Of a DNA stretch of 64,000 nt, positions 1 through 64,000 are shown one piece after another; positions within the stretch are counted from its first letter, which is position 1, and each line of letters opens with the position of its first letter. The stretch comes from Promethearchaeota archaeon (GTDB taxonomy: Archaea; Asgardarchaeota; Lokiarchaeia; Sigyniarchaeales; SOKP01). The notes beneath the pieces were generated by a model. The model ran no database searches. It was not told the DNA's origin and saw only the letters and a list, made by a program, of their open reading frames with translations. The translations under genes and the position numbers were made by a program. Location: NCBI GenBank assembly GCA_016840165.1, contig JAEOSU010000029.1, forward strand, positions 1 through 64,000, given 5' to 3'.

Positions 1-561
1 CAACCCTTCAATCAATTTCCTCATAGTAATCAAAAGGAGTCAATTTGTTTTTTAAACGTAAGTCAACTTCATAAAAGTATGATCAATTTTAACCAATTTG
101 CCTCAATTGTGAATAATGACACGAATATACAAGCTTTAGGAATCTCTCTTCCGATATTAACTACTGATGAGTTATTATGGCAATATATTAACGATTTTCA
201 AATAATCCCAAGAGACATAGAAGAATATTTACGGGATATCGTGCTTACTTTGGCTTGCGAAAATATCACGATTAATAAAAACCATCTTACATTCTATAGA
301 GAAGGGATTGAGCCATATAATGCACACTTTTACTTTACTGAATTTGGTAAAGTTGAGAATGTAATTATTCAAAATTCAGATGGAGATTTAATTTTTGAAA
401 TTGTTAGTTTCTATCCAAAAATTCATTTTTTGATAATTACTGGAATTTGTATAGGGATTTTTGTTGTCTTAATTATATTTTATCGTATGAGAAAAAGAAG
501 AGTTCTTCGAAAGTTGAACAAAGATCGCCTTAGTAATGTACAAGAGAAAGAAAAGGCTTAA
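1..561 (+). CDS. C-terminal part of a membrane-anchored surface protein (5' truncated by window edge)
   Basis: The reading frame is open from base 1, with no stop before the first in-frame ATG at 79, so this is probably the end of a longer gene that starts outside the window. The visible protein has a polar region of about 110 residues, then one strongly hydrophobic helix (IITGICIGIFVVLIIFY) and a short, very basic tail (RMRKRRVLRK). That is the layout of a type I protein with an outer domain, a single membrane anchor and a cytoplasmic tail, as in the 1871-aa protein at 25.1 kb. No known domain is recognised. If the gene really starts at 79 it would lack a signal peptide, which argues for the longer version. 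Confidence 0.6.
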   Translation, partial: QPFNQFPHSNQKESICFLNVSQLHKSMINFNQFASIVNNDTNIQALGISLPILTTDELLWQYINDFQIIPRDIEEYLRDIVLTLACENITINKNHLTFYREGIEPYNAHFYFTEFGKVENVIIQNSDGDLIFEIVSFYPKIHFLIITGICIGIFVVLIIFYRMRKRRVLRKLNKDRLSNVQEKEKA

Positions 562-903
562 ATACTGAAAAGGGAAAATTCAATTCTATAAGATTCAACG
601 AACGGTGAAGAAATATTGAAAAATTTTAAATCTTTAATCGACAGTAGCTACTATATTAAATTAATATACGAAAAATTATATATTATCGCTTCTTTATATA
701 TAGTAGTTATAGGAAATATTTGATTCTCTTATCTCTAAAAATAAATTAGAATTTTAAAAGGATATTGTCCCCTATAAAAGAGATTTAATCAATACTATGA
801 ATTTTTTCTTTTCTATTAAGAATTGAATTTGATATGCAAATTGCGTGATAAGAGAAGAAATTGAAAAAATTAGCCTAAATAATTTATTTGAGGTATTAAA
901 AAG

Positions 904-978
904 TTGAAAAAATATTATTGCATAAAATGTAAGAGATATCATCATCGTGGTAAAATTTTTACGAGTGATTACATATGA
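904..978 (+). CDS. 24-aa zinc-knuckle-like mini protein, translationally coupled to the next gene
   Basis: A TTG-started ORF of 24 codons begins with KKYYCIKCKRYHHRGKIF. The CxxC followed by a His pair looks like half of a small treble-clef or zinc-knuckle site. A GAGGT ribosome-binding site at 890-894 lies 9 bases before the TTG. The TGA stop overlaps the ATG of the 435-aa gene (ATGA at 975-978), the classic arrangement for coupled translation. From memory, similar YYCxxC...H segments occur at the N-termini of longer archaeal proteins, so this could also be a first domain split from the next gene by a frameshift. Whether the peptide is stable on its own is unknown. Confidence 0.45.
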   Translation: MKKYYCIKCKRYHHRGKIFTSDYI

Positions 979-2282
979 GAATAAAAATCATTGAAAAACT
1001 TATTCCTATCAAACAAATTTATTCGTCGGTACAAAAAATATTTAACTCTCAATTAACCATTTCTAAGAACTCTCTCATATCTGAAGATTCTCTTCTCATC
1101 TTAGGTATTAGCGAAAAAGGGTTAATTCTGATAATTCATGCCTCCCTTGATAATGAGTTTGAGAGAACTTATTTTTCCGTTGTATTATTTAATATTCAAT
1201 CTTTAGCTGATATTTTTGAAATTCATTATGAATCAATTAAAGATGTTAAATTAGTCGAAATGATACTTCTCCAAAAATTAAAAATTGGGGATAAGAATAA
1301 GATTTATTATCCATTTACCGAATTTTCAGAGTTTCAGATTGAAACTGACCAAAGAAAAAGAAAGATTTTCAGCCTTGAGAGTAAGATTATTTCAGCAATT
1401 ATCAACGATCTTTATAAGAAGCTTGATTATTCCGATGATATTATAAAGTTTCCTTTTTCTATAACCTCTACTAACGGAAATTGGGTGGAATGGGAGGAGC
1501 TTTATCATCCATATCTTAATTCAATCGAAAATGGAATAAAAAATTGTGGAGTAGAATATACCAAAATATATCGTAATTATGATTTTGCGCTTGAAACTGA
1601 TATCTTCCAGCGAATGTTTGATCTAGTTTTGATCTCAAAACAAGAAACTAATCCTGATGTCTTAACCCAACTTAATGAGGAAGGTCCTCTTTATGATTAT
1701 GAAATTACCTTTATCTATTGTAATCGCTCCTTTAATCCCTATTCTTATATGGATTTACTAAAATTTATGAATGAAATAAAAAATTTTTCAAGCAAGTTTA
1801 AAGCCGAAAAGGAAAAGGTATGTTTTAACATCAGAATGAACCTAATTTTAATTTCCGCAGCGGGATATTCACCCAAAATTAATAAATATTTAAGAAACCA
1901 TCTTTATCGAGAAATTCATTATACTATTCCCCTCATAGTAGTACCACCGATGAAAGATGATGTATGGCATAACTTTTTTGAGTATGAAGAGCTCATTGAT
2001 TCTAAACAAAAAAAGAGAGAAGAATTAGGTAATATTATTCGTATTAGTAAAATACACGAAGTTTCTCCTTCCTTTCGAGTTACTCGGTTAAAGGATGCCA
2101 AGAGTGAATATGAGGAAATTATTGAAAGGGAACGAATGGCAAAAATCGATAAAAATTATCTAACTAAATGGTTTTGGATATTGAATATTCCTAAATCGAG
2201 TGATATTTTATCTCAAGAGAGAAAGGATAAACCAGATGATGAATCACCAAGGATAATTTCAGAGAAAATTGAAATACTCTAA
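975..2282 (+). CDS. Uncharacterised 435-aa protein
   Basis: I do not recognise this protein. It is soluble, with no membrane segment or signal peptide, mixed alpha/beta in character, and ends in a charged tail of about 25 residues. A conserved-looking stretch near residues 290-325 (LILISAAGYSPKINKYL, then a hydrophobic YTIPLIVVPP) might be a Rossmann-like or nuclease-like core, but no catalytic motif stands out. The start ATG overlaps the stop of the upstream zinc-knuckle ORF, so translation is probably coupled. The next gene is convergent, leaving this and the mini ORF as a two-gene unit. Confidence 0.75.
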   Translation: MRIKIIEKLIPIKQIYSSVQKIFNSQLTISKNSLISEDSLLILGISEKGLILIIHASLDNEFERTYFSVVLFNIQSLADIFEIHYESIKDVKLVEMILLQKLKIGDKNKIYYPFTEFSEFQIETDQRKRKIFSLESKIISAIINDLYKKLDYSDDIIKFPFSITSTNGNWVEWEELYHPYLNSIENGIKNCGVEYTKIYRNYDFALETDIFQRMFDLVLISKQETNPDVLTQLNEEGPLYDYEITFIYCNRSFNPYSYMDLLKFMNEIKNFSSKFKAEKEKVCFNIRMNLILISAAGYSPKINKYLRNHLYREIHYTIPLIVVPPMKDDVWHNFFEYEELIDSKQKKREELGNIIRISKIHEVSPSFRVTRLKDAKSEYEEIIERERMAKIDKNYLTKWFWILNIPKSSDILSQERKDKPDDESPRIISEKIEIL

Positions 2283-2340
2283 TAAAATTTAATCTTTAGT
2301 TCAATCAACGAAAAAAAAAAATAAATAATTACTATTTATA

Positions 2341-2739
2341 TTATTGCTTATTTTCTCGTAAGTAAGCATAAATATTGAGGGCAATAAGGACGAAAATAAT
2401 GATTACATCCATTACTTCTGAAGTGAAACTCGTTACTGTATGACTAGGATCGAATAGATAAATGAGATTTAAGATATTCATTCCAATTAACCAAAGTATA
2501 GAGAATTCAAGAAGTATTTTTAATTGTATCCAATCATTCCGTAAGAGCCCGATAATTCCCATAATTCCCAATATAAAACAACTAACTCCCCAAAGTCTCC
2601 AGAATTGAAGGCTAAAGGATGGGGACTCAATCATTACCGCATAAATTTCGGGAATAAATAGATATAGTACTCCATAAATTAGCGCTGCGAGAATGTTAAT
2701 GATTAAAACAATTTTAAGAAATTTTGATAATTCAGCCAT
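2341..2739 (-). CDS. Small four-helix membrane protein
   Basis: This is a roughly 132-aa hydrophobic protein with about four predicted membrane helices separated by short loops, including FLKIVLIINILAALIYGVLY near the N-terminus and VIIIFVLIALNIYAYL at the end. The ATG at 2739 is preferred over an in-frame GTG at 2748 because it puts the first charged residues (MAELSKFLK) just before helix 1. No enzyme motif is visible. It resembles the small hypothetical integral membrane proteins common in archaea. It lies alone between a convergent gene and the glycyl radical enzyme. Confidence 0.7.
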   Translation of the reverse strand: MAELSKFLKIVLIINILAALIYGVLYLFIPEIYAVMIESPSFSLQFWRLWGVSCFILGIMGIIGLLRNDWIQLKILLEFSILWLIGMNILNLIYLFDPSHTVTSFTSEVMDVIIIFVLIALNIYAYLRENKQ

Positions 2740-2891
2740 TTTTTGCACGTTTATTTGTGGATTTCATTAACTTATAGTTAATAATTTGAGTTAGTTTTTA
2801 ATTTGTATATAAATTTTCACAATTAAGTCTAGATAATTTAAATTACTCATACCTGTAATGGCGAAAATCTTTTATCTATCGATTAACTTAT

Positions 2892-5477
2892 TTAAACCAT
2901 TGTATGTTCTGTTCTAGAGATAACTTCATCCTGAATCTCTTTCCCTAAATCCGTAAAATAAGCCGAATAGCCTCCGACTTTAACAACTATATTTCTATAA
3001 GGTTCTGGATTTTGTTGAGCAGCTTTTAATACTTCCGTAGATACTACTGTTGGTTGAAGCTGTTGCCCTCCTAAGCTAAAATATGTTTTGATAAGAGATA
3101 CCCATTTGTTTCTAGCCTCTCTTGTTTTTCCAATTCCAGAAGGATGCATCCTTATATTAACTGCACAGCCACAAACCTCTGAAAAATCTAGAGCCGCAAC
3201 AGATCGCATTACGCCCGTTGGTCCATTTTTTTCTACATTATATGGATTACAGCTTGCAGCGAACGGTTTTCCAGCCAATCTCCCATCTGGTGATGCAATT
3301 CCGATTCGACCATCATACGTATGAGAAGTCATTGAGATAATGAACGGAGCGTAGACTCCTCCTTTATACGTCTTATATTTATAAGTCTCTTCAAATATGT
3401 GGCTGGTAACTTCTCGAGCAAGGTCATCGCATTCGGAGTAGCCATTCCCCCATTTTCCCTCAACATCCAAAACCATTTGATGGATTGATTGATATTCATC
3501 AGTGAAATTTTCATCAATTGCCTTAAGTAACTCCTTAAAATTGAATTTTTTTTGTTCGAAGATGAGTTTTTTAATAACATATAAAGAATCTACTATATTG
3601 GCAATACTATTCATTAAGAGAATTCCTTCCGCATCGTAAAAGGCGCCTCCTTGCGTGACATCTTTTTTATTTTTAAAGCATCCTCCCATGAATGCAGAGA
3701 TGAAAGGAGCGGGTAAAACTTTAGCAAATAATTTATCCCGTATATAAGTCGCTTCGACAATTTTTTTAATTACAAAATTAATTTGCTGATAAAAAGCATC
3801 GAGAAACTCGTCAAATGAATTAAAATTATCGGGATCTCCTGTTTTCAACCCCACATCTTCTACTAACCCTCCAATAGTTAAACAGTTACCATTTCGAAGC
3901 GTCATATCTAAAGTTCTACATAATAATAAGGCCGAAAAACTAATTCCTCCAGTTTTTCCAGGACTGCACATATCAACGCATCCTGTTATTGAAAAAGCAT
4001 TTGCATCCTTTTCTCTAATTCCACGCTTCTTTAGAGCCTCAATACACACTTGGTCATTTAATAATGAGATACTAGAATAACCATTATATTGTATTTCAGC
4101 TACCTTCAAATATAATTCTTCAGGAGTATTTTCATGATACCGAATGGCAAAATTTAGAGAGGCTTTTGATCGATCTGCTGCTTCTAAAATTACATAGGTA
4201 AGATCATTTGTCGCATCCTCTCCCTCTTCATTTAAACCTCCAAGGGTCACTGGTTCTGAACCCTCAAACCTTTGACTAAAATCGCTTACAGCATTAGAAT
4301 AAGGACGGATATTATGACTCATAATATTTAAAACTAATTCTTCAAAGAGTTCTCGTGCCTCTTCTCGAGTTATTAGGCCTTTTTTAATATCTGATTGGTA
4401 AAAATGATAAAAGATTTGGTCTAATCGACCGGGACCATGAACATTAAACGGAACAGCTAAATCAACTACCGTTTTAAGCACCCAAAATGTTTGTATTGCT
4501 TCACGTAGCGTTGTTGGAGGAGAAGTTGGGATTTTATTACAAGCATCATACATTATTGCCAAACATCTTTTCCTTTCCGGATCGCTGGTATTTTCAAGTT
4601 CTTCTTTTAATTTTTCTGCCAGTCGACGTGAAAATATCAATACTGCCTCTAGGGTGATTTCAATAGATTGTAAGAACTCTTTTTGTTCGGTGGTTAAATC
4701 TTTATAATTTTCTCTTTCTTCTTGAACTTCCTTGAGCATAGCTAAGAAACCCTTCTTCAAGACAGTTTTATAATCAAGTACTAAATGACCCTGCCATGTT
4801 CCAATCACCGCACAAGGAGAAATAACAATATCATTTTGAGCAGTCTTTAAAGGTAAATGAGATAAAAATTCATATGCCTCTCCAGTATATACAGTAGAAT
4901 TTGCATATTCTTCTTCAAGCATATCTGCGAGGGTTTTATTTTTCCAATATGGGATTAATTGCTCTAAGAGCACTTTTTTATCTTTCTCTCGTATATGATA
5001 CGGATTAATTCTTCGTTTATCAAGAGTATCAGTTCCAAGAGTTGTGATAGGTGCCCCTATTTTCTTGGTATTTTCCAATAATTCACGGAGTCCATCGGGG
5101 CCTATCTTGTTTGTCATATATGCTAAGTAGTTATTATTGCTTTCTTTCATGTATCTTTTCATTGTTTTTGCGTCAAGTTCAATTTCAAAAACATTGTTCC
5201 ATATTCCACGTTCTACGTCGACGGGGATTCCAATAAAATTTTCCGTCCATTTCCCCGCGATTCTATCATCAGGATCTATATAAAGAGTCATATTTTCTAG
5301 AACATTTTTCATTGAAAGTGCAACTCTTACTCCAAGAGATAAGCCTTTATTTTCAGTTTCCTCCCATTTCTCTGTATATAATTTAGCTCGCTCAATAGAA
5401 ATGATAGCATTTTCATCAAGGAGTCTTCTCCTTATTCTTTTTATCCTCTCGCTTGCATTATCAATTAATTCTAACAT
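2892..5477 (-). CDS. Glycyl radical enzyme (pyruvate formate-lyase family)
   Basis: This 861-aa protein covers the usual family length. An N-terminal PFL domain leads to the active-site loop SITGCVDMC with the thiyl-radical cysteine near residue 500. A C-terminal glycine-radical motif, VKVGGYSAYF, has the radical glycine near residue 836. In dehydratases and choline lyase of this family the residue two after the cysteine is usually Glu (GCVE); here it is Asp, so the substrate cannot be assigned. These enzymes need a radical-SAM activase, and no CxxxCxxC activase gene is seen in the window. The same-strand FAD oxidoreductase upstream may belong to the same pathway. Anaerobic metabolism is implied. 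Confidence 0.9.
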   Translation of the reverse strand: MLELIDNASERIKRIRRRLLDENAIISIERAKLYTEKWEETENKGLSLGVRVALSMKNVLENMTLYIDPDDRIAGKWTENFIGIPVDVERGIWNNVFEIELDAKTMKRYMKESNNNYLAYMTNKIGPDGLRELLENTKKIGAPITTLGTDTLDKRRINPYHIREKDKKVLLEQLIPYWKNKTLADMLEEEYANSTVYTGEAYEFLSHLPLKTAQNDIVISPCAVIGTWQGHLVLDYKTVLKKGFLAMLKEVQEERENYKDLTTEQKEFLQSIEITLEAVLIFSRRLAEKLKEELENTSDPERKRCLAIMYDACNKIPTSPPTTLREAIQTFWVLKTVVDLAVPFNVHGPGRLDQIFYHFYQSDIKKGLITREEARELFEELVLNIMSHNIRPYSNAVSDFSQRFEGSEPVTLGGLNEEGEDATNDLTYVILEAADRSKASLNFAIRYHENTPEELYLKVAEIQYNGYSSISLLNDQVCIEALKKRGIREKDANAFSITGCVDMCSPGKTGGISFSALLLCRTLDMTLRNGNCLTIGGLVEDVGLKTGDPDNFNSFDEFLDAFYQQINFVIKKIVEATYIRDKLFAKVLPAPFISAFMGGCFKNKKDVTQGGAFYDAEGILLMNSIANIVDSLYVIKKLIFEQKKFNFKELLKAIDENFTDEYQSIHQMVLDVEGKWGNGYSECDDLAREVTSHIFEETYKYKTYKGGVYAPFIISMTSHTYDGRIGIASPDGRLAGKPFAASCNPYNVEKNGPTGVMRSVAALDFSEVCGCAVNIRMHPSGIGKTREARNKWVSLIKTYFSLGGQQLQPTVVSTEVLKAAQQNPEPYRNIVVKVGGYSAYFTDLGKEIQDEVISRTEHTMV

Positions 5478-5601
5478 TTTTTACCATATCCTAAACAAAA
5501 CGGATGCTATTTTGAGTTTTAATAAAAGAATTGAATATAAGTTATATCTTAACAGATTCAATTAAGAATTATAACGGAGAAATATTTATAATTTACTTAT
5601 T

Positions 5602-7014
5602 TTAATGAACTTTAACACCTTGTTTTATAAGATGGTTTTGAACTTCTAAAATATTAACCATTCTACTTGGAACATTTTCTTTAAGAGAAATTGCAGAAGC
5701 AATCCCCACACCTTGACCTGTCACAATGCAGCAGCACATTTGACGGGTTGCAGCATGCGAGATTTTATCCCCTGCTACACACCGTCCCGCAACAAGTAAA
5801 TTTTCAACATTTTGTGGAACACATATTCCAAAGGGAACATGAAAATATCGACCTTTTTTAGGTAAAATTGCTACACCATATCCATCTATAAATTCGGGGC
5901 ATATACCAATAGAATCCTTGAATCGTGCTTGGTTTCTTACCTCATGTTCATTAATATTATATGTTCCGATAATTTTTCTTGACTCTCTTGTTCCTAAGGA
6001 TGTTCCAATGGTTCTTAACTTTGCTTTTTTGAATCCAGGGGTATATCTTTTCAATGCATTGATGGCATCCAAAACTCTCTTTCTTCCTTCAATTTCTGCG
6101 GTAGTAAGATCCCACACATCAGTTGGGTCAATATTATAGAGGTGGATCCCATCCATTGAAATGATCTCTCCCTCATCGGTATAACTCGACCAATAGCTTT
6201 CAATTTTTATATTATCCATCATTCGAATTTCACCTGCTTCCTGGGCTTTACGAAATGGTTCTACTAGATAGGTACTGAATCCATCTTTATCCGCAGTCTC
6301 CCCCCAATCACTTAATTTTCCAGGATTCAAATACACATACATTAAAAACTTTCCAATATTTACCCCTTTACATCCAAAATTTACTGTTGTCTCCATTAAT
6401 TCATGTTTTGGTTTTTTTCTAAATGGAGCACCAGCAAAATGTGCCATATCCGCATCTCCAGTAGCATCTATGACTCGTTTTGCTAATATTGCTTGCCTTC
6501 CAGACTTACTTTCTGTAATAACACCAGTTATAATATTATCTTCCATAATTGCGTCTACTACCATGCAATGCAATAAGACTTTTACTCCCGCCTCTTCAAG
6601 CATTTGATCGATTAAGCATTTGAACATTTCTGTATCCAAAATCTTAAATGTAGGTTTTCCATTAATCATCAATCCATCTGCTTCTAAAGTCTTCACCATG
6701 TCTTTATTCTTGACTTTTCCAAGTACATCAATTACAGCATCCATTTTTTCTGCTCGTTCTTCAAACTCTTTAGCTATCCCCTCAGCATCGACAGTATCGG
6801 CATATCTATACCATGCAGTAGTCCCAATCATGGATTGGGTAATAACACCTCCACAAAAACCATATCGTTCTATGAGCATAGTGTCGACACCTTCTCTAGC
6901 AGCCGCAATTGCCGCAGAGATGCCCGCAGGTCCTCCTCCTACAACTAGAACCCCAGTCTCAGCAAAAACCGGAATTTTTCGCGAAGGTTCTGTAATTAAT
7001 TCAATATTGTTCAT
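5602..7014 (-). CDS. FAD-dependent oxidoreductase (FAD_oxidored / FixC-like family)
   Basis: The N-terminus carries a clear dinucleotide-binding fold, VLVVGGGPAGISAAIAAARE, ending in an acidic residue (LIER) that binds the FAD ribose. The C-terminus has the family signature ENLLVAGRCVAGDKISHAA, followed by MCCCIVTGQGVGIASA, the second FAD contact. Length (470 aa) and layout fit the FAD_oxidored group of soluble flavoproteins found in anaerobes; the substrate is unknown. The three consecutive cysteines near the C-terminal FAD site are unusual. It lies 124 bp upstream of the glycyl radical enzyme and 30 bp downstream of the hydrolase on the same strand, so co-expression is plausible. Confidence 0.85.
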   Translation of the reverse strand: MNNIELITEPSRKIPVFAETGVLVVGGGPAGISAAIAAAREGVDTMLIERYGFCGGVITQSMIGTTAWYRYADTVDAEGIAKEFEERAEKMDAVIDVLGKVKNKDMVKTLEADGLMINGKPTFKILDTEMFKCLIDQMLEEAGVKVLLHCMVVDAIMEDNIITGVITESKSGRQAILAKRVIDATGDADMAHFAGAPFRKKPKHELMETTVNFGCKGVNIGKFLMYVYLNPGKLSDWGETADKDGFSTYLVEPFRKAQEAGEIRMMDNIKIESYWSSYTDEGEIISMDGIHLYNIDPTDVWDLTTAEIEGRKRVLDAINALKRYTPGFKKAKLRTIGTSLGTRESRKIIGTYNINEHEVRNQARFKDSIGICPEFIDGYGVAILPKKGRYFHVPFGICVPQNVENLLVAGRCVAGDKISHAATRQMCCCIVTGQGVGIASAISLKENVPSRMVNILEVQNHLIKQGVKVH

Positions 7015-7044
7015 GATATTTGTTCCAAAAAATATAGATATAAT

Positions 7045-7785
7045 TTAGGAATATAATATAGAATCTGGTTTAAACTTACTTAATTTCTTGCTTAATAACT
7101 CTATAGAAAAATCTTTTCCATGTGCTGGATATATCCGTTTCCCTTTTAAGTTAACATATTGCTTCCAGCTCTCAAAGATGAGATTCAAATCCTGAATAAA
7201 AAGGGGTCTTTTTTGTAATCCAAGGATATTAAAATACCATGCATTCATAGCATTATCCCCAGGAAATACAGATCCATCATCCAAAATAATCGAAATACCA
7301 TCCTCTGTATGACCTGGTGTATGAATGATAACTCCTTCTAATCCTATGTCCCTTAAAACCTCATGATTGTCCTGAGATCCTTTTAATCGCTTAACATTAT
7401 CATAGGGAATAACTGGGGGATATTGAAATTCATGAAATTTATTAAAGAATCCAAAAACAAATCTTACTCTTCGGTTTAGTGGCCGAGACTTTATCTCTGA
7501 TAGTCCTAATTTTAATCTCTTGAGCGCATTTTCATGGACAATCAAACTCGCTTTTGATTCTTCTAATAAATTTGCTGCGAAACCTGCGTGATCATCATGA
7601 TGATGAGTAAGAATTAGATGTGCTATTTCGTTAATCTCGATATTATATTTCTTTTTTAATCTTTGCTTGTATTTCGAATAATCTTTTGGATATCCCGTGT
7701 CTATTTGGAGATAGCCATCTTTACACTCTAATAGATAGCAGTTAGTAAAACCTACTTTTACAAATTGATGTTTAAATTTTCCCAT
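7045..7785 (-). CDS. Metallo-beta-lactamase-fold hydrolase
   Basis: The motif THHHDDHAG at residues 60-68 is the HxHxDH metal site of the metallo-beta-lactamase superfamily. Further ligands follow in order: IIHTPGHTEDG, VFPGDNAM and YPAHGKDF. An early acidic motif (YLQIDTGYP) completes the fold. At 246 aa it is a single-domain member of the glyoxalase II/RNase Z-like branch, probably cleaving a small ester or thioester; the substrate cannot be read from sequence. It is first in a same-strand series with the FAD oxidoreductase and the glycyl radical enzyme, with only 30 bp to the next gene. Confidence 0.85.
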   Translation of the reverse strand: MGKFKHQFVKVGFTNCYLLECKDGYLQIDTGYPKDYSKYKQRLKKKYNIEINEIAHLILTHHHDDHAGFAANLLEESKASLIVHENALKRLKLGLSEIKSRPLNRRVRFVFGFFNKFHEFQYPPVIPYDNVKRLKGSQDNHEVLRDIGLEGVIIHTPGHTEDGISIILDDGSVFPGDNAMNAWYFNILGLQKRPLFIQDLNLIFESWKQYVNLKGKRIYPAHGKDFSIELLSKKLSKFKPDSILYS

Positions 7786-7954
7786 ATTCGTATTTTTATA
7801 TTATTTATTGAAAAATATATAGATCATCTTTAATAATGATTGGGAACCAGTAATAATAGAAAAATTGGACTCTAGAAATTTCATATTAAGTATGAATTTT
7901 AAGATAATTGAGTTCAAATAACTTGGAAATTTAATTAAATTAGTGATTAAAATT

Positions 7955-8416
7955 ATGAATAAAATATGGATAATACATAATTCTGAGCATGGAAATTCTG
8001 AAAAGATTTCACACCAACTTGCCGAGGGTTTGAAAGATGAATATGAGGTAACTGTCAAGAGCATTAGAGGACTTACTCCTGAGGAAGTTGCTAAGGAAGA
8101 ACCCTATGGATTAATTGTTGCCCTCCGAGTTCTTGCTTTTAGAGCCGATAATGAAATGCGAGCTTTTTTAGTGAAATTAGATAAACTAATACAGAAACCG
8201 ATTTCTAAAATTGCTTATTTTTTTACTCATGCATTAAAATGGAAGAAGCTCTTCGCAAAAGGGATGGACAAAACTCTAAAGAAAATTGGTTGTGTAGAAG
8301 AAATCTGTCCAGAGTTCCTGGAAGTAAAAATGGAGAAGGCTGAAGGTCCCGCTGTAGAAGGTTCTGATGAAAAGATCAATGAGTACGTTTCAACGTTAAA
8401 GAACTTTTTAAAATAA
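7955..8416 (+). CDS. Flavodoxin-family protein
   Basis: The N-terminus MNKIWIIHNSEHGNSEKISH is a flavodoxin-type first strand followed by the FMN phosphate-binding loop (SEHGNSEK), then a helix and a second strand. The protein is about 153 aa, normal for a short-chain flavodoxin. I chose the ATG at 7955 over an in-frame GTG at 7943 because the first beta strand begins directly after it. Likely role: a low-potential one-electron carrier or FMN-dependent quinone or disulfide reductase. Its neighbour is an alpha/beta hydrolase on the same strand. A second, broken flavodoxin lies about 1 kb downstream on the other strand. Confidence 0.75.
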   Translation: MNKIWIIHNSEHGNSEKISHQLAEGLKDEYEVTVKSIRGLTPEEVAKEEPYGLIVALRVLAFRADNEMRAFLVKLDKLIQKPISKIAYFFTHALKWKKLFAKGMDKTLKKIGCVEEICPEFLEVKMEKAEGPAVEGSDEKINEYVSTLKNFLK

Positions 8417-8494
8417 AATAACCCATAAATTACTTTTTATTTTCTTTTATTATATTTTTAATGATAGACCTAAAATCATTACCGTGGATGGAAT

Positions 8495-9334
8495 ATGGGA
8501 AAAATAAAGGATGAAAAATATAAAGAAAAATATGGAATTCAAATTGGATTTTCTGAAAATGGTCTTCCATATGCTCGAATCGGAAATAGTGCAGAAGTAT
8601 TACTAAATATTGAAGCTTTATCATTCACCAATGAGCCTCCTTCAGGCTTCATGTTAAAACAGTTCATGAGATCAGCTAAAGAATTCTCAAAAGAATATAC
8701 TGTATATCTTGTTGGGCGTAAACAAAACTTACCTGAAAATTATTCTTTTGATAAAATGGCTTATGATTATGCTGAAATGATCCGAAAGGAATTTAATAAG
8801 CCTGTTAATATAATAGGAGCATCAACAGGAGGACAAATAGCACAATTTCTTGCAGCTAATCATCCTGATGTCGTAAAAAGACTTGTAATTATTTCTGCCT
8901 CATATAAAGTAAGTAAAAAGGGAGCAGAAATCGAGAAAAGAGCAGCAAAATATTTTAAACAAGAAAAATATGGAAAAGCGCTCGCAACAATATTAGATTT
9001 AATTATTTCCTCAAAAATCACCGGAGCTTTCCTAAAATTCTTTACGCGATTATTAGGGAAGAGATTTATTGGGGAGATAAAATATCCAAATGATTTCTTA
9101 AATGAAGTCCGGGGAGATGTTGAAATGAATTTCAAAGACAGGTTAAAAGACATTAGGGCACCAACTTTAGTGTTAAGTGGGAAATTGGATATAGAATATA
9201 CACCTGAACTCGTACGTGAGACTGCGGAGGGTATTCCTAATTCTAGATTAATCCTTTACGACGGTTATGGACATAATCTTGCAGGAAGATGGAAAGTTAT
9301 TAAACAAGATATCCTTAATTTTTTAAATAATTAG
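8495..9334 (+). CDS. Alpha/beta-hydrolase-fold protein
   Basis: The nucleophile elbow is visible as NIIGASTGGQIAQFLA (GxSxG with Ser, near residue 110). The acid is in LVLSGKLDIEYTPE and the catalytic His in DGYGHNLAG close to the C-terminus, giving a complete Ser-Asp-His triad. The length of 279 aa is typical. No signal peptide is present, so it is cytoplasmic. The substrate is unknown; likely reactions are ester or C-C bond hydrolysis. It follows the flavodoxin gene by 78 bp on the same strand. Confidence 0.8.
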   Translation: MGKIKDEKYKEKYGIQIGFSENGLPYARIGNSAEVLLNIEALSFTNEPPSGFMLKQFMRSAKEFSKEYTVYLVGRKQNLPENYSFDKMAYDYAEMIRKEFNKPVNIIGASTGGQIAQFLAANHPDVVKRLVIISASYKVSKKGAEIEKRAAKYFKQEKYGKALATILDLIISSKITGAFLKFFTRLLGKRFIGEIKYPNDFLNEVRGDVEMNFKDRLKDIRAPTLVLSGKLDIEYTPELVRETAEGIPNSRLILYDGYGHNLAGRWKVIKQDILNFLNN

Positions 9335-9428
9335 AATTATCTATTTTAATAGTAACTCAATGTATCTGGTTTATTTTATTCCTAAATTGTACGGTATTAC
9401 TTATCCCAAGTCGAAAAAAACTTTTAAA

Positions 9429-9571
9429 TTATTTCTTTTCAATTACAGTCGCCTCTGCTTCCTCAAGCTTGGTAGCCATCATATCAGGAGTACTACTACC
9501 TGTTATTCGTGCGCTTCCGCAATCTTCTTGGTTCTCCCCGTCTGTGTGTAATATACAATTAAAATTTTCAT
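9429..9571 (-). pseudogene. Decayed flavodoxin fragment
   Basis: Reading the minus strand from an ATG at 9571 gives MKILIVYYTQTGRTKKIAEA, a near-consensus flavodoxin first strand plus FMN phosphate loop, but the frame stops after 22 codons (TAA at 9503-9505). A different frame then continues with MATKLEEAEATVIEKK and stops at 9429, resembling the following amphipathic helix and strand. The rest of the domain (another 100 or so residues) is missing. This is best explained as the remnant of a flavodoxin gene destroyed by a frameshift and a deletion. A genuine 22-aa peptide is less likely. The local base composition is less AT-rich than the surrounding intergenic DNA. Confidence 0.45.
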
Positions 9572-9631
9572 ATTTTTGGTCTTATTCTACTATAATTTCT
9601 ATCAAAGATGACAACAAATTAAACCTAGAGA

Positions 9632-9667
9632 GGGATTTGCATTAGGATTTTGGCTCCCGCAAATCCC
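9632..9667. repeat. Inverted repeat in a gene-poor stretch
   Basis: A perfect 9-bp inverted repeat (GGGATTTGC and GCAAATCCC) surrounds an 18-base spacer. It lies in the 430-bp interval between the alpha/beta hydrolase and the B-box protein that otherwise holds only the flavodoxin fragment. As RNA it would form a stable hairpin on either strand. It is not followed by an oligo-T run, so it is not an obvious terminator. No tRNA or C/D-box RNA pattern could be fitted. Its function is unknown. Confidence 0.35.
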
Positions 9668-9761
9668 AATCCAGATGACGAAATAACCCCACAATAAATC
9701 ATTAGAAGTTATTTATTATTAAATTACTATAGTCCAATTTTTAATATTAATTAAATTATGC

Positions 9762-10256
9762 TTATTCTCGAAGGTTAGATCCACATTTGGGGCAAGTTAC
9801 TGCGGAATGTTCTATTCTGCTGCCACATTCTCGGCATATGATTAAGAGTTGATCCTCTTTGATCTTCTCTAAAAACTCAGCAATCTTCATATTGATTACT
9901 TTACGCTTAGTAGGTATTAAATGATATTGATGTCGATAGAATAAGAAAGTAAATAGGACAAGAAAAGTAGCAGGTATGAGAGATAATAGAATGTTCGTCA
10001 AAATTATGGGTAAAATTGTAAGTGGGATCAAAACAACATAAATTATAATTAACATTACAATGCAGCTCTTAGAACTGTTATTGACAAAAGTCTTCAGCTG
10101 ATTTTCAAGGTCACACTTTTTACAGTATTCATTTTTTACACCATTGACATACTTTTCAACTTTACATTGAAGACAGATATGCTTTCCACATTTCTCGCAT
10201 ATACCCGAGGCCTTTACATTCGGGTGATAGGCGCACTTTAAATTTCCTTCATACAT
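9762..10256 (-). CDS. B-box-like zinc finger membrane protein with C-terminal zinc ribbon
   Basis: The first 50 residues hold a chain of metal ligands (CAYHPN, CEKCGKHICLQC, YCKKC) spaced as in a B-box zinc finger. Two hydrophobic helices follow (about residues 68-108), then a C-terminal zinc ribbon, CRECGSRIEH...CPKCGS. The order zinc finger - membrane hairpin - zinc ribbon would place both metal domains on the cytoplasmic face. B-box-like zinc fingers linked to membrane segments also occur in bacteria and archaea, where their partners are unknown. The next gene downstream on the same strand is not evident. It sits just after another membrane protein on the minus strand and may be co-transcribed with it. 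Confidence 0.7.
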   Translation of the reverse strand: MYEGNLKCAYHPNVKASGICEKCGKHICLQCKVEKYVNGVKNEYCKKCDLENQLKTFVNNSSKSCIVMLIIIYVVLIPLTILPIILTNILLSLIPATFLVLFTFLFYRHQYHLIPTKRKVINMKIAEFLEKIKEDQLLIICRECGSRIEHSAVTCPKCGSNLRE

Positions 10257-10280
10257 ATTAATCCAATGACGATTAAAAGT

Positions 10281-10742
10281 CTATTGATTTATATTTTCTT
10301 TTCTACTTTTTCTTTGCATTATGAGATAATAGATTAATACTCCTAAAAATGCCCAGAAAAAGAATGAAACAATCCAGCCTATAGCATTATCGATATAAAG
10401 AGTCCCGAACACATATGAGAAACAGGCAGCATATTCTAAAAGTATGTAAGGTATATGAAGATTGATCTTTGAGCGAAAATCTATTTTAAAAACCGTGTCT
10501 AGTAAAAACTCTGCCAATAAGTAGGTAGTAATTAATAATGTATAGATAATAAGCCTCAGATCTTTACTAACAATGATAAAATTAATCATTATCACAATTA
10601 CTACAATCATCAATGCGAAAAGAACCCAACCAAATATTCTTACTGTCTTAAATTTTTTATTTGCCATTAATAATAGAGCACTAATCATCGAAATAAAAAA
10701 GATAAAGGCAGTTATGATAAATAATCCTTCAACTAAATCCAT
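10281..10742 (-). CDS. Multi-pass membrane protein of unknown function
   Basis: This 153-aa protein has about five hydrophobic segments with short charged loops (for example GLFIITAFIFFISMISALLL at the N-terminus and IGWIVSFFFWAFLGVLIYYL near the end) and a basic C-terminal tail (QRKSRKENINQ). No conserved motif is recognised. It ends 25 bp before the start of the B-box/zinc-ribbon membrane protein on the same strand, so the two probably form an operon. The divergent OsmC-like gene starts 150 bp away. Confidence 0.65.
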   Translation of the reverse strand: MDLVEGLFIITAFIFFISMISALLLMANKKFKTVRIFGWVLFALMIVVIVIMINFIIVSKDLRLIIYTLLITTYLLAEFLLDTVFKIDFRSKINLHIPYILLEYAACFSYVFGTLYIDNAIGWIVSFFFWAFLGVLIYYLIMQRKSRKENINQ

Positions 10743-10894
10743 GGCGAATCAATCCTCTGATTTTAAGAATTATTAGTATTTAATTTTATATTAAGCTTTT
10801 ACATATCTTCAAATGAGAAAAAAAAAACCTCTTATATGAAATTATCTTCATTTAATATTAATTACATCTTTGTGGAAATTTAGTGGGTTGAAAT

Positions 10895-11581
10895 TTGCTT
10901 AATAGAATAGATCTCAAAGGATTCAAAAAAATTCAAGAAGAGTACAAGAAGGATCGCTCTAAATGCAAGAAGAAGTTAGAAGTTAAGGGAAGATGGCGGT
11001 TAGATGTTGATTATGGGCCACAGTTTGAAACTATCGTAAAAACTGAAAGAGCAGGTAATATTACAGTACAAACTGACGAAACTATAATTTTAGGTGGTGG
11101 TGGAACTGCGGTTCATCCTGTTCATTATTGTATGGTTGGATTTTGTGGATGCTTCTCTGCAGCTTTTGCTAAATGGGCTGCTATGGCAAATATTGAATTG
11201 ACGAAACTTGATATAAGGATTGTTGCCGATATTAATCTAACTACAGGATTTGGAATAGAGGATGGTATAGATGCAGTAGATGATTATAAACTTGAAATTT
11301 TTGTTGAAAGCGATGCTCCCATTGAAAAGTTAAACGAGATTCTTGAATATACCAAAAAACGTTGCTTTTGTATGTACTGTATAACAACACCTATTATTCC
11401 TAACATCGATATGATTGTAGAAGTTCCCGAAGAGAAGATCGAAGAGGCAGTGTTTATCTGTCCATCCTGTTTTAACAAAACGATGGTATTTTTGGATGAT
11501 AATACTCAGAAGTGTACAAATTGTGGTACTATTGGCTATTTTACTCGACCTACTAAAACCGGAAAAGTGTCTCAAAAATAA
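10895..11581 (+). CDS. OsmC-like protein fused to a C-terminal zinc ribbon
   Basis: Residues 30-170 follow the OsmC/Ohr pattern: an N-terminal beta region, the first redox cysteine in HYCMVGFCGCFSAAFAKWAA, and the second in the helix KKRCFCMYCI. Known OsmC and Ohr proteins use such a cysteine pair to reduce organic peroxides. After residue 190 a zinc ribbon (CPSCFNKT...CTNCGTIG) has been added, which typical OsmC proteins lack. The start is a TTG at 10895; no in-frame ATG exists before the conserved part. It lies just upstream of the GTPase module on the same strand, with an 80-bp gap. Confidence 0.75.
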   Translation: MLNRIDLKGFKKIQEEYKKDRSKCKKKLEVKGRWRLDVDYGPQFETIVKTERAGNITVQTDETIILGGGGTAVHPVHYCMVGFCGCFSAAFAKWAAMANIELTKLDIRIVADINLTTGFGIEDGIDAVDDYKLEIFVESDAPIEKLNEILEYTKKRCFCMYCITTPIIPNIDMIVEVPEEKIEEAVFICPSCFNKTMVFLDDNTQKCTNCGTIGYFTRPTKTGKVSQK

Positions 11582-11660
11582 ATAATAATAATTATATAAT
11601 ATATTAGAATAAAATTTACAGAAAAGTAAAGAATCTAATTCAAAGGTGGAATGAGATTTT

Positions 11661-11873
11661 ATGACTGAGGAATGGCCTTTTGTGTCTGATAAGGACAATT
11701 ACGTCAAGACTTTAGAAAAGGATTTGAAGAAAGTGAAGAATCAATTATATCAAACATTACTCAACGCAAATAAAACGGTAATTGAGAACCAGAATTTGCA
11801 GAATCAATTAAATAAATGTCAGGAAGAGAATCTACACTTAAAATCTCAAATTGAAGGCTTAACCAATAAATAG
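11661..11873 (+). CDS. Small coiled-coil protein at the head of the GTPase module
   Basis: A 70-aa, highly charged protein that is almost entirely one coiled coil: heptads run from LEKDLKKVKNQLY through ENQNLQNQLNKC to LKSQIEGL. An AGGTGG ribosome-binding site lies about 11 bases before the ATG. Its stop is about 30 bp before the TTG start of the longin/roadblock-like gene, so it is probably the first gene of that unit. It may act as an oligomerisation scaffold or adaptor for its neighbours; this is inferred from position only. Confidence 0.6.
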   Translation: MTEEWPFVSDKDNYVKTLEKDLKKVKNQLYQTLLNANKTVIENQNLQNQLNKCQEENLHLKSQIEGLTNK

Positions 11874-11902
11874 TAAATTATATAGAAAAGAGATGTGGTG
11901 AA

Positions 11903-12703
11903 TTGACTTTAGAAGGGAGTAAAGCAATGGAAGGAAAGAAAGCAATAGAAAATTATGTTGAATCTATTTATATATATGATAATGCCGGGGTTTGCTTAAC
12001 TAGTATTGGCTTAAAACCAGAAAATCTAGATGAAAATATTGTCTCAGGATTCTTCACTGCAATCAAAAAATTTGGGCAGAAATTAATTCCTGGTACGGTA
12101 GTTAAGTCTTTAATAATGAGTGGGCATAAACTTTTTTACAATAGCAATGAAAATATTACGTTTTGTATTCAATGTTATGATGATTTACCAAATCAAGTAA
12201 TAGAATACATCTTAAATGAAATCTCAAATAAGTTTTTAGAGATATATCAAGATCAACTTCCAATACGAGATGGTAATATCAGTTTATTTTCAGAATTCAA
12301 CGTCTATTTATCCCAATTCATGGAACGCCCACTTATTGAGAGCTTATTAGAAGATTTTGGTTATAAAGTTCTTTCAGAAGGAGTTATATTATTTGATGAG
12401 AATCAAGAAAAGATAATGTTTGCTAAAGTCCCAGAAGAATATTCCTCAAGAAAACAGATCTCTATGAGTGGGATGTTAATTAACTTTGCAAAAAAGTTAT
12501 CCTTGGAATATCAAGGAGGAGATGTACACAGTATATTAATTTCTTCTGAAAATCGATGGATATGTGTTTCGAAACGAGAATACATTTACATCATTGTATT
12601 ATTTTCAAAAACTAAAAATATAGCACTTGATATAATTGTAGAGAGAACTGAAGAAATTTTAGATAATATCTTAAAGATGTTAAGGATCGAAATAAAAAAG
12701 TAA
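11903..12703 (+). CDS. Two-domain longin/roadblock-type protein next to a small GTPase
   Basis: The N-terminal half (about residues 15-130) begins with a strand-turn-strand typical of longin/roadblock folds (SIYIYDNAGVCLTSIG), a long helix (GFFTAIKKFGQKL) and a three-stranded sheet. The C-terminal half repeats the pattern: EGVILFDENQEKIMFAKV, helix SGMLINFAKKLSL, then SILISSENRWICVSKRE and YIYIIVLFS. That second half is clearly paralogous to the separate 105-aa protein at 13.37 kb. Such domains bind small GTPases as activators, exchange factors or scaffolds in known systems. The start is a TTG after a GTGGTG ribosome-binding site. Next gene: the Rab-like GTPase, 38 bp on. Confidence 0.65.
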   Translation: MTLEGSKAMEGKKAIENYVESIYIYDNAGVCLTSIGLKPENLDENIVSGFFTAIKKFGQKLIPGTVVKSLIMSGHKLFYNSNENITFCIQCYDDLPNQVIEYILNEISNKFLEIYQDQLPIRDGNISLFSEFNVYLSQFMERPLIESLLEDFGYKVLSEGVILFDENQEKIMFAKVPEEYSSRKQISMSGMLINFAKKLSLEYQGGDVHSILISSENRWICVSKREYIYIIVLFSKTKNIALDIIVERTEEILDNILKMLRIEIKK

Positions 12704-12722
12704 TTATTATAAGGCTAAACTC

Positions 12723-12740
12723 TATGTTAAATTTAACATA
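12723..12740. promoter_or_regulatory. 18-bp perfect palindrome immediately upstream of the GTPase gene
   Basis: The sequence TATGTTAAATTTAACATA is a perfect palindrome ending one base before the ATG of the Rab-like GTPase. It could be an operator for a dimeric regulator, or an RNA hairpin that hides the start codon. In the second case translation may instead begin at the in-frame TTG at 12769, which has an AAGGGGAG ribosome-binding-like site just before it. Its function is unproven; AT-rich palindromes of this length are uncommon by chance, but not impossibly so in this genome. Confidence 0.4.
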
Positions 12741-12741
12741 A

Positions 12742-13299
12742 ATGTTTAAAACTATAAAGGGGAGACCGTTGAAATTTGTATTTAAAATTACGATAATCGG
12801 AGATGGTGGAGTAGGTAAAACCTCTCTGATTAAAAAATATACACAAGGTACTTTTGAAGATGACTATATCTCCACAATAGGAGCTCAATTTTCTTTATAT
12901 GATCTAAATATTGATGGAGATGAATGTAAACTATACTTCTGGGATATAGCTGGCCAAAAAGAGTTTGAATTTTTACGATCTGATTTTTACGAGGAAAGCA
13001 AAGCCGCTATCATTGTCTATTCTCTTGAAAATAGTGATCTTGGAAAGCAAAGCCTTGAACATGTAATAGATTGGTATAATGATATTAAAAACCATTGCGG
13101 AGATATTCCTGTAGTTATTTTTGCTAACAAGGCAGATTTAGTAAAGGAAGGAAAATCAGAAAATGACTTCATCAAGGATTTACTTGAGAAAGATAAAATA
13201 ATAGATGTATATCGCACTTCTGCAAAAACTGGAAAAATGGTACCTGACGCATTTTACAGAATAATTAAAGAGTTGCACGATAAATACAAGGGTAATTAA
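12742..13299 (+). CDS. Rab/Ras-like small GTPase
   Basis: All five G boxes are intact: G1 GDGGVGKTS (residues 20-28), switch I Thr45 in STIG, G3 WDIAGQ (67-72), G4 NKAD (129-132) and G5 TSAKTG (159-164). The WDIAGQ motif and STIG switch are Ras/Rab-type rather than Arf- or bacterial MglA-type. There is no C-terminal cysteine, so lipid anchoring by prenylation is unlikely. The first nine residues may not be translated, since a TTG at 12769 has the better ribosome-binding site. It is sandwiched between two genes encoding related roadblock/longin-type domains, which are candidate regulators. Confidence 0.95.
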   Translation: MFKTIKGRPLKFVFKITIIGDGGVGKTSLIKKYTQGTFEDDYISTIGAQFSLYDLNIDGDECKLYFWDIAGQKEFEFLRSDFYEESKAAIIVYSLENSDLGKQSLEHVIDWYNDIKNHCGDIPVVIFANKADLVKEGKSENDFIKDLLEKDKIIDVYRTSAKTGKMVPDAFYRIIKELHDKYKGN

Positions 13300-13366
13300 A
13301 TTCGCTAGTGTGAGTAGCAATCGTTAAAATAAAATGATTTTAATCAATAAGGAGGAATAAATTGTC

Positions 13367-13684
13367 TTGCAAGCTGAAGGAGTTATTATTTTCGATGATC
13401 TTGAAGGTAAAATTATTTTTTCCGAAGTTCCATCAGAATTTGCCACTCCGCGTCAGACATCAGTGGGTGGGATGCTGATTAATTTGGTTAAAAAATTTTC
13501 CAATGAATTTAAAGCAGGTGAAGTAAAAAGTTTAGTTATCTCCTCAGAAAAAAAAATAATTTCTATCTCAAAACGAGAACATAAGTATATTATTGTTTTA
13601 TTTCCGATAACCACTGTCATCGAACATAATATTATTTTACAAAAAACAGAAGAAATTTTTAATTCCGTTATTAATAATGGATAA
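13367..13684 (+). CDS. Single roadblock/longin-type domain protein
   Basis: This 105-aa protein aligns over its whole length with the C-terminal half of the 266-aa protein two genes upstream. Shared features include EGVIxFDxxxxKIxF, GGMLINLVKKFS against SGMLINFAKKLS, the SKRE turn, YIIVLF and the final TEEIF helix. It lacks the helix that precedes the first strand in its paralogue. A GGAGG ribosome-binding site at 13351-13355 lies 11 bases before the TTG used here; an ATT at 13361 would be closer but is a rare start. Likely role: a small GTPase-binding module, possibly dimerising with its paralogue. Confidence 0.7.
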   Translation: MQAEGVIIFDDLEGKIIFSEVPSEFATPRQTSVGGMLINLVKKFSNEFKAGEVKSLVISSEKKIISISKREHKYIIVLFPITTVIEHNIILQKTEEIFNSVINNG

Positions 13685-13700
13685 GTAAAAAGTTAATAAG

Positions 13701-14216
13701 GTGAATATAATAGGTTTAAAACGAAAGTTAATGGATAAGATGATGCCAAAAGAGTTTGGCTTTATTTCTGGCTTATTCCATGTTGGGGTATTTACTCTAC
13801 AAACAGGGATTGATGAAACTTTAGGAAGAATTGGTTATAATGATTACATTTTTCCTGCGGTGAAGGAATCGATGGAACAAGCAGAAAAATTGGGAATTGA
13901 GCCCATGATAGGAGAAAATGTTGAAGATTTTGGAGAGCGTTTCATAAAATTGTTAAAAACGTCATTATTAGTCGAAAATGCCTCCCTGAAAAAGAAAGCA
14001 GATGGTGCTTATGTATTTTCTTTAAACAACTGTTTTATGGCTAAAACGGCTCATACCGTCGCTGGAACTAAGGGAGTATGCCCGATGGCTATGGTAATGG
14101 CGGCTATGATTGAAAAATATGTAAATAAAGAAGTAACAGTGAACTATTCAGATTTAACTCCAAATGGAAGTATTACAGTCATAACACCAACTAATAGCGA
14201 TTTTGAAAGAAAGTAA
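13701..14216 (+). CDS. V4R-like small-molecule-binding domain protein
   Basis: The C-terminal half (NCFMAKTAH...GVCPMAMVMAAMIEKYVNKEV, then a two-strand ending) has the pattern of V4R/4VR domains: a cysteine before a long helix (CPxxxxxxAxxIE) followed by a beta hairpin. V4R is related to the Bet3/TRAPP fold in eukaryotes, where such proteins act in GTPase exchange complexes; in prokaryotes V4R binds hydrocarbons and other small ligands. The assignment is tentative because the second conserved cysteine of V4R is missing. The GTG start is 16 bp after the roadblock-type gene, making it the last gene of the module. Confidence 0.45.
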   Translation: MNIIGLKRKLMDKMMPKEFGFISGLFHVGVFTLQTGIDETLGRIGYNDYIFPAVKESMEQAEKLGIEPMIGENVEDFGERFIKLLKTSLLVENASLKKKADGAYVFSLNNCFMAKTAHTVAGTKGVCPMAMVMAAMIEKYVNKEVTVNYSDLTPNGSITVITPTNSDFERK

Positions 14217-14303
14217 AAAAAAGAATTATAATAATTTTCGAAAAGTTATTTGAAATCTGGCGCAAATATCTAAAAAGAATTTTTTAGAAAAAAATTCTAT
14301 GAT

Positions 14304-16088
14304 TCAATGAATGCTTTGATGCTCAAAATATTGCTTATATAAGCTTGCATACTTCCCACCGTCAGCAAGTAGGGAAGCATGCGTTCCTTCTTCCACAATC
14401 CTTCCATGGTCTAAAACAATTATTCTATCAGCATTAATAACCGTTGATAAGCGATGGGCAATTATGATTGACGTTCGATTTGCAAGTAATTTTTGAAGTG
14501 CTTCTTGAATTATTGCTTCGGTATATGCATCCACACTTGAAGTTGCCTCGTCAAGAATAAGAATTTTTGGATTACTTAAGACAGCTCGGGCAAAACTAAT
14601 TATCTGTTTTTGACCCACTGATAACCCTTTCCCTCTCTCTCCCAATCTTGTATTTAAACCATCTGGCAAATACTTAATAATTTCTTCAGCATGAACAGTT
14701 CTAATTGCCTCATTTAGTTCTTCTTGTGAGGCATTTGGGTTCCCATAACGGATATTTTCTTCTAAAGTGCCTGAAAATAAGAAAATATCCTGTTGAACCA
14801 TCGCAATATTGTTTCTATATGAATCTAATGTCATGTCCCTGATATCAATTCCATCAATTTTAATTGATCCCCCTTGAAATTCGTAAAATCGTGCTAAAAG
14901 AGAAACTAAAGAGGTTTTTCCAGCTCCAGTATGGCCAACAATCGCCAATTTTTCTCCTTTTGATATCTTGAGATTAAAATCTTTGAAAACACCTTGATTA
15001 TCATTATACCGAAAGTTAACGTTTTGAAATACAATCTCCCCTTCAAGTTCTCCCACTTCGATAGCCTTATTGTTCTGGATAACTGAAGGTTGAGCATCAA
15101 GAATCTCTAAAATTCTTTCATATGCCGCCATACCCGTGCTTAGTTGGGGGAAAAAGGTAGCTAGAACGATAATTGGTCTAAAAAAGCTTTGTAGATAAAG
15201 AATAAAGGTTAGCAAGGTTCCAGTAGTTAAATTTCCCTCAAGAAATAATTGAGTTCCATAATAAATTACGATTAGAATTGTAACTGAGGCAATTATGTTT
15301 AAAATATGCCTCCACATATGGGTTACAGAGGTCAATTTAAAAGTTGAGCGAAAATAATCCTTATTAATCTGACTAAAGTGATAAGAGATATTCGATTCTT
15401 GTCCATAACTTTTAGAAACATGTATTCCTTCAATAGATTCTACCATTGCATTGTTTACATTTTCAATTGCATTTCTATAACTTCTACTTACGACTCTTGC
15501 CCATCTTCTTAGTGAGAACATTAGCAACAATACGATAGGGACTGCAATTAGCACGATTAAAGCTAAAAAGGGATTCAAAATCAGCAATATAGTGAAAGTC
15601 AATAAGCTTATAAGAAAATTTCCCACAGTTTCTGCAATTAAGGAAGTTATATCTCCAAAATCTAATGCATCATTAGAAACTCTGGTATTTAAAGCACCAC
15701 TTTCATACTCATCAAAAAAGCTTATACTTTGCCGCTGTAGCTTATCGAATATGTCCATACGCAAGTATTCTAAAAAGAAGGGAACAAACTTGCCGTATTC
15801 TCTCCTCCTTAAAGAAAACATTAACCATTGAATAGCAGAGGCAATAACATAAGCTATTCCAAAAAATATTATTATATTAAACTCAGTTGATAATGGAGTT
15901 TCTAGATGATCGACAGTAAATCCCACAACTAAAGGACCCAGAATTTCTACAATGGTTGCTATAAAGATAAATAATGCAACCATTACAATATTTTTTTTAA
16001 AGGGGGCTAATCTTTTTACATATCTGCCGAATAATTCACGATCAGAGTATTTTCGTTTCGGTTTCTCTTTCCTTATACTTCTATACAT
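14304..16088 (-). CDS. ABC exporter half-transporter (canonical catalytic subunit)
   Basis: Six membrane helices occupy about residues 30-320, followed by an ATP-binding domain with Walker A GHTGAGKTS, the Q-loop MVQQDIFLFSG, a signature loop GLSVGQKQ (a divergent form of LSGGQ), Walker B ILILDEATSSVD with the catalytic Glu, and H-loop AHRLST. The 594-aa layout is that of type IV exporters (MsbA/BmrD-like). It is 26 bp downstream of a second half-transporter on the same strand, so the two probably form a heterodimer exporting lipids, peptides or drugs. The substrate cannot be inferred. Confidence 0.93.
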   Translation of the reverse strand: MYRSIRKEKPKRKYSDRELFGRYVKRLAPFKKNIVMVALFIFIATIVEILGPLVVGFTVDHLETPLSTEFNIIIFFGIAYVIASAIQWLMFSLRRREYGKFVPFFLEYLRMDIFDKLQRQSISFFDEYESGALNTRVSNDALDFGDITSLIAETVGNFLISLLTFTILLILNPFLALIVLIAVPIVLLLMFSLRRWARVVSRSYRNAIENVNNAMVESIEGIHVSKSYGQESNISYHFSQINKDYFRSTFKLTSVTHMWRHILNIIASVTILIVIYYGTQLFLEGNLTTGTLLTFILYLQSFFRPIIVLATFFPQLSTGMAAYERILEILDAQPSVIQNNKAIEVGELEGEIVFQNVNFRYNDNQGVFKDFNLKISKGEKLAIVGHTGAGKTSLVSLLARFYEFQGGSIKIDGIDIRDMTLDSYRNNIAMVQQDIFLFSGTLEENIRYGNPNASQEELNEAIRTVHAEEIIKYLPDGLNTRLGERGKGLSVGQKQIISFARAVLSNPKILILDEATSSVDAYTEAIIQEALQKLLANRTSIIIAHRLSTVINADRIIVLDHGRIVEEGTHASLLADGGKYASLYKQYFEHQSIH

Positions 16089-16114
16089 TCGCTTTTCTTT
16101 TCCCCTTATTTATT

Positions 16115-17884
16115 TTATACTTTTATATCAGGTAATGGGAGGAATCTACCGAAAATTCTTCTATAATCTTCTGATCTCTTTAATAAGTTTTGGTGATCGC
16201 CTTGGGCTACAATTCTTCCCTCCTTAAGAACTAAGATTTTATCTGCGGATCGTATCGCATTTAAACGATGTGTAATAATTATAGTCGTCCTTTTCTGTAG
16301 AACATTTTCTATTGCTTTTCCTATCTTTTCTTCAGTCTCACTATCTACAGCTGAAACAGAATCATCCAGAATTATGATATCAGGGTTAGTTAATAATGCG
16401 CGAGCAATTGCTATTCTTTGACGCTCTCCTCCCGATAGTTTTGTTCCCCGCTCACCTACAATAGTATCGTATCCTTCCGCAAAATCTCTAACGAAATCAT
16501 CTACTTGGGCTAATCTCGCCGCTTCTATAATTTCCTCATCAGAGGCATCAGGATTGCCAAAGGAAATATTTTCCTTAATGGATCTAGGAAATAGATAAAT
16601 ATCTTGCTCTATATAACCCACCCGTTTCCTTAATACTTCAAGAGGATAGTTTGATATCTCTAAATCATCAATATAAATAGAACCATCTTGGGGTTTATAC
16701 AAGGATAAAATAATTTTCGCTAAAGTCGTCTTACCACATCCCGTTGGACCTACTAATGCAACCTTTTGGAGGGGGTCAATTACAAAATTAAGATTCTCGA
16801 AAACGCGTGTGCTTCTATTATTTTCATTCTCATAAGAGAAGGATACATTTTTAAACTCAATTTTTCCTTTTAATTTTTTAAAGGACACCTTGGAACCTGA
16901 ATTAACATCCTCACTTTCACCCTTAGAAAGGGCATCAAAAACCCGTGAACAAGCAGCAAATCCACTCATCATATCATTTGTTGCCCAAAAAATCAAATTT
17001 GTTGGATCTATTAAAGTAATTAAAAGTAGATTAATAGCGGCTAATTCCTCAATTCTAAGAGAGTTAAAATATACGAAAAAGGCGCTTATTAAGAACAATG
17101 TACTGATTGCGAGGTAAATAATAAGGAGAGGATAATATTTTGATTGGACTCTATTTTCACCAATCCAATTATCTCTAAACGCTTGAACAACCGATTGAAA
17201 TCTTTTACTTTCAAATTTTTCTGTTGTAAATAATTTTATGACTTTCGTACCGCTTATATTATCTTGAAGAGTTATTGCTATATTTGAATGTTTTTTCATA
17301 CGTGCTCTCACATATGGAGCAAGTTTCCTCCGATAATATAAAATAAAATAGCAGTACAATATAAGAAATGGTAGAAAAAATATAGCAACTCTTATGTCTA
17401 AATTATTAAAGATTACAATTATTACGATAAATACTTGAATAAAGGGATATATATAGAATGCTCCATGGGAGATCATAGTGTTGACAATTCGTAAATCATA
17501 AGTTGCAAGTGCTTGTAAATCTCCTGTTCGCACACTGTCATGGTATTTTAATGATTTCGATTGGATGATATTGAAAAATTCCGTTCGCATATTTTTTTCG
17601 ATTTTTAACCCTAAAAAATGGCCTACCATCATGGAACCATAATCTAAGGCGATATTTGTAATATAAATTGATAATGCTATAAAAATTAGGGGCAAAATTT
17701 CGGTTAGTGTACCAATTGTGGAAATATTATATGTTATTTCTCCTAATATTAATGGAATTAATGTTCTCGTGTAGGTCACGAGGAAAATTCCAATGATTAC
17801 GCAAAAAACTAAATATTTTTGTTTAAAAAGATGATGAGAAAGCCACCATAAATAATTCTTATACTTTTTACTTTCGATGTTCAT
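16115..17884 (-). CDS. ABC exporter half-transporter with degenerate catalytic site
   Basis: This is the partner of the downstream 594-aa gene. It has six membrane helices, Walker A GPTGCGKTT, Q-loop YIEQDIYLFP, a canonical signature KLSGGERQRIAIARAL, and Walker B IIILDDSVSAVD in which the catalytic Glu is Asp. In heterodimeric exporters such as TM287/288 and BmrCD one subunit carries exactly this Glu-to-Asp change while its partner keeps the Glu; here the second gene does so. The H-loop (THRLNA) is intact. The other half of the pair has the divergent signature loop, so one composite site (Asp plus SVGQ) is expected to be inactive. Confidence 0.93.
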   Translation of the reverse strand: MNIESKKYKNYLWWLSHHLFKQKYLVFCVIIGIFLVTYTRTLIPLILGEITYNISTIGTLTEILPLIFIALSIYITNIALDYGSMMVGHFLGLKIEKNMRTEFFNIIQSKSLKYHDSVRTGDLQALATYDLRIVNTMISHGAFYIYPFIQVFIVIIVIFNNLDIRVAIFFLPFLILYCYFILYYRRKLAPYVRARMKKHSNIAITLQDNISGTKVIKLFTTEKFESKRFQSVVQAFRDNWIGENRVQSKYYPLLIIYLAISTLFLISAFFVYFNSLRIEELAAINLLLITLIDPTNLIFWATNDMMSGFAACSRVFDALSKGESEDVNSGSKVSFKKLKGKIEFKNVSFSYENENNRSTRVFENLNFVIDPLQKVALVGPTGCGKTTLAKIILSLYKPQDGSIYIDDLEISNYPLEVLRKRVGYIEQDIYLFPRSIKENISFGNPDASDEEIIEAARLAQVDDFVRDFAEGYDTIVGERGTKLSGGERQRIAIARALLTNPDIIILDDSVSAVDSETEEKIGKAIENVLQKRTTIIITHRLNAIRSADKILVLKEGRIVAQGDHQNLLKRSEDYRRIFGRFLPLPDIKV

Positions 17885-17978
17885 ATAATTATTAAATTTG
17901 TAATAAAATAATTATAATTTACTAATTCCCATTAAACATTTATAGCCTAATGATTCTAAATTCCTCTAGGGTGTAAAA

Positions 17979-18932
17979 TTGAACGAAAAGTGGCAAACTA
18001 AATTTTTAAATACGATTGTACATGGCGATTGCCTTAATCTAATAAAAGAGCTTCCAACTGAAGTAGTTGATTTGGTAATTGCCGACCCTCCTTATTTCAA
18101 AGTAGTAGGAGAGAAATGGGATTACTCATGGAGAACTTTAGATGATTATCTCGATTGGTCTTACGAGTGGCTTAAAGAAGTCTCACGCATATTACGTTTG
18201 GGAGGAAGTTTCTATCTATTTGGCTATATTCGTGTACTTGCCCACATTATTCCAAAACTCGAGAATTATGGGTTGGAATTTAAGCAACAAATTATTATAG
18301 ATAAAGGGATGCAAGCCGTCTCGGGGAGAGCAACGAAGAACTACACAATTTTTCCAAATACCACTGAAAGTATATTATTGATAATTAAAGACAATAAAAA
18401 ATGGCTTAAGCAATTCTTAAAGGAGAAACAACGAGAAAAGGGTTGGTCATCAAAACAAATCAACGATAAATTAGGAGTTAAAAGCAATGGAGGAGGAATG
18501 TGGAGTATCTACACTGGTAAGAACGTATGTGAACAATTTCCGACAAAGGAACGTTGGTCACAGTTTCAAAACTTATTCGATTTTTCTTTAGATTATGAGA
18601 AAGTAAGCCAAACATTTAACCCTATCATGGGATTTACTAATGTATGGACAGATATTGATTTTTATAAAGAAAAGAGAATCCATCCCACTCAAAAACCTTT
18701 AAAACTCGTTCAGAGATTAATAGAAGCAAGTAGTAATCAAAAAGATCTTGTCGTAGATCCATTTATGGGAAGTGGTACAACAGTAGTGGCGGCGAAAATA
18801 CTAAACCGAAAATATATTGGTTTTGAAATTAATAAGGATTATGTGAATCAGATTAGGAAGAGACTCATTAATCTTGAAAATGAGCGTGATTTGACGAAAA
18901 GAAAAGACGTACCCTTAGATGACTTTCTTTGA
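17979..18932 (+). CDS. Orphan N4-cytosine/N6-adenine DNA methyltransferase (beta class)
   Basis: Motif IV DPPY (residues 36-39, in VIADPPYFKV) is at the N-terminus, and the SAM-binding motif DPFMGSGTT is near residue 260, preceded by HPTQKPLKLVQRLI. This circularly permuted order (catalytic motif first) is that of beta-class enzymes of the N6_N4_Mtase family. The middle (residues 130-190) with GWSSKQINDKLGVKSNGG looks like a helix-turn-helix-type target recognition region. The start is a TTG at 17979. No restriction endonuclease or specificity gene is adjacent, so it is probably a solitary methylase. Target sequence unknown. Confidence 0.9.
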   Translation: MNEKWQTKFLNTIVHGDCLNLIKELPTEVVDLVIADPPYFKVVGEKWDYSWRTLDDYLDWSYEWLKEVSRILRLGGSFYLFGYIRVLAHIIPKLENYGLEFKQQIIIDKGMQAVSGRATKNYTIFPNTTESILLIIKDNKKWLKQFLKEKQREKGWSSKQINDKLGVKSNGGGMWSIYTGKNVCEQFPTKERWSQFQNLFDFSLDYEKVSQTFNPIMGFTNVWTDIDFYKEKRIHPTQKPLKLVQRLIEASSNQKDLVVDPFMGSGTTVVAAKILNRKYIGFEINKDYVNQIRKRLINLENERDLTKRKDVPLDDFL

Positions 18933-18977
18933 TAAATAAGAAAAAAATAATAAAATTAATATTAATATCTCCCACCC

Positions 18978-19358
18978 TTATAAACCAAGAGCGGTGAGAG
19001 CTTTATCTATGTTATCGACACCTAGTACAATACGATTATTTTCCGCTAAATAGATAGTATCAATATTAACTCCCGCATTTCCAATTTTACGGGCTAATTT
19101 TCCCCCTGAACCTGCTTTTCCCGCAAGATCGGCAATATCAAGGACGATAACATCCCGTATAGCGCTTACCGAGAAACCCTCTTGTTCAAGTATATATTTA
19201 GTAGTAGTATCATCTTCTACAACGATATGCAATACACTCTCATCATTTAAGGGAATTCCACACAAACCCTCCATATTGATGTTATGTTTTCCAAGTATTT
19301 CGCCTAAATCTGCGAGTATTCCTGGTTTATTTTCCAATATTATGGTTAAATCTTTCAG
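18978..19358 (-). CDS. Tandem ACT-domain protein (probable CTG start)
   Basis: The protein has two short ACT-like halves: KDLTIILENKPGILADLGEI (first strand and ligand-binding Gly-Ile-Leu turn) up to about residue 70, and VIVLDIADLAGKAGSGGKLA to the end, with GVNIDTIYLA and NRIVLGVDNIDKAL. ACT domains bind amino acids or other small ligands and regulate enzymes; stand-alone forms of about 125 aa are common in anaerobes and archaea. The first in-frame TTG (19337) would cut off the first ACT strand. A CTG at 19356-19358, 8 bases after a perfect GGAGGT (19367-19372), restores it, so I use the CTG. Confidence 0.8.
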   Translation of the reverse strand: MKDLTIILENKPGILADLGEILGKHNINMEGLCGIPLNDESVLHIVVEDDTTTKYILEQEGFSVSAIRDVIVLDIADLAGKAGSGGKLARKIGNAGVNIDTIYLAENNRIVLGVDNIDKALTALGL

Positions 19359-19510
19359 GATAATATACCTCCAATATTAATTATTAATAGCTCTACAGAT
19401 AGAAAATAAATATTCGCCATTATAATGCAATGATTATTTATGTCGATCCTCTATTTAAGATTTCTTTTAAATCTTAATTTGTCAAATTTCATTAAAAAAG
19501 AATTTATAAA

Positions 19511-21736
19511 TTATAAATTGAGTTTCTTTTTCCAGAACTCAATTTTATTTGCAGTGCTTTGCTGTAATGATAAAGGAATTAATCCCTCATTTACATTTAA
19601 TTCAATAATAGTCATTTCTATTGGATTTAATAGACTTATGTAACCAATATCATTTAATATTCTATTTTTCACATTCAACAAGATGCTACCTAACTGTTGT
19701 CCGGTTTTTGTAGCTAAACTGTCTCGTATGAAATCTAACTGTTGAGCTATTGTAAGATCCTTAAAGGATTCAGTAGTAGGTTTAGAAATTGTAGGAGAGG
19801 TTTTTGGTACCTGAGGTGAGGGAGGAACGAAGGTTTGCGCAGGTTTTACAGGGGTAGGTTGTCGATCCTCCTTAATTATAGGTTCAGATAACTCTGCCTG
19901 CAAGCCATAATTCTGAGTTGATTCTACTGACTTTACGGGGGTTGATTGTACGTCACTTTGTTTTGGGGGTATAAATTGACTAGTTGATGGAGACAGATCA
20001 GGAGTAGGGGTTTTTAGCGTTTTTTGTACATAAGATGCCCTAATAAGTGGAGCTGTTGCCTTTTGAGCTCCAACCCAAGCCTCTTCTAATACAGGTACAA
20101 ATATTTTGATATGTTGTTGAACAATACTTCCAATGCCTCCAATTTCTATTCGTTCTTGATTTCCTATCTCCGTTTTAGACAATATGCATAAAATTACTTC
20201 TTCATAATCTCTGTTGATTCCAAATAAATCTGCTTCAGTTCGATTTCTATAAGATACATTCTGCATTCCATCAAGTTGCTGCAAGAGATCCAAATGCTCA
20301 GGAATAGTTGCATCAATTTGTGTCGCAATTCGTATGTTTACATGTTTAGGTAAAGATTGTAGAAGAGAAATTTTTATTTCAGAGAGATCTGGTGCTACAA
20401 TTAATAGCCTCATCTTAGTTTTTGCAATTTCTTCATTAATATGAGCCCTTGCTCCCTCAAGGGAACGAATAAACCATATATCCTTCATGGACATTAATGA
20501 TTTCTTTTTTGCTTGATCCCAGAACTCCTTTGTGGTTATTTGACTGATTTCCAATCGCTTAAGAATTTTGATTAGTTCTTGATTTAGAGTATTAACTACC
20601 CTTGAAGAGAAAATATTTCGCAAATCTTCAAAGGAACTTAGAATTTGATTCGAAATTCCCTCCACTTTTTCTTCCGCATAAATCACGCTGTTACTAAATT
20701 CCTTAATTACCGTTGAAAATGTTTCTTCCAATGTTTCTCCTGTTTTAGCTGATGTTCCTATAATTTGATTCACATTATCGACAATATCTTTAATAAGGTC
20801 TCTAACCTTTACGATTAACTTTGTATTAAATCCTTCTACGATGATTTTCATCCGGGCATTTAATACACTATCGATGATTTGATGAACTGTCTTACTAATG
20901 ACTCCTAAATGCAACTCCTTTAAATTGTTTGCAATCATTTGCTTTATTTCTTCAAATTGTTGTTCAAGATCTTTTACTTGATCATCAATAATTGTCTTAG
21001 TATCGTTCTCAAGATTAGAGATAACTTCATTAACTTTTCTTATCTGCCCTATTATTTTGATTGCATTATCTACTTCTACTTTTTGCCCCTCTATTTGTGC
21101 TTCAATTTTGTCTTTCAAGCTTTTGATAAAATTTGTGTACTCATTAAGTTCATTAATCCCTTTACTTTTTGCTTCTAGTTGGGAAAATGATTCATTTAAT
21201 TGAGCGGGAGCAACTTCTTTTATCTCTCGGATATATTCATCAAAATTAGAAAGTTGTTTCATTAATGCTGCATATGGTGGTAAAGGAGCATAATGAGGTG
21301 TTGCACCAATAATTTCCCTATATAATCCTTTTTCTACAAATTTGTCCGCAATTTGTTTACACTCTTCTTTGTTTTTATCGATAAGTAATGATATCTCTCC
21401 CAATGATACCGCATCTCTTCCTGTAGTTAGGAAATACAATTGTATCTCATCTTCATTTAGTTGGATATCGCTTAATACTTGATAGGTTAATTCTTTAGAA
21501 TATGATACTTCTTTATCAATAAGCTCCTCAACCTTAAATTCACTAATTTCTAAGTTTTTGTCGAAATATACCACTAATCTATGAGGAGGTGTTCCATGGA
21601 TAGATTCCTTAATCAATGGAAATCTTGAGGTTTTTTGATATTCAGCTAGTGTAACAACAAATTTGACTTCAGATAAACATACTTTGCAGGTGGTACGTAT
21701 TTCTTTTTCGGTTTTATCTTGAAATAGGAAAGCCAT
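19511..21736 (-). CDS. TrmB-like winged-helix protein with N-terminal zinc-type domain, coiled coil and PLD-like domain
   Basis: The 741-aa protein has several visible parts. Residues 1-70 include CKVCLSE and a beta-rich GTPPHRLVVYFDKN. Residues 85-165 resemble the TrmB winged helix (LNEDEIQLYFLTTGRD, then KGLYREIIGATPHYAPLPP). About 200-390 is a long coiled coil. About 410-560 (KTKMRLLIVAPDL, KHVNIRIATQID, ending KIFVPVLEEAW) matches the PLD-like sensor half of TrmB regulators. A proline/threonine-rich linker and a C-terminal helical domain follow. TrmB proteins are archaeal transcription regulators, but this long coiled coil between the two halves is unusual, and a cytoskeletal or signalling role is possible. 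It is divergent from the roadblock-GTPase gene. Confidence 0.6.
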   Translation of the reverse strand: MAFLFQDKTEKEIRTTCKVCLSEVKFVVTLAEYQKTSRFPLIKESIHGTPPHRLVVYFDKNLEISEFKVEELIDKEVSYSKELTYQVLSDIQLNEDEIQLYFLTTGRDAVSLGEISLLIDKNKEECKQIADKFVEKGLYREIIGATPHYAPLPPYAALMKQLSNFDEYIREIKEVAPAQLNESFSQLEAKSKGINELNEYTNFIKSLKDKIEAQIEGQKVEVDNAIKIIGQIRKVNEVISNLENDTKTIIDDQVKDLEQQFEEIKQMIANNLKELHLGVISKTVHQIIDSVLNARMKIIVEGFNTKLIVKVRDLIKDIVDNVNQIIGTSAKTGETLEETFSTVIKEFSNSVIYAEEKVEGISNQILSSFEDLRNIFSSRVVNTLNQELIKILKRLEISQITTKEFWDQAKKKSLMSMKDIWFIRSLEGARAHINEEIAKTKMRLLIVAPDLSEIKISLLQSLPKHVNIRIATQIDATIPEHLDLLQQLDGMQNVSYRNRTEADLFGINRDYEEVILCILSKTEIGNQERIEIGGIGSIVQQHIKIFVPVLEEAWVGAQKATAPLIRASYVQKTLKTPTPDLSPSTSQFIPPKQSDVQSTPVKSVESTQNYGLQAELSEPIIKEDRQPTPVKPAQTFVPPSPQVPKTSPTISKPTTESFKDLTIAQQLDFIRDSLATKTGQQLGSILLNVKNRILNDIGYISLLNPIEMTIIELNVNEGLIPLSLQQSTANKIEFWKKKLNL

Positions 21737-21850
21737 CTTAAAAATTCAACTCAGTAATAAGTTTATGATTTTCATAGCCTTTTATTAAACAATAATAGAA
21801 CTAATTAATAAAATTATTTGATATACGGTTTTAGAGGTACTAATATTTTC

Positions 21851-21870
21851 TAAAACAAACTTTTTAATAT
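21851..21870 (+). promoter_or_regulatory. Promoter-like BRE/TATA element upstream of the roadblock-GTPase gene
   Basis: The sequence TAAAACAAACTTTTTAATAT has a purine-rich BRE-like stretch followed by a TATA-like CTTTTTAATA. The first 16 bases recur exactly at 30777-30792 upstream of another gene. Transcription would be expected to start near 21890, about 55 bases before the ATG at 21946. The element is deduced from composition and the repeat; no start site is known. Confidence 0.45.
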
Positions 21871-21945
21871 TAAATTAAAGATATTTTAACTAAATAAAAA
21901 CTAATAGTGGTTTTAACTTAATTTTAGCAAGGATTGGGATTTTCT

Positions 21946-23574
21946 ATGGTAAAAAAGAAGTTATTTGAAAATTTATTCAATAATTTTCTCAATCAAAATA
22001 CCGAAGTTGAAGCATTAATTGTTTCAGATGAAGAGGGGCTTGTCATTGCAGGGGAAAAACGATTAGATATAGACATCGAAATAGTGTCATTTCTAACTGC
22101 TGTAATTAACCCCATTATTGAAAGAGTGAGAGAAGAATTTTCGTTTAAAAAATTTGGGACTGCAAGTATTGATACAGAAGAACATAGGTTGTTATTTATT
22201 TTAATTAATGAAGCAACTACATTAAGTTTAGTTATGAAAAGTATGGGTTCTATAGATGATATTGCCCCTTATGCTTATTTCCTCGCAGAAAAAACAGCTC
22301 AAATCCTTGATGCTGACGAAACTGAATTAGTAGAAATTGATATTCCCGATTTTAAATTTGCAGGAGGAATATTTGATTCAACTGAACGAATAAAAAATAT
22401 TATATATCAATCTAAAGTAGAACAAGGGGGAGTCTACAGATTTAAATTTATTGTGCTCGGGGATCATGAAGTTGGTAAAACATCAATTATTAGAAGATTT
22501 GTGGAAAATAGCTTTTTAGATAAATATCGAGCTACGATCGGATTAAATATATTATCTCATGATTTTGAAGCATTTGGAAATAAGATTAGTATCATGCTTT
22601 GGGACATCGGAGCTCAAAAATTTTTTAAGCGGTATCGTAAAACATATTATAATGGAGCCCAAGCAGCATTTATTGTATTTGATTTGACAAATAGAGAATC
22701 ATTTAATAATGTAACGTACTGGCATAATGAACTGAAGGAATTTATAGAGTATATAGATTTACCCATTATAATTGTGGGAAACAAAACAGATTTAGCCGAG
22801 CAACGAGTTGTAACCCAAGAAGAAGGCATTCAATTAGCAACAGACTTATCAAAATTATCAGGTCTCGTGGAAAGTACAACTTTATCTGATTATTCTGATC
22901 TTTCTAATCTTTCTGCTTCACAAACAAAAATTTCTTATATTGAAACAAGTGCAAAAACAGGTAACCGCGTCCAAGATGCATTTAATCTGATCTCCTATAA
23001 TTTTATTCTGGTATGTGAGGAGAAGGAACAACAACTGCTAAAAGAAAAAATCTTAGATGAGATTAACTCAATTATAGATATTAATAAAAGTCTTACCCTT
23101 ACTTTTTTAAATAGTTCCGAACTTTGGAATCCAACTTTACGAATTCTCTCTGAAATTGATGGTTTAGGAAAATTATCAGAAATTAAAGATAAAAAGAAAC
23201 AAAAGCAATATGAATATAATAGTGGATTAGTTTTGAAAAGCTTTATCTTTGATTCTTATAAAGTTGTCGATTCTGATGGTGTAGTTTGTATTTTCGATGC
23301 TCGAGAGAGAAAGAGTATAGATGAGAATTGGATAAACATCCTTTCTGATATTATTAATAATTTAAAGAAAAATAAGGTATTATCAGTGGGGATAAGGGTG
23401 TCTGATGAGAAAATTTGGTCGAAATTAATTGAAAGCTTTAAATTAGACGAAGAAGCCGAAGAAAGACTAGTTTCATTGTTATTTTTTCGGATTCAAAACG
23501 ATTCTTTGTTAGATGTTTATGAATTACTCTCTGCTACATTGAACACAATAAAAAATCTTAGTTTTAGCTATTAA
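21946..23574 (+). CDS. Roadblock-type domain fused to a small GTPase, with extra C-terminal domain
   Basis: Residues 1-125 form a roadblock/LC7-like domain (NTEVEALIVSDEEGLVIAGE, helix, IDDIAPYAYFLAEKTAQIL). Residues 165-355 are a Ras/Rab-like GTPase with G1 GDHEVGKTS (172-180), switch TIG, G4 NKTD (279-282) and G5 TSAKTG. Two oddities: the G3 box reads WDIGAQ, so the usual DxxG glycine is replaced by Ala and shifted by one, and an insert of roughly 30 Ser/Leu-rich residues lies between G4 and G5. The last 170 residues look like another longin/roadblock-fold unit (LKSFIFDSYKVVDSDGVVCI). The ATG at 21946 is preferred over TTG 21934. Confidence 0.85.
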   Translation: MVKKKLFENLFNNFLNQNTEVEALIVSDEEGLVIAGEKRLDIDIEIVSFLTAVINPIIERVREEFSFKKFGTASIDTEEHRLLFILINEATTLSLVMKSMGSIDDIAPYAYFLAEKTAQILDADETELVEIDIPDFKFAGGIFDSTERIKNIIYQSKVEQGGVYRFKFIVLGDHEVGKTSIIRRFVENSFLDKYRATIGLNILSHDFEAFGNKISIMLWDIGAQKFFKRYRKTYYNGAQAAFIVFDLTNRESFNNVTYWHNELKEFIEYIDLPIIIVGNKTDLAEQRVVTQEEGIQLATDLSKLSGLVESTTLSDYSDLSNLSASQTKISYIETSAKTGNRVQDAFNLISYNFILVCEEKEQQLLKEKILDEINSIIDINKSLTLTFLNSSELWNPTLRILSEIDGLGKLSEIKDKKKQKQYEYNSGLVLKSFIFDSYKVVDSDGVVCIFDARERKSIDENWINILSDIINNLKKNKVLSVGIRVSDEKIWSKLIESFKLDEEAEERLVSLLFFRIQNDSLLDVYELLSATLNTIKNLSFSY

Positions 23575-23596
23575 AAAATGAAAAATTAAGTTATTT

Positions 23597-24850
23597 TTAG
23601 AGAATTACTTTCTCAGGATATGCAATTTCAAGTAATTCCAAGGCCAATTTAGCCACCTCAATCGGGATCTTTTTAGAACTGTCTTCGCTATGTAAGGCGT
23701 TTGTTATATTATCTAATAGGTATTCAGGAAAGAAAATTATCGGTTTTATGTCCGTTAATAGAAGTAACCATTCTTTCCCTTTCTGATCCTTAATCTCAGT
23801 TATAATATTAAGTTGAATTAAATCATCCAGAATCAGATCAATATCGGCAAACTCAGAAAAGATATTAGGAATTTTATCTCGTGGATAGAATTTTTGTCTA
23901 AGTACTGCAAAAAGATCATAAATATCTGGATTAAGTAAAATAGATGAAATCTTTTTTCTCTCCTCAATTGTTTGGTCTTTTGGGTTGTAGTTTGAGAAAA
24001 AGTCGACTACTTTTGATTCATATCTAGTTAGCAATTCATTTTTTGTCTGCTTCAAATGATCTAATAGTTCATAATTAGGGATTCGAATTAATTCTATATC
24101 TTTTGTTAAAAATAGATATTCTCCTTGGTCTTGTATTAATCCTGTACGTTTATCCCTTTTTCCTTTAATCCAGTCACGACGTACAAGATTCAGTTCTAAA
24201 AACGGCTCAAGTAAAACATCCATATTAGGATTTTCTTTTATCTTTTCTAAATCTTCTCTTACATCCTTTTTAGGTTTAGGGCTCTCTCGTAAAATTTTTA
24301 AGATTTCTAAGCGTTGATAGTTATTAAATATTAATGCCGCTTTCTGAATCTTATCAAGATTGGTGAGCCTTTTGATCTGAAATATCGTATATTTTAATTC
24401 ATTTTTAATATTATCATGAATCTTACTTATCAACGAGACTTGATTGGTTTTCTTAGAAGTCTCGAATGTTTCAAATAGGTAATACATTTTTTTTGATAAA
24501 TCTTTGATAATATCTTCATATTTACCTAAATCCTCATCAAGAGTGAAAATCAAAATAGTTAAATATTGAGTCCCACTCTCTGCTTGCATAAAGTATGAAC
24601 TCACTTGATATGATGTTTCTTTGAGTCGTCCTTGATAAAAGTTACTAAATCCTCCTACAATTTCATGAATGCTAGTGGTGTGATGGTAGAGTATTGAGAA
24701 TAAATCGCTTGTTGTGATTAACTCAGAGAAATTTTCCGCTGAAAAATCCCTATTTTCAAAAGCTAAAACGATAGGTTTAAAATCAGGTTTTACCTCTCCA
24801 GTAGGTTGCTGAATCAATAAAAATTCAAAGCTTAATATTGCTTCAATCAT
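23597..24850 (-). CDS. Longin-like / winged-helix protein, convergent with the roadblock-GTPase gene
   Basis: The N-terminal 150 residues have a longin/roadblock-like rhythm: an initial strand (AILSFEFLLIQQPTGEV), helix-rich TTSIHEIVGGFSNFYQ, then strands SYQVSSYFMQ and QYLTILIFTLDED and a final helix. Residues 185-250 (IFNNYQRLEILKILRESP, LELNLVRRDWIKG) look like a winged helix that detects oligomer or nucleic-acid partners, and a second such unit appears around 310-375 (VLRQKFYPRDKIPN...LIQLNIITEI). I know no named family for this combination. It ends 22 bp from the end of the roadblock-GTPase gene, tail to tail. Confidence 0.6.
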   Translation of the reverse strand: MIEAILSFEFLLIQQPTGEVKPDFKPIVLAFENRDFSAENFSELITTSDLFSILYHHTTSIHEIVGGFSNFYQGRLKETSYQVSSYFMQAESGTQYLTILIFTLDEDLGKYEDIIKDLSKKMYYLFETFETSKKTNQVSLISKIHDNIKNELKYTIFQIKRLTNLDKIQKAALIFNNYQRLEILKILRESPKPKKDVREDLEKIKENPNMDVLLEPFLELNLVRRDWIKGKRDKRTGLIQDQGEYLFLTKDIELIRIPNYELLDHLKQTKNELLTRYESKVVDFFSNYNPKDQTIEERKKISSILLNPDIYDLFAVLRQKFYPRDKIPNIFSEFADIDLILDDLIQLNIITEIKDQKGKEWLLLLTDIKPIIFFPEYLLDNITNALHSEDSSKKIPIEVAKLALELLEIAYPEKVIL

Positions 24851-25092
24851 AATCTTTTCATTTTTTACTCATTTATTTGAAAAGAATAAAAAAGAATTCA
24901 TATTTAACTCTTATTCAAATTAAATATTTGAATTATTAAACTCTAAAATTTTGAAGAATTAGAGTCCGAAAGCTTATTTCTCACATTATTATGAATATTT
25001 CATAACTTGAATGTTATAGTACAAGCAATTAAATTCTAGTTATATTTTGATATATTTAATTAAAATTTTCACTACAACTTGAGGTATATCAA

Positions 25093-28000
25093 ATGAATCT
25101 TAAGAATAATAATAGAAAAAAAATGCAGAAAATCTTAATCCTCATGGTTCTATTTACCAGCCTTTTTTTAATTTCCTTTCCAAGAAACAATAACTTTGTT
25201 ACTTATGAACCTAAGTTTAGCGAACAAATTATTATGAATGAAAAACCAGAAACTAATGATTTGTCTTCTGAAAATAGTTTCACAGGTATTGGTGCACCTT
25301 GGAATGTGACTCATTATGGAAACCGAACAAAATCTGATTTGACAGTAAGCTTTAATAACAATTCCTATGATGATACTCATGCCCAAGTAGAACTATATGG
25401 ATGGGATGGGTACCAGTTAAATTCTTCAATATCAAACTTATACGATACACGAAACTGGGTTAACGGGACGTTTCACGCTGGTTCTTTTGGTGGTTCTCCT
25501 TCTGGCTCTGACGATAGTGATTATCTTGTTAATTGGACATTCGTTGATGGAGATATCGGACCAAATAATAATCCAACAAGCGGTAATTATTTTGACACAT
25601 CTTCGGGTAATTCTGACGGACAAGATTGCTTAGAGTTGAGGATTGATGCTGATTCTGGGGATTATGATGTTGGGGACGAATGTTCATGGGAAACTTCCGT
25701 TGATCTTGATAGGGGGGACGTTGAAGAGGCAAGGTTAAGTTTTTCAACCCGAGCATATTATAGTGATGGCTTTAATAATCATATGGTTTTACAAGTATTA
25801 GTTAATGATAAAGTTTTGTGGGGTAACGGTCTTGCATCAATTTTGGAAGCAAGCGGTAATCCTAGCTCACCACAATGGGGAGATTGGTACAAACCTCCAA
25901 CTATTTTATTAGATGTGAATGATGAAGATATCTTTCCCACAGGAGTTAAAAACTTGAATGTGACTTTTCAATTTAAAAGAGTCAGTGGAACTGCATCCGG
26001 TTATGCGGATTACTATACTGTCCTTTTCGATAATGTTTCATTAATCATAAAAGCGAAGGCAAAGCCAACACAACTTGAATTACAATTAAATAATGAAGAT
26101 ATCAATGATGGTTCAAATTATGGTGAAGGAAATCTTGGTGTTGTAGGTAATTGGAACGGAAGCATCCAATCATCTGTAGTTGCGAATTTCAGTAGCAATG
26201 CCAATTGGCCACTAACTTATGATGATAATGGAAATATATTAAGTTATAAAATTGAATTAGAAACCGATTTAAATTTATTCGCAACCAAATTAACCCCCGA
26301 ATCATATTATACTGCTGATCCTAGTATAGAATTTCAAGGATCTTCATTTAGCTCATCTAATAATAGTAATACTAGTTGGACTACCTATGCCCATATGGAA
26401 GTACCCGCTGGATATGAAGAAACTAATATGACAGTTGAATTTCCATCTGATTATAGTTTAACGGGAGTATTTTTCTCGCTAAATCCGAATTCAATTTCTC
26501 AAACTTCAATAACTACCTATGGAAATAAAAAAGTAGTGAATATACCCGTGAGTTCAATCACGAGTAATACCAATGGGTTTTGGAGGTTAACAGCTTTATC
26601 CCCAAATTATTGTGAAGAATTAAACATATATAACAATAATACTGGTGATTGGGAGCTTGATACACAATTTTTAAGTGGAGAATATATAAATATTACGGGG
26701 AAAATCAACAATTCTCTTGGTTATATTCAACAAACCAAAGCTCAGCTTCAAATAAGATTTCCAAACGGTACAATTTGGATAGAGCAAAGTCAATGGCACT
26801 CTATTGAGACTACCGGATGGATTTATTTCGATCCTATAAGGATACCTAGTGATATCCCTTTTTACGAAGTGGGAGAGTATGAAGCAATCATTACATGGAA
26901 TAATACATATTCCTCCTTTGGTCTAAATGAGTCTGGAGTCATTTACAAGACGTTCACAGTTATCCATGATTCACTCCTTTATCCCGACCAAGGTACTTTT
27001 TTCATAGATAATGTACTTGATGATAGAATCATTAATATAAAAGTCTCATTTAACGATTTAATAGATAATACAGCAATAGATTACGCATTAGTTTATACAA
27101 ATTTTACTGGAACAGTTGAAACATTAGATAGAATAAGTCCAGGTTTTTACCTATACGAATTTAATGCTAGTAAAGCTAAACCGGGAAATAATACTGTAAC
27201 AATTTATGCTAATCATTCATTTTATCTTAACAAGGCTATCGATATTACAGTTTATGTCATTGCGCAAACCATTCTTACAGCAGAGGAATATCCAAGTTTA
27301 GAAGTTACCTGGAATAATAATTTTATTGTCCATCTTAATTACACTTATGAATCAAATGGGACTGGCATTGAAAATGCGGATCTTACAATTGAGTGGAACG
27401 GAGAGCAATCACTGATGTCAGGTAATGGATTGTATAATCTTACGCTTAATAGTTCACTTTATGAGATAAACAAGGTATATAATCTCATAATAACATTCAA
27501 TAAAATTGGACATGAAGAGCAAACAATGATTATATCCATTGGAATAGTACCAAGAGAAACTGAAATTGCGAGCATTTTTATCAACGGTATAGACTGCACA
27601 GCTAACAAATCTTATAATATACGATCTGGACAACTCTTAAACTTTAACATCACATATAATGATCTCGAAGCTTCAGGTTCCTTTATTAAGGGCGCCATAG
27701 TTACTCTAAATAAAACTACTGAAATTGGGGAAATTTTTGATGAAAATCCTACATATTATAACTTAACCTTAGACTCGATATATTTAGGAGTTGGGACATC
27801 GTTTATTAACATAATAGCTACAAAGACAAATTATACTTCTACAATTGTACTTCTTACTATAAATGTTTTTGAAAGGAGTACAGATTATAAAATCTATTTG
27901 GATGAAGAGGACTATACAACCAATCCTGCAATAACAACATATCCCGATCAATTCATTAACCTTACCGTTTCCTATATAGATACTATTACAAGCCTGTTTA

Positions 28001-30708
28001 TAAGTGGGGCAACCGTCGATGTAAACGGTTCTGGCGTGTCAAAAGAGCTTATAGAGAGTTATAGTAATTATACGACCATATTAGACACAAGTGAATTAAA
28101 CTTTGGTATTAATTTTCTGACGGTTTATGCTAGAAAAGACGGATACGAGCCCCAATCGATTACACTTGCAGTTCAAATAATACAAATAGAGACCGAATTA
28201 ACCTTATACCTAAATAATCAAAATAAAACCTCGAATCCTGCAATAACAACATATCCCAATCAATTTATTAATCTTACCGTTTCTTATAAAGAATCGGTTT
28301 CGATGCTGGTTATAAGTGGGGCAACCGTCGATGTAAACGGTTCTGGCGTTTCAGAAGAACTTATAGAGAGTTATGGTAACTATACTGCCTTGTTAGACAC
28401 AAGTGAGTTAAACTTTGGAGCGAACTTTCTAACGGTTTATGCCAGAAAAGACGGATACGAGCCTCAAACGATCATTATCACAGTTCAAATAATTCAAATA
28501 GAGACCGAACTAACCTTATACCTAGATGATCAAGACAAAACCTCGAATCCTGCAATAACAACATATCCCAATCAATTCATTAATCTTACCGTTTCCTATA
28601 AAGAATTAGCTTCAATGTTGCTTATAAGTGGAGCAACTGTTGATGTAAATGGTTCAGGCGTTTCAGAAGAACTCATAGAGAGTTATGGTAACTATACAGT
28701 CATGTTAGATACAAGTGAGTTAAACTTTGGAGCAAACTTTCTAACGGTTTATGCCAGAAAAGATGGATACGAGCCTCAATCGATCATTATCACAGTTCAA
28801 ATAATTCAAATAGAGACCGAACTAACCTTATACCTAGATGATCAAGACAAAACGTTGAATCCAGCAATTACAACTTATACCAATCAATTCATTAATCTTA
28901 CCGTTTCCTATAAAGAATGGATTTCGACGCTGGTTATAAGTGGAGCAACTGTCGATGTAAATGGTTCAGGAGTTTCAAAAGTTCTTATAGAGAGTTATGG
29001 TAACTATACAGTTATGTTAGATACAAGTGAATTAAACTTTGGAGCGAATTTTCTAACGGTCTATGCTAGAAAAGAGGGATACGAGCCTCAAACTATCTTA
29101 ATCACAATTCAAATAATACAAATAGAGACCGAGTTAAGCTTATATCTAAACAATGAAGACAAAACATTGAATCCTTCGATAACTACATATACCAATCAAC
29201 TAATTAATCTTACCGTTTCCTATAAAGAATTAGCTTCAATGTTGTTTATAAGTGGAGCAACTGTTGATGTAAATGGTTCAGGCGTCTCAAAAGTTCTTAT
29301 AGAGAGTTATAGTAACTATACAGTCATGTTAAATACGACTAATTTTAGTCTTGGAGCGAATTTTCTAACAATTTATGCTAGAAAAGAGGGATACGAGCCT
29401 CAATCGATCATATTCACAATACAAATGATAGAAATAAACACCAATTATACTCTATATCTAAATACTCAAGATAAAACGTTAGATAAATCAATTAAAGTTA
29501 CTATTGGTGAATTTGTAAATATTACTCTCATCTATGAGGATCATTTAGGAACTTTCCTTGATAATGCAACTGTAATCATCTTGGGAGAGGGAATTTCTCT
29601 AAATTTAACTAAGCATTCAATGTATGATCGGTATTATGTATTACTGGATTCAAACGATTTAAATTTTGGAATAAATCGGCTTACTCTCTACGCCCATCAA
29701 GATAACTATCAGCCACAGACGTTCATAGTGAATATAGAAATAATTGATAAGGATACAGATTTACATATATATATGGAATATGGTGGTGAAACCTACAATA
29801 AGACCATTGATAGGACACTTTCAATTACAATTCGAAAGTTATTAAATATTACAGTGTTTTACTTTGACATAGAAACTGGAACTGCCATTGAAGATGCTAC
29901 GGTTCAGTTAGTGGGTACAGGCCTTTCTTTAAATTTTTCAGAAAGCCTACTTAATCATCAATACTCGATTATTGTCAACACTAGTCAAATAGGTCTAGGT
30001 GTAAAATTTTTAACAATATACTGCTCACGTCCTAACTACCAATCCTATTCTGCACTTTTCAAAATTGATGTGAAAACAATAATAATGAATGTTACCACAA
30101 TGACAGGAAAAACTGTGTTTAACCTTGATCCAAGAGATGATTTTCGATTAAAAATTAGGCTCACGGATTTGGCCTTCAATATGAGTGTACTAAATGCACA
30201 ACTCCAGTATACATGGGCATTTGGTCAAGGGTATCTTACGGATGAAGATGATGATGGTATATATGAAGCTTTATTAACAGAGCTCCCTATTGGAACATAT
30301 ATCGTTTCAATAACCGTATACGCTGGAGATGATTATGAATTTACTCATTTTCAGGTAACAATGAATATAATACCACCTGCTGAAGACGTACTTCTATTCC
30401 AGATTCTAACGATTGTAGGAATTACTGCTGCCATTGGTGTTTCAGGCTATTTGATCGCATATCAAAAATTCTTGAAATATCCTAAACAAGTCCGTATGAT
30501 ACATAAGTACAAGAGTAAGTTGAAGAAGAAAAAACCATTAACCCTAGAAGTGTCAAACAGAGAGGAAATAATTCAAAAACACTATTCTGAGGAAATTAAT
30601 GCTTTGGAAAAACAGATAAAGAGAAAATTAACTCCTAAATCAGATATTACAGATACTCCTGATGAAATAATAGAGAAAACAGAAAAAACTGAATTAAATT
30701 CTCTATAA
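25093..30708 (+). CDS. Giant repetitive surface protein with C-terminal membrane anchor
   Basis: The 1871-aa protein begins with a signal peptide (KKMQKILILMVLFTSLFLIS), has N-rich glycosylation-type sequons (NxS/T) throughout, and a beta-sandwich-like N-terminal third. From about residue 830 to 1650 it consists of roughly eight Ig-like units of 104 residues, five of which are nearly identical. A single membrane helix (TIVGITAAIGVSGYLIAY, about residues 1770-1790) precedes a 78-residue basic tail. This is the layout of an archaeal S-layer-associated or adhesin protein standing out from the cell. No enzyme motif is seen. An oligo-T-rich stretch follows the stop codon. Confidence 0.85.
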   Translation: MNLKNNNRKKMQKILILMVLFTSLFLISFPRNNNFVTYEPKFSEQIIMNEKPETNDLSSENSFTGIGAPWNVTHYGNRTKSDLTVSFNNNSYDDTHAQVELYGWDGYQLNSSISNLYDTRNWVNGTFHAGSFGGSPSGSDDSDYLVNWTFVDGDIGPNNNPTSGNYFDTSSGNSDGQDCLELRIDADSGDYDVGDECSWETSVDLDRGDVEEARLSFSTRAYYSDGFNNHMVLQVLVNDKVLWGNGLASILEASGNPSSPQWGDWYKPPTILLDVNDEDIFPTGVKNLNVTFQFKRVSGTASGYADYYTVLFDNVSLIIKAKAKPTQLELQLNNEDINDGSNYGEGNLGVVGNWNGSIQSSVVANFSSNANWPLTYDDNGNILSYKIELETDLNLFATKLTPESYYTADPSIEFQGSSFSSSNNSNTSWTTYAHMEVPAGYEETNMTVEFPSDYSLTGVFFSLNPNSISQTSITTYGNKKVVNIPVSSITSNTNGFWRLTALSPNYCEELNIYNNNTGDWELDTQFLSGEYINITGKINNSLGYIQQTKAQLQIRFPNGTIWIEQSQWHSIETTGWIYFDPIRIPSDIPFYEVGEYEAIITWNNTYSSFGLNESGVIYKTFTVIHDSLLYPDQGTFFIDNVLDDRIINIKVSFNDLIDNTAIDYALVYTNFTGTVETLDRISPGFYLYEFNASKAKPGNNTVTIYANHSFYLNKAIDITVYVIAQTILTAEEYPSLEVTWNNNFIVHLNYTYESNGTGIENADLTIEWNGEQSLMSGNGLYNLTLNSSLYEINKVYNLIITFNKIGHEEQTMIISIGIVPRETEIASIFINGIDCTANKSYNIRSGQLLNFNITYNDLEASGSFIKGAIVTLNKTTEIGEIFDENPTYYNLTLDSIYLGVGTSFINIIATKTNYTSTIVLLTINVFERSTDYKIYLDEEDYTTNPAITTYPDQFINLTVSYIDTITSLFISGATVDVNGSGVSKELIESYSNYTTILDTSELNFGINFLTVYARKDGYEPQSITLAVQIIQIETELTLYLNNQNKTSNPAITTYPNQFINLTVSYKESVSMLVISGATVDVNGSGVSEELIESYGNYTALLDTSELNFGANFLTVYARKDGYEPQTIIITVQIIQIETELTLYLDDQDKTSNPAITTYPNQFINLTVSYKELASMLLISGATVDVNGSGVSEELIESYGNYTVMLDTSELNFGANFLTVYARKDGYEPQSIIITVQIIQIETELTLYLDDQDKTLNPAITTYTNQFINLTVSYKEWISTLVISGATVDVNGSGVSKVLIESYGNYTVMLDTSELNFGANFLTVYARKEGYEPQTILITIQIIQIETELSLYLNNEDKTLNPSITTYTNQLINLTVSYKELASMLFISGATVDVNGSGVSKVLIESYSNYTVMLNTTNFSLGANFLTIYARKEGYEPQSIIFTIQMIEINTNYTLYLNTQDKTLDKSIKVTIGEFVNITLIYEDHLGTFLDNATVIILGEGISLNLTKHSMYDRYYVLLDSNDLNFGINRLTLYAHQDNYQPQTFIVNIEIIDKDTDLHIYMEYGGETYNKTIDRTLSITIRKLLNITVFYFDIETGTAIEDATVQLVGTGLSLNFSESLLNHQYSIIVNTSQIGLGVKFLTIYCSRPNYQSYSALFKIDVKTIIMNVTTMTGKTVFNLDPRDDFRLKIRLTDLAFNMSVLNAQLQYTWAFGQGYLTDEDDDGIYEALLTELPIGTYIVSITVYAGDDYEFTHFQVTMNIIPPAEDVLLFQILTIVGITAAIGVSGYLIAYQKFLKYPKQVRMIHKYKSKLKKKKPLTLEVSNREEIIQKHYSEEINALEKQIKRKLTPKSDITDTPDEIIEKTEKTELNSL
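27877..29436 (+). repeat. Five tandem 312-bp coding repeats (104 aa each)
   Basis: Copies begin at 27877, 28189, 28501, 28813 and 29125, exactly 312 bp apart with no frame disturbance. They share landmarks such as ITTYPNQFINLTVSY, ISGATVDVNGSGVS and LNFGANFLTVYARK. Nucleotide identity is visibly high, including silent positions, for example in copies two to four. Flanking copies upstream (from about 27565) and downstream (29437 on, about two more) are much more diverged. The pattern suggests recent duplication or gene conversion in the middle of an older repeat array. Confidence 0.9.
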
Positions 30709-30728
30709 CTTTTAATTAGATTTTATTA

Positions 30729-30775
30729 AATCTTTTTTATTAACTTCTTTTTTATTTTTTCCTTTTTTATTTTTT
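30729..30775 (+). terminator. Oligo-T-rich terminator region
   Basis: Four or more runs of five to six Ts occur within 45 bases after the stop of the giant surface protein gene. Archaeal RNA polymerase terminates at such oligo-T tracts without needing a hairpin, so this is a likely intrinsic termination zone. Confidence 0.5.
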
Positions 30776-30776
30776 A

Positions 30777-30796
30777 TAAAACAAACTTTTTATTAA
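30777..30796 (+). promoter_or_regulatory. Promoter-like BRE/TATA element for the DUF1801 gene
   Basis: TAAAACAAACTTTTTA at 30777-30792 is identical to the element upstream of the roadblock-GTPase gene (21851-21866). The TATA-like centre is near 30791, so transcription would start around 30815, within a few bases of the ATGs at 30812 and 30818. The mRNA would then be leaderless or nearly so. Confidence 0.5.
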
Positions 30797-30811
30797 CCAA
30801 GTTAAATCCAA

Positions 30812-31225
30812 ATGTATATGTCAGACTTAAAAACAAAACCGACAGATAAGAATGTAGTAGAATTTTTAAATAAAGTTGAGAATCCCAAAAAGCGAGAGGA
30901 TTCATTTAAAATCTTAGATCTAATGCGTGAAGTGACGCAAGAAGAACCCATTATGTGGGGAGACAGTATTATAGGATTTGGTAATTATCACTACAAGTAT
31001 AAGAGTGGGCGGGAAGGAGATTGGTTCTTGATTGGATTCTCCCCTCGCAAGCAGAGTCTCACATTATATATTATGTCGGGTTTCGATAATTATGAAGAAA
31101 AACTCAAAAAACTTGGTAAATTTAAAACAGGGAAATCATGCCTTTATATAAACAAACTTGAAGATGTGAATATCTCTATTCTAAAAGAATTAATTGCTGA
31201 TTCAATTAATTATGTAAAACGTTAA
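30812..31225 (+). CDS. DUF1801 (YdhG-like) domain protein
   Basis: The sequence KTKPTDKNVVEFLNKVENP, the helix that follows, EEPIMWGDSIIGFGNYHYKY and FSPRKQSLTLYIMSGFDNY match the DUF1801/YdhG-like family closely. The 137-aa length is complete. The fold is known but the biochemical role is not; members are small cytoplasmic proteins found mainly in bacteria, so this may be an acquired gene. Two ATGs (30812 and 30818) are possible starts; the predicted promoter suggests a leaderless message beginning close to them. Confidence 0.8.
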   Translation: MYMSDLKTKPTDKNVVEFLNKVENPKKREDSFKILDLMREVTQEEPIMWGDSIIGFGNYHYKYKSGREGDWFLIGFSPRKQSLTLYIMSGFDNYEEKLKKLGKFKTGKSCLYINKLEDVNISILKELIADSINYVKR

Positions 31226-31240
31226 TTATCTTTTTTTATT

Positions 31241-31320
31241 AATAATGAATATTCATTCATAAAGGTTAAATACTGAAAAAAATAAGGTAACATAGCTTTA
31301 AATAATGAATAATAATTCAT
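31241..31320. promoter_or_regulatory. Pair of operator-like inverted repeats upstream of a small zinc protein gene
   Basis: The 14-bp perfect palindrome AATGAATATTCATT lies at 31244-31257. Exactly 60 bp after its AATAATGAAT half (31241 against 31301) comes a second copy, with ATGAAT and ATTCAT arms separated by AATA (31305-31320). The second site overlaps a TATA-like TTTAAATA (31298-31305) and the expected start of transcription, a typical place for repression. The gene controlled would be the 61-aa zinc protein at 31349. The regulator is unknown. Confidence 0.4.
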
Positions 31321-31348
31321 AATGAACCTAAAATAAAAGGTAATTTTA

Positions 31349-31534
31349 ATGGTAAGCTATCAACTAATAATTAAAGATGACAAGTTCGATAAGGAAGATT
31401 CATATTTTGTAGACGCTAAAATACCCAAAATGTGTTGGGGATGTGAAAAGAAATATCAATCGGGTTATATGGTAAGAGATGTGACAAAATCACGTCGAAT
31501 TTTTTTCTGTAAGGAATGTTATGAGAAGCTATAA
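31349..31534 (+). CDS. Small two-CxxC zinc-binding protein
   Basis: The 61-aa protein has four cysteines in two CxxC pairs, CWGC (from about residue 29) and CKEC (near the C-terminus), about 25 residues apart, as in a zinc ribbon or treble clef. The rest is beta-rich and basic (RDVTKSRRIFF). It could bind RNA, DNA or a protein partner. It stands alone, behind a possible operator pair, and is convergent with the glucanotransferase gene. Confidence 0.65.
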   Translation: MVSYQLIIKDDKFDKEDSYFVDAKIPKMCWGCEKKYQSGYMVRDVTKSRRIFFCKECYEKL

Positions 31535-31556
31535 TCTTTGAAAGTAGACTCGTCTC

Positions 31557-33113
31557 TCATTTGTCAAATTTACCTCTACCATAGAGTAGGCTCATAGAGG
31601 TTAAATCATCACTAAATTTTTTATTTAGTTGTTCCCAAGTAAATCGCCACTTCCAATTTTCGCTTGTCGTTCCTGGAACATTCATTCTAGCCTCATCACC
31701 TAATCGTAGAAGGTCTTGAAGTGGTATTACTGCCATTTTGGCAACTGAACTCCAGATAAGACGGATCAAGTCTCCTACTATATCTTTTCCGTCAGAGCCC
31801 GTATAATCAAGGATATGTTTTTTCACTCTTTTAGGTAAGTCGTCGAACCATGCTGTCGTGGTCTGATTGTCATGGGTACCAGTATAGGCAATTGAATTTT
31901 GGTTGTAATTATGAGGAAGAAATTTATTATTAGCATGATCCTCGGTTTTCTCTTCAAATGCAAAATGTAGGACTCTCATTCCTGGATATCCTGTATCATG
32001 AAGTAATTTTTCGACTTTAGGAGTAATTAAACCTAAATCTTCAGCAATAATTGCTAAGTTTCCTAATTCTTGCTGTAACTTGCGAAAGATGTCTATTCCC
32101 GGACCAGGTTTCCACTCTCCTATTATTGCAGTATCTTCAGAGGCAGGAATCTGCCAATAGGATTCAAATCCACGGAAATGATCGATACGCAATATATCTA
32201 CAATTTGAAAACAATGTTTTATACGTTGGATCCACCATCTATAATCATCCTTTTTCATTAGATCCCAATCATATAACGGATTGCCCCATCTTTGTCCTGT
32301 TTCCGAAAAATAATCAGGGGGAACGCCGGCAACATATTTTAATTTTCTTTTCTCATCAAGCTGATAATATTCGGGATAAGACCATACGTCAACGGAATCA
32401 TACGCTACAAATATCGGAATGTCACCAATGATCTTGATCTTTTTTTTGTTAGCATATTCCTTTGCTTCATTCCATTGTTTAAAGAACAAATATTGAGTGA
32501 ATTTCTGAAATTCAATTTCACTTTCATGATTTTTGGTCCAGTCTTCAATAGCAGAGGTTTCATAAAATCTTAAATCCTTCTCCCATTTAATCCAAGCCCT
32601 CAAATTGTTTTCCAACTTGATTGACATGAATACGCTAAAATCATCGAGCCAAAACTTATGTATGTTGACAAAATTATTGAACTCCTTTTGAATAATGGAA
32701 GATGTATTTTTTTTATATTCATTAAATGCGCGCTCTAGAAGGCTCCATTTATATTCAATTATTCTCCCGAAATCTACATAAGAATCAGGAAAAGGTTCAT
32801 TTGTTTCACATTCTTTTTCCGAAAGTAATTCCATTGTAATTAATTTCTCAAGACTAATAAGCATTGGATTCCCCGCAAATGCAGAAAAACTTTGATACGG
32901 AGAGTCTGCATACCCCGTTGGGCCTAGAGGAAGGATTTGCCAAAGGTTTAATTTAGATTCATATAAAAAATCAACAAATTTATATAGCCCAGGACCAAGG
33001 TCTCCTATTCCATATTTAGAAGGTAAACTAGTAGGATGAAGCAATATTCCTCCATATCTTTCAGTAAGAGTGGAATCTTGATTTAATTTCTCCTTATCAT
33101 TTATTGAAAGCAT
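31557..33113 (-). CDS. malQ: 4-alpha-glucanotransferase (GH77, amylomaltase)
   Basis: Family hallmarks are present in order: GGILLHPTSLPSKYGIGDLG at the N-terminus, LPLGPTGYADSPYQ, the nucleophile region ILRIDHFRGFESYW, the acid/base region IIAEDLGLITP, and the transition-state Asp region AYTGTHDNQTTTAWF. The enzyme transfers maltooligosaccharide segments between glucans, in glycogen or maltodextrin metabolism. I start at ATG 33113, 9 bases after GAGGTG (33123-33128), rather than the GTG at 33125, which overlaps that site. It is the last gene of an operon with a small unknown protein and a sugar transporter. Confidence 0.93.
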   Translation of the reverse strand: MLSINDKEKLNQDSTLTERYGGILLHPTSLPSKYGIGDLGPGLYKFVDFLYESKLNLWQILPLGPTGYADSPYQSFSAFAGNPMLISLEKLITMELLSEKECETNEPFPDSYVDFGRIIEYKWSLLERAFNEYKKNTSSIIQKEFNNFVNIHKFWLDDFSVFMSIKLENNLRAWIKWEKDLRFYETSAIEDWTKNHESEIEFQKFTQYLFFKQWNEAKEYANKKKIKIIGDIPIFVAYDSVDVWSYPEYYQLDEKRKLKYVAGVPPDYFSETGQRWGNPLYDWDLMKKDDYRWWIQRIKHCFQIVDILRIDHFRGFESYWQIPASEDTAIIGEWKPGPGIDIFRKLQQELGNLAIIAEDLGLITPKVEKLLHDTGYPGMRVLHFAFEEKTEDHANNKFLPHNYNQNSIAYTGTHDNQTTTAWFDDLPKRVKKHILDYTGSDGKDIVGDLIRLIWSSVAKMAVIPLQDLLRLGDEARMNVPGTTSENWKWRFTWEQLNKKFSDDLTSMSLLYGRGKFDK

Positions 33114-33162
33114 AGCTCTTTTCACCTCTTATTTTCTCTTAATAAAGAAGTTATTTTATTAT

Positions 33163-33477
33163 TCATAAAAAAGCCTTCCATTCATCAATATTTAACTTTA
33201 AAAGATCAATCTCGTATAATTCTGACGTCCCTTTTAATTTACTTTCTAATTCACTTATTTTACTAGTTATAAACTCCTTTATCTTATGAATACTTCTTTC
33301 TTTTTTATTTAATTCTTCAAGAATTTGATCACCGATCGAATTTCTTATCAAATATAAATCATAGGCTTCTTTTGATAAATTTGCAATTAAATTCGGATGA
33401 TACATCTGTTTAAATTTAAAGATTTTTTCTTCCATTTTCTGTAGATAAAAAAAATCATTTATCCTATTATCATTCAT
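33163..33477 (-). CDS. Small helical protein between sugar transporter and glucanotransferase
   Basis: The 104-aa protein is predicted to be almost entirely helical and coiled-coil-like (KMEEKIFKFKQMYHP, LEELNKKERSIHKIKEFITSKISEL). Its start overlaps the last bases of the transporter gene by 4 bp, so the two are translated together. No family is recognised. A role linked to sugar uptake or the glucanotransferase is inferred from the operon only. Confidence 0.65.
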   Translation of the reverse strand: MNDNRINDFFYLQKMEEKIFKFKQMYHPNLIANLSKEAYDLYLIRNSIGDQILEELNKKERSIHKIKEFITSKISELESKLKGTSELYEIDLLKLNIDEWKAFL

Positions 33478-34883
33478 TTCATCAAATCTCTTTTATTTTT
33501 ATCTAAATAATCTAAATAATTTTTTTCTTTTATCTGATGAATCTTGATAAGTTTATCCTTTTGTTTGAGCCATTCAGGTCCGTCTAAAGGATAAAATAGC
33601 ATAATTAAAGCACCAGCAAATAAAAATATAAAGGGAACAAGAGCGAATGCTGCCATTATCCCTAATTGAGTACTTAAATTCTGAACTTTTTGTTCAGCAT
33701 CAAATCCAAATAAACTAATTATGACTAAAAATAACCAATTTGCGAGGGATATTGCAGGTTTAGTTATTAACGCATTAATTCCCGAATAGGTGGTTTCTCT
33801 TCGTTTACTAGTGCGCACTTCATCATAATCAACGATGTCGGCCACAACAGCTTGATTAGAGAGCATATACCCCGATATACCTGAACCGACAAGTATAAAA
33901 GCAAATAAAGCAAATTGAAAGGTCCATCCGATAAAAAAGATTAAAAAAAAGCTTAGCCCCGTCCAAAATAGTGCTAAAATAAAGGTTTTCTTTACTCCAA
34001 TCTTCCGAATGATTATATTAAACACTCCTATAAATATGAAAATCATTAAGAACACAATAATCAATGGAACTGTTGTAAAAATACCTGTTAATTTCAGTAC
34101 ATAATCAATATAATAGAAGATTGCTGTGGTGAGGATAGTCTGGGCAAATGTAAAAGAAAAATTAGCTCCTTCAAATATGAGGAACGGAGTATTTTTAAAG
34201 GTCTCTTTAACTGCTTTAATAATTGGAAGCGTAGGTTCCATCTGAGTATATTTATTCTCCTTTAAATAAAAACTACTTATAAATAGGATTATTGTAGATA
34301 TGATGCCTACCAATATCATTGCAATCAAAAAGATAAATGGTGCATCCGGAGATTCATTTCCTGTGAGAAAAATAATGGGTAGGATGTATGCTATTAAAAG
34401 CGAGATTGAACTAATAATATTGCTATACATTAACAAGTTTCCACGGGCTTTTACAGTTAAAGCCATCTCTGCGGGGAGAGTATAATTTATAAGGCCAAGA
34501 ATAGTAAAAAGAGTATCAAAAACAAAAAGGACGATAATAAGATTTATAAAGAGAGCAAGTTCATTATTTTGATCTACAAAAGGTATCCAGCAGAGGATAA
34601 ACACTATACCATATATAGGAGCACCAAACCTAATATATGGCACCCGACGCCCATACTTTTCTGATTTGGTGTTATCTTCGATAAATCCAAATATTGGATC
34701 ATTAACGGCATTCCAGAAAGAAAACAGTAACCATGCAATACCAATCAATTCTGCATTTAACCCCAATATAACATTATAGAAAAAAGTAATAGCTGAAAAG
34801 GTGATTTGGGAGGGTAGACTAATTCCTGCCCCCAATCCTCCGTAAGCTAACTTTAATTTAAGGGGTAGATTCTCTTCAACCAT
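33474..34883 (-). CDS. GPH-family sugar:cation symporter (MelB-like MFS)
   Basis: About twelve membrane helices span the 469 residues. The N-terminal half has FWNAVNDPIFGFIEDNTKS followed by KYGRRVPYIRFGAPIYG, the conserved NDP and R-rich loop of the glycoside-pentoside-hexuronide symporters. The middle holds an ADIVDYDEVRTSKRRE-type loop, also typical. The likely substrate is a di- or oligosaccharide feeding the glucanotransferase two genes on. A truncated TetR-type gene is divergent from it and may once have been the regulator. Confidence 0.88.
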   Translation of the reverse strand: MVEENLPLKLKLAYGGLGAGISLPSQITFSAITFFYNVILGLNAELIGIAWLLFSFWNAVNDPIFGFIEDNTKSEKYGRRVPYIRFGAPIYGIVFILCWIPFVDQNNELALFINLIIVLFVFDTLFTILGLINYTLPAEMALTVKARGNLLMYSNIISSISLLIAYILPIIFLTGNESPDAPFIFLIAMILVGIISTIILFISSFYLKENKYTQMEPTLPIIKAVKETFKNTPFLIFEGANFSFTFAQTILTTAIFYYIDYVLKLTGIFTTVPLIIVFLMIFIFIGVFNIIIRKIGVKKTFILALFWTGLSFFLIFFIGWTFQFALFAFILVGSGISGYMLSNQAVVADIVDYDEVRTSKRRETTYSGINALITKPAISLANWLFLVIISLFGFDAEQKVQNLSTQLGIMAAFALVPFIFLFAGALIMLFYPLDGPEWLKQKDKLIKIHQIKEKNYLDYLDKNKRDLMK

Positions 34884-34918
34884 TAATGATCTTTACATAA
34901 TCTTTAAATATTAATGCA

Positions 34919-35185
34919 ATGGTTTTAAAAACTTTTAGCAAGGTAGCTAAAGATATTTATCTCCCAATTCTCACAGCTATTATTGAGGAGGGTATTGAGG
35001 CGGGTTCGTTTGATACAGAATATTCTGCGGAGACTATAGAATTGCTTTTAGAGATTATGCGTTATTTAGCAGAATTTACAACTACTCCACAGAGCAATAA
35101 GTTGGAGCGAATGATTCAAGCAACGAATAACATTTTCCGTAAATCATTGGGAAGCAAAGATGAGATCCTGATAATCCCATTTTAA
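34919..35185 (+). pseudogene. Truncated TetR-type regulator (ligand-binding half only)
   Basis: The 88-aa ORF looks like the C-terminal ligand/dimerisation part of a TetR-type regulator (LPILTAIIEEGIEAGSFDTE is the hallmark IxEGxxxGxF stretch). The N-terminal helix-turn-helix domain of about 50 residues is absent: in-frame stops lie just upstream (TAA at 34898) and no DNA-binding helix can be read in any upstream frame. It begins 35 bp from the divergent sugar transporter gene. Its last 104 bp overlap the convergent small membrane protein gene. I read it as a remnant, though a short functional protein is not excluded. Confidence 0.5.
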
Positions 35186-35363
35186 TAATCAATACATCAA
35201 TGAAATTAAATAATATTTGTCTATTGCTAGTAAAATCATCATCATTATCATCACCATCATCTTCAAATCCTGTAAAAGTATTAACAACTTGAGTTGTAAA
35301 TACAATAACAGAAATGGAAACAAAGACAAACATCAAAATTGCAATGATTAACACTTTTTTCAT
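35082..35363 (-). CDS. Small single-membrane-helix protein with acidic linker
   Basis: After MKKVL comes one hydrophobic helix (IIAILMFVFVSISVIVF), then an Asp-rich stretch (DDGDDNDDD) and a C-terminal part of about 40 residues. ATG 35363 is preferred; an in-frame TTG at 35372 overlaps the upstream stop. It starts 5 bp after the ferric-reductase-like gene, so it is part of that operon and may be a partner of it. The second half overlaps the TetR fragment on the opposite strand, and either the fragment or the end of this ORF could be spurious. Confidence 0.5.
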   Translation of the reverse strand: MKKVLIIAILMFVFVSISVIVFTTQVVNTFTGFEDDGDDNDDDFTSNRQILFNFIDVLIIKMGLSGSHLCFPMIYGKCYSLLESFAPTYCSVE

Positions 35364-35368
35364 GCATT

Positions 35369-36001
35369 TCAACCCCAGAAAAGTATTAAAAATTCAGTAT
35401 TTATTAAAAAAATATGAATCCCTAAAAGAAAAGATAAACTGAGCATGATATAATGAACTTTTATAAAATTTTTAAAGCCAAACTTCTTCATCCTTTCCAG
35501 ATCTCTAAAATAAAAAGCACTCAATGCCACCGAAAACATTATTAAGCCGAATAATATCCCTGTCCAAAGTTTTACCATAAATAAAGGATAAGGGATGTGG
35601 TTATATTCCCCATCAAATATGAGATCACCCCACGGATCAGATCCTAAAAGGGTACCGATATGGATTAAAAAAACAGTTATCGTTATAGTTGCATTTAAAC
35701 AGTGCAAATTACGTGCTTTTTGATAAGATTTGAAGCTTTTTGCAATTTTTTTTGTATTTATTCCAAAAATTGAACTCACTATAAACCATACAAAAGTTGT
35801 AAAGCCCAATGCTCTCCCAACTATCCATAAAGTACCATTATCTTCCTCTATATGGTGAAGACAACTCCTATTCTGATTTAAATTGACGAGAAATAACGGA
35901 ATTATAATAGAAATGATTAAAATAATTAGGATAATTACAAGAAATAGAGGATATATCCGAGAAATCTTAACTGAAGATTTAGAATTATTATCACCTTTCA
36001 C
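35369..36001 (-). CDS. Ferric-reductase-like / cytochrome b-type membrane protein
   Basis: The 210-aa protein has about five to six membrane helices. Histidines sit within or at the ends of the helices (NLHCLNATITITVFLIHIG and KVHYIMLSLSFLLGIHIFL), the arrangement seen in ferric reductase-like (PF01794-type) heme-binding membrane domains. A cytoplasmic NADPH/FAD domain is not present in the gene. It could accept electrons from a soluble partner. It is followed closely by the small acidic membrane protein, with which it probably forms an operon. Confidence 0.55.
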   Translation of the reverse strand: MKGDNNSKSSVKISRIYPLFLVIILIILIISIIIPLFLVNLNQNRSCLHHIEEDNGTLWIVGRALGFTTFVWFIVSSIFGINTKKIAKSFKSYQKARNLHCLNATITITVFLIHIGTLLGSDPWGDLIFDGEYNHIPYPLFMVKLWTGILFGLIMFSVALSAFYFRDLERMKKFGFKNFIKVHYIMLSLSFLLGIHIFLINTEFLILFWG

Positions 36002-36108
36002 AATAGTTAATAATTTTGTGCCAATAATATAAAAAATTAATGAAAGAATTATAGAACTTAATCACATTACTTATTAATAAAATAGCATTGGATCTAATTT
36101 GAATTCAT

Positions 36109-36630
36109 ATGCCATGGAAAGAGATATCTAAAGATGCTATAATTTTTGATCCCAAAGTTCAGTCATATTGTAATAATCCGAAATTTATTTGCCCATATTA
36201 TGGTCATTCATGGGCTTGTCCTCCAAATGCCCCATTTCTTGAAGATGAGATTTTGAATTATAAAAAATATTATTTAATTTATACAAAATTTGATTTAAAG
36301 GAGGAAAATCAGAACAAACATAAAAAATCTTTCAGGTATGAATACATGAGAGACAATATGGAACAGGAAATGGAAAATTTCCTCCAAACTCATCAAGAAA
36401 AATTAACAGAATTGAGGATTCTATGGGATGGACATTGTCGTATATGTGAAAAAGAAGATAAGAAATGTAGCATAAAAGATGATGATCCATGTAGATATCC
36501 TGAAAAAATTAGATATTCAATGGAAGCTGTTGGCATAGATGTCACCCAAACAGTAAAAAATGTTAATCTTGATATAGAGTGGCCCCCTCTCAACCATGTC
36601 TACCGGTTTGGATTAGTTTGTATCAAATAG
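36109..36630 (+). CDS. DUF2284 metal-binding protein
   Basis: Cysteine pattern and surroundings fit the predicted metal-binding DUF2284 family: SYCNNPKFICPYYGHSWACPP at the N-terminus, then WDGHCRICEKEDKKCS and CRYPEKIRYSMEAVGIDV. The 173-aa length is complete. Members are common in methanogens and anaerobic bacteria; their function is unknown but an iron-sulfur or corrinoid-related role has been suggested by their cysteine content. The gene has no close same-strand neighbours. It is convergent with the pterin dehydratase. Confidence 0.85.
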   Translation: MPWKEISKDAIIFDPKVQSYCNNPKFICPYYGHSWACPPNAPFLEDEILNYKKYYLIYTKFDLKEENQNKHKKSFRYEYMRDNMEQEMENFLQTHQEKLTELRILWDGHCRICEKEDKKCSIKDDDPCRYPEKIRYSMEAVGIDVTQTVKNVNLDIEWPPLNHVYRFGLVCIK

Positions 36631-36638
36631 ATATCCAG

Positions 36639-36968
36639 TTATATATTATCTATCTTTGCCGCCATTATAAAGTCATTCTTATGCAAACCTTTAATTGCAT
36701 GAGTATGTAGTTCTAAAAGCACTTTATCATAATATATATAAATATCTGGGTGGTGTCCTTCATTTTCTGCTATATCTGCAACTTTATTGACAAATTCAAT
36801 TGCCTTTATAAAGTTATCAAAATAAAATTCTTTTCTAATACGATGAATTCCCTCCCTTTCTAGACTCCAGCCTTGAACCTCTCTTATATATTCTTCTTCC
36901 TTTTGATTTTCTAATGGTGGAATCCCACCTTCACATGGAACACACTTTTGGTTTATTAAATCAGTCAT
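36639..36968 (-). CDS. Pterin-4a-carbinolamine dehydratase (PCD/DCoH family)
   Basis: The sequence starts MTDLINQKCVPCEGG, the standard N-terminus of this family, and contains the catalytic histidine region AENEGHHPDIYIYYDKV plus the helix FDNFIKAIEFVNKVADIA. In other organisms this enzyme recycles the 4a-hydroxy-tetrahydropterin produced by aromatic amino acid hydroxylases or acts in molybdopterin-related metabolism; here the partner is unknown. I use ATG 36968, since upstream TTG 36986 adds six residues not found in the family. Probably acquired from bacteria, or ancestral. Confidence 0.88.
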   Translation of the reverse strand: MTDLINQKCVPCEGGIPPLENQKEEEYIREVQGWSLEREGIHRIRKEFYFDNFIKAIEFVNKVADIAENEGHHPDIYIYYDKVLLELHTHAIKGLHKNDFIMAAKIDNI

Positions 36969-37155
36969 TCTTAGTATCACAAACAATTCGAGGTTTTTAG
37001 TATTTAATATTGATTTATGAGGTTCATATATTAGAATTTGTATTATAATCCATAAAAAAAAATGAGCTAATTTAAGTTATTTATCCATAATCCTACGGAG
37101 ATTTTTATTTTTCATAATACTGAGCTTTTTTATCTGAGTTTGTAACGATAATAAT

Positions 37156-37737
37156 ATGGAAATAATATTTATTATTCTAATTGTAGTTGGAGTGATTATA
37201 GGATTATGGATTGCGTGGGGAATTATCTCTCCGCATATTTGGGAACAACCAGAATATGAAGTTAAAGAAAAGGAAGGTAAATTTGAAATACGTCGATATA
37301 AAGATGCAAAAATCCTTTCAACAACAACCTCGGAGTTTAATAATGCCTTTTCGGTGCTCTCATCTTATATATTTGGAAAGAACAAAGAAAAAGAGAAAAT
37401 TGCTATGACCTCTCCAGTATTAACCGAGATGGAAACTGATAACACGATGAAGATGGTGTTTTTTATTCCTAAAAAATATAGGAATAAACAGATGCCAACT
37501 CCTTATTCTGATGATATAGAATTTTCCACACAAAATGCACGAGATGTGGCAGTTGTCCGCTTTCATGGTCTTATGACCGTAAAAAAAAGGGAGAAAAATC
37601 TTGATAAACTACTTGAACTACTCACAAGGAAAGAGATACAAACAAAAGGAAGTGCTTTCTATATGAACTATAGTGATCCTTTTGTCCCACCTCCATTGCG
37701 GATTAATGAAATTGGAATTGAAATCTATTCCGAATAA
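37156..37737 (+). CDS. SOUL-family heme-binding protein with N-terminal membrane anchor
   Basis: The first 25 residues form a membrane helix (IIFIILIVVGVIIGLWIAWG). The SOUL domain follows: EYEVKEKEGKFEIRRYKDAK, KEKIAMTSPVLTEM, MKMVFFIPKKYR and a C-terminal FVPPPLRINEIGIEI. SOUL proteins bind heme or act as heme chaperones in eukaryotes and some bacteria; family length and order agree. The single helix probably holds the domain on the outer face or in the cytoplasm facing the membrane. It stands alone. Confidence 0.88.
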   Translation: MEIIFIILIVVGVIIGLWIAWGIISPHIWEQPEYEVKEKEGKFEIRRYKDAKILSTTTSEFNNAFSVLSSYIFGKNKEKEKIAMTSPVLTEMETDNTMKMVFFIPKKYRNKQMPTPYSDDIEFSTQNARDVAVVRFHGLMTVKKREKNLDKLLELLTRKEIQTKGSAFYMNYSDPFVPPPLRINEIGIEIYSE

Positions 37738-37833
37738 TCTTTTCCGCAAAAATATATTATCTAACACTTCGAAATTATTTACAAAGGTAAAATAAAATAA
37801 AAAAAAATTAGTTAAAATTATAATCTTAGTTTT

Positions 37834-39924
37834 CTAACTTCTTACCACTTCAAATGCGTAATCGCAAGGTCCTTTATTTGGACTCACTACAGCTAAGATA
37901 TACCCATCTTCTGAAATATAATCTGTGATATCAAAGGTTCCGGTTTCATATAAATCATCAAGAGTCAAGGTTGCAATCATAGTATATGTAAGATCACCAT
38001 CTAAACCGTTAACATCAATTAATGTTACCATAAAATCAATCTCAGGAGGTTCAGGAGCCGTAAAGAAGACGGTCTCATCAGCGTCATCAATGAGTTCTCC
38101 ATTAATATGGATGTTATCAATCCACCATCCTGGATCTTCTGTACCCCAATCCGTCATATATCTGAAGCAAAGTTCAACTTCTTGACCAGCAAATTCTGTT
38201 AAGTTATAACTCATTGTCAACCACTCTTCGCTTGAACCAGTTAGACCGGGAAGGTTATCGATAATTGCAGGATAGGCATCTGGATCATGATCATATGTTG
38301 TATAATCATTCTCGAGTGATACCCAGTTCTCATCTCCTTCTGGCAGGACTTGGACAAACCCATAATCCCACAAAGGCTCGATATCATAATATGTATCGAA
38401 TGTGAGTATAACTGGTGTATCTGAAGGGAGAGTAATTGTCTGGCATAACTTTACATCAGATTCTGGTTTTGCACTCGTTGAATACCATTCAAGATCACCA
38501 TTTCCGTCTTGATCATCTAAGACCCACGTTGGAACCGTTGCTTTATCATCACCATCAAATAGGAAATCAAGTTTATATGTTTTATCTCCAGGAGGATTAC
38601 TGTTTTCCAGTTCTGTAAACTTTATATAATCTGAACCATACGCTCCTAATAATGAAATTTTGGTATTATAATTTAAGTCAGTTCGAGTAAATCCAAAATC
38701 CGAGCCATGTTTTTCTGGTACAATAGGACTTTTTATTTCATACACTCGTGAATCGATAGCCTCATCTCCTCCCAGATCAATGGTAATATAGTTATACTTT
38801 CCATCTCCAATCAGGTCGGTATGAAGTAAATTTGCTAGTCTCCAATTTTGAAAAATATCATTGAATCTATCAGAATAACCATAATGCGCTAAAGCTTCAT
38901 TTAATCCTTGTATTCCGGGAACACCAGTTTGTACGAAATAACTTAAAAATTCAGCTCCTCCATAATGGTCACTTAAATAAATTGCCCAAAGAAGTGCTTG
39001 ACCGTAATCAGCTAGAATATTGATATCTCCTTGATCGCCCCATTTTGTTAAAGAATTATCAGGTGTGAATAGGAAACTATTGATCGAACTCCAATCAATC
39101 GGATAACCGCATAAAGGTTCAGCATACATTGAGCATCCCTCATTCATAAATGTATCGTCATATGGATTATAGTCATCATGGATAAGATGCTGGTACTCAT
39201 GAGCTAAAACTGCTTCATATAGGTTTTTATGACTCGCATCATCTCCAATTCTATTTTCCCAGTCATGAACATCAATAGTAACTATATTTCGGTCATGTTG
39301 CCTCTCTAAATAACCCCAGTAATATCCAACTATATAATATGGATATTTATCATCATAGAACATCTGATCTCGAATATTAGATAATAAAATAACATTTCTC
39401 CCATTTTCTTCATAATAAGAAGCAGTTGTATCCTCTATCTGAGGATCACTTCCATCATGAAAATATGGTTCACCAAAATATTCTACATCAGTCGGATAAA
39501 TATTATTTTCAAATTCAGTAAGATAGTAGTCGATTTGGTTATCAGTTACTATAGGTGTGTCTCGATTATCCTCATATGCTAAATCGTCTTGTAACCAGAT
39601 TTCAGCGCAACTTCCAATCGCTTTTAACTCAAATGAAGATAAAAATACATCTCCTGTGTAATCATCTAGAACTAACCATTCTAAATGATCTCCAACGGTA
39701 TAATAACCTTCTTGTGCTGTTTCTAAGTATGTTATGAATTCATTTTGAGCATTAGAAGCACGGATAGGTAATTCTTTACTTCTTAACGAGTGTCCAATGT
39801 CTAGTGGTAGATAGTCAATCTTTTCAGTGTCTGGAGTTAAGAAGAAAATAGCTCCCATAACGCCTAAGGTCATAGGGATTACTAACAGGAATAGTAGTGT
39901 AAATATTTTATAAGATTTCTTCAT
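37834..39924 (-). CDS. Secreted zinc metalloprotease (gluzincin) with immune-inhibitor-A-like domain
   Basis: A signal or anchor helix (KIFTLLFLLVIPMTLGVMGA) is followed by a propeptide-like region, then the zinc motif HEYQH at residues 242-246 and a downstream Glu in FMNEGCSMYAE (E262), as in gluzincin families such as M30. From about residue 480 a beta-sandwich begins (WVLDDQDGNGDLEWYS) with DPGWWIDNIHI, as in the immune inhibitor A / MAM-type accessory domain. It is expected to be exported and to cut proteins outside the cell. ATG 39924 gives a better signal peptide than ATG 39939. The upstream intergenic 270 bp shows no further gene. Confidence 0.85.
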   Translation of the reverse strand: MKKSYKIFTLLFLLVIPMTLGVMGAIFFLTPDTEKIDYLPLDIGHSLRSKELPIRASNAQNEFITYLETAQEGYYTVGDHLEWLVLDDYTGDVFLSSFELKAIGSCAEIWLQDDLAYEDNRDTPIVTDNQIDYYLTEFENNIYPTDVEYFGEPYFHDGSDPQIEDTTASYYEENGRNVILLSNIRDQMFYDDKYPYYIVGYYWGYLERQHDRNIVTIDVHDWENRIGDDASHKNLYEAVLAHEYQHLIHDDYNPYDDTFMNEGCSMYAEPLCGYPIDWSSINSFLFTPDNSLTKWGDQGDINILADYGQALLWAIYLSDHYGGAEFLSYFVQTGVPGIQGLNEALAHYGYSDRFNDIFQNWRLANLLHTDLIGDGKYNYITIDLGGDEAIDSRVYEIKSPIVPEKHGSDFGFTRTDLNYNTKISLLGAYGSDYIKFTELENSNPPGDKTYKLDFLFDGDDKATVPTWVLDDQDGNGDLEWYSTSAKPESDVKLCQTITLPSDTPVILTFDTYYDIEPLWDYGFVQVLPEGDENWVSLENDYTTYDHDPDAYPAIIDNLPGLTGSSEEWLTMSYNLTEFAGQEVELCFRYMTDWGTEDPGWWIDNIHINGELIDDADETVFFTAPEPPEIDFMVTLIDVNGLDGDLTYTMIATLTLDDLYETGTFDITDYISEDGYILAVVSPNKGPCDYAFEVVRS

Positions 39925-40208
39925 TTTTAATAACCACATTAAATTTGTGTGGTTAGAATTAATTCTTTTGATATAAAAAGAAATAAGGTATAATGTTCCC
40001 CCATTGACAAATATGAAAAATTCACGTTATTGGATTATTGTAAGAATTTATATCTTGATTATTGATAACACTCTTGTATGTATCTTTCAAGGCGTCTAGT
40101 AAAACACGGTTTAAAAAAGTTTTTCAATTAGGGATGACATGATTTCTAAAATCTTTGTTCATTTTGTTTATGATTTTTATACATCATTATTTGTTGTGAT
40201 AAGGTTAG

Positions 40209-40625
40209 ATGGAATTAATAGAAGAAAATTCTGTTGCTGCAGTAGTCTATTACAGAAATGAGTATCTATTGCTTAAATATGGGCTCGGCCATTGGGAATA
40301 TGTCAAAGGCCATATGGAGTCGGAAGAAACTGAAAAAGAAACTATTATGCGGGAGTTAGAAGAAGAAACCAGTATAAAAGAAGCATCAATAATAGAAGGA
40401 TTTAATGAAAAATATGATTATTTATTTACCTCAAAGGGAAAAAAAATCCATAAATTTGTAAGTTGCTATCTTATAAAATCTAATACGAAAAATGTAACAC
40501 TAAGTTTTGAGCATGTTGGTTATAAATGGCTGTCGTTTCAAAAAGCAATCAAACAGTTAACTTATGATAATGCTAAAAAAGTACTAAAGAAGGCTCATAA
40601 CTTCCGTTTGTTAACCTTTGTATAG
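40209..40625 (+). CDS. Nudix hydrolase (diadenosine tetraphosphatase-like)
   Basis: The Nudix box is complete: GHMESEETEKETIMRELEEE corresponds to Gx5Ex7REUxEE. It is followed by a beta strand (YLFTSKGKKIHKFVSCYLI). The 138-aa length and the NSVAAVVYYRNEYLLLKYG start resemble Ap4A hydrolases, which clear dinucleotide signals, but other nucleoside-diphosphate-linked substrates are possible. It is a monocistronic gene with its own intergenic region of 270 bp upstream. Confidence 0.88.
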   Translation: MELIEENSVAAVVYYRNEYLLLKYGLGHWEYVKGHMESEETEKETIMRELEEETSIKEASIIEGFNEKYDYLFTSKGKKIHKFVSCYLIKSNTKNVTLSFEHVGYKWLSFQKAIKQLTYDNAKKVLKKAHNFRLLTFV

Positions 40626-40679
40626 AAATTAAGAGAAAAAAGTTGTATAATTATCTATTAATTTATTTAGAAATCTTAC

Positions 40680-40862
40680 TTAATCATCTAAAAGTTCTTC
40701 TTCTCCTTCTTTAAAGGTTTTTTTTATACCTTTTTTAACGCTTCCTTTCTTAACCCCCTTTTTCACACCCTTTCCTACTGCTTCACTTCCCGTAACCTCT
40801 TCAGCAATCCCTCCAGCGACCTTAGCGAAACCTTTTTTGAATTTTTTTCCTAAACCACCCAT
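40680..40862 (-). CDS. Small Gly/Lys-rich protein
   Basis: The 60-aa ORF is very basic and glycine-rich in the first 50 residues (MGGLGKKFKKGFAKVAGG, then VKKGVKKGSVKKGIKKT) and ends in a short acidic tail (EGEEELLDD). A GGTGAT ribosome-binding site lies close before the ATG. The composition suggests a nucleic-acid-binding or membrane-surface-binding peptide with amphipathic helices. No family is recognised; the ordered composition and ribosome-binding site make translation likely. Confidence 0.5.
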   Translation of the reverse strand: MGGLGKKFKKGFAKVAGGIAEEVTGSEAVGKGVKKGVKKGSVKKGIKKTFKEGEEELLDD

Positions 40863-41072
40863 ATAATCATCACCTTATTTATATCAAGTTCGTTAAATAC
40901 TTTTATTTTATTAGTAAAAGAAATGTTATTTAAATCTCAACTATTATTAAGATTTTTTTAGATTATATCGATGGGGTCCAATGTCTTTATATTACCCTTT
41001 TTAAATATAAGAATAAGTACTATAAGTTGACTATGATTACTTCTATTTTAAAAATAATAAAAGAAATTAACC

Positions 41073-41999
41073 ATGAATAAAGAAACACTATTAGAAAAAT
41101 TTCACACTTTTCTAAAGTCTAAAAATTATGAAGGTAGGATTGTATCTGCGAATCATATCCCTGATATACTTAGTGATATTAAAAAACTCCATGATCATAA
41201 AGAAATTTATCCAGCACTTTATCAACAATATAAAGATCTTTTTGAGTTTAAACCAGAAGCGAGCTTTGGTTCTATAAAGTCTCTCATTATTGTAGCTATA
41301 CCCGTTCCTCAGTTTAAGCTAACCTTTCGATTGAATAATAACGATTTATCAACAATAATTCCTCCAACCTACCTTTATAGTCAAAAAATAATCGATGAGA
41401 CTCAAAAATTATTATATAATATTTTTTCTGCTGAAGGGTATAAAGTTGCTTATGCACGAATCCCATTTAAAACGCTTGCTGTTCGCAGTGGTTTAGCGAG
41501 ATATGGGCGTAATAATATTAGCTATATTTCAAATATGGGAAGTTTTTATCGGTTATGCAGTTATTATTCAGACTTTAAATCAGAAGAAGATAATTGGCAT
41601 GAATTAAAGATGATGAATACTTGCGAAAAATGTTCAGCATGCCGCCTTGCTTGTCCCACAGGAGCCATTTCAAATGATAGATTTTTGTTACACGTTGAGC
41701 GATGCCTTACTTATCATAACGAACAGCCCATTGGGGTGGCATTTCCTCAATGGATTGAACGCGAATGGCATAATTGTCTTGTTGGATGCCTTAAATGTCA
41801 AAGAATTTGTCCTGAAAACAAAATAGTGAAAGATTGGATTGAGATAGGTCCCAGTTTCACACAAGAAGAAACTGAGCTTTTTCTCAGAGAGATCCCGTTT
41901 AATGAACTTCCCGAGCAAACCAAAAGAAAGCTTAAAAAAAGTGAATTGGATGAATATGCCGAAGTATTTGCCCGAAATCTTAAGCCATTTTTAAACTGA
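41073..41999 (+). CDS. QueG-like double [4Fe-4S] ferredoxin-domain protein
   Basis: Two cysteine clusters typical of epoxyqueuosine reductase-like proteins are present: CEKCSACRLACPTGAIS and CLVGCLKCQRICPEN. The N-terminal half resembles the cobalamin-binding part of the QueG/reductive-dehalogenase-like fold (SLIIVAIPVPQF, GLARYGRNNISYI). Known QueG makes queuosine in tRNA from epoxyqueuosine using B12. Archaea normally make archaeosine instead, so in this organism the substrate is probably different. Length 308 aa is in the family range. Neighbouring genes give no pathway context. Confidence 0.75.
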   Translation: MNKETLLEKFHTFLKSKNYEGRIVSANHIPDILSDIKKLHDHKEIYPALYQQYKDLFEFKPEASFGSIKSLIIVAIPVPQFKLTFRLNNNDLSTIIPPTYLYSQKIIDETQKLLYNIFSAEGYKVAYARIPFKTLAVRSGLARYGRNNISYISNMGSFYRLCSYYSDFKSEEDNWHELKMMNTCEKCSACRLACPTGAISNDRFLLHVERCLTYHNEQPIGVAFPQWIEREWHNCLVGCLKCQRICPENKIVKDWIEIGPSFTQEETELFLREIPFNELPEQTKRKLKKSELDEYAEVFARNLKPFLN

Positions 42000-42157
42000 A
42001 TAGATAAAATTAAGAAATTAATTATCAATATAATTAAATATTTTAAATGAAAATCTGTCTTTAATAATTTAAATAATTTTGAATTAGATTTATTTATATG
42101 AAATATATAAAAGACATGAAAAAGTGTAAAATAATTTTTTGAAAACGAGGATCTAAA

Positions 42158-43372
42158 ATGAGTGAAAACTTAAAAGATTTAATCGATAAAGCGGAGGAAG
42201 ACGAACATTCAAGAGCAGTAATGGAAAAGACAATCGAAAAGTTGAAACTAGAAGTCAAGAGTTTAAATGCTAAGTTAGATAGCAAAAAAGAGCCCTTTAA
42301 ACCTCCCCGATCGCGATTAGAGGAAGAAAGAGAAGACTCGGACGAGATAAAGACATTAAAGGAGATGGTGACCTCTCTTAGAGAGGACCTTAATCAAAAG
42401 GATCAAGAAAAAGACAAATTGAATGAGAAAGTCAGAGTTTTAACAAAAGAAATGGATGAAATGAAAGAAAAGGAATCAGACTCTATCAAAGAGGAGATCC
42501 TTTTGAAAACACAAAACTCTTTGAATAATCTAATTGAGGATTACAGCAGATTAGAAAAGAATAATAAGTTCCTAAAGGAAGAAATTGCGAAACTGCAGCA
42601 GGAGATTGATAAAAGTTCAGAAAAGTCTGAACTGACTCAAAGTGAAGGATTAAAGCAAGAAATTGATATATTAAAAAACCAAATATCAAGTTTAGAAGAT
42701 AAAAATAAGTCTCTTATACACAATATCCAACTTTTAGAAAACAAATCCTCTTCATCAGAAGAACTAGATATCTTAATAGAAAAACTAAAACAAAATAATT
42801 CTCAATTAGAAATGGAAAATAAAAGATTAAATGAAAAATTAGAGGAGTTGAAGCGAGATAAGCTAAGAATCCTTAAATATGAAAAGCAAATTTCAGAATT
42901 AAATATGAAAATTAACCAGCTCGAAGAGGCAAATAAGCTACTAAAAAAAAGAGACTCAATATTATTAGCAAAAACAATAACTGCTATGGAACCCCAAATA
43001 GTAAAAAAAAGTGCTAAAATACAAACACCAGTAGTAAAACCTCTTCAATCGAATATTATTGAGGAACTAAAACCCAAAGAACCAAGTAAAGTAGTAGAAG
43101 AACAAAAAAAGCCAATTTTAGTTTCACAACCAATTAAAGAAGTATTAAAACAAGCACCAATTCCTACATCTGAGGAATACCAAGAATCAATTGAGTCACC
43201 AATAGAGGAAGTTGAGGAAGAAGCAACACGTAAATGGCAGTGTCCTCACTGTGGAAATGCAAATAAAAGCCAAATAAGAGAGTTAGACGATAAAACACGA
43301 TTAATTTATTCCTATCCGAAAATTTACGCCAAAAAATATATTTGCGGGCAATGTGGGAAAGAGTGGAGATAA
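42158..43372 (+). CDS. Long coiled-coil protein with C-terminal zinc ribbon
   Basis: From about residue 5 to 280 the protein is a near-continuous coiled coil (LEKNNKFLKEEIAKLQQEID, LKQNNSQLEMENKRLNEKLE), Glu- and Lys-rich. A proline-rich linker follows (residues 290-350), then a single zinc ribbon, WQCPHCGNA with YICGQCGKEW. Such scaffold proteins are frequent in Asgard genomes; the function is not known. A GAGG ribosome-binding site precedes the ATG. The SET-domain gene follows 22 bp after the stop and may be co-transcribed. Confidence 0.75.
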   Translation: MSENLKDLIDKAEEDEHSRAVMEKTIEKLKLEVKSLNAKLDSKKEPFKPPRSRLEEEREDSDEIKTLKEMVTSLREDLNQKDQEKDKLNEKVRVLTKEMDEMKEKESDSIKEEILLKTQNSLNNLIEDYSRLEKNNKFLKEEIAKLQQEIDKSSEKSELTQSEGLKQEIDILKNQISSLEDKNKSLIHNIQLLENKSSSSEELDILIEKLKQNNSQLEMENKRLNEKLEELKRDKLRILKYEKQISELNMKINQLEEANKLLKKRDSILLAKTITAMEPQIVKKSAKIQTPVVKPLQSNIIEELKPKEPSKVVEEQKKPILVSQPIKEVLKQAPIPTSEEYQESIESPIEEVEEEATRKWQCPHCGNANKSQIRELDDKTRLIYSYPKIYAKKYICGQCGKEWR

Positions 43373-43394
43373 AGAAGTAGCGAAGGCAATTGTT

Positions 43395-43871
43395 ATGGCG
43401 GAATATCACATTCCTTATAATTTTCGCAAGGATAATCCTATAGAAAAATATGCTGAAGTGAAAAAGAGTCGCATTCATGGATTAGGTTTATTTGCAAAGG
43501 TTCTGATTCCAAAAGGGGCTATTTGGTGGCATGCCCGCCCTCAAGATGTCTTAATTATCTCAAAAAAACAGTTTTTAACTCTTGATTCATCAAAGAAGGC
43601 GAATATAATGGCGAATTTTATGAAATCGCTATTGACATATTCTTATTATGAACGAGATTTAGATGCGCTTATTTTATGTTTGGATAATTCCCGATATGTG
43701 AATCATTCATTTGACGCAAATTCGGGAGCTTCTGAGGATGAGAACGGATTTTTTGCCGTAGCACAGAAAGATATCTCTGCTGGCGTAGAAATTACCGAAG
43801 ATTATTCAAAATATAATCTTTGCCCATGGTTAAAGAAATATAAAGAATATTTTGATCCTTCTTGTTGGTAA
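43395..43871 (+). CDS. SET-domain protein (candidate protein lysine methyltransferase)
   Basis: A compact SET core is visible: KSRIHGLGLFAKVLIPKGAI (first SET strand), YVNHSFDANSGASED (the NHS pseudoknot motif) and GVEITEDYSKYNLCPW (the GExxxxDY motif, with Val in the Glu place). The post-SET region ends with a Cys and Trp-rich tail (CPWLKKYKEYFDPSCW). SET enzymes use SAM to methylate protein lysines; archaeal examples act on chromatin or ribosomal proteins. ATG 43395 is preferred over GTG 43353, which overlaps the previous gene by 20 bp. Confidence 0.82.
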   Translation: MAEYHIPYNFRKDNPIEKYAEVKKSRIHGLGLFAKVLIPKGAIWWHARPQDVLIISKKQFLTLDSSKKANIMANFMKSLLTYSYYERDLDALILCLDNSRYVNHSFDANSGASEDENGFFAVAQKDISAGVEITEDYSKYNLCPWLKKYKEYFDPSCW

Positions 43872-43925
43872 ACTATCATTAAAAATTGAAGGAATGGAAT
43901 TAACTTAACGAAATTAACAAATTAT

Positions 43926-43937
43926 GAATGATCATTC
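43926..43937. promoter_or_regulatory. 12-bp palindrome upstream of the prenyltransferase gene
   Basis: GAATGATCATTC is a perfect palindrome lying just before a TATA-like ATTTATAA (about 43940-43948). Its half-site resembles the ATGAAT/ATTCAT arms at 31.24-31.32 kb, so both may be bound by related regulators. A short palindrome in AT-rich DNA is weak evidence. Confidence 0.3.
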
Positions 43938-44045
43938 TAAATTTATAAGTTTTTGACAATTACTGTGCTCCTAATCTTTTTTAAGGTAAAATATATTTAT
44001 TTGTCTTAATTTACCTAAACAATATCATTCAAATTGAACTTACAA

Positions 44046-44969
44046 ATGGATCTAAAAACAAAATTAAAAGCTTATTTAGATTTAACGCGAGCACATTTTG
44101 CTATTGTATGGCCCTTACTATTTCTATCTGGGTTAATGCTCGCATTCAAGGATTACAATGTATTCTCATGGTCGCTAGTCATTCGTGTAGTTTTTATTGG
44201 ACTTTTCGGGTTTGAAGCAGGTATGGTGCTTAACGATATTATTGACAGAAATATTGATAAAAAAGTAGGAGACAATAAGTTTACTAAGTATTGGCGCCCT
44301 TTTAATGAACGTCCTTTAACCTCAGGAATAATTTCACTTAAAGAAGCACTCTCGGTTTTTGTTTTATTCGTTTTAATTGCCGCATTTTTAATTGCCACCT
44401 TACCATTTCCTAATAATCTCTATGTCTATATTATTATGATATATGCCTACTCAATGGAAGTATTTTATCAAATAGTAAAAAGAAAACAAAATTTTCCAAT
44501 AGCCCAATTATTAGGAAGGACTGATTTAGTCTTGTTTCCTGTGGCAGGATATTTATGTTACGGTCAACCAACTTGCACCATTTTTCTCTATATTCTTTTC
44601 TTGTATCCTTGGGCTCAAGCACATTTGGGAGTGAACGATATTGGTGATTATGACAACGACCAAGAAAAAAACTTGAAAACCATCACAGTCTTATATGGGA
44701 TAAAAGGAAACTTGCTTTGGATATCAATTTTTACGCTAATAAATATCTCTACAGCCATATTTTTTATAATTTTCAGGATGGGCTTAGTTGCATTAGTGGG
44801 ATTTTCATTATCTTTTGCACTCCTCCTTCTATCAAATATATTCTTGCTTAAAAGGAGAGATCCGGATACTGGAATAAAAGTTCTACCCATATTTCATGCA
44901 AGTCTTTTGATTTACATCTTATCAATTATTCTCGATTCGATTTTCTATTATCCTTTCTTAATCAGTTAA
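44046..44969 (+). CDS. UbiA-family prenyltransferase
   Basis: Both Asp-rich motifs are clear: NDIIDRNID (first, NDxxDxxxD) and NDIGDYDNDQEK (second, DxxxD) in an approximately 9-helix membrane protein. UbiA enzymes join polyprenyl diphosphates to acceptors such as quinone head groups, chlorophyll or geranylgeranylglyceryl phosphate; the last is the ether-lipid step in archaea (DGGGP synthase). Which acceptor is used cannot be decided from sequence. The ATG at 44046 removes four extra residues from the TTG at 44034. A geranylgeranyl-reductase-like gene is 14 kb away. Confidence 0.85.
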   Translation: MDLKTKLKAYLDLTRAHFAIVWPLLFLSGLMLAFKDYNVFSWSLVIRVVFIGLFGFEAGMVLNDIIDRNIDKKVGDNKFTKYWRPFNERPLTSGIISLKEALSVFVLFVLIAAFLIATLPFPNNLYVYIIMIYAYSMEVFYQIVKRKQNFPIAQLLGRTDLVLFPVAGYLCYGQPTCTIFLYILFLYPWAQAHLGVNDIGDYDNDQEKNLKTITVLYGIKGNLLWISIFTLINISTAIFFIIFRMGLVALVGFSLSFALLLLSNIFLLKRRDPDTGIKVLPIFHASLLIYILSIILDSIFYYPFLIS

Positions 44970-45048
44970 AGAAAAATCTAATAATTCTTTTTTTATCTAC
45001 TTACTTATTCATCATTATTATAAGAATAATTTAGATAGATAGGAAATC

Positions 45049-45603
45049 GTGACTTCTATAGAAGAATGGAAAAGTAAAATTGCGCCTAATGTACTCAAAG
45101 AGATAGGATTTAAACTTGGGCAAGTAATAGTTGACTTTGGATGTGGAACTGGAATTTATGATGTCATTCTTTCAACTATTATCGGACCTAAAGGCAAAAT
45201 TTATGCTATTGATTCAGATGAAAAAGGATTACTCTCTCAACTCTATAGTGAAATTGATAAACTTAAATTACAGAATATTGAGGTTATTGAAACCTCTGGA
45301 GAGATCGAATTTCCTATACCAGATAAGGTGGCTAATTTTATACTAATCTATGACGTTATGCATATAATTAACGAAAATGATAGAGATCCATTAATTAAAG
45401 AAGCATCTCGTATGCTCAAGAAAGAAGGAATTATTTCTTATCATGCGACACATGTTGATGGTAAAAATGATGAGTTTATTCAAGAAATTCATAAATTAAT
45501 GCAAAATAATGGATTTATTTTGTCAGAGACTTTAAAAAAACCGATGTTTCATTGGTCTTGGATTCAAGACTCATGGATCTTTAATTATCGTCGAAAAATC
45601 TAA
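45049..45603 (+). CDS. SAM-dependent class I methyltransferase
   Basis: Motif I is VIVDFGCGTGIYDV (near residue 30), followed by an acidic end of strand 2 (IYAIDSDEKGL), motif IV FILIYDVMHIIN and a terminal helical region. The layout is that of the Methyltransf_11/31 group. It is 184 aa with a GTG start. The target may be a small molecule or an arsenic/lipid-type substrate; no discriminating motif is seen. It follows the prenyltransferase by 80 bp on the same strand, which allows but does not prove a link to quinone methylation. Confidence 0.85.
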   Translation: MTSIEEWKSKIAPNVLKEIGFKLGQVIVDFGCGTGIYDVILSTIIGPKGKIYAIDSDEKGLLSQLYSEIDKLKLQNIEVIETSGEIEFPIPDKVANFILIYDVMHIINENDRDPLIKEASRMLKKEGIISYHATHVDGKNDEFIQEIHKLMQNNGFILSETLKKPMFHWSWIQDSWIFNYRRKI

Positions 45604-45651
45604 ACTATCATAGGATTTTAAATAAAACTATAAAAAAAAAAGTTAATTAAT

Positions 45652-45945
45652 TTAACCCATTATTTTCATTGCATCTCGAGCACTAACTAAAACTTCTAAT
45701 TTAGCTTCAATATGTTCGTTATCAATGAAAGGCTTCATAATCTTGGAGATATCGACAATTGCATCATCTCCATGATTCTTTTCTATGTGAATAATATTAT
45801 ATTGTTTCATTCCCTTTTTCCCATCACCAGTTTGTAAAATTTGCCACTTTTTAACATAATCGGGCATTTTTGGCATTTTTTTGGCAATATCTATTAAATC
45901 TTTTGACATAGATGAAGGATACCATAATATAAAGTTTAAAATCAT
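45652..45945 (-). CDS. Small alpha/beta protein, possibly a ferredoxin-like dimeric fold
   Basis: The protein starts MILNFILWYPSSMSKDLIDI, then KKMPKMPDYVKKWQILQTGDGKKG and INHEKN-type strand material (YNIIHIEKNHGDD). The short beta-alpha-beta-beta pattern of about 97 residues resembles dimeric alpha+beta-barrel proteins. I use the ATG at 45945 because GAGGTG lies 7 bases before it; an ATG at 45960 would put the ribosome-binding site inside the coding region. The biological role is unknown. Confidence 0.6.
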   Translation of the reverse strand: MILNFILWYPSSMSKDLIDIAKKMPKMPDYVKKWQILQTGDGKKGMKQYNIIHIEKNHGDDAIVDISKIMKPFIDNEHIEAKLEVLVSARDAMKIMG

Positions 45946-46077
45946 GCAAACACACCTCATAGTGTATTTTTAATAACTAGATTTCGCATCTAGTAAGATT
46001 AAATTGATTTACAAGGTATTTAAAAGTTTACATTAATGTCCAAAAAATCATTACACAATTACATAAGATCTTGTTAA

Positions 46078-47100
46078 TCACATTTTTCTGCCACAATATG
46101 GGCAGATTTTAGCCGAAAATTCAACCAATTTTCCACAATTTGAACATTTTACTTTAACAAAACCATGGTTTGATATTTTAAAGCCAGTAGCTAAATTATC
46201 CATAAACTGTGGTATTGAATCATGATCAACCACGACTTCGTCACCATCTACGATGAAATTAAATTTCTTAGCCCACCTAAATATTTTCTCGAAAAATTCT
46301 TTCTCATCCATATCCAATGCTAGTCGCATTGTATCCAACTTAATTTTACTGGATACTGCCAACATTGTTTTAATTTGCTTAATCAACTCTCTTTTTTTTT
46401 CTTCAATTTGTAGTTGTTCAGTTTCTTTATAGTTTTTCGCTTGATTGATTAATTCATAAAGCTTGTCAGTTTTTAATTCATCTTGCTTTATTAAACGTGA
46501 ATTACTCTTCAAGGCAAGATATGAAGTAATTTTCTTCTGAATATTGACAATTTGGATATAAGCCACTGAATCTATTAATTCCCTATGGATATCTTTTATT
46601 TGAGTGACTTTTTCATGATAGACAGAGTTTTTATTGAAAAATTTAAAGCTTAGACCATTTTCCGTAAGAATAAGGAAACCTTCATGTAATTTTGCTTTCC
46701 AATCGACCTCAGAAGGCACCCCTTTCCAGAATGCTGCTTTCGTTTCATAAAGCACGGGATAATCATTTTTATAGGCAGCACGAGTTAATTGTTGAAATAA
46801 ATATTCTGTAAGGGTTTTTGAACTTTTTAAAGAGCTATTTCCCCTCTTATGAGGATAAAAATTATACTTATTAACTTTATCTATAGTTAATTCGATAGTA
46901 TGTAGATTACGCCGTTTTCTTATCACAAAATTATCAATTTCTGAGATATTAATCTGAAAAAGAATTTGGTCTTTGATTGATTTAAAGGAAAAGGTTCTAT
47001 CTGTTAATATGATAGTTCCCCGAGACTTTTTTGAAATTAGGGCAAAATAATTTGCTTCCCCTGAAACAAAATTGCCATATGATTCAAAAAGGATCACCAT
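46078..47100 (-). CDS. PH-like / winged-helix protein with C-terminal zinc ribbon
   Basis: Two beta-rich stretches (residues 8-80, ALISKKSRGTIILTDRTFSF; and about 120-190, EGFLILTENGLSFKFF) are of the kind found in PH-like or GRAM-type domains that bind membranes or other proteins. A helical winged-helix-like unit follows (KLDTMRLALDMDEKEFFEKI, FNFIVDGDEVVV). The last 25 residues are a zinc ribbon (KCSNCGKLVEF, CPYCGRKM). Known functions for this combination are not clear to me; a signalling or trafficking adaptor is possible. It is monocistronic. Confidence 0.6.
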   Translation of the reverse strand: MVILFESYGNFVSGEANYFALISKKSRGTIILTDRTFSFKSIKDQILFQINISEIDNFVIRKRRNLHTIELTIDKVNKYNFYPHKRGNSSLKSSKTLTEYLFQQLTRAAYKNDYPVLYETKAAFWKGVPSEVDWKAKLHEGFLILTENGLSFKFFNKNSVYHEKVTQIKDIHRELIDSVAYIQIVNIQKKITSYLALKSNSRLIKQDELKTDKLYELINQAKNYKETEQLQIEEKKRELIKQIKTMLAVSSKIKLDTMRLALDMDEKEFFEKIFRWAKKFNFIVDGDEVVVDHDSIPQFMDNLATGFKISNHGFVKVKCSNCGKLVEFSAKICPYCGRKM

Positions 47101-47356
47101 TTCAAATTCAATAAAAAAGTTCTACCCATATATAATTTTGCATTCCAAAGTATGAAGAATCTCATTTAAAATCGAGCCTACTATGTTGAAACGAAATGAT
47201 ACTTTTAATTTTGCGCAATAAAATAAAAAAAAATACGGAAAACCGAGAATTAATAAAAACCATAAATCTTCCATAAAGAATTTTTACTAATTTTCTATCT
47301 TTTCTCTTTATTCCCTTTATTTAACTACTTTTTGACACTTTTTTAATTACTTAGAA

Positions 47357-47611
47357 TTAATAATCGCGTCTTCGTGATCTATGACTCTTACGTGGACCTT
47401 CTTCAATAACCTTAATGTCTATGGCTTGGGGGCCTTTATCACCCTCAGAAACAGAGAATTCTACGACATCTCCTTCATAGATAGTTTTAAACTCGCCCTC
47501 ATCTCCCTTAATGGCAGAATAATGAGCGAAGATATCACCAGAACCATCATCTTGAGTTATAAATCCGTAACCCTTTCGGGCGTCGAACCATTTAACTTTA
47601 CCAGTTGGCAT
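47357..47611 (-). CDS. Cold-shock protein (CspA family)
   Basis: MPTGKVKWFDARKGYGFI starts the protein, with RNP1 KGYGFI and RNP2 DIFAHYSAI, ending in an Arg-rich tail (KSHRSRRRDY). At 84 aa it is slightly longer than bacterial CspA because of this tail, which may help RNA binding. It is an RNA/ssDNA chaperone by family. CSPs are much more common in bacteria than archaea, so transfer from bacteria is possible. The upstream sequence has no recognised cold-shock element. Confidence 0.92.
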   Translation of the reverse strand: MPTGKVKWFDARKGYGFITQDDGSGDIFAHYSAIKGDEGEFKTIYEGDVVEFSVSEGDKGPQAIDIKVIEEGPRKSHRSRRRDY

Positions 47612-47776
47612 TACAAAAAACCTTTGTGTACATTAGAGCACATTCAATTACAATGCACTCTTCAAGTGATAATAAATTATTGGTATGTAATAAAAATTGT
47701 GGTATTAGAATCAAATTTGTATTACAATCTATGTTATAAGGAAAATTATAAATAGTCCTCAAATAAAAACTATATT

Positions 47777-48598
47777 ATGCCATTTGTAGAAGTTAATGGA
47801 ATTAAATTGTATTATGAAGTTCATGGAGACGGATATCCCTTATTCATACTTCATGGCTACGGAGCGACAAGTAAAGTATGGATTGGTCAAATTGATGCTC
47901 TTTCAAAAAATTATAAAGTCATTGCTTATGATCAACGAAGTTCGGGAAACTCTGACCATCCCAGTGAAGATTATACCTTGGATACCTTAGTAGAAGATTT
48001 AAAAGGATTAATGGACTTTTTGAAGATAGATAAGGCTCATCTTATGGGGCAATCTATGGGTGGGTGGGTGTCTCAAAATTTCGCACTTAAATATCCGGAT
48101 AGAGTAAATAAATTAGTGTTAATTGGTACAAATCATAAAGGAGCGGGATTATATATTCTTAAGAATACATTAATTGACCTTTATGAACTGGCACAAACTA
48201 GTAAGGAAGAAGCATTCTGGAAATATGCGAAATTGATGCATCATAGAAATTTTTTAAAAGAAATGAAAGCAGATCCAAAGAAAAAGTTTTATGGATTATG
48301 GTCAACTGAAGATTTAATGGAAGAACTTACAGAGAATAAGATGACTCCAGATGATTATGAGCGATTCGAAAAAGCAGGTTCTATGCATAACCTTTTAGAT
48401 CGATTACCTGAGGTAAAACATCCAGCGATAATAATTGGTGGTTCTAACGATAAAATGTCTCCTAAGCTCGTTATGGATGAGATGCATGCCAAACTTCCTA
48501 ATAGTACTATAAAGATCTTTGAAAATTCAGGGCATCATGTATTCATCGAAAGAGCACCAGAGGTAAATGATTTAATAATCGACTTTCTAAATAAATAA
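47777..48598 (+). CDS. Alpha/beta hydrolase (peroxidase/esterase-like)
   Basis: The nucleophile elbow is HLMGQSMGGWVSQNFAL (Ser around residue 94), with the oxyanion-hole motif LHGYGATSKVW in front, the acid in IIGGSNDKMSP and the His in FENSGHHVFIE. All three triad residues are present. The 273-aa length fits the AB_hydrolase_1 family. The substrate is unknown; likely esters, lactones or C-C bonds. A long T-run follows the stop. Confidence 0.88.
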   Translation: MPFVEVNGIKLYYEVHGDGYPLFILHGYGATSKVWIGQIDALSKNYKVIAYDQRSSGNSDHPSEDYTLDTLVEDLKGLMDFLKIDKAHLMGQSMGGWVSQNFALKYPDRVNKLVLIGTNHKGAGLYILKNTLIDLYELAQTSKEEAFWKYAKLMHHRNFLKEMKADPKKKFYGLWSTEDLMEELTENKMTPDDYERFEKAGSMHNLLDRLPEVKHPAIIIGGSNDKMSPKLVMDEMHAKLPNSTIKIFENSGHHVFIERAPEVNDLIIDFLNK

Positions 48599-48599
48599 A

Positions 48600-48637
48600 T
48601 TTTTTTTTTTCTAAATCTTCATTTCTGTAAATGAAGG
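48600..48637 (+). terminator. T-run plus hairpin after the hydrolase gene
   Basis: Eleven consecutive Ts (48600-48610) directly follow the stop codon, a likely oligo-T termination site for archaeal RNA polymerase. Six bases later an 8-bp inverted repeat, CTTCATTT and AAATGAAG with a CTGT loop (48617-48636), would form a hairpin. Because it lies after the T-run, the hairpin is not a bacterial-type terminator on this strand. Confidence 0.45.
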
Positions 48638-48767
48638 GAAATATTCCTACCAAAACAGTTTTCATTAAATCGATACTTAAGCTTTTTTAAGGCGTATAAC
48701 TAATTTTAATGTAATTATATGTTTTATTATTTGAAATAGTCAATATCTGTAGAAACTGAGAAAATTT

Positions 48768-49313
48768 ATGGCCGATTTAAAAGATCTTACAGTTCCTCTT
48801 TTAGATAAATTAGCAAAAGAATGCTATATTACCTTCAAAAGTGGCGATAAAAAAAAAGATAAAATTAGAAAAATCGATGAAGCAGATATCGACCCATTGC
48901 GGTTACAATCTCTTATAAATAAGTATGCCGGTAAAAGAAAGAAATCAAAAAGAATCTCCTCGGATCAATTTTCCGAATTAAAAGGAAGGATCAAATTATT
49001 AGAGGAACAGGTAAAATTTTTGATGTCAAAAATTTCTTTTAGTGAAATTGAACTACTGGAGGAAGAAAATCGCAATGTCATAACAATATCAAGTGATTTA
49101 GGAGATATTAAACGATTTATCACATCTATCATTTCACCTGGTGAATCAATAACAATTGATGAATTAATCGAAATAAAACAACTTCAAAAAATCCCATTAA
49201 TCACTCTAAAACACGTCATATATGATCTAATTGACGAAAACGTATTTGAGGCAATAGAGGGAAATTCACGACAAAAAATTGGTAATAAAGTTGGAATGTT
49301 AAAAAGGATTTAA
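48768..49313 (+). CDS. SAP-like / coiled-coil / winged-helix protein
   Basis: The first 60 residues (LKDLTVPLLDKLAKECYITF, followed by DKIRKIDEADIDP) resemble a SAP or LEM-like helix-turn-helix that binds DNA or chromatin. Residues 65-95 form a short coiled coil (ELKGRIKLLEEQVKFLMSKI). The rest (IDELIEIKQLQKIPLITLKH, YDLIDENVFEAIEG) is a winged-helix-type unit. The combination suggests a nucleoid- or DNA-associated protein. No named family fits the whole protein; confidence in a real gene is higher than in function. Confidence 0.6.
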   Translation: MADLKDLTVPLLDKLAKECYITFKSGDKKKDKIRKIDEADIDPLRLQSLINKYAGKRKKSKRISSDQFSELKGRIKLLEEQVKFLMSKISFSEIELLEEENRNVITISSDLGDIKRFITSIISPGESITIDELIEIKQLQKIPLITLKHVIYDLIDENVFEAIEGNSRQKIGNKVGMLKRI

Positions 49314-49319
49314 AATCTA

Positions 49320-49553
49320 AGTGATTATAGTACCTTTGGTATCTTAACTAAATCTTATGTTGAATCTGTCTTACATATATCTCCTAAATATTGTATTGCT
49401 CTTACAGAGGAATATATTAATACAACGATGCAATTTGCTTTGAAACTCTTTGAATTAGGTTATATTGATCAAAAACTCGAAGTAAGTGATATTTTTGAGT
49501 CTAAATTTGTAAAGCAAATCCATCATGAACGTAGCCATTATGGTAATCTATAA
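49320..49553 (+). pseudogene. Remnant of a larger gene (C-terminal fragment)
   Basis: An open stretch of 77 codons with no start codon until a Met (ATG) about 39 codons before the stop reads like a genuine protein end: SDYSTFGILTKSYVESVLHI, ALTEEYINTTMQFALKLFEL, GYIDQKLEVSDIFESKF. It directly follows the stop of the previous gene. I suspect the helical C-terminus of a substrate-binding-protein-like fold, but this is not established. No other part of the gene is seen. A frameshifted or deletion-generated remnant is the simplest explanation. Confidence 0.4.
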
Positions 49554-49588
49554 GAAAAAAATTTAATTAATCATACATCTAACAAATT

Positions 49589-50236
49589 ATGGATTTTTTA
49601 ACGATCTTAATTACGTATGGAATCTTATTTGTTGGAGAATTAGGCGATAAAACACAATTAATAGTTTTCAATCTTGCGTTAGAATATCCAAAATTTTATA
49701 AAGTTGGGATTGGCGCGTCGTTAGGGTTTGCTGTCATAGTAACCCTTGGAGTATTTTTTGGGGCGCTCATTACTGCGTTTATTCCTGTTTTCATTATATC
49801 TATAATTTCTGGGATTATATTCATAGTTATCGGATTATTAGAGAGTCGTAATTTGAAATCTCTCTATAAAGAGAATAAGCGAGGTAAATCAAACTCTCAA
49901 AGTCCAGTTAATAATATAAGTTCAGAGGAATCTTTAGAAATTACTAAAAAAAGCAAATTTGCGAAATTAAAAAAAAATCCCTACTTAGCGGGATTTTTTG
50001 CCATTTTTATTATGGAGTTAGGAGATAAAACTCAACTTTTAACAATAACTCTTGCTTCCATATATGCTGCACCAATAGAAGTGTGGCTTGGATCATTTTT
50101 AGCTCTAATAACTGTCGCTTGGATAGGTATTTTATTAGGCGGATTTATTGCGCGAAAAGTTTCAAAGTTTTATTTAAAACTAATTTCAGTAGCTCTCTTT
50201 ATATTTGTGGGGGTATTGATATTATTTACCATTTAA
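49589..50236 (+). CDS. GDT1/TMEM165 (UPF0016) family cation transporter
   Basis: Two copies of the family signature are present: GELGDKTQLIVFNLAL (residues 14-30) and MELGDKTQLLTITLAS in the second half, each within a membrane helix (ExGDK(T/S)). About six helices with a charged loop between the halves make a pseudo-symmetric antiporter. Known members move Mn2+/Ca2+ in exchange for H+. The gene meets the CDF transporter tail-to-tail with a 4-bp overlap, and both handle divalent cations. Confidence 0.9.
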   Translation: MDFLTILITYGILFVGELGDKTQLIVFNLALEYPKFYKVGIGASLGFAVIVTLGVFFGALITAFIPVFIISIISGIIFIVIGLLESRNLKSLYKENKRGKSNSQSPVNNISSEESLEITKKSKFAKLKKNPYLAGFFAIFIMELGDKTQLLTITLASIYAAPIEVWLGSFLALITVAWIGILLGGFIARKVSKFYLKLISVALFIFVGVLILFTI

Positions 50237-51159
50237 TTAATATTACACGATTTCAGATAATCGTTAGAAACAACTTGAATTGTCGATTCGATGATATTAT
50301 ATTCCTTATGGAGAAATTCATTGATCTCTGAAATTAAATCGACATCTCCACCTTCTTTTTTCTCATTTTTTAACACTATATATGCTGAAAAGACTAGCAT
50401 ATCGGGAGTTATAGTCCATAAATGCATATTAAATAGTTCACTTATTTCAGAGAAATTATTTTTTAAGTTCGTTGAAATAATATGAACATTCATTCCCTTA
50501 GGAGCAACCTCAAGCAATATTCTAGTAGATTCCTTTAATATGCCTATCGCCCAATATAAAATAATAATAGATATTCCAATACTGACGAGTGGGTCTAAAA
50601 TGTACCAATTGGTATAATTGATTATAAACGCAACAGTGACAATTCCAATCGAAGAGGCTGCATCGGCTATCATATGAAAAAAGACACTCTTGACATTTAG
50701 GCTTTTATTTTTGCCTTTACTTAATATGAGTATACTTGAGATGTTTACTGCTAATCCCACAAGAGCAACAAAAAACATATAAAATCCGGCAACTTCAATT
50801 GGATTCAAAAATCTCATAATCGCCTCATATAATATAAATCCAATAATTGGTAAAAGAAAGAGACCATTAATGAATGCCGCTAAAATTTCTGAACGATATA
50901 AACCAAAGGTCTTATGATGACAAGGAGGCTTTTTTGCAATGTAAATTGCTAATAAGCTTATACCAATGGCAAAAGCATGTGTGAACATGTGTCCAGCATC
51001 GCTAATTAAAGCAATACTATATGTTATTAACCCCCCTATAATTTCTACTATCATTACGATTAATGTAATAGTTAATGAAAGGATTAACCTCTTTTTTTCT
51101 ACACTTCGATATTCGAATAATTGACTTGATATTTGATTGAAGTCTTTTTTCTCTTCCAT
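50233..51159 (-). CDS. Cation diffusion facilitator (CDF/ZnT) transporter
   Basis: About six membrane helices with metal-site residues: in helix 2 LISDAGHMFTHAF (the HxxxD-type pair is inverted, with D and H four apart) and in helix 5 FFHMIADAASSIG (HxxxD). The cytoplasmic C-terminal domain (VHIISTNLKNNFSEI, MHLWTITPDMLVFSAYIV) is typical. CDF proteins export Zn2+, Mn2+ or Fe2+ from the cytoplasm. I use ATG 51159; the GTG at 51171 lies earlier in frame. A His-containing loop (IAKKPPCHHKTFGLYRSE) is as in Zn transporters. Confidence 0.92.
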   Translation of the reverse strand: MEEKKDFNQISSQLFEYRSVEKKRLILSLTITLIVMIVEIIGGLITYSIALISDAGHMFTHAFAIGISLLAIYIAKKPPCHHKTFGLYRSEILAAFINGLFLLPIIGFILYEAIMRFLNPIEVAGFYMFFVALVGLAVNISSILILSKGKNKSLNVKSVFFHMIADAASSIGIVTVAFIINYTNWYILDPLVSIGISIIILYWAIGILKESTRILLEVAPKGMNVHIISTNLKNNFSEISELFNMHLWTITPDMLVFSAYIVLKNEKKEGGDVDLISEINEFLHKEYNIIESTIQVVSNDYLKSCNIN

Positions 51160-51355
51160 TATAAATATCACCAGGCGTAAACAAGGTAAATTAATGCTCT
51201 AATAAGGAAATTTGTGTTAGAAAGTCTAATAAAAACCAACTTGATAAAGTAAAATTCTATTTAAAATTAAAATTTACTACTAATATAATATTAAGAATTA
51301 TAATAAGAAATATATCAATATTGCATTGATCATTTCTTAAAGAGGATAAGAGATA

Positions 51356-52141
51356 ATGAAAATTGTTGATTTGGAAGAAAAATATAACCAACTTTACTTC
51401 ATGTGCCTTGAAGATTGGTCTGATGAGATGAAAGAAGCAGGAGATCACAAGGAAAAATGGTACCATAAAATGAAAGATAAAGGTTTAGGTGTGAAACTTG
51501 CACTAAACGATAATGAGGATGTGGTTGGGATGATTCAATATCTTCCAATTGAATTCTCCCCTGCTGAAGGAACTCAAGCTTATTTTATCAGTTGTATATG
51601 GGTTCATGGATATGAAGAGGGTGTTGGTAATTTTCAAAAGAAAGGAATAGGAAAAGAGCTATTAAAAGCCGCCGAACAAGATATTAAGAATAGAGAGGTT
51701 TCAGGGATCGCTGCATGGGGTCTATCCTTACCCTTTTGGATGAAGGCATCGTGGTTTAAAAAGCAAGGTTATGAAAAAGTGGATAAGGATGGAGTTGCTG
51801 TCTTATTGTGGAAACCTTTTAATAAAGAGATTAAAATCCCTAATTGGATTAAACTAAAAAAAAAGCCCAAAAAAAACCCTGGAAAAGTAACCGTCACAGC
51901 TTTTTCAAATGGTTGGTGTCCCGCACAAAATATTGTTTTTGAAAGAGCAAAGAGAGCTGCTAGTGAATTTGGAAATACAGTAATATTTCAAGGAATTGAT
52001 ACTTTTAATCGAGATACCTTTAAAGAATGGGGTATTTATGATGGTCTCTTCATCGATGGTAAAGAAATAAGGACGGGACCACCTCCTACTTATGAAGATT
52101 TAGTAAAGAAAATCAAAAAAAGAGTAAAAAAGTTGAAATAG
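51356..52141 (+). CDS. GNAT acetyltransferase fused to thioredoxin-like YoaP-type domain
   Basis: Residues 1-160 form a GNAT fold (acetyl-CoA loop around NFQKKGIGKELLKAAEQDI). From about residue 170 a thioredoxin-like domain begins (GKVTVTAFSNGWCPAQNIVF, then GIYDGLFIDGKEIRTGPPP). It keeps a single Cys where thioredoxins have CxxC. Fusion of a GNAT to this YoaP-type domain is known in bacteria. The substrate is unknown. It is divergent from the CDF transporter; spacing of 200 bp contains no further gene. Confidence 0.82.
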   Translation: MKIVDLEEKYNQLYFMCLEDWSDEMKEAGDHKEKWYHKMKDKGLGVKLALNDNEDVVGMIQYLPIEFSPAEGTQAYFISCIWVHGYEEGVGNFQKKGIGKELLKAAEQDIKNREVSGIAAWGLSLPFWMKASWFKKQGYEKVDKDGVAVLLWKPFNKEIKIPNWIKLKKKPKKNPGKVTVTAFSNGWCPAQNIVFERAKRAASEFGNTVIFQGIDTFNRDTFKEWGIYDGLFIDGKEIRTGPPPTYEDLVKKIKKRVKKLK

Positions 52142-52184
52142 ACTATTAAAATAACTTAATTGCATTTATTAAATAAGCAAAATT

Positions 52185-53315
52185 TTATTTTTGTTTTTTT
52201 CTTTCAATCTTTTTTCGCACTACACAATGTGTTGGTCCTGTGAGCATAGAAAGATAGCACGAATTGCAACTTATACACTTAGCTGGAGTGATATCTCCAC
52301 TCTGCCATCTTTTTGGTAAATCCGGTTCATATAATAATGGTCTACTTATCGAAATAAAGTCAGCATTTCCATTCTTAAGGATTTTTTCGGCGGATATTGG
52401 ATTTTTAATGCCTCCTACCATAATTAATTTACTTTCCCCCATAAAGGGTTTTAGTTCTTTTGCTACGGCTAAGAAATAATTCTCGTCATCGGTACTTTTA
52501 ATGATTTTACTAGGATAGGCATTAGGTGTTCCAATTTGAGTTTCACCAATACCACCACTCGGTTCAATAGCATCAAAACCGGATTTTATAATAATTTTCG
52601 CAATATTAATGCCATCATCAAGTATTAATCCACCCGGTATAAAATCTTGGGTTTGAAGCTTAATAATAATTGGAAAACTTTTACCAACTTTTTCTCTCAG
52701 TTGCTCATGTATCATTATTAAGATTCGAGTCATATTTTCAATGTTTCCTCCATATTCGTCGTCTCTTCTATTTGTATAGGGGGATATAAAATTACTAAGT
52801 AGATAACCATGAGCCGCATGTAATTGGACCATATCATATCCACATAGGTATGAGCGATATCCTGCATCGACAAATTTTTTAATTATTACTTCAATTTCTT
52901 TCTTTGATAGTTTTCGCGGTGTTAAACCGGTAATTTTGTCTTTTACAGCAGTGGGAGCAACAGGTGGGTATTTAGGATGAACTCCTTGCTTTCCTGTATG
53001 GCCAATTTGAGCAGCAATTTTTACTTCGGGAATATCATGCACTTTTTCAACTAACTTTCTTTGCCCAGAGATATAGGAATCATTATCTAATCGCGCTTGA
53101 TATGGACTAATTGTTCCTCCAACATCTACTGAAATAAACCCACTTATAATCAAACCTGTTCCTCCTTTTGCTAATTCGTCGTAAAAATTAATCATTTTCT
53201 CTCCAACGCTTCCATACTTTTCAGCTCTTCCTGAAAATGTGGCTGAGCGAACAATTCGATTTTTGATCCGAACAGCTCCAATATAACCGGGGCTAAATAA
53301 CAATTCAACACTCAT
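52185..53315 (-). CDS. Old-yellow-enzyme-like NADH:flavin oxidoreductase
   Basis: FMN-binding TIM-barrel features are all visible: LFSPGYIGAVRIKNRIVRSA at the start, AAQIGHTGKQG, the HAAHGYLLSNFISPYTNRRD active-site region, and GGIKNPISAEKIL near the C-terminus. The C-terminal ISCNSCYLSM cysteines could bind an iron-sulfur cluster as in the 2,4-dienoyl-CoA reductase branch, but the usual third and fourth cysteines and the second FAD/NAD domain are missing. Likely an enoate or enone reductase. Length 376 aa is right for the barrel alone. Confidence 0.88.
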   Translation of the reverse strand: MSVELLFSPGYIGAVRIKNRIVRSATFSGRAEKYGSVGEKMINFYDELAKGGTGLIISGFISVDVGGTISPYQARLDNDSYISGQRKLVEKVHDIPEVKIAAQIGHTGKQGVHPKYPPVAPTAVKDKITGLTPRKLSKKEIEVIIKKFVDAGYRSYLCGYDMVQLHAAHGYLLSNFISPYTNRRDDEYGGNIENMTRILIMIHEQLREKVGKSFPIIIKLQTQDFIPGGLILDDGINIAKIIIKSGFDAIEPSGGIGETQIGTPNAYPSKIIKSTDDENYFLAVAKELKPFMGESKLIMVGGIKNPISAEKILKNGNADFISISRPLLYEPDLPKRWQSGDITPAKCISCNSCYLSMLTGPTHCVVRKKIERKKQK

Positions 53316-53426
53316 TGGTATCGATTCTTCTTAATTTTTAAAACCTAAAAGAAAATAAATATAAATTAATTTTGAATTTTATCCTTATTATTTAATTATG
53401 AATTTGCAGTAAAATTGTGATGAATA

Positions 53427-53828
53427 ATGCTCTTAGACTTTTTCAATGAGGATTGGGCTCAAACTTTCTCTTCAATTGAGGATATATTTTGGTTTCTCAT
53501 TCTTTATCTCATATTTCTGTTGATTATGTCGATATTCCTATCGATTGCAATAAATCTTTTTAGTTCAGCGAAAAACTCAGGTTTTGGCTCTGTGTTTGCT
53601 ACATCCTTTGTGATTACCATTTTTTATGCAGTTATCTTTCTATTTCTCCAAGGATTGTTAGCTTGGATAATTGTCTTAGTTATCGCATGGTTGATCATTA
53701 GTGCAAGGCACCACATAGGATTTCTGGGAGCTATATTGGCCACAGTAATAGCCTTTATTCTTTATGTAATCGTAGCTATTGTTCTTGGAATAATATTTAA
53801 TGTGACACTAATCGTACTCCCATTTTAA
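53427..53828 (+). CDS. Small four-helix membrane protein
   Basis: The 133-aa protein has a polar N-terminal 25 residues and then four hydrophobic helices with hardly any loops (FWFLILYLIFLLIMSIFL; FVITIFYAVIFLFLQGLLA; IIVLVIAWLIISA; ILATVIAFILYVIVAIVLG). No conserved motif is seen. It may be a subunit or a stand-alone membrane protein of unknown role. A strong T-run follows its stop. Confidence 0.65.
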   Translation: MLLDFFNEDWAQTFSSIEDIFWFLILYLIFLLIMSIFLSIAINLFSSAKNSGFGSVFATSFVITIFYAVIFLFLQGLLAWIIVLVIAWLIISARHHIGFLGAILATVIAFILYVIVAIVLGIIFNVTLIVLPF

Positions 53829-53832
53829 ATAC

Positions 53833-53849
53833 TTTTTTTCTTTTTTTTT
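53833..53849 (+). terminator. Oligo-T terminator
   Basis: Runs of seven and nine Ts separated by one C follow the stop codon of the small membrane protein gene, a typical archaeal intrinsic termination signal. Confidence 0.5.
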
Positions 53850-53886
53850 ACATCTAAAAAGAGTTTCAGAACAGATAATTCTGTAT

Positions 53887-55206
53887 TTAGGTCAAGCTTT
53901 GAATACGTTCCTGAAAGATCCTTTCTGTTTCATCCATTTCTTTAATAACATTTCTAAGTACAGGTATCCAAAAGAATGGAATTAAAATCCATGCAAAAAT
54001 AGCTGTCATCATCCCAAGCACATACTCGAAAAGGTCTGCGATGACTGCTCCGATTAATGGACCAATTGCTCGCCCTATAATATCGAAAAAATTGGATGCA
54101 GCCAAAACTGTTCCACGATGTTCCGGAAGATTTAAATCTGCAACGGTTGCATACCAATTTCCATTGACTGCTCCATTAGTGAACATTCCTATCATAAATA
54201 GAATTATCCAAATCAATAAACCAGGAAATATGTTTGGAGGTCTAAATGGGATTATTAAGGCGATAAAAAGAAAGGGGATTGGAAACACATTGCCAAATAA
54301 AGCTAGCTTAACTCTTGCCTTCTTATTTCCTTTGCTAAAGGCTCTATCACCAATGATGCCAAAAATAATCGTTCCCAAAATAATAAATATTAAAATTAAA
54401 AGCATTACAAATATCGTAATTTCAGAGGGTATGCCATGATATTCTTCCATATATGCATACAACAAGAAAAGAATTATCCCGCTAGGGATATTATCCACAA
54501 AATTAATAATTAGCCAGATATTCGCTTTCTTCTTAAAGATTGTGTTTAAATCAGAAAAATTTATACGATATGTATATTCTATTCCGTCCTTCTCTAATAG
54601 ATAAAACTGATCTTTCCCAATTCTAGATGGCTCCTTAAAAAAAATAAAAAGGATCGCTCCTACTAACCCCATAAAACCTATTATAAAAAAAGGAACTCTC
54701 CAGTCTGAGGATCCGATAAACGTTGCTAACCCTGTACCAACAACTATACCAAAGAACGAGGCAATAGAAAAAAATGAATAACCTTTCGAGCGGCTTTCCC
54801 TAGAAATTATATCTCCAATAAGTGAAAATATACTAGGAACAAGAGCGCCATATCCCACTCCCGTTATAATCGTGAGGAAAAAGAATAGAATATATCCTCC
54901 TCCTCCAGATGGTATAACTATTGTTAATAGCGCAAATAATGAAAAGATAAATGCTCCACAAAATACTATCCACTTTCTTGTTATTTTATCCGCTAAATAT
55001 CCAAAAATTAGCATGAAAATACCTGATGCTAATGTAAATGAAAACGTAAGCACACCTAATGGAGTAGTATCGCCACCAAATCCAAAAAAATAGGAAATAG
55101 CAATTAAATTAGGAGATATCATATTAGAAATTGATGATATTAGTGTAGCAATTAGAATAAAAAGAATAAATGATAACAGAGGGAGATTATTCGTATCTTT
55201 TTTCAT
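53887..55206 (-). CDS. MFS transporter (12 helices)
   Basis: Twelve membrane helices in 439 residues, with the MFS loop motif GYLADKITRKWIVFCGAF (helix 2-3, G-x3-D-x2-x-R/K) and helix 4-5 region FSLIGDIISRESRSKGYSFF. The N- and C-terminal halves are separated by a charged loop around residues 190-225. Substrate unknown; the sequence resembles the proton-linked exporters of drugs or metabolites. It lies 78 bp downstream of a TrmB-like regulator gene on the same strand, which may control it. Confidence 0.85.
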   Translation of the reverse strand: MKKDTNNLPLLSFILFILIATLISSISNMISPNLIAISYFFGFGGDTTPLGVLTFSFTLASGIFMLIFGYLADKITRKWIVFCGAFIFSLFALLTIVIPSGGGGYILFFFLTIITGVGYGALVPSIFSLIGDIISRESRSKGYSFFSIASFFGIVVGTGLATFIGSSDWRVPFFIIGFMGLVGAILFIFFKEPSRIGKDQFYLLEKDGIEYTYRINFSDLNTIFKKKANIWLIINFVDNIPSGIILFLLYAYMEEYHGIPSEITIFVMLLILIFIILGTIIFGIIGDRAFSKGNKKARVKLALFGNVFPIPFLFIALIIPFRPPNIFPGLLIWIILFMIGMFTNGAVNGNWYATVADLNLPEHRGTVLAASNFFDIIGRAIGPLIGAVIADLFEYVLGMMTAIFAWILIPFFWIPVLRNVIKEMDETERIFQERIQSLT

Positions 55207-55284
55207 ATAACATAATGGGATGTGTTACTTTAAAAAGATTCAATTTAATAATTAGGCAAATGTGGTTTAAAAATAAATTATATT

Positions 55285-55731
55285 TTAGCAGAGTTCTCCA
55301 TCTTTTTGATAGCAATCAAAAAGACTGTCTATATTATCGATATAATCGGTCATTTTACGATACCATCTATTTAACAAATCACGAAACTCCTTTTTAATTG
55401 TCTTTAGATCTTTTGCACCATATACGTATAAATATCCTCGTTTGTTTGTTTCATCCGTACCTTTTTGTTGAACGTAATCTTTCAATGACATTGACTTTCT
55501 ATCAATAACATTTAAGTCGTATAGATTTTGTAATGCTCTCTGAATGGAACTTCGATCTTTTTCAAGAGCTTTCGCAAGCTCCATAGTACTTGCATTATCG
55601 TTTTTTAGCAAGTATGAAAATACATTAGTTTCAATTTCATTCAATCCTAAAATACATTTGAATAGGTTTCCACTCTTGAATATTTTCTTTTCCTCAAGCA
55701 TACCCTTCAATTGTTCTGTAATACTTTCCAT
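55285..55731 (-). CDS. TrmB-like winged-helix transcription regulator
   Basis: A helix-turn-helix region is clear: LGLNEIETNVFSYLLKND, STMELAKALEKDRSSIQRAL and NLYDLNVIDRKS correspond to the TrmB/MarR-type winged helix with the recognition helix RSSIQRALQNLYDL. A helical C-terminal 60 residues could form the dimer. The protein is only 148 aa, so the sugar-sensing half of TrmB is absent. It lies directly upstream of the MFS transporter on the same strand and probably regulates it or the thioredoxin region. Confidence 0.75.
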   Translation of the reverse strand: MESITEQLKGMLEEKKIFKSGNLFKCILGLNEIETNVFSYLLKNDNASTMELAKALEKDRSSIQRALQNLYDLNVIDRKSMSLKDYVQQKGTDETNKRGYLYVYGAKDLKTIKKEFRDLLNRWYRKMTDYIDNIDSLFDCYQKDGELC

Positions 55732-55787
55732 TTTACATCCCTTTAAAAAAAATTATTATAATAAAAGAAAAAATACCAATTTTGATT

Positions 55788-56192
55788 TTATATCGAATTT
55801 AAATTTTCTAAAATTTTCTTCATACTGTTATAATTCATTGAACCAACGATTTTTTGAATTACTTTTCCTTCTTTAATGAATAAAGTAGTCGGAATCCCCG
55901 TAATTCCAAATCTTTGAGCGATTGAACCAATTTCATCGACATTCACTTTCGTAAATATAAAGTTTCCAGAAAATTCTTGCTGTAGTTTCTCAAAGACAGG
56001 TGCAAATGCTATGCAAGGTCCACACCATACAGCCCAGAAATCAATAACAACTATCCTATCAGGATAATCAGCTAGCAGTTTATTAAATTCTTCATTACTA
56101 TGAATTTTAATGATCTCTTTAGGCATCTTCTGAAGCTTCATCATCATTTCTACTTTTTTCATGCGGATTCTTTCCAAGTCATTATCAGACAT
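55788..56192 (-). CDS. trxA: Thioredoxin
   Basis: The active site is WAVWCGPCIAFAPVFEKL (WCGPC, near residue 57), followed by KVNVDEIGSIAQRFGITGIP with the cis-Pro of the fold and TLFIKEGKVIQKIVG. The 134-aa length includes a helical N-terminal extension of about 25 residues. It is a general protein disulfide reductase in the cytoplasm. It precedes the TrmB-like regulator on the same strand. Confidence 0.93.
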   Translation of the reverse strand: MSDNDLERIRMKKVEMMMKLQKMPKEIIKIHSNEEFNKLLADYPDRIVVIDFWAVWCGPCIAFAPVFEKLQQEFSGNFIFTKVNVDEIGSIAQRFGITGIPTTLFIKEGKVIQKIVGSMNYNSMKKILENLNSI

Positions 56193-56350
56193 ATAAATTT
56201 TTCATCCATTTTGGTTATTTCTTTATTAAGTAAAAGTTGTGTAAGTTATGTAAGCAACTTTCTTAATTTAGAATAAAGAAGATTTATTTTTAAATGTCAT
56301 GTTTATGAAAAAAAACTATTTTATATTCTTTGATTGAATTGCTATCTTTT

Positions 56351-56788
56351 TCAGTTTTTCTTCTTTTGCAGTAAGAGTTTTATCAATCCTATGAAAGGAT
56401 TAAGCCGAGGTACCTCTTTTTTGTATACTTCATATTCCTCGCCAAATTTTGCAATAAGTTTTTTATCTTCAGTATAGGTCCATTGATAAATTAAAATAAT
56501 GATTAGAGCACTAAAAAGTATATTAAACCAAACAGGGTTCCATAAAGTAATACTAATTGAAAATAGGATACCGCCTAAATATTGAGGATGTCGAATGAGT
56601 GCATATGGACCATGTTTTACTATTTTTGTAGTATGAAGATAGCTTTTTCCCTTTTCAACCTCCCCTCGTTTCCTAAAAGTGAAAAATGAGATAAATGCAA
56701 AATAAAGACTGAAGATCCATATTACCCATCCACTATAGTACAATAGAGGGATATAAAGTGAGCTTTCAGCAATAAACAATAAGACCAC
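56351..56788 (-). CDS. Isoprenylcysteine-methyltransferase-like membrane protein (N-terminus probably frameshifted)
   Basis: HGPYALIRHPQYLGGILFSI is the signature of the ICMT/PEMT membrane methyltransferases, followed by a helix and ...EEYEVYKKEVPRLNPFIG at the end. Only about three helices are left if translation starts at GTG 56788. Reading further upstream in the same frame, the DNA stays open for about 28 codons and encodes IGDILLTVLFTIVFIFQVV, a missing first helix, but has no start codon. A good ATG at 56907 (MKKISDSDKLLRN) is out of frame by one base. A single indel near 56870 would join them. Confidence 0.7.
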   Translation of the reverse strand: MVLLFIAESSLYIPLLYYSGWVIWIFSLYFAFISFFTFRKRGEVEKGKSYLHTTKIVKHGPYALIRHPQYLGGILFSISITLWNPVWFNILFSALIIILIYQWTYTEDKKLIAKFGEEYEVYKKEVPRLNPFIGLIKLLLQKKKN

Positions 56789-57069
56789 TTGAAAGATAAA
56801 GACTATTGTAAATAGAACAGTTAATAAGATATCTCCTATTGTGAATTTTTGTTTGTTATTTTCAGTTGATTCCTTAATAATTTATCACTATCTGATATTT
56901 TTTTCATTGGAATTTCTTGATAGAATAAATTATTGTTTCTCCCTTTTAAATCGGTAATAAAATAATTTTTTTTTTTTTAATTTCAAAATTCAAGATTTAA
57001 CATTTACTAATACTTATAAGATTGGACTTCTATTATTAATTCTAATAGATTTAATGAAAATCATCCATA

Positions 57070-57822
57070 ATGAAGATTCATTCTTTATTCATTCTAAACA
57101 AAACTGGCGCTTGTATCTACAGTAGAAATTTCACAGAAGATTTTAGAAATATCGAACCTAACTTGATTACGCCTTTTTTTTCAGCAATTTTCTCATTTTC
57201 AGAAAACGTAATCTCACAAAAGACACCGGAGGTATTGGAAATGGGAGGATTTCGATTTGTCTTTCAAATAAAGGAAGAATTTATTTATACGATATTATCA
57301 GATTCTAGTGTAAGCTTGCTTTTTATAAAATCACGTTTGAAAACTATTACTAAGGAATTCGAAAATTTTTTGGAACAAAATGCAATTGAAGATTATGAAA
57401 TAGTTCAGAACGAAGAATTTGATGAAAAAATAGACGGAATTATCACGGGGGATGATATCATCACCAATAGTAAAGTTCTTTATAAAAAAATCATAGATCT
57501 TATTAAAAAACTAGTTTATGAAAATGAAATTTTAGGAGCTGCTTTATTTGCTATTAATGGAAAGGTTATCTATACCTCTCTTCCACAAAATATACTATTA
57601 TCCTCTATCAAAGAATTGGAAATTCGTTTTATGGTGGCTAATGAGTTTGATGAGACCTTCTATAGTCTAGAAAACGATCAAAGAGTTTTTTCTAAGCGTA
57701 TTAGAATTCCGTGGAAACTAGAACCCCTAATAATTGTAGTTCTATTTGACTCTGGTGTACCTACTGGTATGGCTGAAGTAAACTTAGATAAAATAGTTAA
57801 AAATATTGAAAATATTATCTAA
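57070..57822 (+). CDS. Two-domain longin/roadblock-like protein
   Basis: The N-terminus starts like a longin domain (MKIHSLFILNKTGACIYSRN), then a helix (LITPFFSAIFSFSENVI) and a sheet (FRFVFQIKEEFIYTILSD). The C-terminal half (ILGAALFAINGKVIYTSLP...ELEIRFMVANE...LIIVVLFD) repeats the pattern. Such proteins bind small GTPases or form trafficking adaptors in eukaryotes. It overlaps no promoter of the following flavoprotein but lies only 62 bp before it, on the same strand, so co-transcription is likely. Confidence 0.65.
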   Translation: MKIHSLFILNKTGACIYSRNFTEDFRNIEPNLITPFFSAIFSFSENVISQKTPEVLEMGGFRFVFQIKEEFIYTILSDSSVSLLFIKSRLKTITKEFENFLEQNAIEDYEIVQNEEFDEKIDGIITGDDIITNSKVLYKKIIDLIKKLVYENEILGAALFAINGKVIYTSLPQNILLSSIKELEIRFMVANEFDETFYSLENDQRVFSKRIRIPWKLEPLIIVVLFDSGVPTGMAEVNLDKIVKNIENII

Positions 57823-57883
57823 TGAACTCAATTTTTCAATAAAACCAAAATTTTTTTACTGCTTAATATTTACATTCATACTT

Positions 57884-59152
57884 ATGTATGATATTATTGT
57901 AATCGGTGCGGGTATTTCTGGAACTTCTTTTGCTTATAAAAGTTCTAAATTTGCAAATACACTGCTCATTGAGGCACAAGACTATAATACCCAAATTCCT
58001 GAACGAACAAATATTTATGCTGAGCATAATAAACCATTTATCGAAGAGTTGTTTTGGAATGATCGTGAAATATTTCCCCGCGATTTTATTCAGCTTAATT
58101 ATAAAAGCGAACAAAATGATGGTCTTCTACATTCAAAAGAATTTGGAGCTCCTTTAGGTAAAATTTGTCATACTGAAATCTTTTTGAAAAAGTTAATCAA
58201 TCGCTTTAAAGATAATGATGGAGAGACTAAATTTAATGAAACAGTTTCTAAAATTAACCATCATCAAGATTTTATTGAGCTAATTACAAACAAAGGGGAA
58301 ACTATCAAAGCTAAAACACTTATACTTGCGACAGGTTCCCGTGGATTTGAACTGCAAAAATCTTTTGGGTTTGAAACACCTGATTCTTTTAAGGGAATAT
58401 ATTTGAATACCTTTGCTGATGAGGATCTTCTCGATCAAAACTTCACTTTTCAGTATATGTTTCATTTAAATCCAAATATAAGTATGAATGGGCCTTTCTT
58501 CTTCAATATTGGAAAAGGAAGACTTTCTGCTGGTTTTCTTGGTAATTTAGAGTCTCCCAGTCAATTAAAAGATAAGCTCCAAAGAATATTACAGAATTAT
58601 AATAAAATTCAAGATTTTATTAAAGGAATTACCTGGGATTTAAACCAGGTTGTTGTAGGTGACATTTCAAAACATCCAATTAAGAACATGTCAAAGGACA
58701 GAGTGCTGGTATTAGGAGAAGCTGCAGGCTTAGTTACTTCATTTTTCTACGAAGGAATGTTATGTGGTTTAGCAAGTGCCGATATCGCTTCAAAAGTAAT
58801 CCAATCGCTCCTAAATAATGGTAGTAATTTTTCTAAGGCAGAGTTAAACAACTACGATCGCGAAGTCTCAAAATTACTCTTAGAAAAATATTTTAGAAAT
58901 GGGAATGCATGTGAATACCTTTTTTATAAGACCAATGCGAGCACCAGTAAGACCATTTGGGACGCATACACCGATATGTTATTAAAAAATAAAACAGTGA
59001 GACAGTTCGTATATGATGTTCTTTTAATTCAAGATTTCACGCAATATAATACGGATAACGATCGATGGGTCGGAGAGAAATTGTTTGGCAACTTACCAAT
59101 TATTTCTAAAGCTACACTATGGCCTCGCTTTCTCAAGGCAATGAGTTTTTAG
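57884..59152 (+). CDS. FAD-dependent oxidoreductase, geranylgeranyl-reductase-like
   Basis: MYDIIVIGAGISGTSFAYKS opens with the Rossmann dinucleotide motif, so ATG 57884 is the likely start (an upstream ATG at 57806 adds 26 residues overlapping the previous gene). The second FAD site is RVLVLGEAAGLVTSFFYEG, ending in the GLASADIASK motif, as in archaeal geranylgeranyl reductases and other FixC/lycopene-cyclase-like flavoproteins. These reduce the double bonds of archaeal lipids or related isoprenoids. The substrate assignment is tentative. A UbiA prenyltransferase is coded 14 kb away. Confidence 0.75.
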   Translation: MYDIIVIGAGISGTSFAYKSSKFANTLLIEAQDYNTQIPERTNIYAEHNKPFIEELFWNDREIFPRDFIQLNYKSEQNDGLLHSKEFGAPLGKICHTEIFLKKLINRFKDNDGETKFNETVSKINHHQDFIELITNKGETIKAKTLILATGSRGFELQKSFGFETPDSFKGIYLNTFADEDLLDQNFTFQYMFHLNPNISMNGPFFFNIGKGRLSAGFLGNLESPSQLKDKLQRILQNYNKIQDFIKGITWDLNQVVVGDISKHPIKNMSKDRVLVLGEAAGLVTSFFYEGMLCGLASADIASKVIQSLLNNGSNFSKAELNNYDREVSKLLLEKYFRNGNACEYLFYKTNASTSKTIWDAYTDMLLKNKTVRQFVYDVLLIQDFTQYNTDNDRWVGEKLFGNLPIISKATLWPRFLKAMSF

Positions 59153-59427
59153 ATTTAAAAATATTTTCTTTTGATCATTTTCTTCTTTGTTAAATAATTA
59201 GATCCACATTATTTGTGTGCAAAAAATTGTGCAATTATATTTTTTGGTAAAAAAATAATGTTATGATGTAACAAAACAATTAAAAAAAAAATTGATTTTT
59301 AAACGAAAAACTTCTCCAGATTTGTATATACAACCAGAGCTATATAATAAATATCTAATAACAGGAAAAAAACATTATTTTTAGCTCTTAAAGTAAAAAT
59401 TAAAATCAAAAAGTAGGTTTATTATTT

Positions 59428-59922
59428 ATGGCTTCAGAATATGCAATCCTCGCAAAACTGGGCGGGTTCGTTGGAAGTAATCCTGAAATCGTAAGTTCCT
59501 ATCCTCCTTACACTGCTGTAGGGAACGAAACAGAAATACTGAACTCATGTTTTCCACTTGGTGCAAAAGCAGGAAAGTTTTTTGAAGATAGATTTCGTAA
59601 GTATATAGCGTTATCCTATGTTTTTAAAGTGCGAAAAAGCGCAGAAAGAGATGATCTTTTTTCATTTTCCGTCCTTTTACATAAACGTGACAAGGTGGAA
59701 ATATACAAGAAAGTATTAACTGAACTAATAAACATTTTAGAAAGCAATGGACGATTATCTGAGAGTGTGCTTACACAATATCATCAAAAAATTTATGAGG
59801 GTATAAATTCAGAGTCAGATATTTTAATTGAGGATCTACTAATTGATTTTTCGAGAATTTTTAAAGAAGTTAAAGCAAAAGTTCTTAAACAAAAACCACA
59901 ATTAAAAGGGAGTTTTTTCTAA
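59428..59922 (+). CDS. uDENN/longin-like domain protein heading the Arf operon
   Basis: Near the N-terminus PEIVSSYPPYTAVGNETEI, then NSCFPLGAKAG and the strand-rich ALSYVFKVRKSAERDD and FSFSVLLHK resemble the start of eukaryotic uDENN/longin modules (a YPP motif, then FCFPxG, then a strand and an Lxxxxx hairpin). Helices follow (VEIYKKVLTELINILESNG). DENN-type and longin-type modules interact with small GTPases as exchange factors or scaffolds. This is recognised by eye and needs profile comparison. Its stop overlaps the next ATG by 1 bp, so it is coupled to the first membrane protein. An Arf-like GTPase follows the operon. Confidence 0.45.
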   Translation: MASEYAILAKLGGFVGSNPEIVSSYPPYTAVGNETEILNSCFPLGAKAGKFFEDRFRKYIALSYVFKVRKSAERDDLFSFSVLLHKRDKVEIYKKVLTELINILESNGRLSESVLTQYHQKIYEGINSESDILIEDLLIDFSRIFKEVKAKVLKQKPQLKGSFF

Positions 59923-60566
59923 TGGCAGAAGACATATTATTGACAAATTTACAATTCAGTGGATATATTTTAAGTGCTATTATAATACCTTTGGCAACAA
60001 TAATTCTAGGTAGAAAATTATTTAAAGAAAAAGCTATAACAGGATCTTTCAATCACGTTAAGCTAATTACCTTCAGCATTTTTGCTTGTTTCTCAATTAT
60101 GAGTGTGTTAGAGTTGATAGTTGAAATGAGTTGGTTTCCCCTACTCAGCGAAATCTTTGGCTTTAATATTAATAGCGTCAATCTTTATTCAATATTAATT
60201 GGTACCATGGTATCATTAGGTCTTACCTTGGTTTTCTATGCAAATCGATGGGAAATGTTCTATTATACTGCACTTTTTTTTTTTGGTGGAATGGTAATCT
60301 TCTATTATTTTACTGGATTTGATGCTTGGCTTGAAAGTTATATACACTTCGCAGGTCTCTGTAGTTTAGTTTTTATGTATATCACTAGTTTTCGTATTAA
60401 AGATAACGGAGCACTGGGATTGGCAATCTTTTATACACTAGTATTTAGTGTATTAATATGGGGTATGCCCTATTTTACTCAAATTATAATTCTTTCATAT
60501 AATGCATTCCTTCTTATGTTTTCATTTGGACTCTTCAAACCTTTTAAACAGGAGGTAGCAGAGTAA
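59922..60566 (+). CDS. Seven-helix membrane protein A of the Arf-linked operon
   Basis: The 214-aa protein has about seven hydrophobic helices (for example FSGYILSAIIIPLATIILGRK, VNLYSILIGTMVSLGLTLVF and IIILSYNAFLLMFSFGLF). No catalytic or transport motif stands out; the fold may be like small 7TM sensor domains. The ATG overlaps the stop of the uDENN/longin-like gene (TAATG), and its own stop is 1 bp from the next ATG. The tight spacing strongly suggests coordinated production of the three proteins. Confidence 0.7.
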   Translation: MAEDILLTNLQFSGYILSAIIIPLATIILGRKLFKEKAITGSFNHVKLITFSIFACFSIMSVLELIVEMSWFPLLSEIFGFNINSVNLYSILIGTMVSLGLTLVFYANRWEMFYYTALFFFGGMVIFYYFTGFDAWLESYIHFAGLCSLVFMYITSFRIKDNGALGLAIFYTLVFSVLIWGMPYFTQIIILSYNAFLLMFSFGLFKPFKQEVAE

Positions 60567-60567
60567 A

Positions 60568-61218
60568 ATGTCAAATTTAGCATATTCTATATGTGAAATA
60601 ATAATTATCATATTTTGTGTCTTGACTCTTTTCCCAATTATTCAATCTTGGCGAGACACTAAGAATAGGATGTATATAGCTGTTTTTACTTTGACACTTG
60701 GAATTATTGGTTATTCGATAGCTAATTTACTAACATATTTATTTGAAATTGACACTACTGCATACTTGATTGGAGGACTTCGATTTGGCTATATCCTTGG
60801 ATATATGCTGGCTACAATTCAGTTCGAATTTATGCTTTACCTAAGGCGACTCATTAAATTATATACTCTACCATTTATAATTGCATTTTATTTGATGTTA
60901 GGAAATATTTTAGTGATTAATAGTATTCCTTTCATTATATACCTAGCATTTATTACTTTTGTCCCAGCTTATATCCTTTTAAGAGATGGAAAAAGAAAAC
61001 ATAATGGATTAGCGTTCGGTATGGGAATGCTTTTTCTGCTATGGGGTATTGGACAAATGTTTCCAATAACCATTGTGATTGCACTATTTCGAACTGTAGC
61101 TGTTTTCTCTTTCTTCTTAGGTACGCGTGGATTTTACGAAAAATACATCTTCCCACGGCAAGAAGAAGAAGAAAAAATCATGGGAACATGGATCTCTAAG
61201 TTAGTAGTTAAAGATTAA
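60568..61218 (+). CDS. Seven-helix membrane protein B of the Arf-linked operon
   Basis: The 216-aa protein has about seven hydrophobic helices (IIIIFCVLTLFPIIQSW, RLIKLYTLPFIIAFYLMLG, FITFVPAYILL, WGIGQMFPITIVIALF) and ends with a charged tail (RQEEEEKIMGTWISK). It is weakly similar in length and helix layout to protein A and may be a distant paralogue, a possibility not shown by clear identity. No known family is recognised. It is the last gene before a 180-bp gap to the Arf-like fusion. Confidence 0.7.
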   Translation: MSNLAYSICEIIIIIFCVLTLFPIIQSWRDTKNRMYIAVFTLTLGIIGYSIANLLTYLFEIDTTAYLIGGLRFGYILGYMLATIQFEFMLYLRRLIKLYTLPFIIAFYLMLGNILVINSIPFIIYLAFITFVPAYILLRDGKRKHNGLAFGMGMLFLLWGIGQMFPITIVIALFRTVAVFSFFLGTRGFYEKYIFPRQEEEEKIMGTWISKLVVKD

Positions 61219-61398
61219 TCTTATTTTTTCTTATCTCTATTTTTATTTATTATTTTGTTAAATCATCTACTTCTTTTGTGTGCTAAATTAATAATTTGTG
61301 GCAACAGAACAAAAAATGGATAAAAAAGATTATTTTTATAATCCAAATTATACCTTATTTTTAAGATTATAAAATTACGTTTTGAAAAATTATAAATC

Positions 61399-62295
61399 AT
61401 GGCAGTTAAGAGTTTATTACGAAGGATTTTTACCAAAGAAAAGAAGATTGTAATCTGTGGTCTAGATTCAGCAGGCAAAACAACTATGGTATCATTCCTT
61501 CAGAATGGAACCTTCATGGAACACACTCCAACCATGGGAAAAGAGATGACTACCATGGAAATTCAAGGCATAAGGATTAATATTATGGATATGGGAGGGC
61601 AAAAAGATTTCAGAGAGTTATGGACTGGCGAAGCCAATCATGCAGAATGTGTGATATTCATGATCGATGCCTATGCTCGGAAGAGATTTAATGAAGCTCG
61701 AGATGAATTATGGAAATTATCAAATGTTTTAAAAAAAAAACCGTTAGTCGTTCTAGCAAATAAGTATGACCTCCATCCTGTTGCTCAGATTAGTGAGATA
61801 ATTGATGTATTAGAACTTAAAAGATTACCTTCATTCGAAGTTCTACCTATATCATGTAAAACAGGTTATGGGATAGTAAGAGCATTCATGAAAATCTACT
61901 ATAAATTAACTGGAAAGCAACTAACAAGACGCTTAAGTGTTAAAGGAGTGACAGTTTTCGACAAAGCCGGTATTCCACTTACCTCATCCTCAAATCAAGA
62001 TATTTTACAAGGAGGATTATTTACCGCTATCAGCAGTTTTGTACAGGAATCCTTTAATTCAGAACTCAACCAACTAAAGATTGGTAATCATATCATTGTC
62101 TTCAAACGTTCTAAAAACTTATTAGGGTCATTAGTGCTTAGTGATTCAGATAATATTGATCCCCAAGAAGCAGAAGATGGTTTAAGCGAACTTCTTTGTC
62201 ATTTAGAAAATATGTGTCCCGAATTGGGAAGTGATCAATTAGAACCTCAGAAGATAGAATACTTACTCGACCAATATGCTTCAAACTTATTGTAA
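61399..62295 (+). CDS. Arf-like small GTPase fused to a C-terminal longin/roadblock-like domain
   Basis: Arf-type G boxes are seen: G1 GLDSAGKTT (21-29), switch Thr45 in PTMG, G3 DMGGQ (64-68), G4 NKYD (121-124) and G5 SCKTG. The GLDxAGKTT and DxGGQ forms are Arf/Arl-specific. Unlike Arf, Gly2 is absent (MAVKSL), so N-myristoylation is unlikely. Residues 180-298 form a longin/roadblock-like domain (KGVTVFDKAGIPLTSSS, GLFTAISSFVQESF, NHIIVFKRSK, LLGSLVLSDSD). GTPase and putative regulator are thus on one chain. It lies just after the uDENN-like/two-membrane-protein operon. Confidence 0.88.
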   Translation: MAVKSLLRRIFTKEKKIVICGLDSAGKTTMVSFLQNGTFMEHTPTMGKEMTTMEIQGIRINIMDMGGQKDFRELWTGEANHAECVIFMIDAYARKRFNEARDELWKLSNVLKKKPLVVLANKYDLHPVAQISEIIDVLELKRLPSFEVLPISCKTGYGIVRAFMKIYYKLTGKQLTRRLSVKGVTVFDKAGIPLTSSSNQDILQGGLFTAISSFVQESFNSELNQLKIGNHIIVFKRSKNLLGSLVLSDSDNIDPQEAEDGLSELLCHLENMCPELGSDQLEPQKIEYLLDQYASNLL

Positions 62296-62343
62296 TACTA
62301 CTTTTTCTATTATTATTTCAATTTAAATTTCCAAAACTAGTTT

Positions 62344-64000
62344 TTAAAATAAAGAGTTTAATTTATTATCAAAGCTTTTGGAAATATTTTCCTTCATATT
62401 TTCTATACTATCTTTAAATTCACTAATATGCCTATTTAACTCTTGTTCTAACCTTGAATCTAAAGATGTTGATTTTTCTAAGCTCTCAACTGCGGAAAAA
62501 TATTCATTTTTTTCTAAATAGCAATGTCCCAAGAAGAGCCATGCCATAGCGTGGTCAGGTTCGATTTCCGTTACCTTCTTATAGATATCAATCGCTTTAT
62601 TAAGTTGGTTCTTCAACTTATAGGCATTTGCCATATTAAAGAAAGCCTCGGTATAGATAGGCTCAATTTCAATTGCTTTTTCATATGATTCAATAGCTTC
62701 ATCATATTCTTTTTTCTTAGTATAGACCAAACCCATGTGATTCCATGATTTTACATGGTTTTTAGTAAGATCTAAAGCTTTCTTAAATGAAGCTATGGCT
62801 TCATCATATTGCGCTTTATGAGAATTTGCTATTCCGATATAAAAGTAAGCATTGATATGAGTACTGTCGAGCTCAAGCGCTTTTTCACAGTCTCCAATCG
62901 CATGATCGAAATTATTAGTTTCAATTTCCTTTTTCGCTTTATTTATCAATTGGTTTTTATAATTAGTCTTAATGGGTACTTTATCCTTATACTCTGAGCT
63001 CTCGATTAAATCGTTTACCCGTATTGCTTTCTCGAAAAATTCGAAGCTATCTAAATAATTTCGACTATCTGCTAACTGATTTGCTTGTTCTACAATGAGT
63101 TTGATTTCAGAATAGTGAACTTCATCAATAGCTAACTTAATTTTATTCATCTCTTCAAAACGGCGTTGTTCATCAACAATAGTTTTAGCATATTCCATTT
63201 TTTTATCTAGCTTCTCTAATTCTTTTTCAAATTTTTTCTGTTCTTCGACTAGATCTCCTCTCCCAACTAAATCTTTTAATTCTGCTTGATAAATTAAACT
63301 CTTTATCTTGGCTATTTCCTCTTCCATTATTTCATTTAAGTACATCTTATTGGTAATATCCATAGCTTTTGTAAAGATTTCCAACGCTTCATTATAATTT
63401 TTTTGAGTAAGAAATGCTTTTCCTTCGACTAAGATTTCATTTATTTGAGATGAAAAAGCTTTATTAACAGAATCCTTTAATTTGTTTAATTCTTCATTTT
63501 CCTCTTCCCTAATAGGGATTTTCTTTGCAATACTAATCGCAGCATATAATTCATTTACAGCTCCTTCATAGTCTTTTTGCGCCAGTTTCCTTAGAGAATT
63601 GTCTCTTAATAAATCAATTCTGGTTAAACACACTTTTTTAATTAAATTTGAAATATTACTTACTTGGGTTTCTTTCTCCTTAGATTCAGCCATGTTTTCT
63701 GCGATATCTAAAGCTTCAGTAAAATCTCTAATTGCTTGATTCACTATGGTAAGATCTTGTGCATAATATTCTCTGCCAGTTAATTCCTTACCTTTTTCTA
63801 TCAAAGGCTCGATTCGAGACAAATAAACTGGATTTAATGCATCAGCAGAGACACTATTGATGTTTCGCATTACTTTCTCTTTTTGTTCTGATTCAAACAT
63901 TTTCCTAGCAACCTCAAGAGCACTTTCAAACTCTTTTACGGCCTCTTTGAAATTATTTTGTGAATAGAGTGATTTACCTTTTTCTAAGAGTGGTTCAATC
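62344..64000 (-). CDS. TPR-repeat protein (5' truncated by window edge)
   Basis: The last 250 residues contain consecutive 34-residue tetratricopeptide repeats (AYFYIGIANSHKAQYDEAIA, SWNHMGLVYTKKKEYDEAIE, AFFNMANAYKLKNQLNKAID, AWLFLGHCYLEKNEYFSAVE). More diverged helical pairs and a coiled coil occupy the N-terminal part. The frame remains open to base 63999, where a repeat of the IEPLLEKGKSLYS type runs off the window, so the gene starts outside. TPRs form protein-binding scaffolds. Its partner is unknown; it is convergent with the Arf-like fusion gene. Confidence 0.82.
   Translation of the reverse strand, partial: IEPLLEKGKSLYSQNNFKEAVKEFESALEVARKMFESEQKEKVMRNINSVSADALNPVYLSRIEPLIEKGKELTGREYYAQDLTIVNQAIRDFTEALDIAENMAESKEKETQVSNISNLIKKVCLTRIDLLRDNSLRKLAQKDYEGAVNELYAAISIAKKIPIREEENEELNKLKDSVNKAFSSQINEILVEGKAFLTQKNYNEALEIFTKAMDITNKMYLNEIMEEEIAKIKSLIYQAELKDLVGRGDLVEEQKKFEKELEKLDKKMEYAKTIVDEQRRFEEMNKIKLAIDEVHYSEIKLIVEQANQLADSRNYLDSFEFFEKAIRVNDLIESSEYKDKVPIKTNYKNQLINKAKKEIETNNFDHAIGDCEKALELDSTHINAYFYIGIANSHKAQYDEAIASFKKALDLTKNHVKSWNHMGLVYTKKKEYDEAIESYEKAIEIEPIYTEAFFNMANAYKLKNQLNKAIDIYKKVTEIEPDHAMAWLFLGHCYLEKNEYFSAVESLEKSTSLDSRLEQELNRHISEFKDSIENMKENISKSFDNKLNSLF

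Follow-up and report, generated by a model that had tools for sequence, protein, structure and literature searches.

Introduction

MglA-MglB and other prokaryotic pairs of a GTPase and a roadblock protein are encoded by neighbouring genes. Pairs of longin domains that act as an ARF GAP with an arginine finger are established (PMC8213707). In C9orf72-SMCR8, Arg147 of the SMCR8 longin points into the active site of ARF1, which is held by the partner longin, C9orf72 (PMC8213707), and the catalytic residue of GATOR1 is Arg78 of NPRL2 (Shen et al. 2019, as cited in PMC8213707).

Asgard genomes contain dozens of small GTPases together with longin and roadblock domains, and the pairings of regulator and GTPase among them are unassigned. 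Arf-longin fusions are already listed among Asgard proteins (in passages of PMC4917890 and PMC10933270), as is an NPRL2-like class of longins (in a figure legend of PMC9834061). Whether operons reveal the targets of Loki GTPases was posed as an outstanding question (in a passage of PMC4917890). According to a passage of PMC10933270, the GTPases of MK-D1 do not generally lie in such operons, which makes it difficult to match regulators to GTPases.

Here we describe a cassette of four Lokiarchaeal genes, encoding a longin-like protein, two seven-helix membrane (7TM) proteins and an Arf-longin fusion. A preliminary description of the locus had proposed a signalling unit that could be previously undescribed. 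This stands for the operon, as no report of one joining an Arf-longin fusion, an NPRL2-like longin and 7TM proteins was found in the open-access literature searched; its parts, however, are partly known from the passages of PMC9834061, PMC4917890 and PMC10933270 that list them.

Results

Genes of the cassette

The window is the whole 64,000-nucleotide stretch of DNA that was analysed. It corresponds to contig C6 of genome G000, and its named relatives are all Lokiarchaeota/Lokiarchaeia MAGs. The four open reading frames were found at the positions, on the strand and with the spacing given in the preliminary description:

59428..59922, forward strand: P1, 164 aa, predicted longin/uDENN-fold protein and candidate arginine-finger GAP (AlphaFold2 and Foldseek)
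59922..60566, forward strand: P2, 214 aa, predicted seven-TM protein, N-out/C-in, paralogue of P3 (hydrophobic segments and profile comparison)
60568..61218, forward strand: P3, 216 aa, predicted seven-TM protein whose amphipathic tail, on the cytosolic side, is conserved (AlphaFold2 and homologue alignment)
61399..62295, forward strand: Arf-GTPase/longin fusion gene, 298 aa (open reading frame)
61399..61914, forward strand: Arf-like GTPase domain of the fusion (Pfam Arf, 7e-35; Arf matches in the PDB)
61933..62292, forward strand: LG, the putative longin-type C-terminal domain of the fusion (strand-first order, weak longin-family matches)
57070..59152, forward strand: left flank, outside the unit, with a longin-like 250-aa protein and an FAD oxidoreductase
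62344..63999, reverse strand: right flank, outside the unit, with a TPR protein

The close packing reported earlier for the first three genes was also recovered, with P1 and P2 overlapping by 1 bp (TAATG) and P2 and P3 separated by 1 bp. In most loci these genes are spaced by -4 to +2 bp, which suggests that P1, P2 and P3 are translationally coupled. The fusion gene starts 180 bp after P3, across an AT-rich and T-rich spacer, and may have its own promoter in the window. Scans for sigma-70 promoters and terminators gave matches at chance level only. A 12-bp palindrome, TTGTATATACAA, located at 59322 upstream of P1, was considered as a conserved element and rejected, as it is not conserved.

Conservation and loss of the unit

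Among the 77 genomes searched, P1 was found in 27, P2 in 23 and P3 in 22, and 30 matched the Arf fusion or domains of it strongly; nearly always these genes lie at one common place. Complete four-gene cassettes number 24 and are distributed over 20 genomes of the Lokiarchaeal order. The order and strand of P1-P2-P3 are invariant across the 24 cassettes, and most of the spacings lie from -4 to +2 bp; where an overlap or gap seems longer, start-codon choice or a broken frame is the probable cause. The fusion gene lies 177-278 bp downstream of this trio in the genus of the window and its near relatives, upstream of P1 at -29 to +46 bp in six genomes of other lineages (G003, G049, G053, G055, G057 and G058), and in divergent orientation in one copy (G047:C7). 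Several genomes (G002, G024, G047 and G053) carry two copies of the cassette each. This recurrence of P1-P2-P3 with the fusion is far beyond chance. The four genes form a real unit that is inherited together, as had been anticipated: they co-occur, are duplicated together and are deleted together in other Asgard genomes.

The flanking genes (the longin-like 250-aa protein, the FAD oxidoreductase and the TPR protein) are conserved with or without the cassette. Empty sites, in which the oxidoreductase gene adjoins the TPR gene with ~70-170 bp between matches, are present in six genomes of the genus (G001, G010, G012, G013, G014 and G016). The flanks of the full site in G023 and the empty site in G016 are 96-97% identical on both sides, and the two differ by one 3,072-bp segment that comprises exactly the four genes. 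The upstream element AATAACAGG, which also precedes P1 in the window, is kept in the empty allele, and this favours loss of the cassette by deletion over gain by insertion at the site. Direct repeats flanking the cassette, which would point to transposition, were looked for; only AT-rich noise and, at the G016 junction, a short microhomology of AAAT type turned up. The flanking oxidoreductase tree requires sites to have switched between full and empty four times or more. Remnants were also found: the longin part persists alone in G015 and, shortened, in G011, and G048 has a gene with the longin only. Finally, G038 carries P1 fused in frame to the LG longin domain as one natural protein, accompanied by neither the GTPase nor the 7TM genes, which could be a product of decay.

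Related operons in other Asgard families

With the P1 profile, matches were obtained in 45 of the 228 Asgard genomes, some of which belong to two families beyond the order, f19 and f24; copy numbers reach seven per genome. At 20 loci of these two families, P1 heads operons in which it is followed by a free Arf-like GTPase (~175-190 aa) and a 7TM protein (~260-350 aa), the genes abutting or overlapping. The association thus extends beyond the four-gene order first described, found in the Lokiarchaeal order, to P1 operons of two distant families in which the Arf-like GTPase is free. Two more proteins are encoded at most f19 loci, one of 285 aa that is flavin-reductase-like and one of 465-472 aa with an N-terminus similar to the fused longin of the Loki Arf (hhalign E 3.3e-5), while several f24 loci consist of P1 and a 7TM gene with no GTPase. 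The flanks differ in both families while the kinds of partner recur.

A profile of the linked GTPases retrieved 31 genes above 200 bits in 15 genomes, 27 of them beside P1, as against 0 of the 12 lower-scoring genes fetched; built from linked genes, the profile makes this count of adjacency partly circular. In the GTPase tree, the linked f19/f24 GTPases and three unlinked GTPases group in one clade (support 100/99), the Loki fusions group in another (99/99), and the two clades were not joined to each other. Homology of P2 and P3 with the f19/f24 7TM proteins was looked for and not demonstrated.

Fold of P1 and its conserved arginine

The 164-aa protein had been described as uDENN/longin-like, a view upheld by its predicted fold. 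The AlphaFold2 model, obtained with 29 homologues (pLDDT 89, pTM 0.82), has its elements in the order β1 β2 α1 β3 β4 β5 α2, followed by further helices, which is the longin order. In a Foldseek search against the PDB, the best match was yeast Npr2 (8adl_S, E 2.2e-5, TMq 0.61), and the matches to Npr2/NPRL2 span E 2.2e-5 to 6.7e-4 with TMq 0.55-0.61; the identity of 8adl_S and 6ces_N as Npr2/NPRL2 was confirmed. Matches 1-6 are all SEAC, GATOR1 or KICSTOR-GATOR1 entries and are followed by FLCN-FNIP2, Lst4, DENND1A, DENND10 and a Lokiarchaeal longin. Because of this model and these matches, P1 is predicted with good confidence to be, at the level of fold, a longin/uDENN domain of the NPRL2-FLCN-DENN kind. 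At the level of sequence, only one member matched the uDENN profile (E 0.2), the similarity to NPRL2 was non-significant (hhalign E 0.057) and a sequence-profile search of the PDB with P1 returned no match. A Pfam match to Proteasom_PSMB (E 0.0018), below the cut-off and seen in 3 of 29 members, was attributed to chance.

The invariant or nearly invariant positions of P1 include Gly13, Pro43, Gly45, Phe66, Arg74, Asp76, Leu77, Ile122 and Gly161. In the model, Arg74 lies at the β4-β5 turn, at the start of strand 5. By motif, Arg78 of human NPRL2 (numbering checked) sits in the same turn; the hhalign register, from a weak alignment, places the two arginines one residue apart. All 45 aligned P1s that are linked to a GTPase carry Arg74, as against 14 of the 22 without such a link (Fisher p 5e-5, relatedness ignored). 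A linked P1 outside the 45, L214, has apparently lost it, and the GTPase of its operon is broken by stops. A basic residue in that turn is also often found among the uDENN domains of DENN exchange factors.

The Arf-longin fusion

The GTPase domain of the fusion matches Pfam PF00025 with 120 bits against a curated cut-off of 22.3 (7e-35), and its motifs are intact (G1 GLDSAGKT, TPTMG in switch I, DMGGQ and NKYD). The catalytic Gln68 of DMGGQ is invariant in alignment A6. Arf proteins have at the N-terminus an amphipathic helix by which they enter the membrane when GTP is bound; in the fusion, only a short, basic N-terminus, MAVKSLLRRIF, lies ahead of the G domain, and most f19/f24 GTPases start with MSFLxxLF.

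The C-terminal domain spans ~120 aa and begins with strands. Its weak matches are Fuz_longin_1 (Fuz/MON1), Intu_longin_1 (INTU/CCZ1), LAMTOR5 and MAPKK1_Int, the longin ones in at most 8 of 31 members, and a sequence-profile search of the PDB with this domain returned no match. The preliminary description had left the choice between longin and roadblock open; with its strands first and its weak matches, the domain appears more longin-like, and a roadblock domain is less likely. LG may be the docking partner of P1.

The paired 7TM proteins

Seven hydrophobic segments were seen in P2 and also in P3, in line with the two seven-helix membrane proteins described at the outset, and positive-inside loops predict an N-out/C-in topology for both. 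Their profiles align with a probability of 96.7% (hhalign E 3.6e-10), by which the two are paralogues. The AlphaFold2 model of P3 (pLDDT 86.5) shows seven long helices and a C-terminal helix bearing the conserved Trp208-Ile209, a cytosolic tail that is conserved in 26 homologues. No Pfam or NCBIfam family matched P2, no PDB sequence profile matched P3, and neither protein had a Pfam match to GPCRs. The best 50 Foldseek matches of P3 in the PDB are all GPCRs, with E 0.008 at best and TMq 0.32-0.53. Since none reaches E 0.001 and the PDB is rich in GPCRs, this likeness is non-significant and a hint only.

P2 and P3 are the fastest-evolving parts of the cassette, with mean identities within the genus of 52% and 50%, compared to 64% for P1 and 79% for the Arf fusion. 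In the comparison of G000 with G019, identity is 91% for the GTPase but 50% for P2. The P2 of G018 has diverged much further than its P3 when both are compared with the same relatives, as if P2 had been swapped. Neither protein shows an obvious conserved motif of polar catalytic residues, and their fast evolution fits sensors better than enzymes.

Discussion

We propose that the products of the four genes form a single GTPase switch linked to the membrane, in which the Arf-like domain would cycle between GTP and GDP. P1 would serve as a dedicated longin-type GAP for the neighbouring GTPase, pairing with the longin that the GTPase itself carries, with both longins cupping the switch regions. 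Arg74 would be the arginine finger that reaches the nucleotide, as in SMCR8-C9orf72 on human ARF1. The cytosolic tails of P2 and P3 would hold the complex at the membrane, and the two proteins would tune it on an external or membrane signal. We regard a longin GAP that pairs with the fused longin, anchored and modulated by the 7TM pair, as having an even chance of being correct. We infer GAP activity for P1, its pairing with the longin in a complex, a sensing role for the 7TM proteins and signalling by the unit at a membrane. The co-inheritance of the genes, their loss as a whole unit, the f19/f24 operons of P1, GTPase and 7TM protein, the Npr2/NPRL2 fold, the pattern of Arg74 and the G038 fusion all speak for this model. 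Against it stand the non-significant similarity of P1 to NPRL2, the presence of Arg74 in 14 of 22 unlinked P1s and the basic residue of uDENN domains, as well as the separate GTPase clades, the undemonstrated homology of the 7TM proteins, the apparent lack of Arg74 in L214 and the possible decay in G038.

The main rival is a GEF role, in which P1 and the fused longin would form an exchange platform like MON1-CCZ1, TRAPP or DENN proteins, recruited or triggered by the 7TM proteins. Weak similarity links the fused longin to the first longins of FUZ/MON1/HPS1 and INTU/CCZ1/HPS4, several of which belong to GEF complexes, and DENND1A and DENND10 are among the fold matches of P1. However, the best of those matches, Npr2/NPRL2, is a GAP subunit, and Arg74 is retained wherever an intact GTPase is linked; we consider exchange a possible but distinctly minor reading. 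A trafficking or membrane-shaping module, in which the 7TM proteins would be cargo, transporters or lipid enzymes positioned by Arf instead of sensors, agrees with membrane traffic as the field of Arf proteins, with the unannotated state of the 7TM families and with a sub-threshold match of one f19 7TM protein to a putative transporter family. It appears rather unlikely in view of the absence of a standout catalytic motif and the rapid divergence of P2 and P3 relative to the GTPase, which sensors explain better than enzymes.

A more specific receptor scheme, in which GPCR-like 7TM proteins would respond to a ligand by loading or releasing the Arf switch, with P1 and the fused longin as its built-in GAP, seems improbable to us; if it were true, a eukaryotic-type receptor, its switch and its switch-off factor would form one Asgard operon. 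Least probable is an accessory or defence-like island, whose genes would travel and be lost jointly through dispensability or selfishness, with no tight biochemical partnership. Patchy presence, repeated loss of the whole unit and fast membrane proteins would suit such an island, but the kinds of partner recur in f19/f24 amid different flanks, P1 and LG are fused in G038, and the GTPase motifs are strictly retained. A defence or phage origin of the cassette is likewise unsupported, with no PADLOC or PHROG match and one marginal P-loop match to VakA.

In three or more separate Asgard groups, the cassette provides an explicit pairing of a GTPase with a candidate GAP and membrane partners, and a single residue, Arg74 of P1, makes this pairing testable. 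If P1 is indeed a GAP, longin-type GAPs dedicated to Arf-family GTPases, of the C9orf72-SMCR8, GATOR1 and FLCN-FNIP sort, would predate eukaryotes and would already have been tied to 7TM membrane proteins before them.

Comparison with known systems

The Arf-longin fusions and NPRL2-like longins already listed for Asgard archaea are the nearest archaeal counterparts by their parts, but the passages of PMC4917890, PMC10933270 and PMC9834061 that list them do not tie them together. With GPCR-G protein systems, the cassette shares a 7TM protein of N-out/C-in topology, encoded beside a GTPase gene, and the GPCR matches of the P3 model. However, those fold matches are non-significant, there is no sequence similarity, and the GTPase is Arf-like and lacks the helical insert of G-alpha.

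GATOR1 provides, through Npr2/NPRL2, the best fold matches of P1 (with FLCN and Lst4) and an arginine in the β4-β5 turn of the catalytic Arg78. In contrast, P1 has no significant sequence match to it, no DEPDC5 or NPRL3 partner is encoded in the operon, and the proposed substrate is Arf-like rather than a Rag GTPase. The C9orf72-SMCR8 ARF GAP (PMC8213707) resembles the proposed complex in its two longin-fold partners, its Arf-family GTPase and a longin-loop arginine as catalytic finger. Unlike it, the cassette has no WDR41-like subunit and has two 7TM neighbours, P1 is a single longin without the DENN part, and the other longin belongs to the same protein as the GTPase. Finally, MglA-MglB (described in a passage of PMC10933270) likewise combines a prokaryotic Ras-like GTPase with a regulator of the roadblock/longin superfamily, whereas the cassette has, in place of a roadblock homodimer, a predicted NPRL2-kind longin with a candidate arginine, and 7TM partners in addition.

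Surroundings of the cassette

Large GTPase fusions of 520-560 aa, whose N-terminal part was judged by eye to be roadblock-like, are encoded near the cassette, and in genome G002 they form a tandem pair. The coordinates of these fusions are as follows:

L054:16103-17665 (contig C6, ~73.1-74.7 kb), large GTPase fusion
L079:8475-11742, large GTPase fusions

Two more GTPase-like ORFs lie in the window at 12742-13299 and 21934-23574, within which the Arf query matched 12781-13284 and 22444-22800.

The conserved flank encodes a 250-aa longin-like protein (window 57070-57822) with weak Sybindin and Fuz_longin matches, which was also found at sites without the cassette. A perfect 12-bp palindrome, TTGTATATACAA (window 59322-59333), is located 5' of the gene for P1, the predicted longin/uDENN-fold protein; the palindrome showed no conservation when relatives were compared.

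Variation and fusion of the cassette proteins

At loci L134, L135, L137, L142, L143 and L145, a seven-TM (7TM) gene adjoins P1 and the GTPase gene is absent. P1 retains Arg74, the candidate Arg-finger residue of the β4-β5 turn, at all of these loci. Arg74 is lost in distant P1 relatives lacking a GTPase neighbour (L148, L149, L151, L154, L155, L158, L161 and L163).

Stop codons were found in the genes of the 7TM proteins P2 (TAG, L081, G006) and P3 (TAA within the match, L088, G022), and the GTPase of G132:C49 (L214) is interrupted by stops, possibly reflecting decay of some copies.

In G038 (L063:6573-7400), P1 is naturally joined in frame to the Arf fusion's longin domain, without GTPase and 7TM genes. 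In addition, the P3 C-terminus in family f4 and the N-terminus of a P1 in G032 carry a small module resembling a zinc ribbon (CPxC ... C[ED]Hx..):

L070:4385-5350, P3 with C-terminal module (f4)
L074:7491-8468, P3 with C-terminal module (f4)
L069:1779-2855, P3 with C-terminal module (f4)
L062:5717-6400, P1 with N-terminal module (G032)

Its occurrence on both P3 and P1 is a further fusion tie among the cassette proteins.
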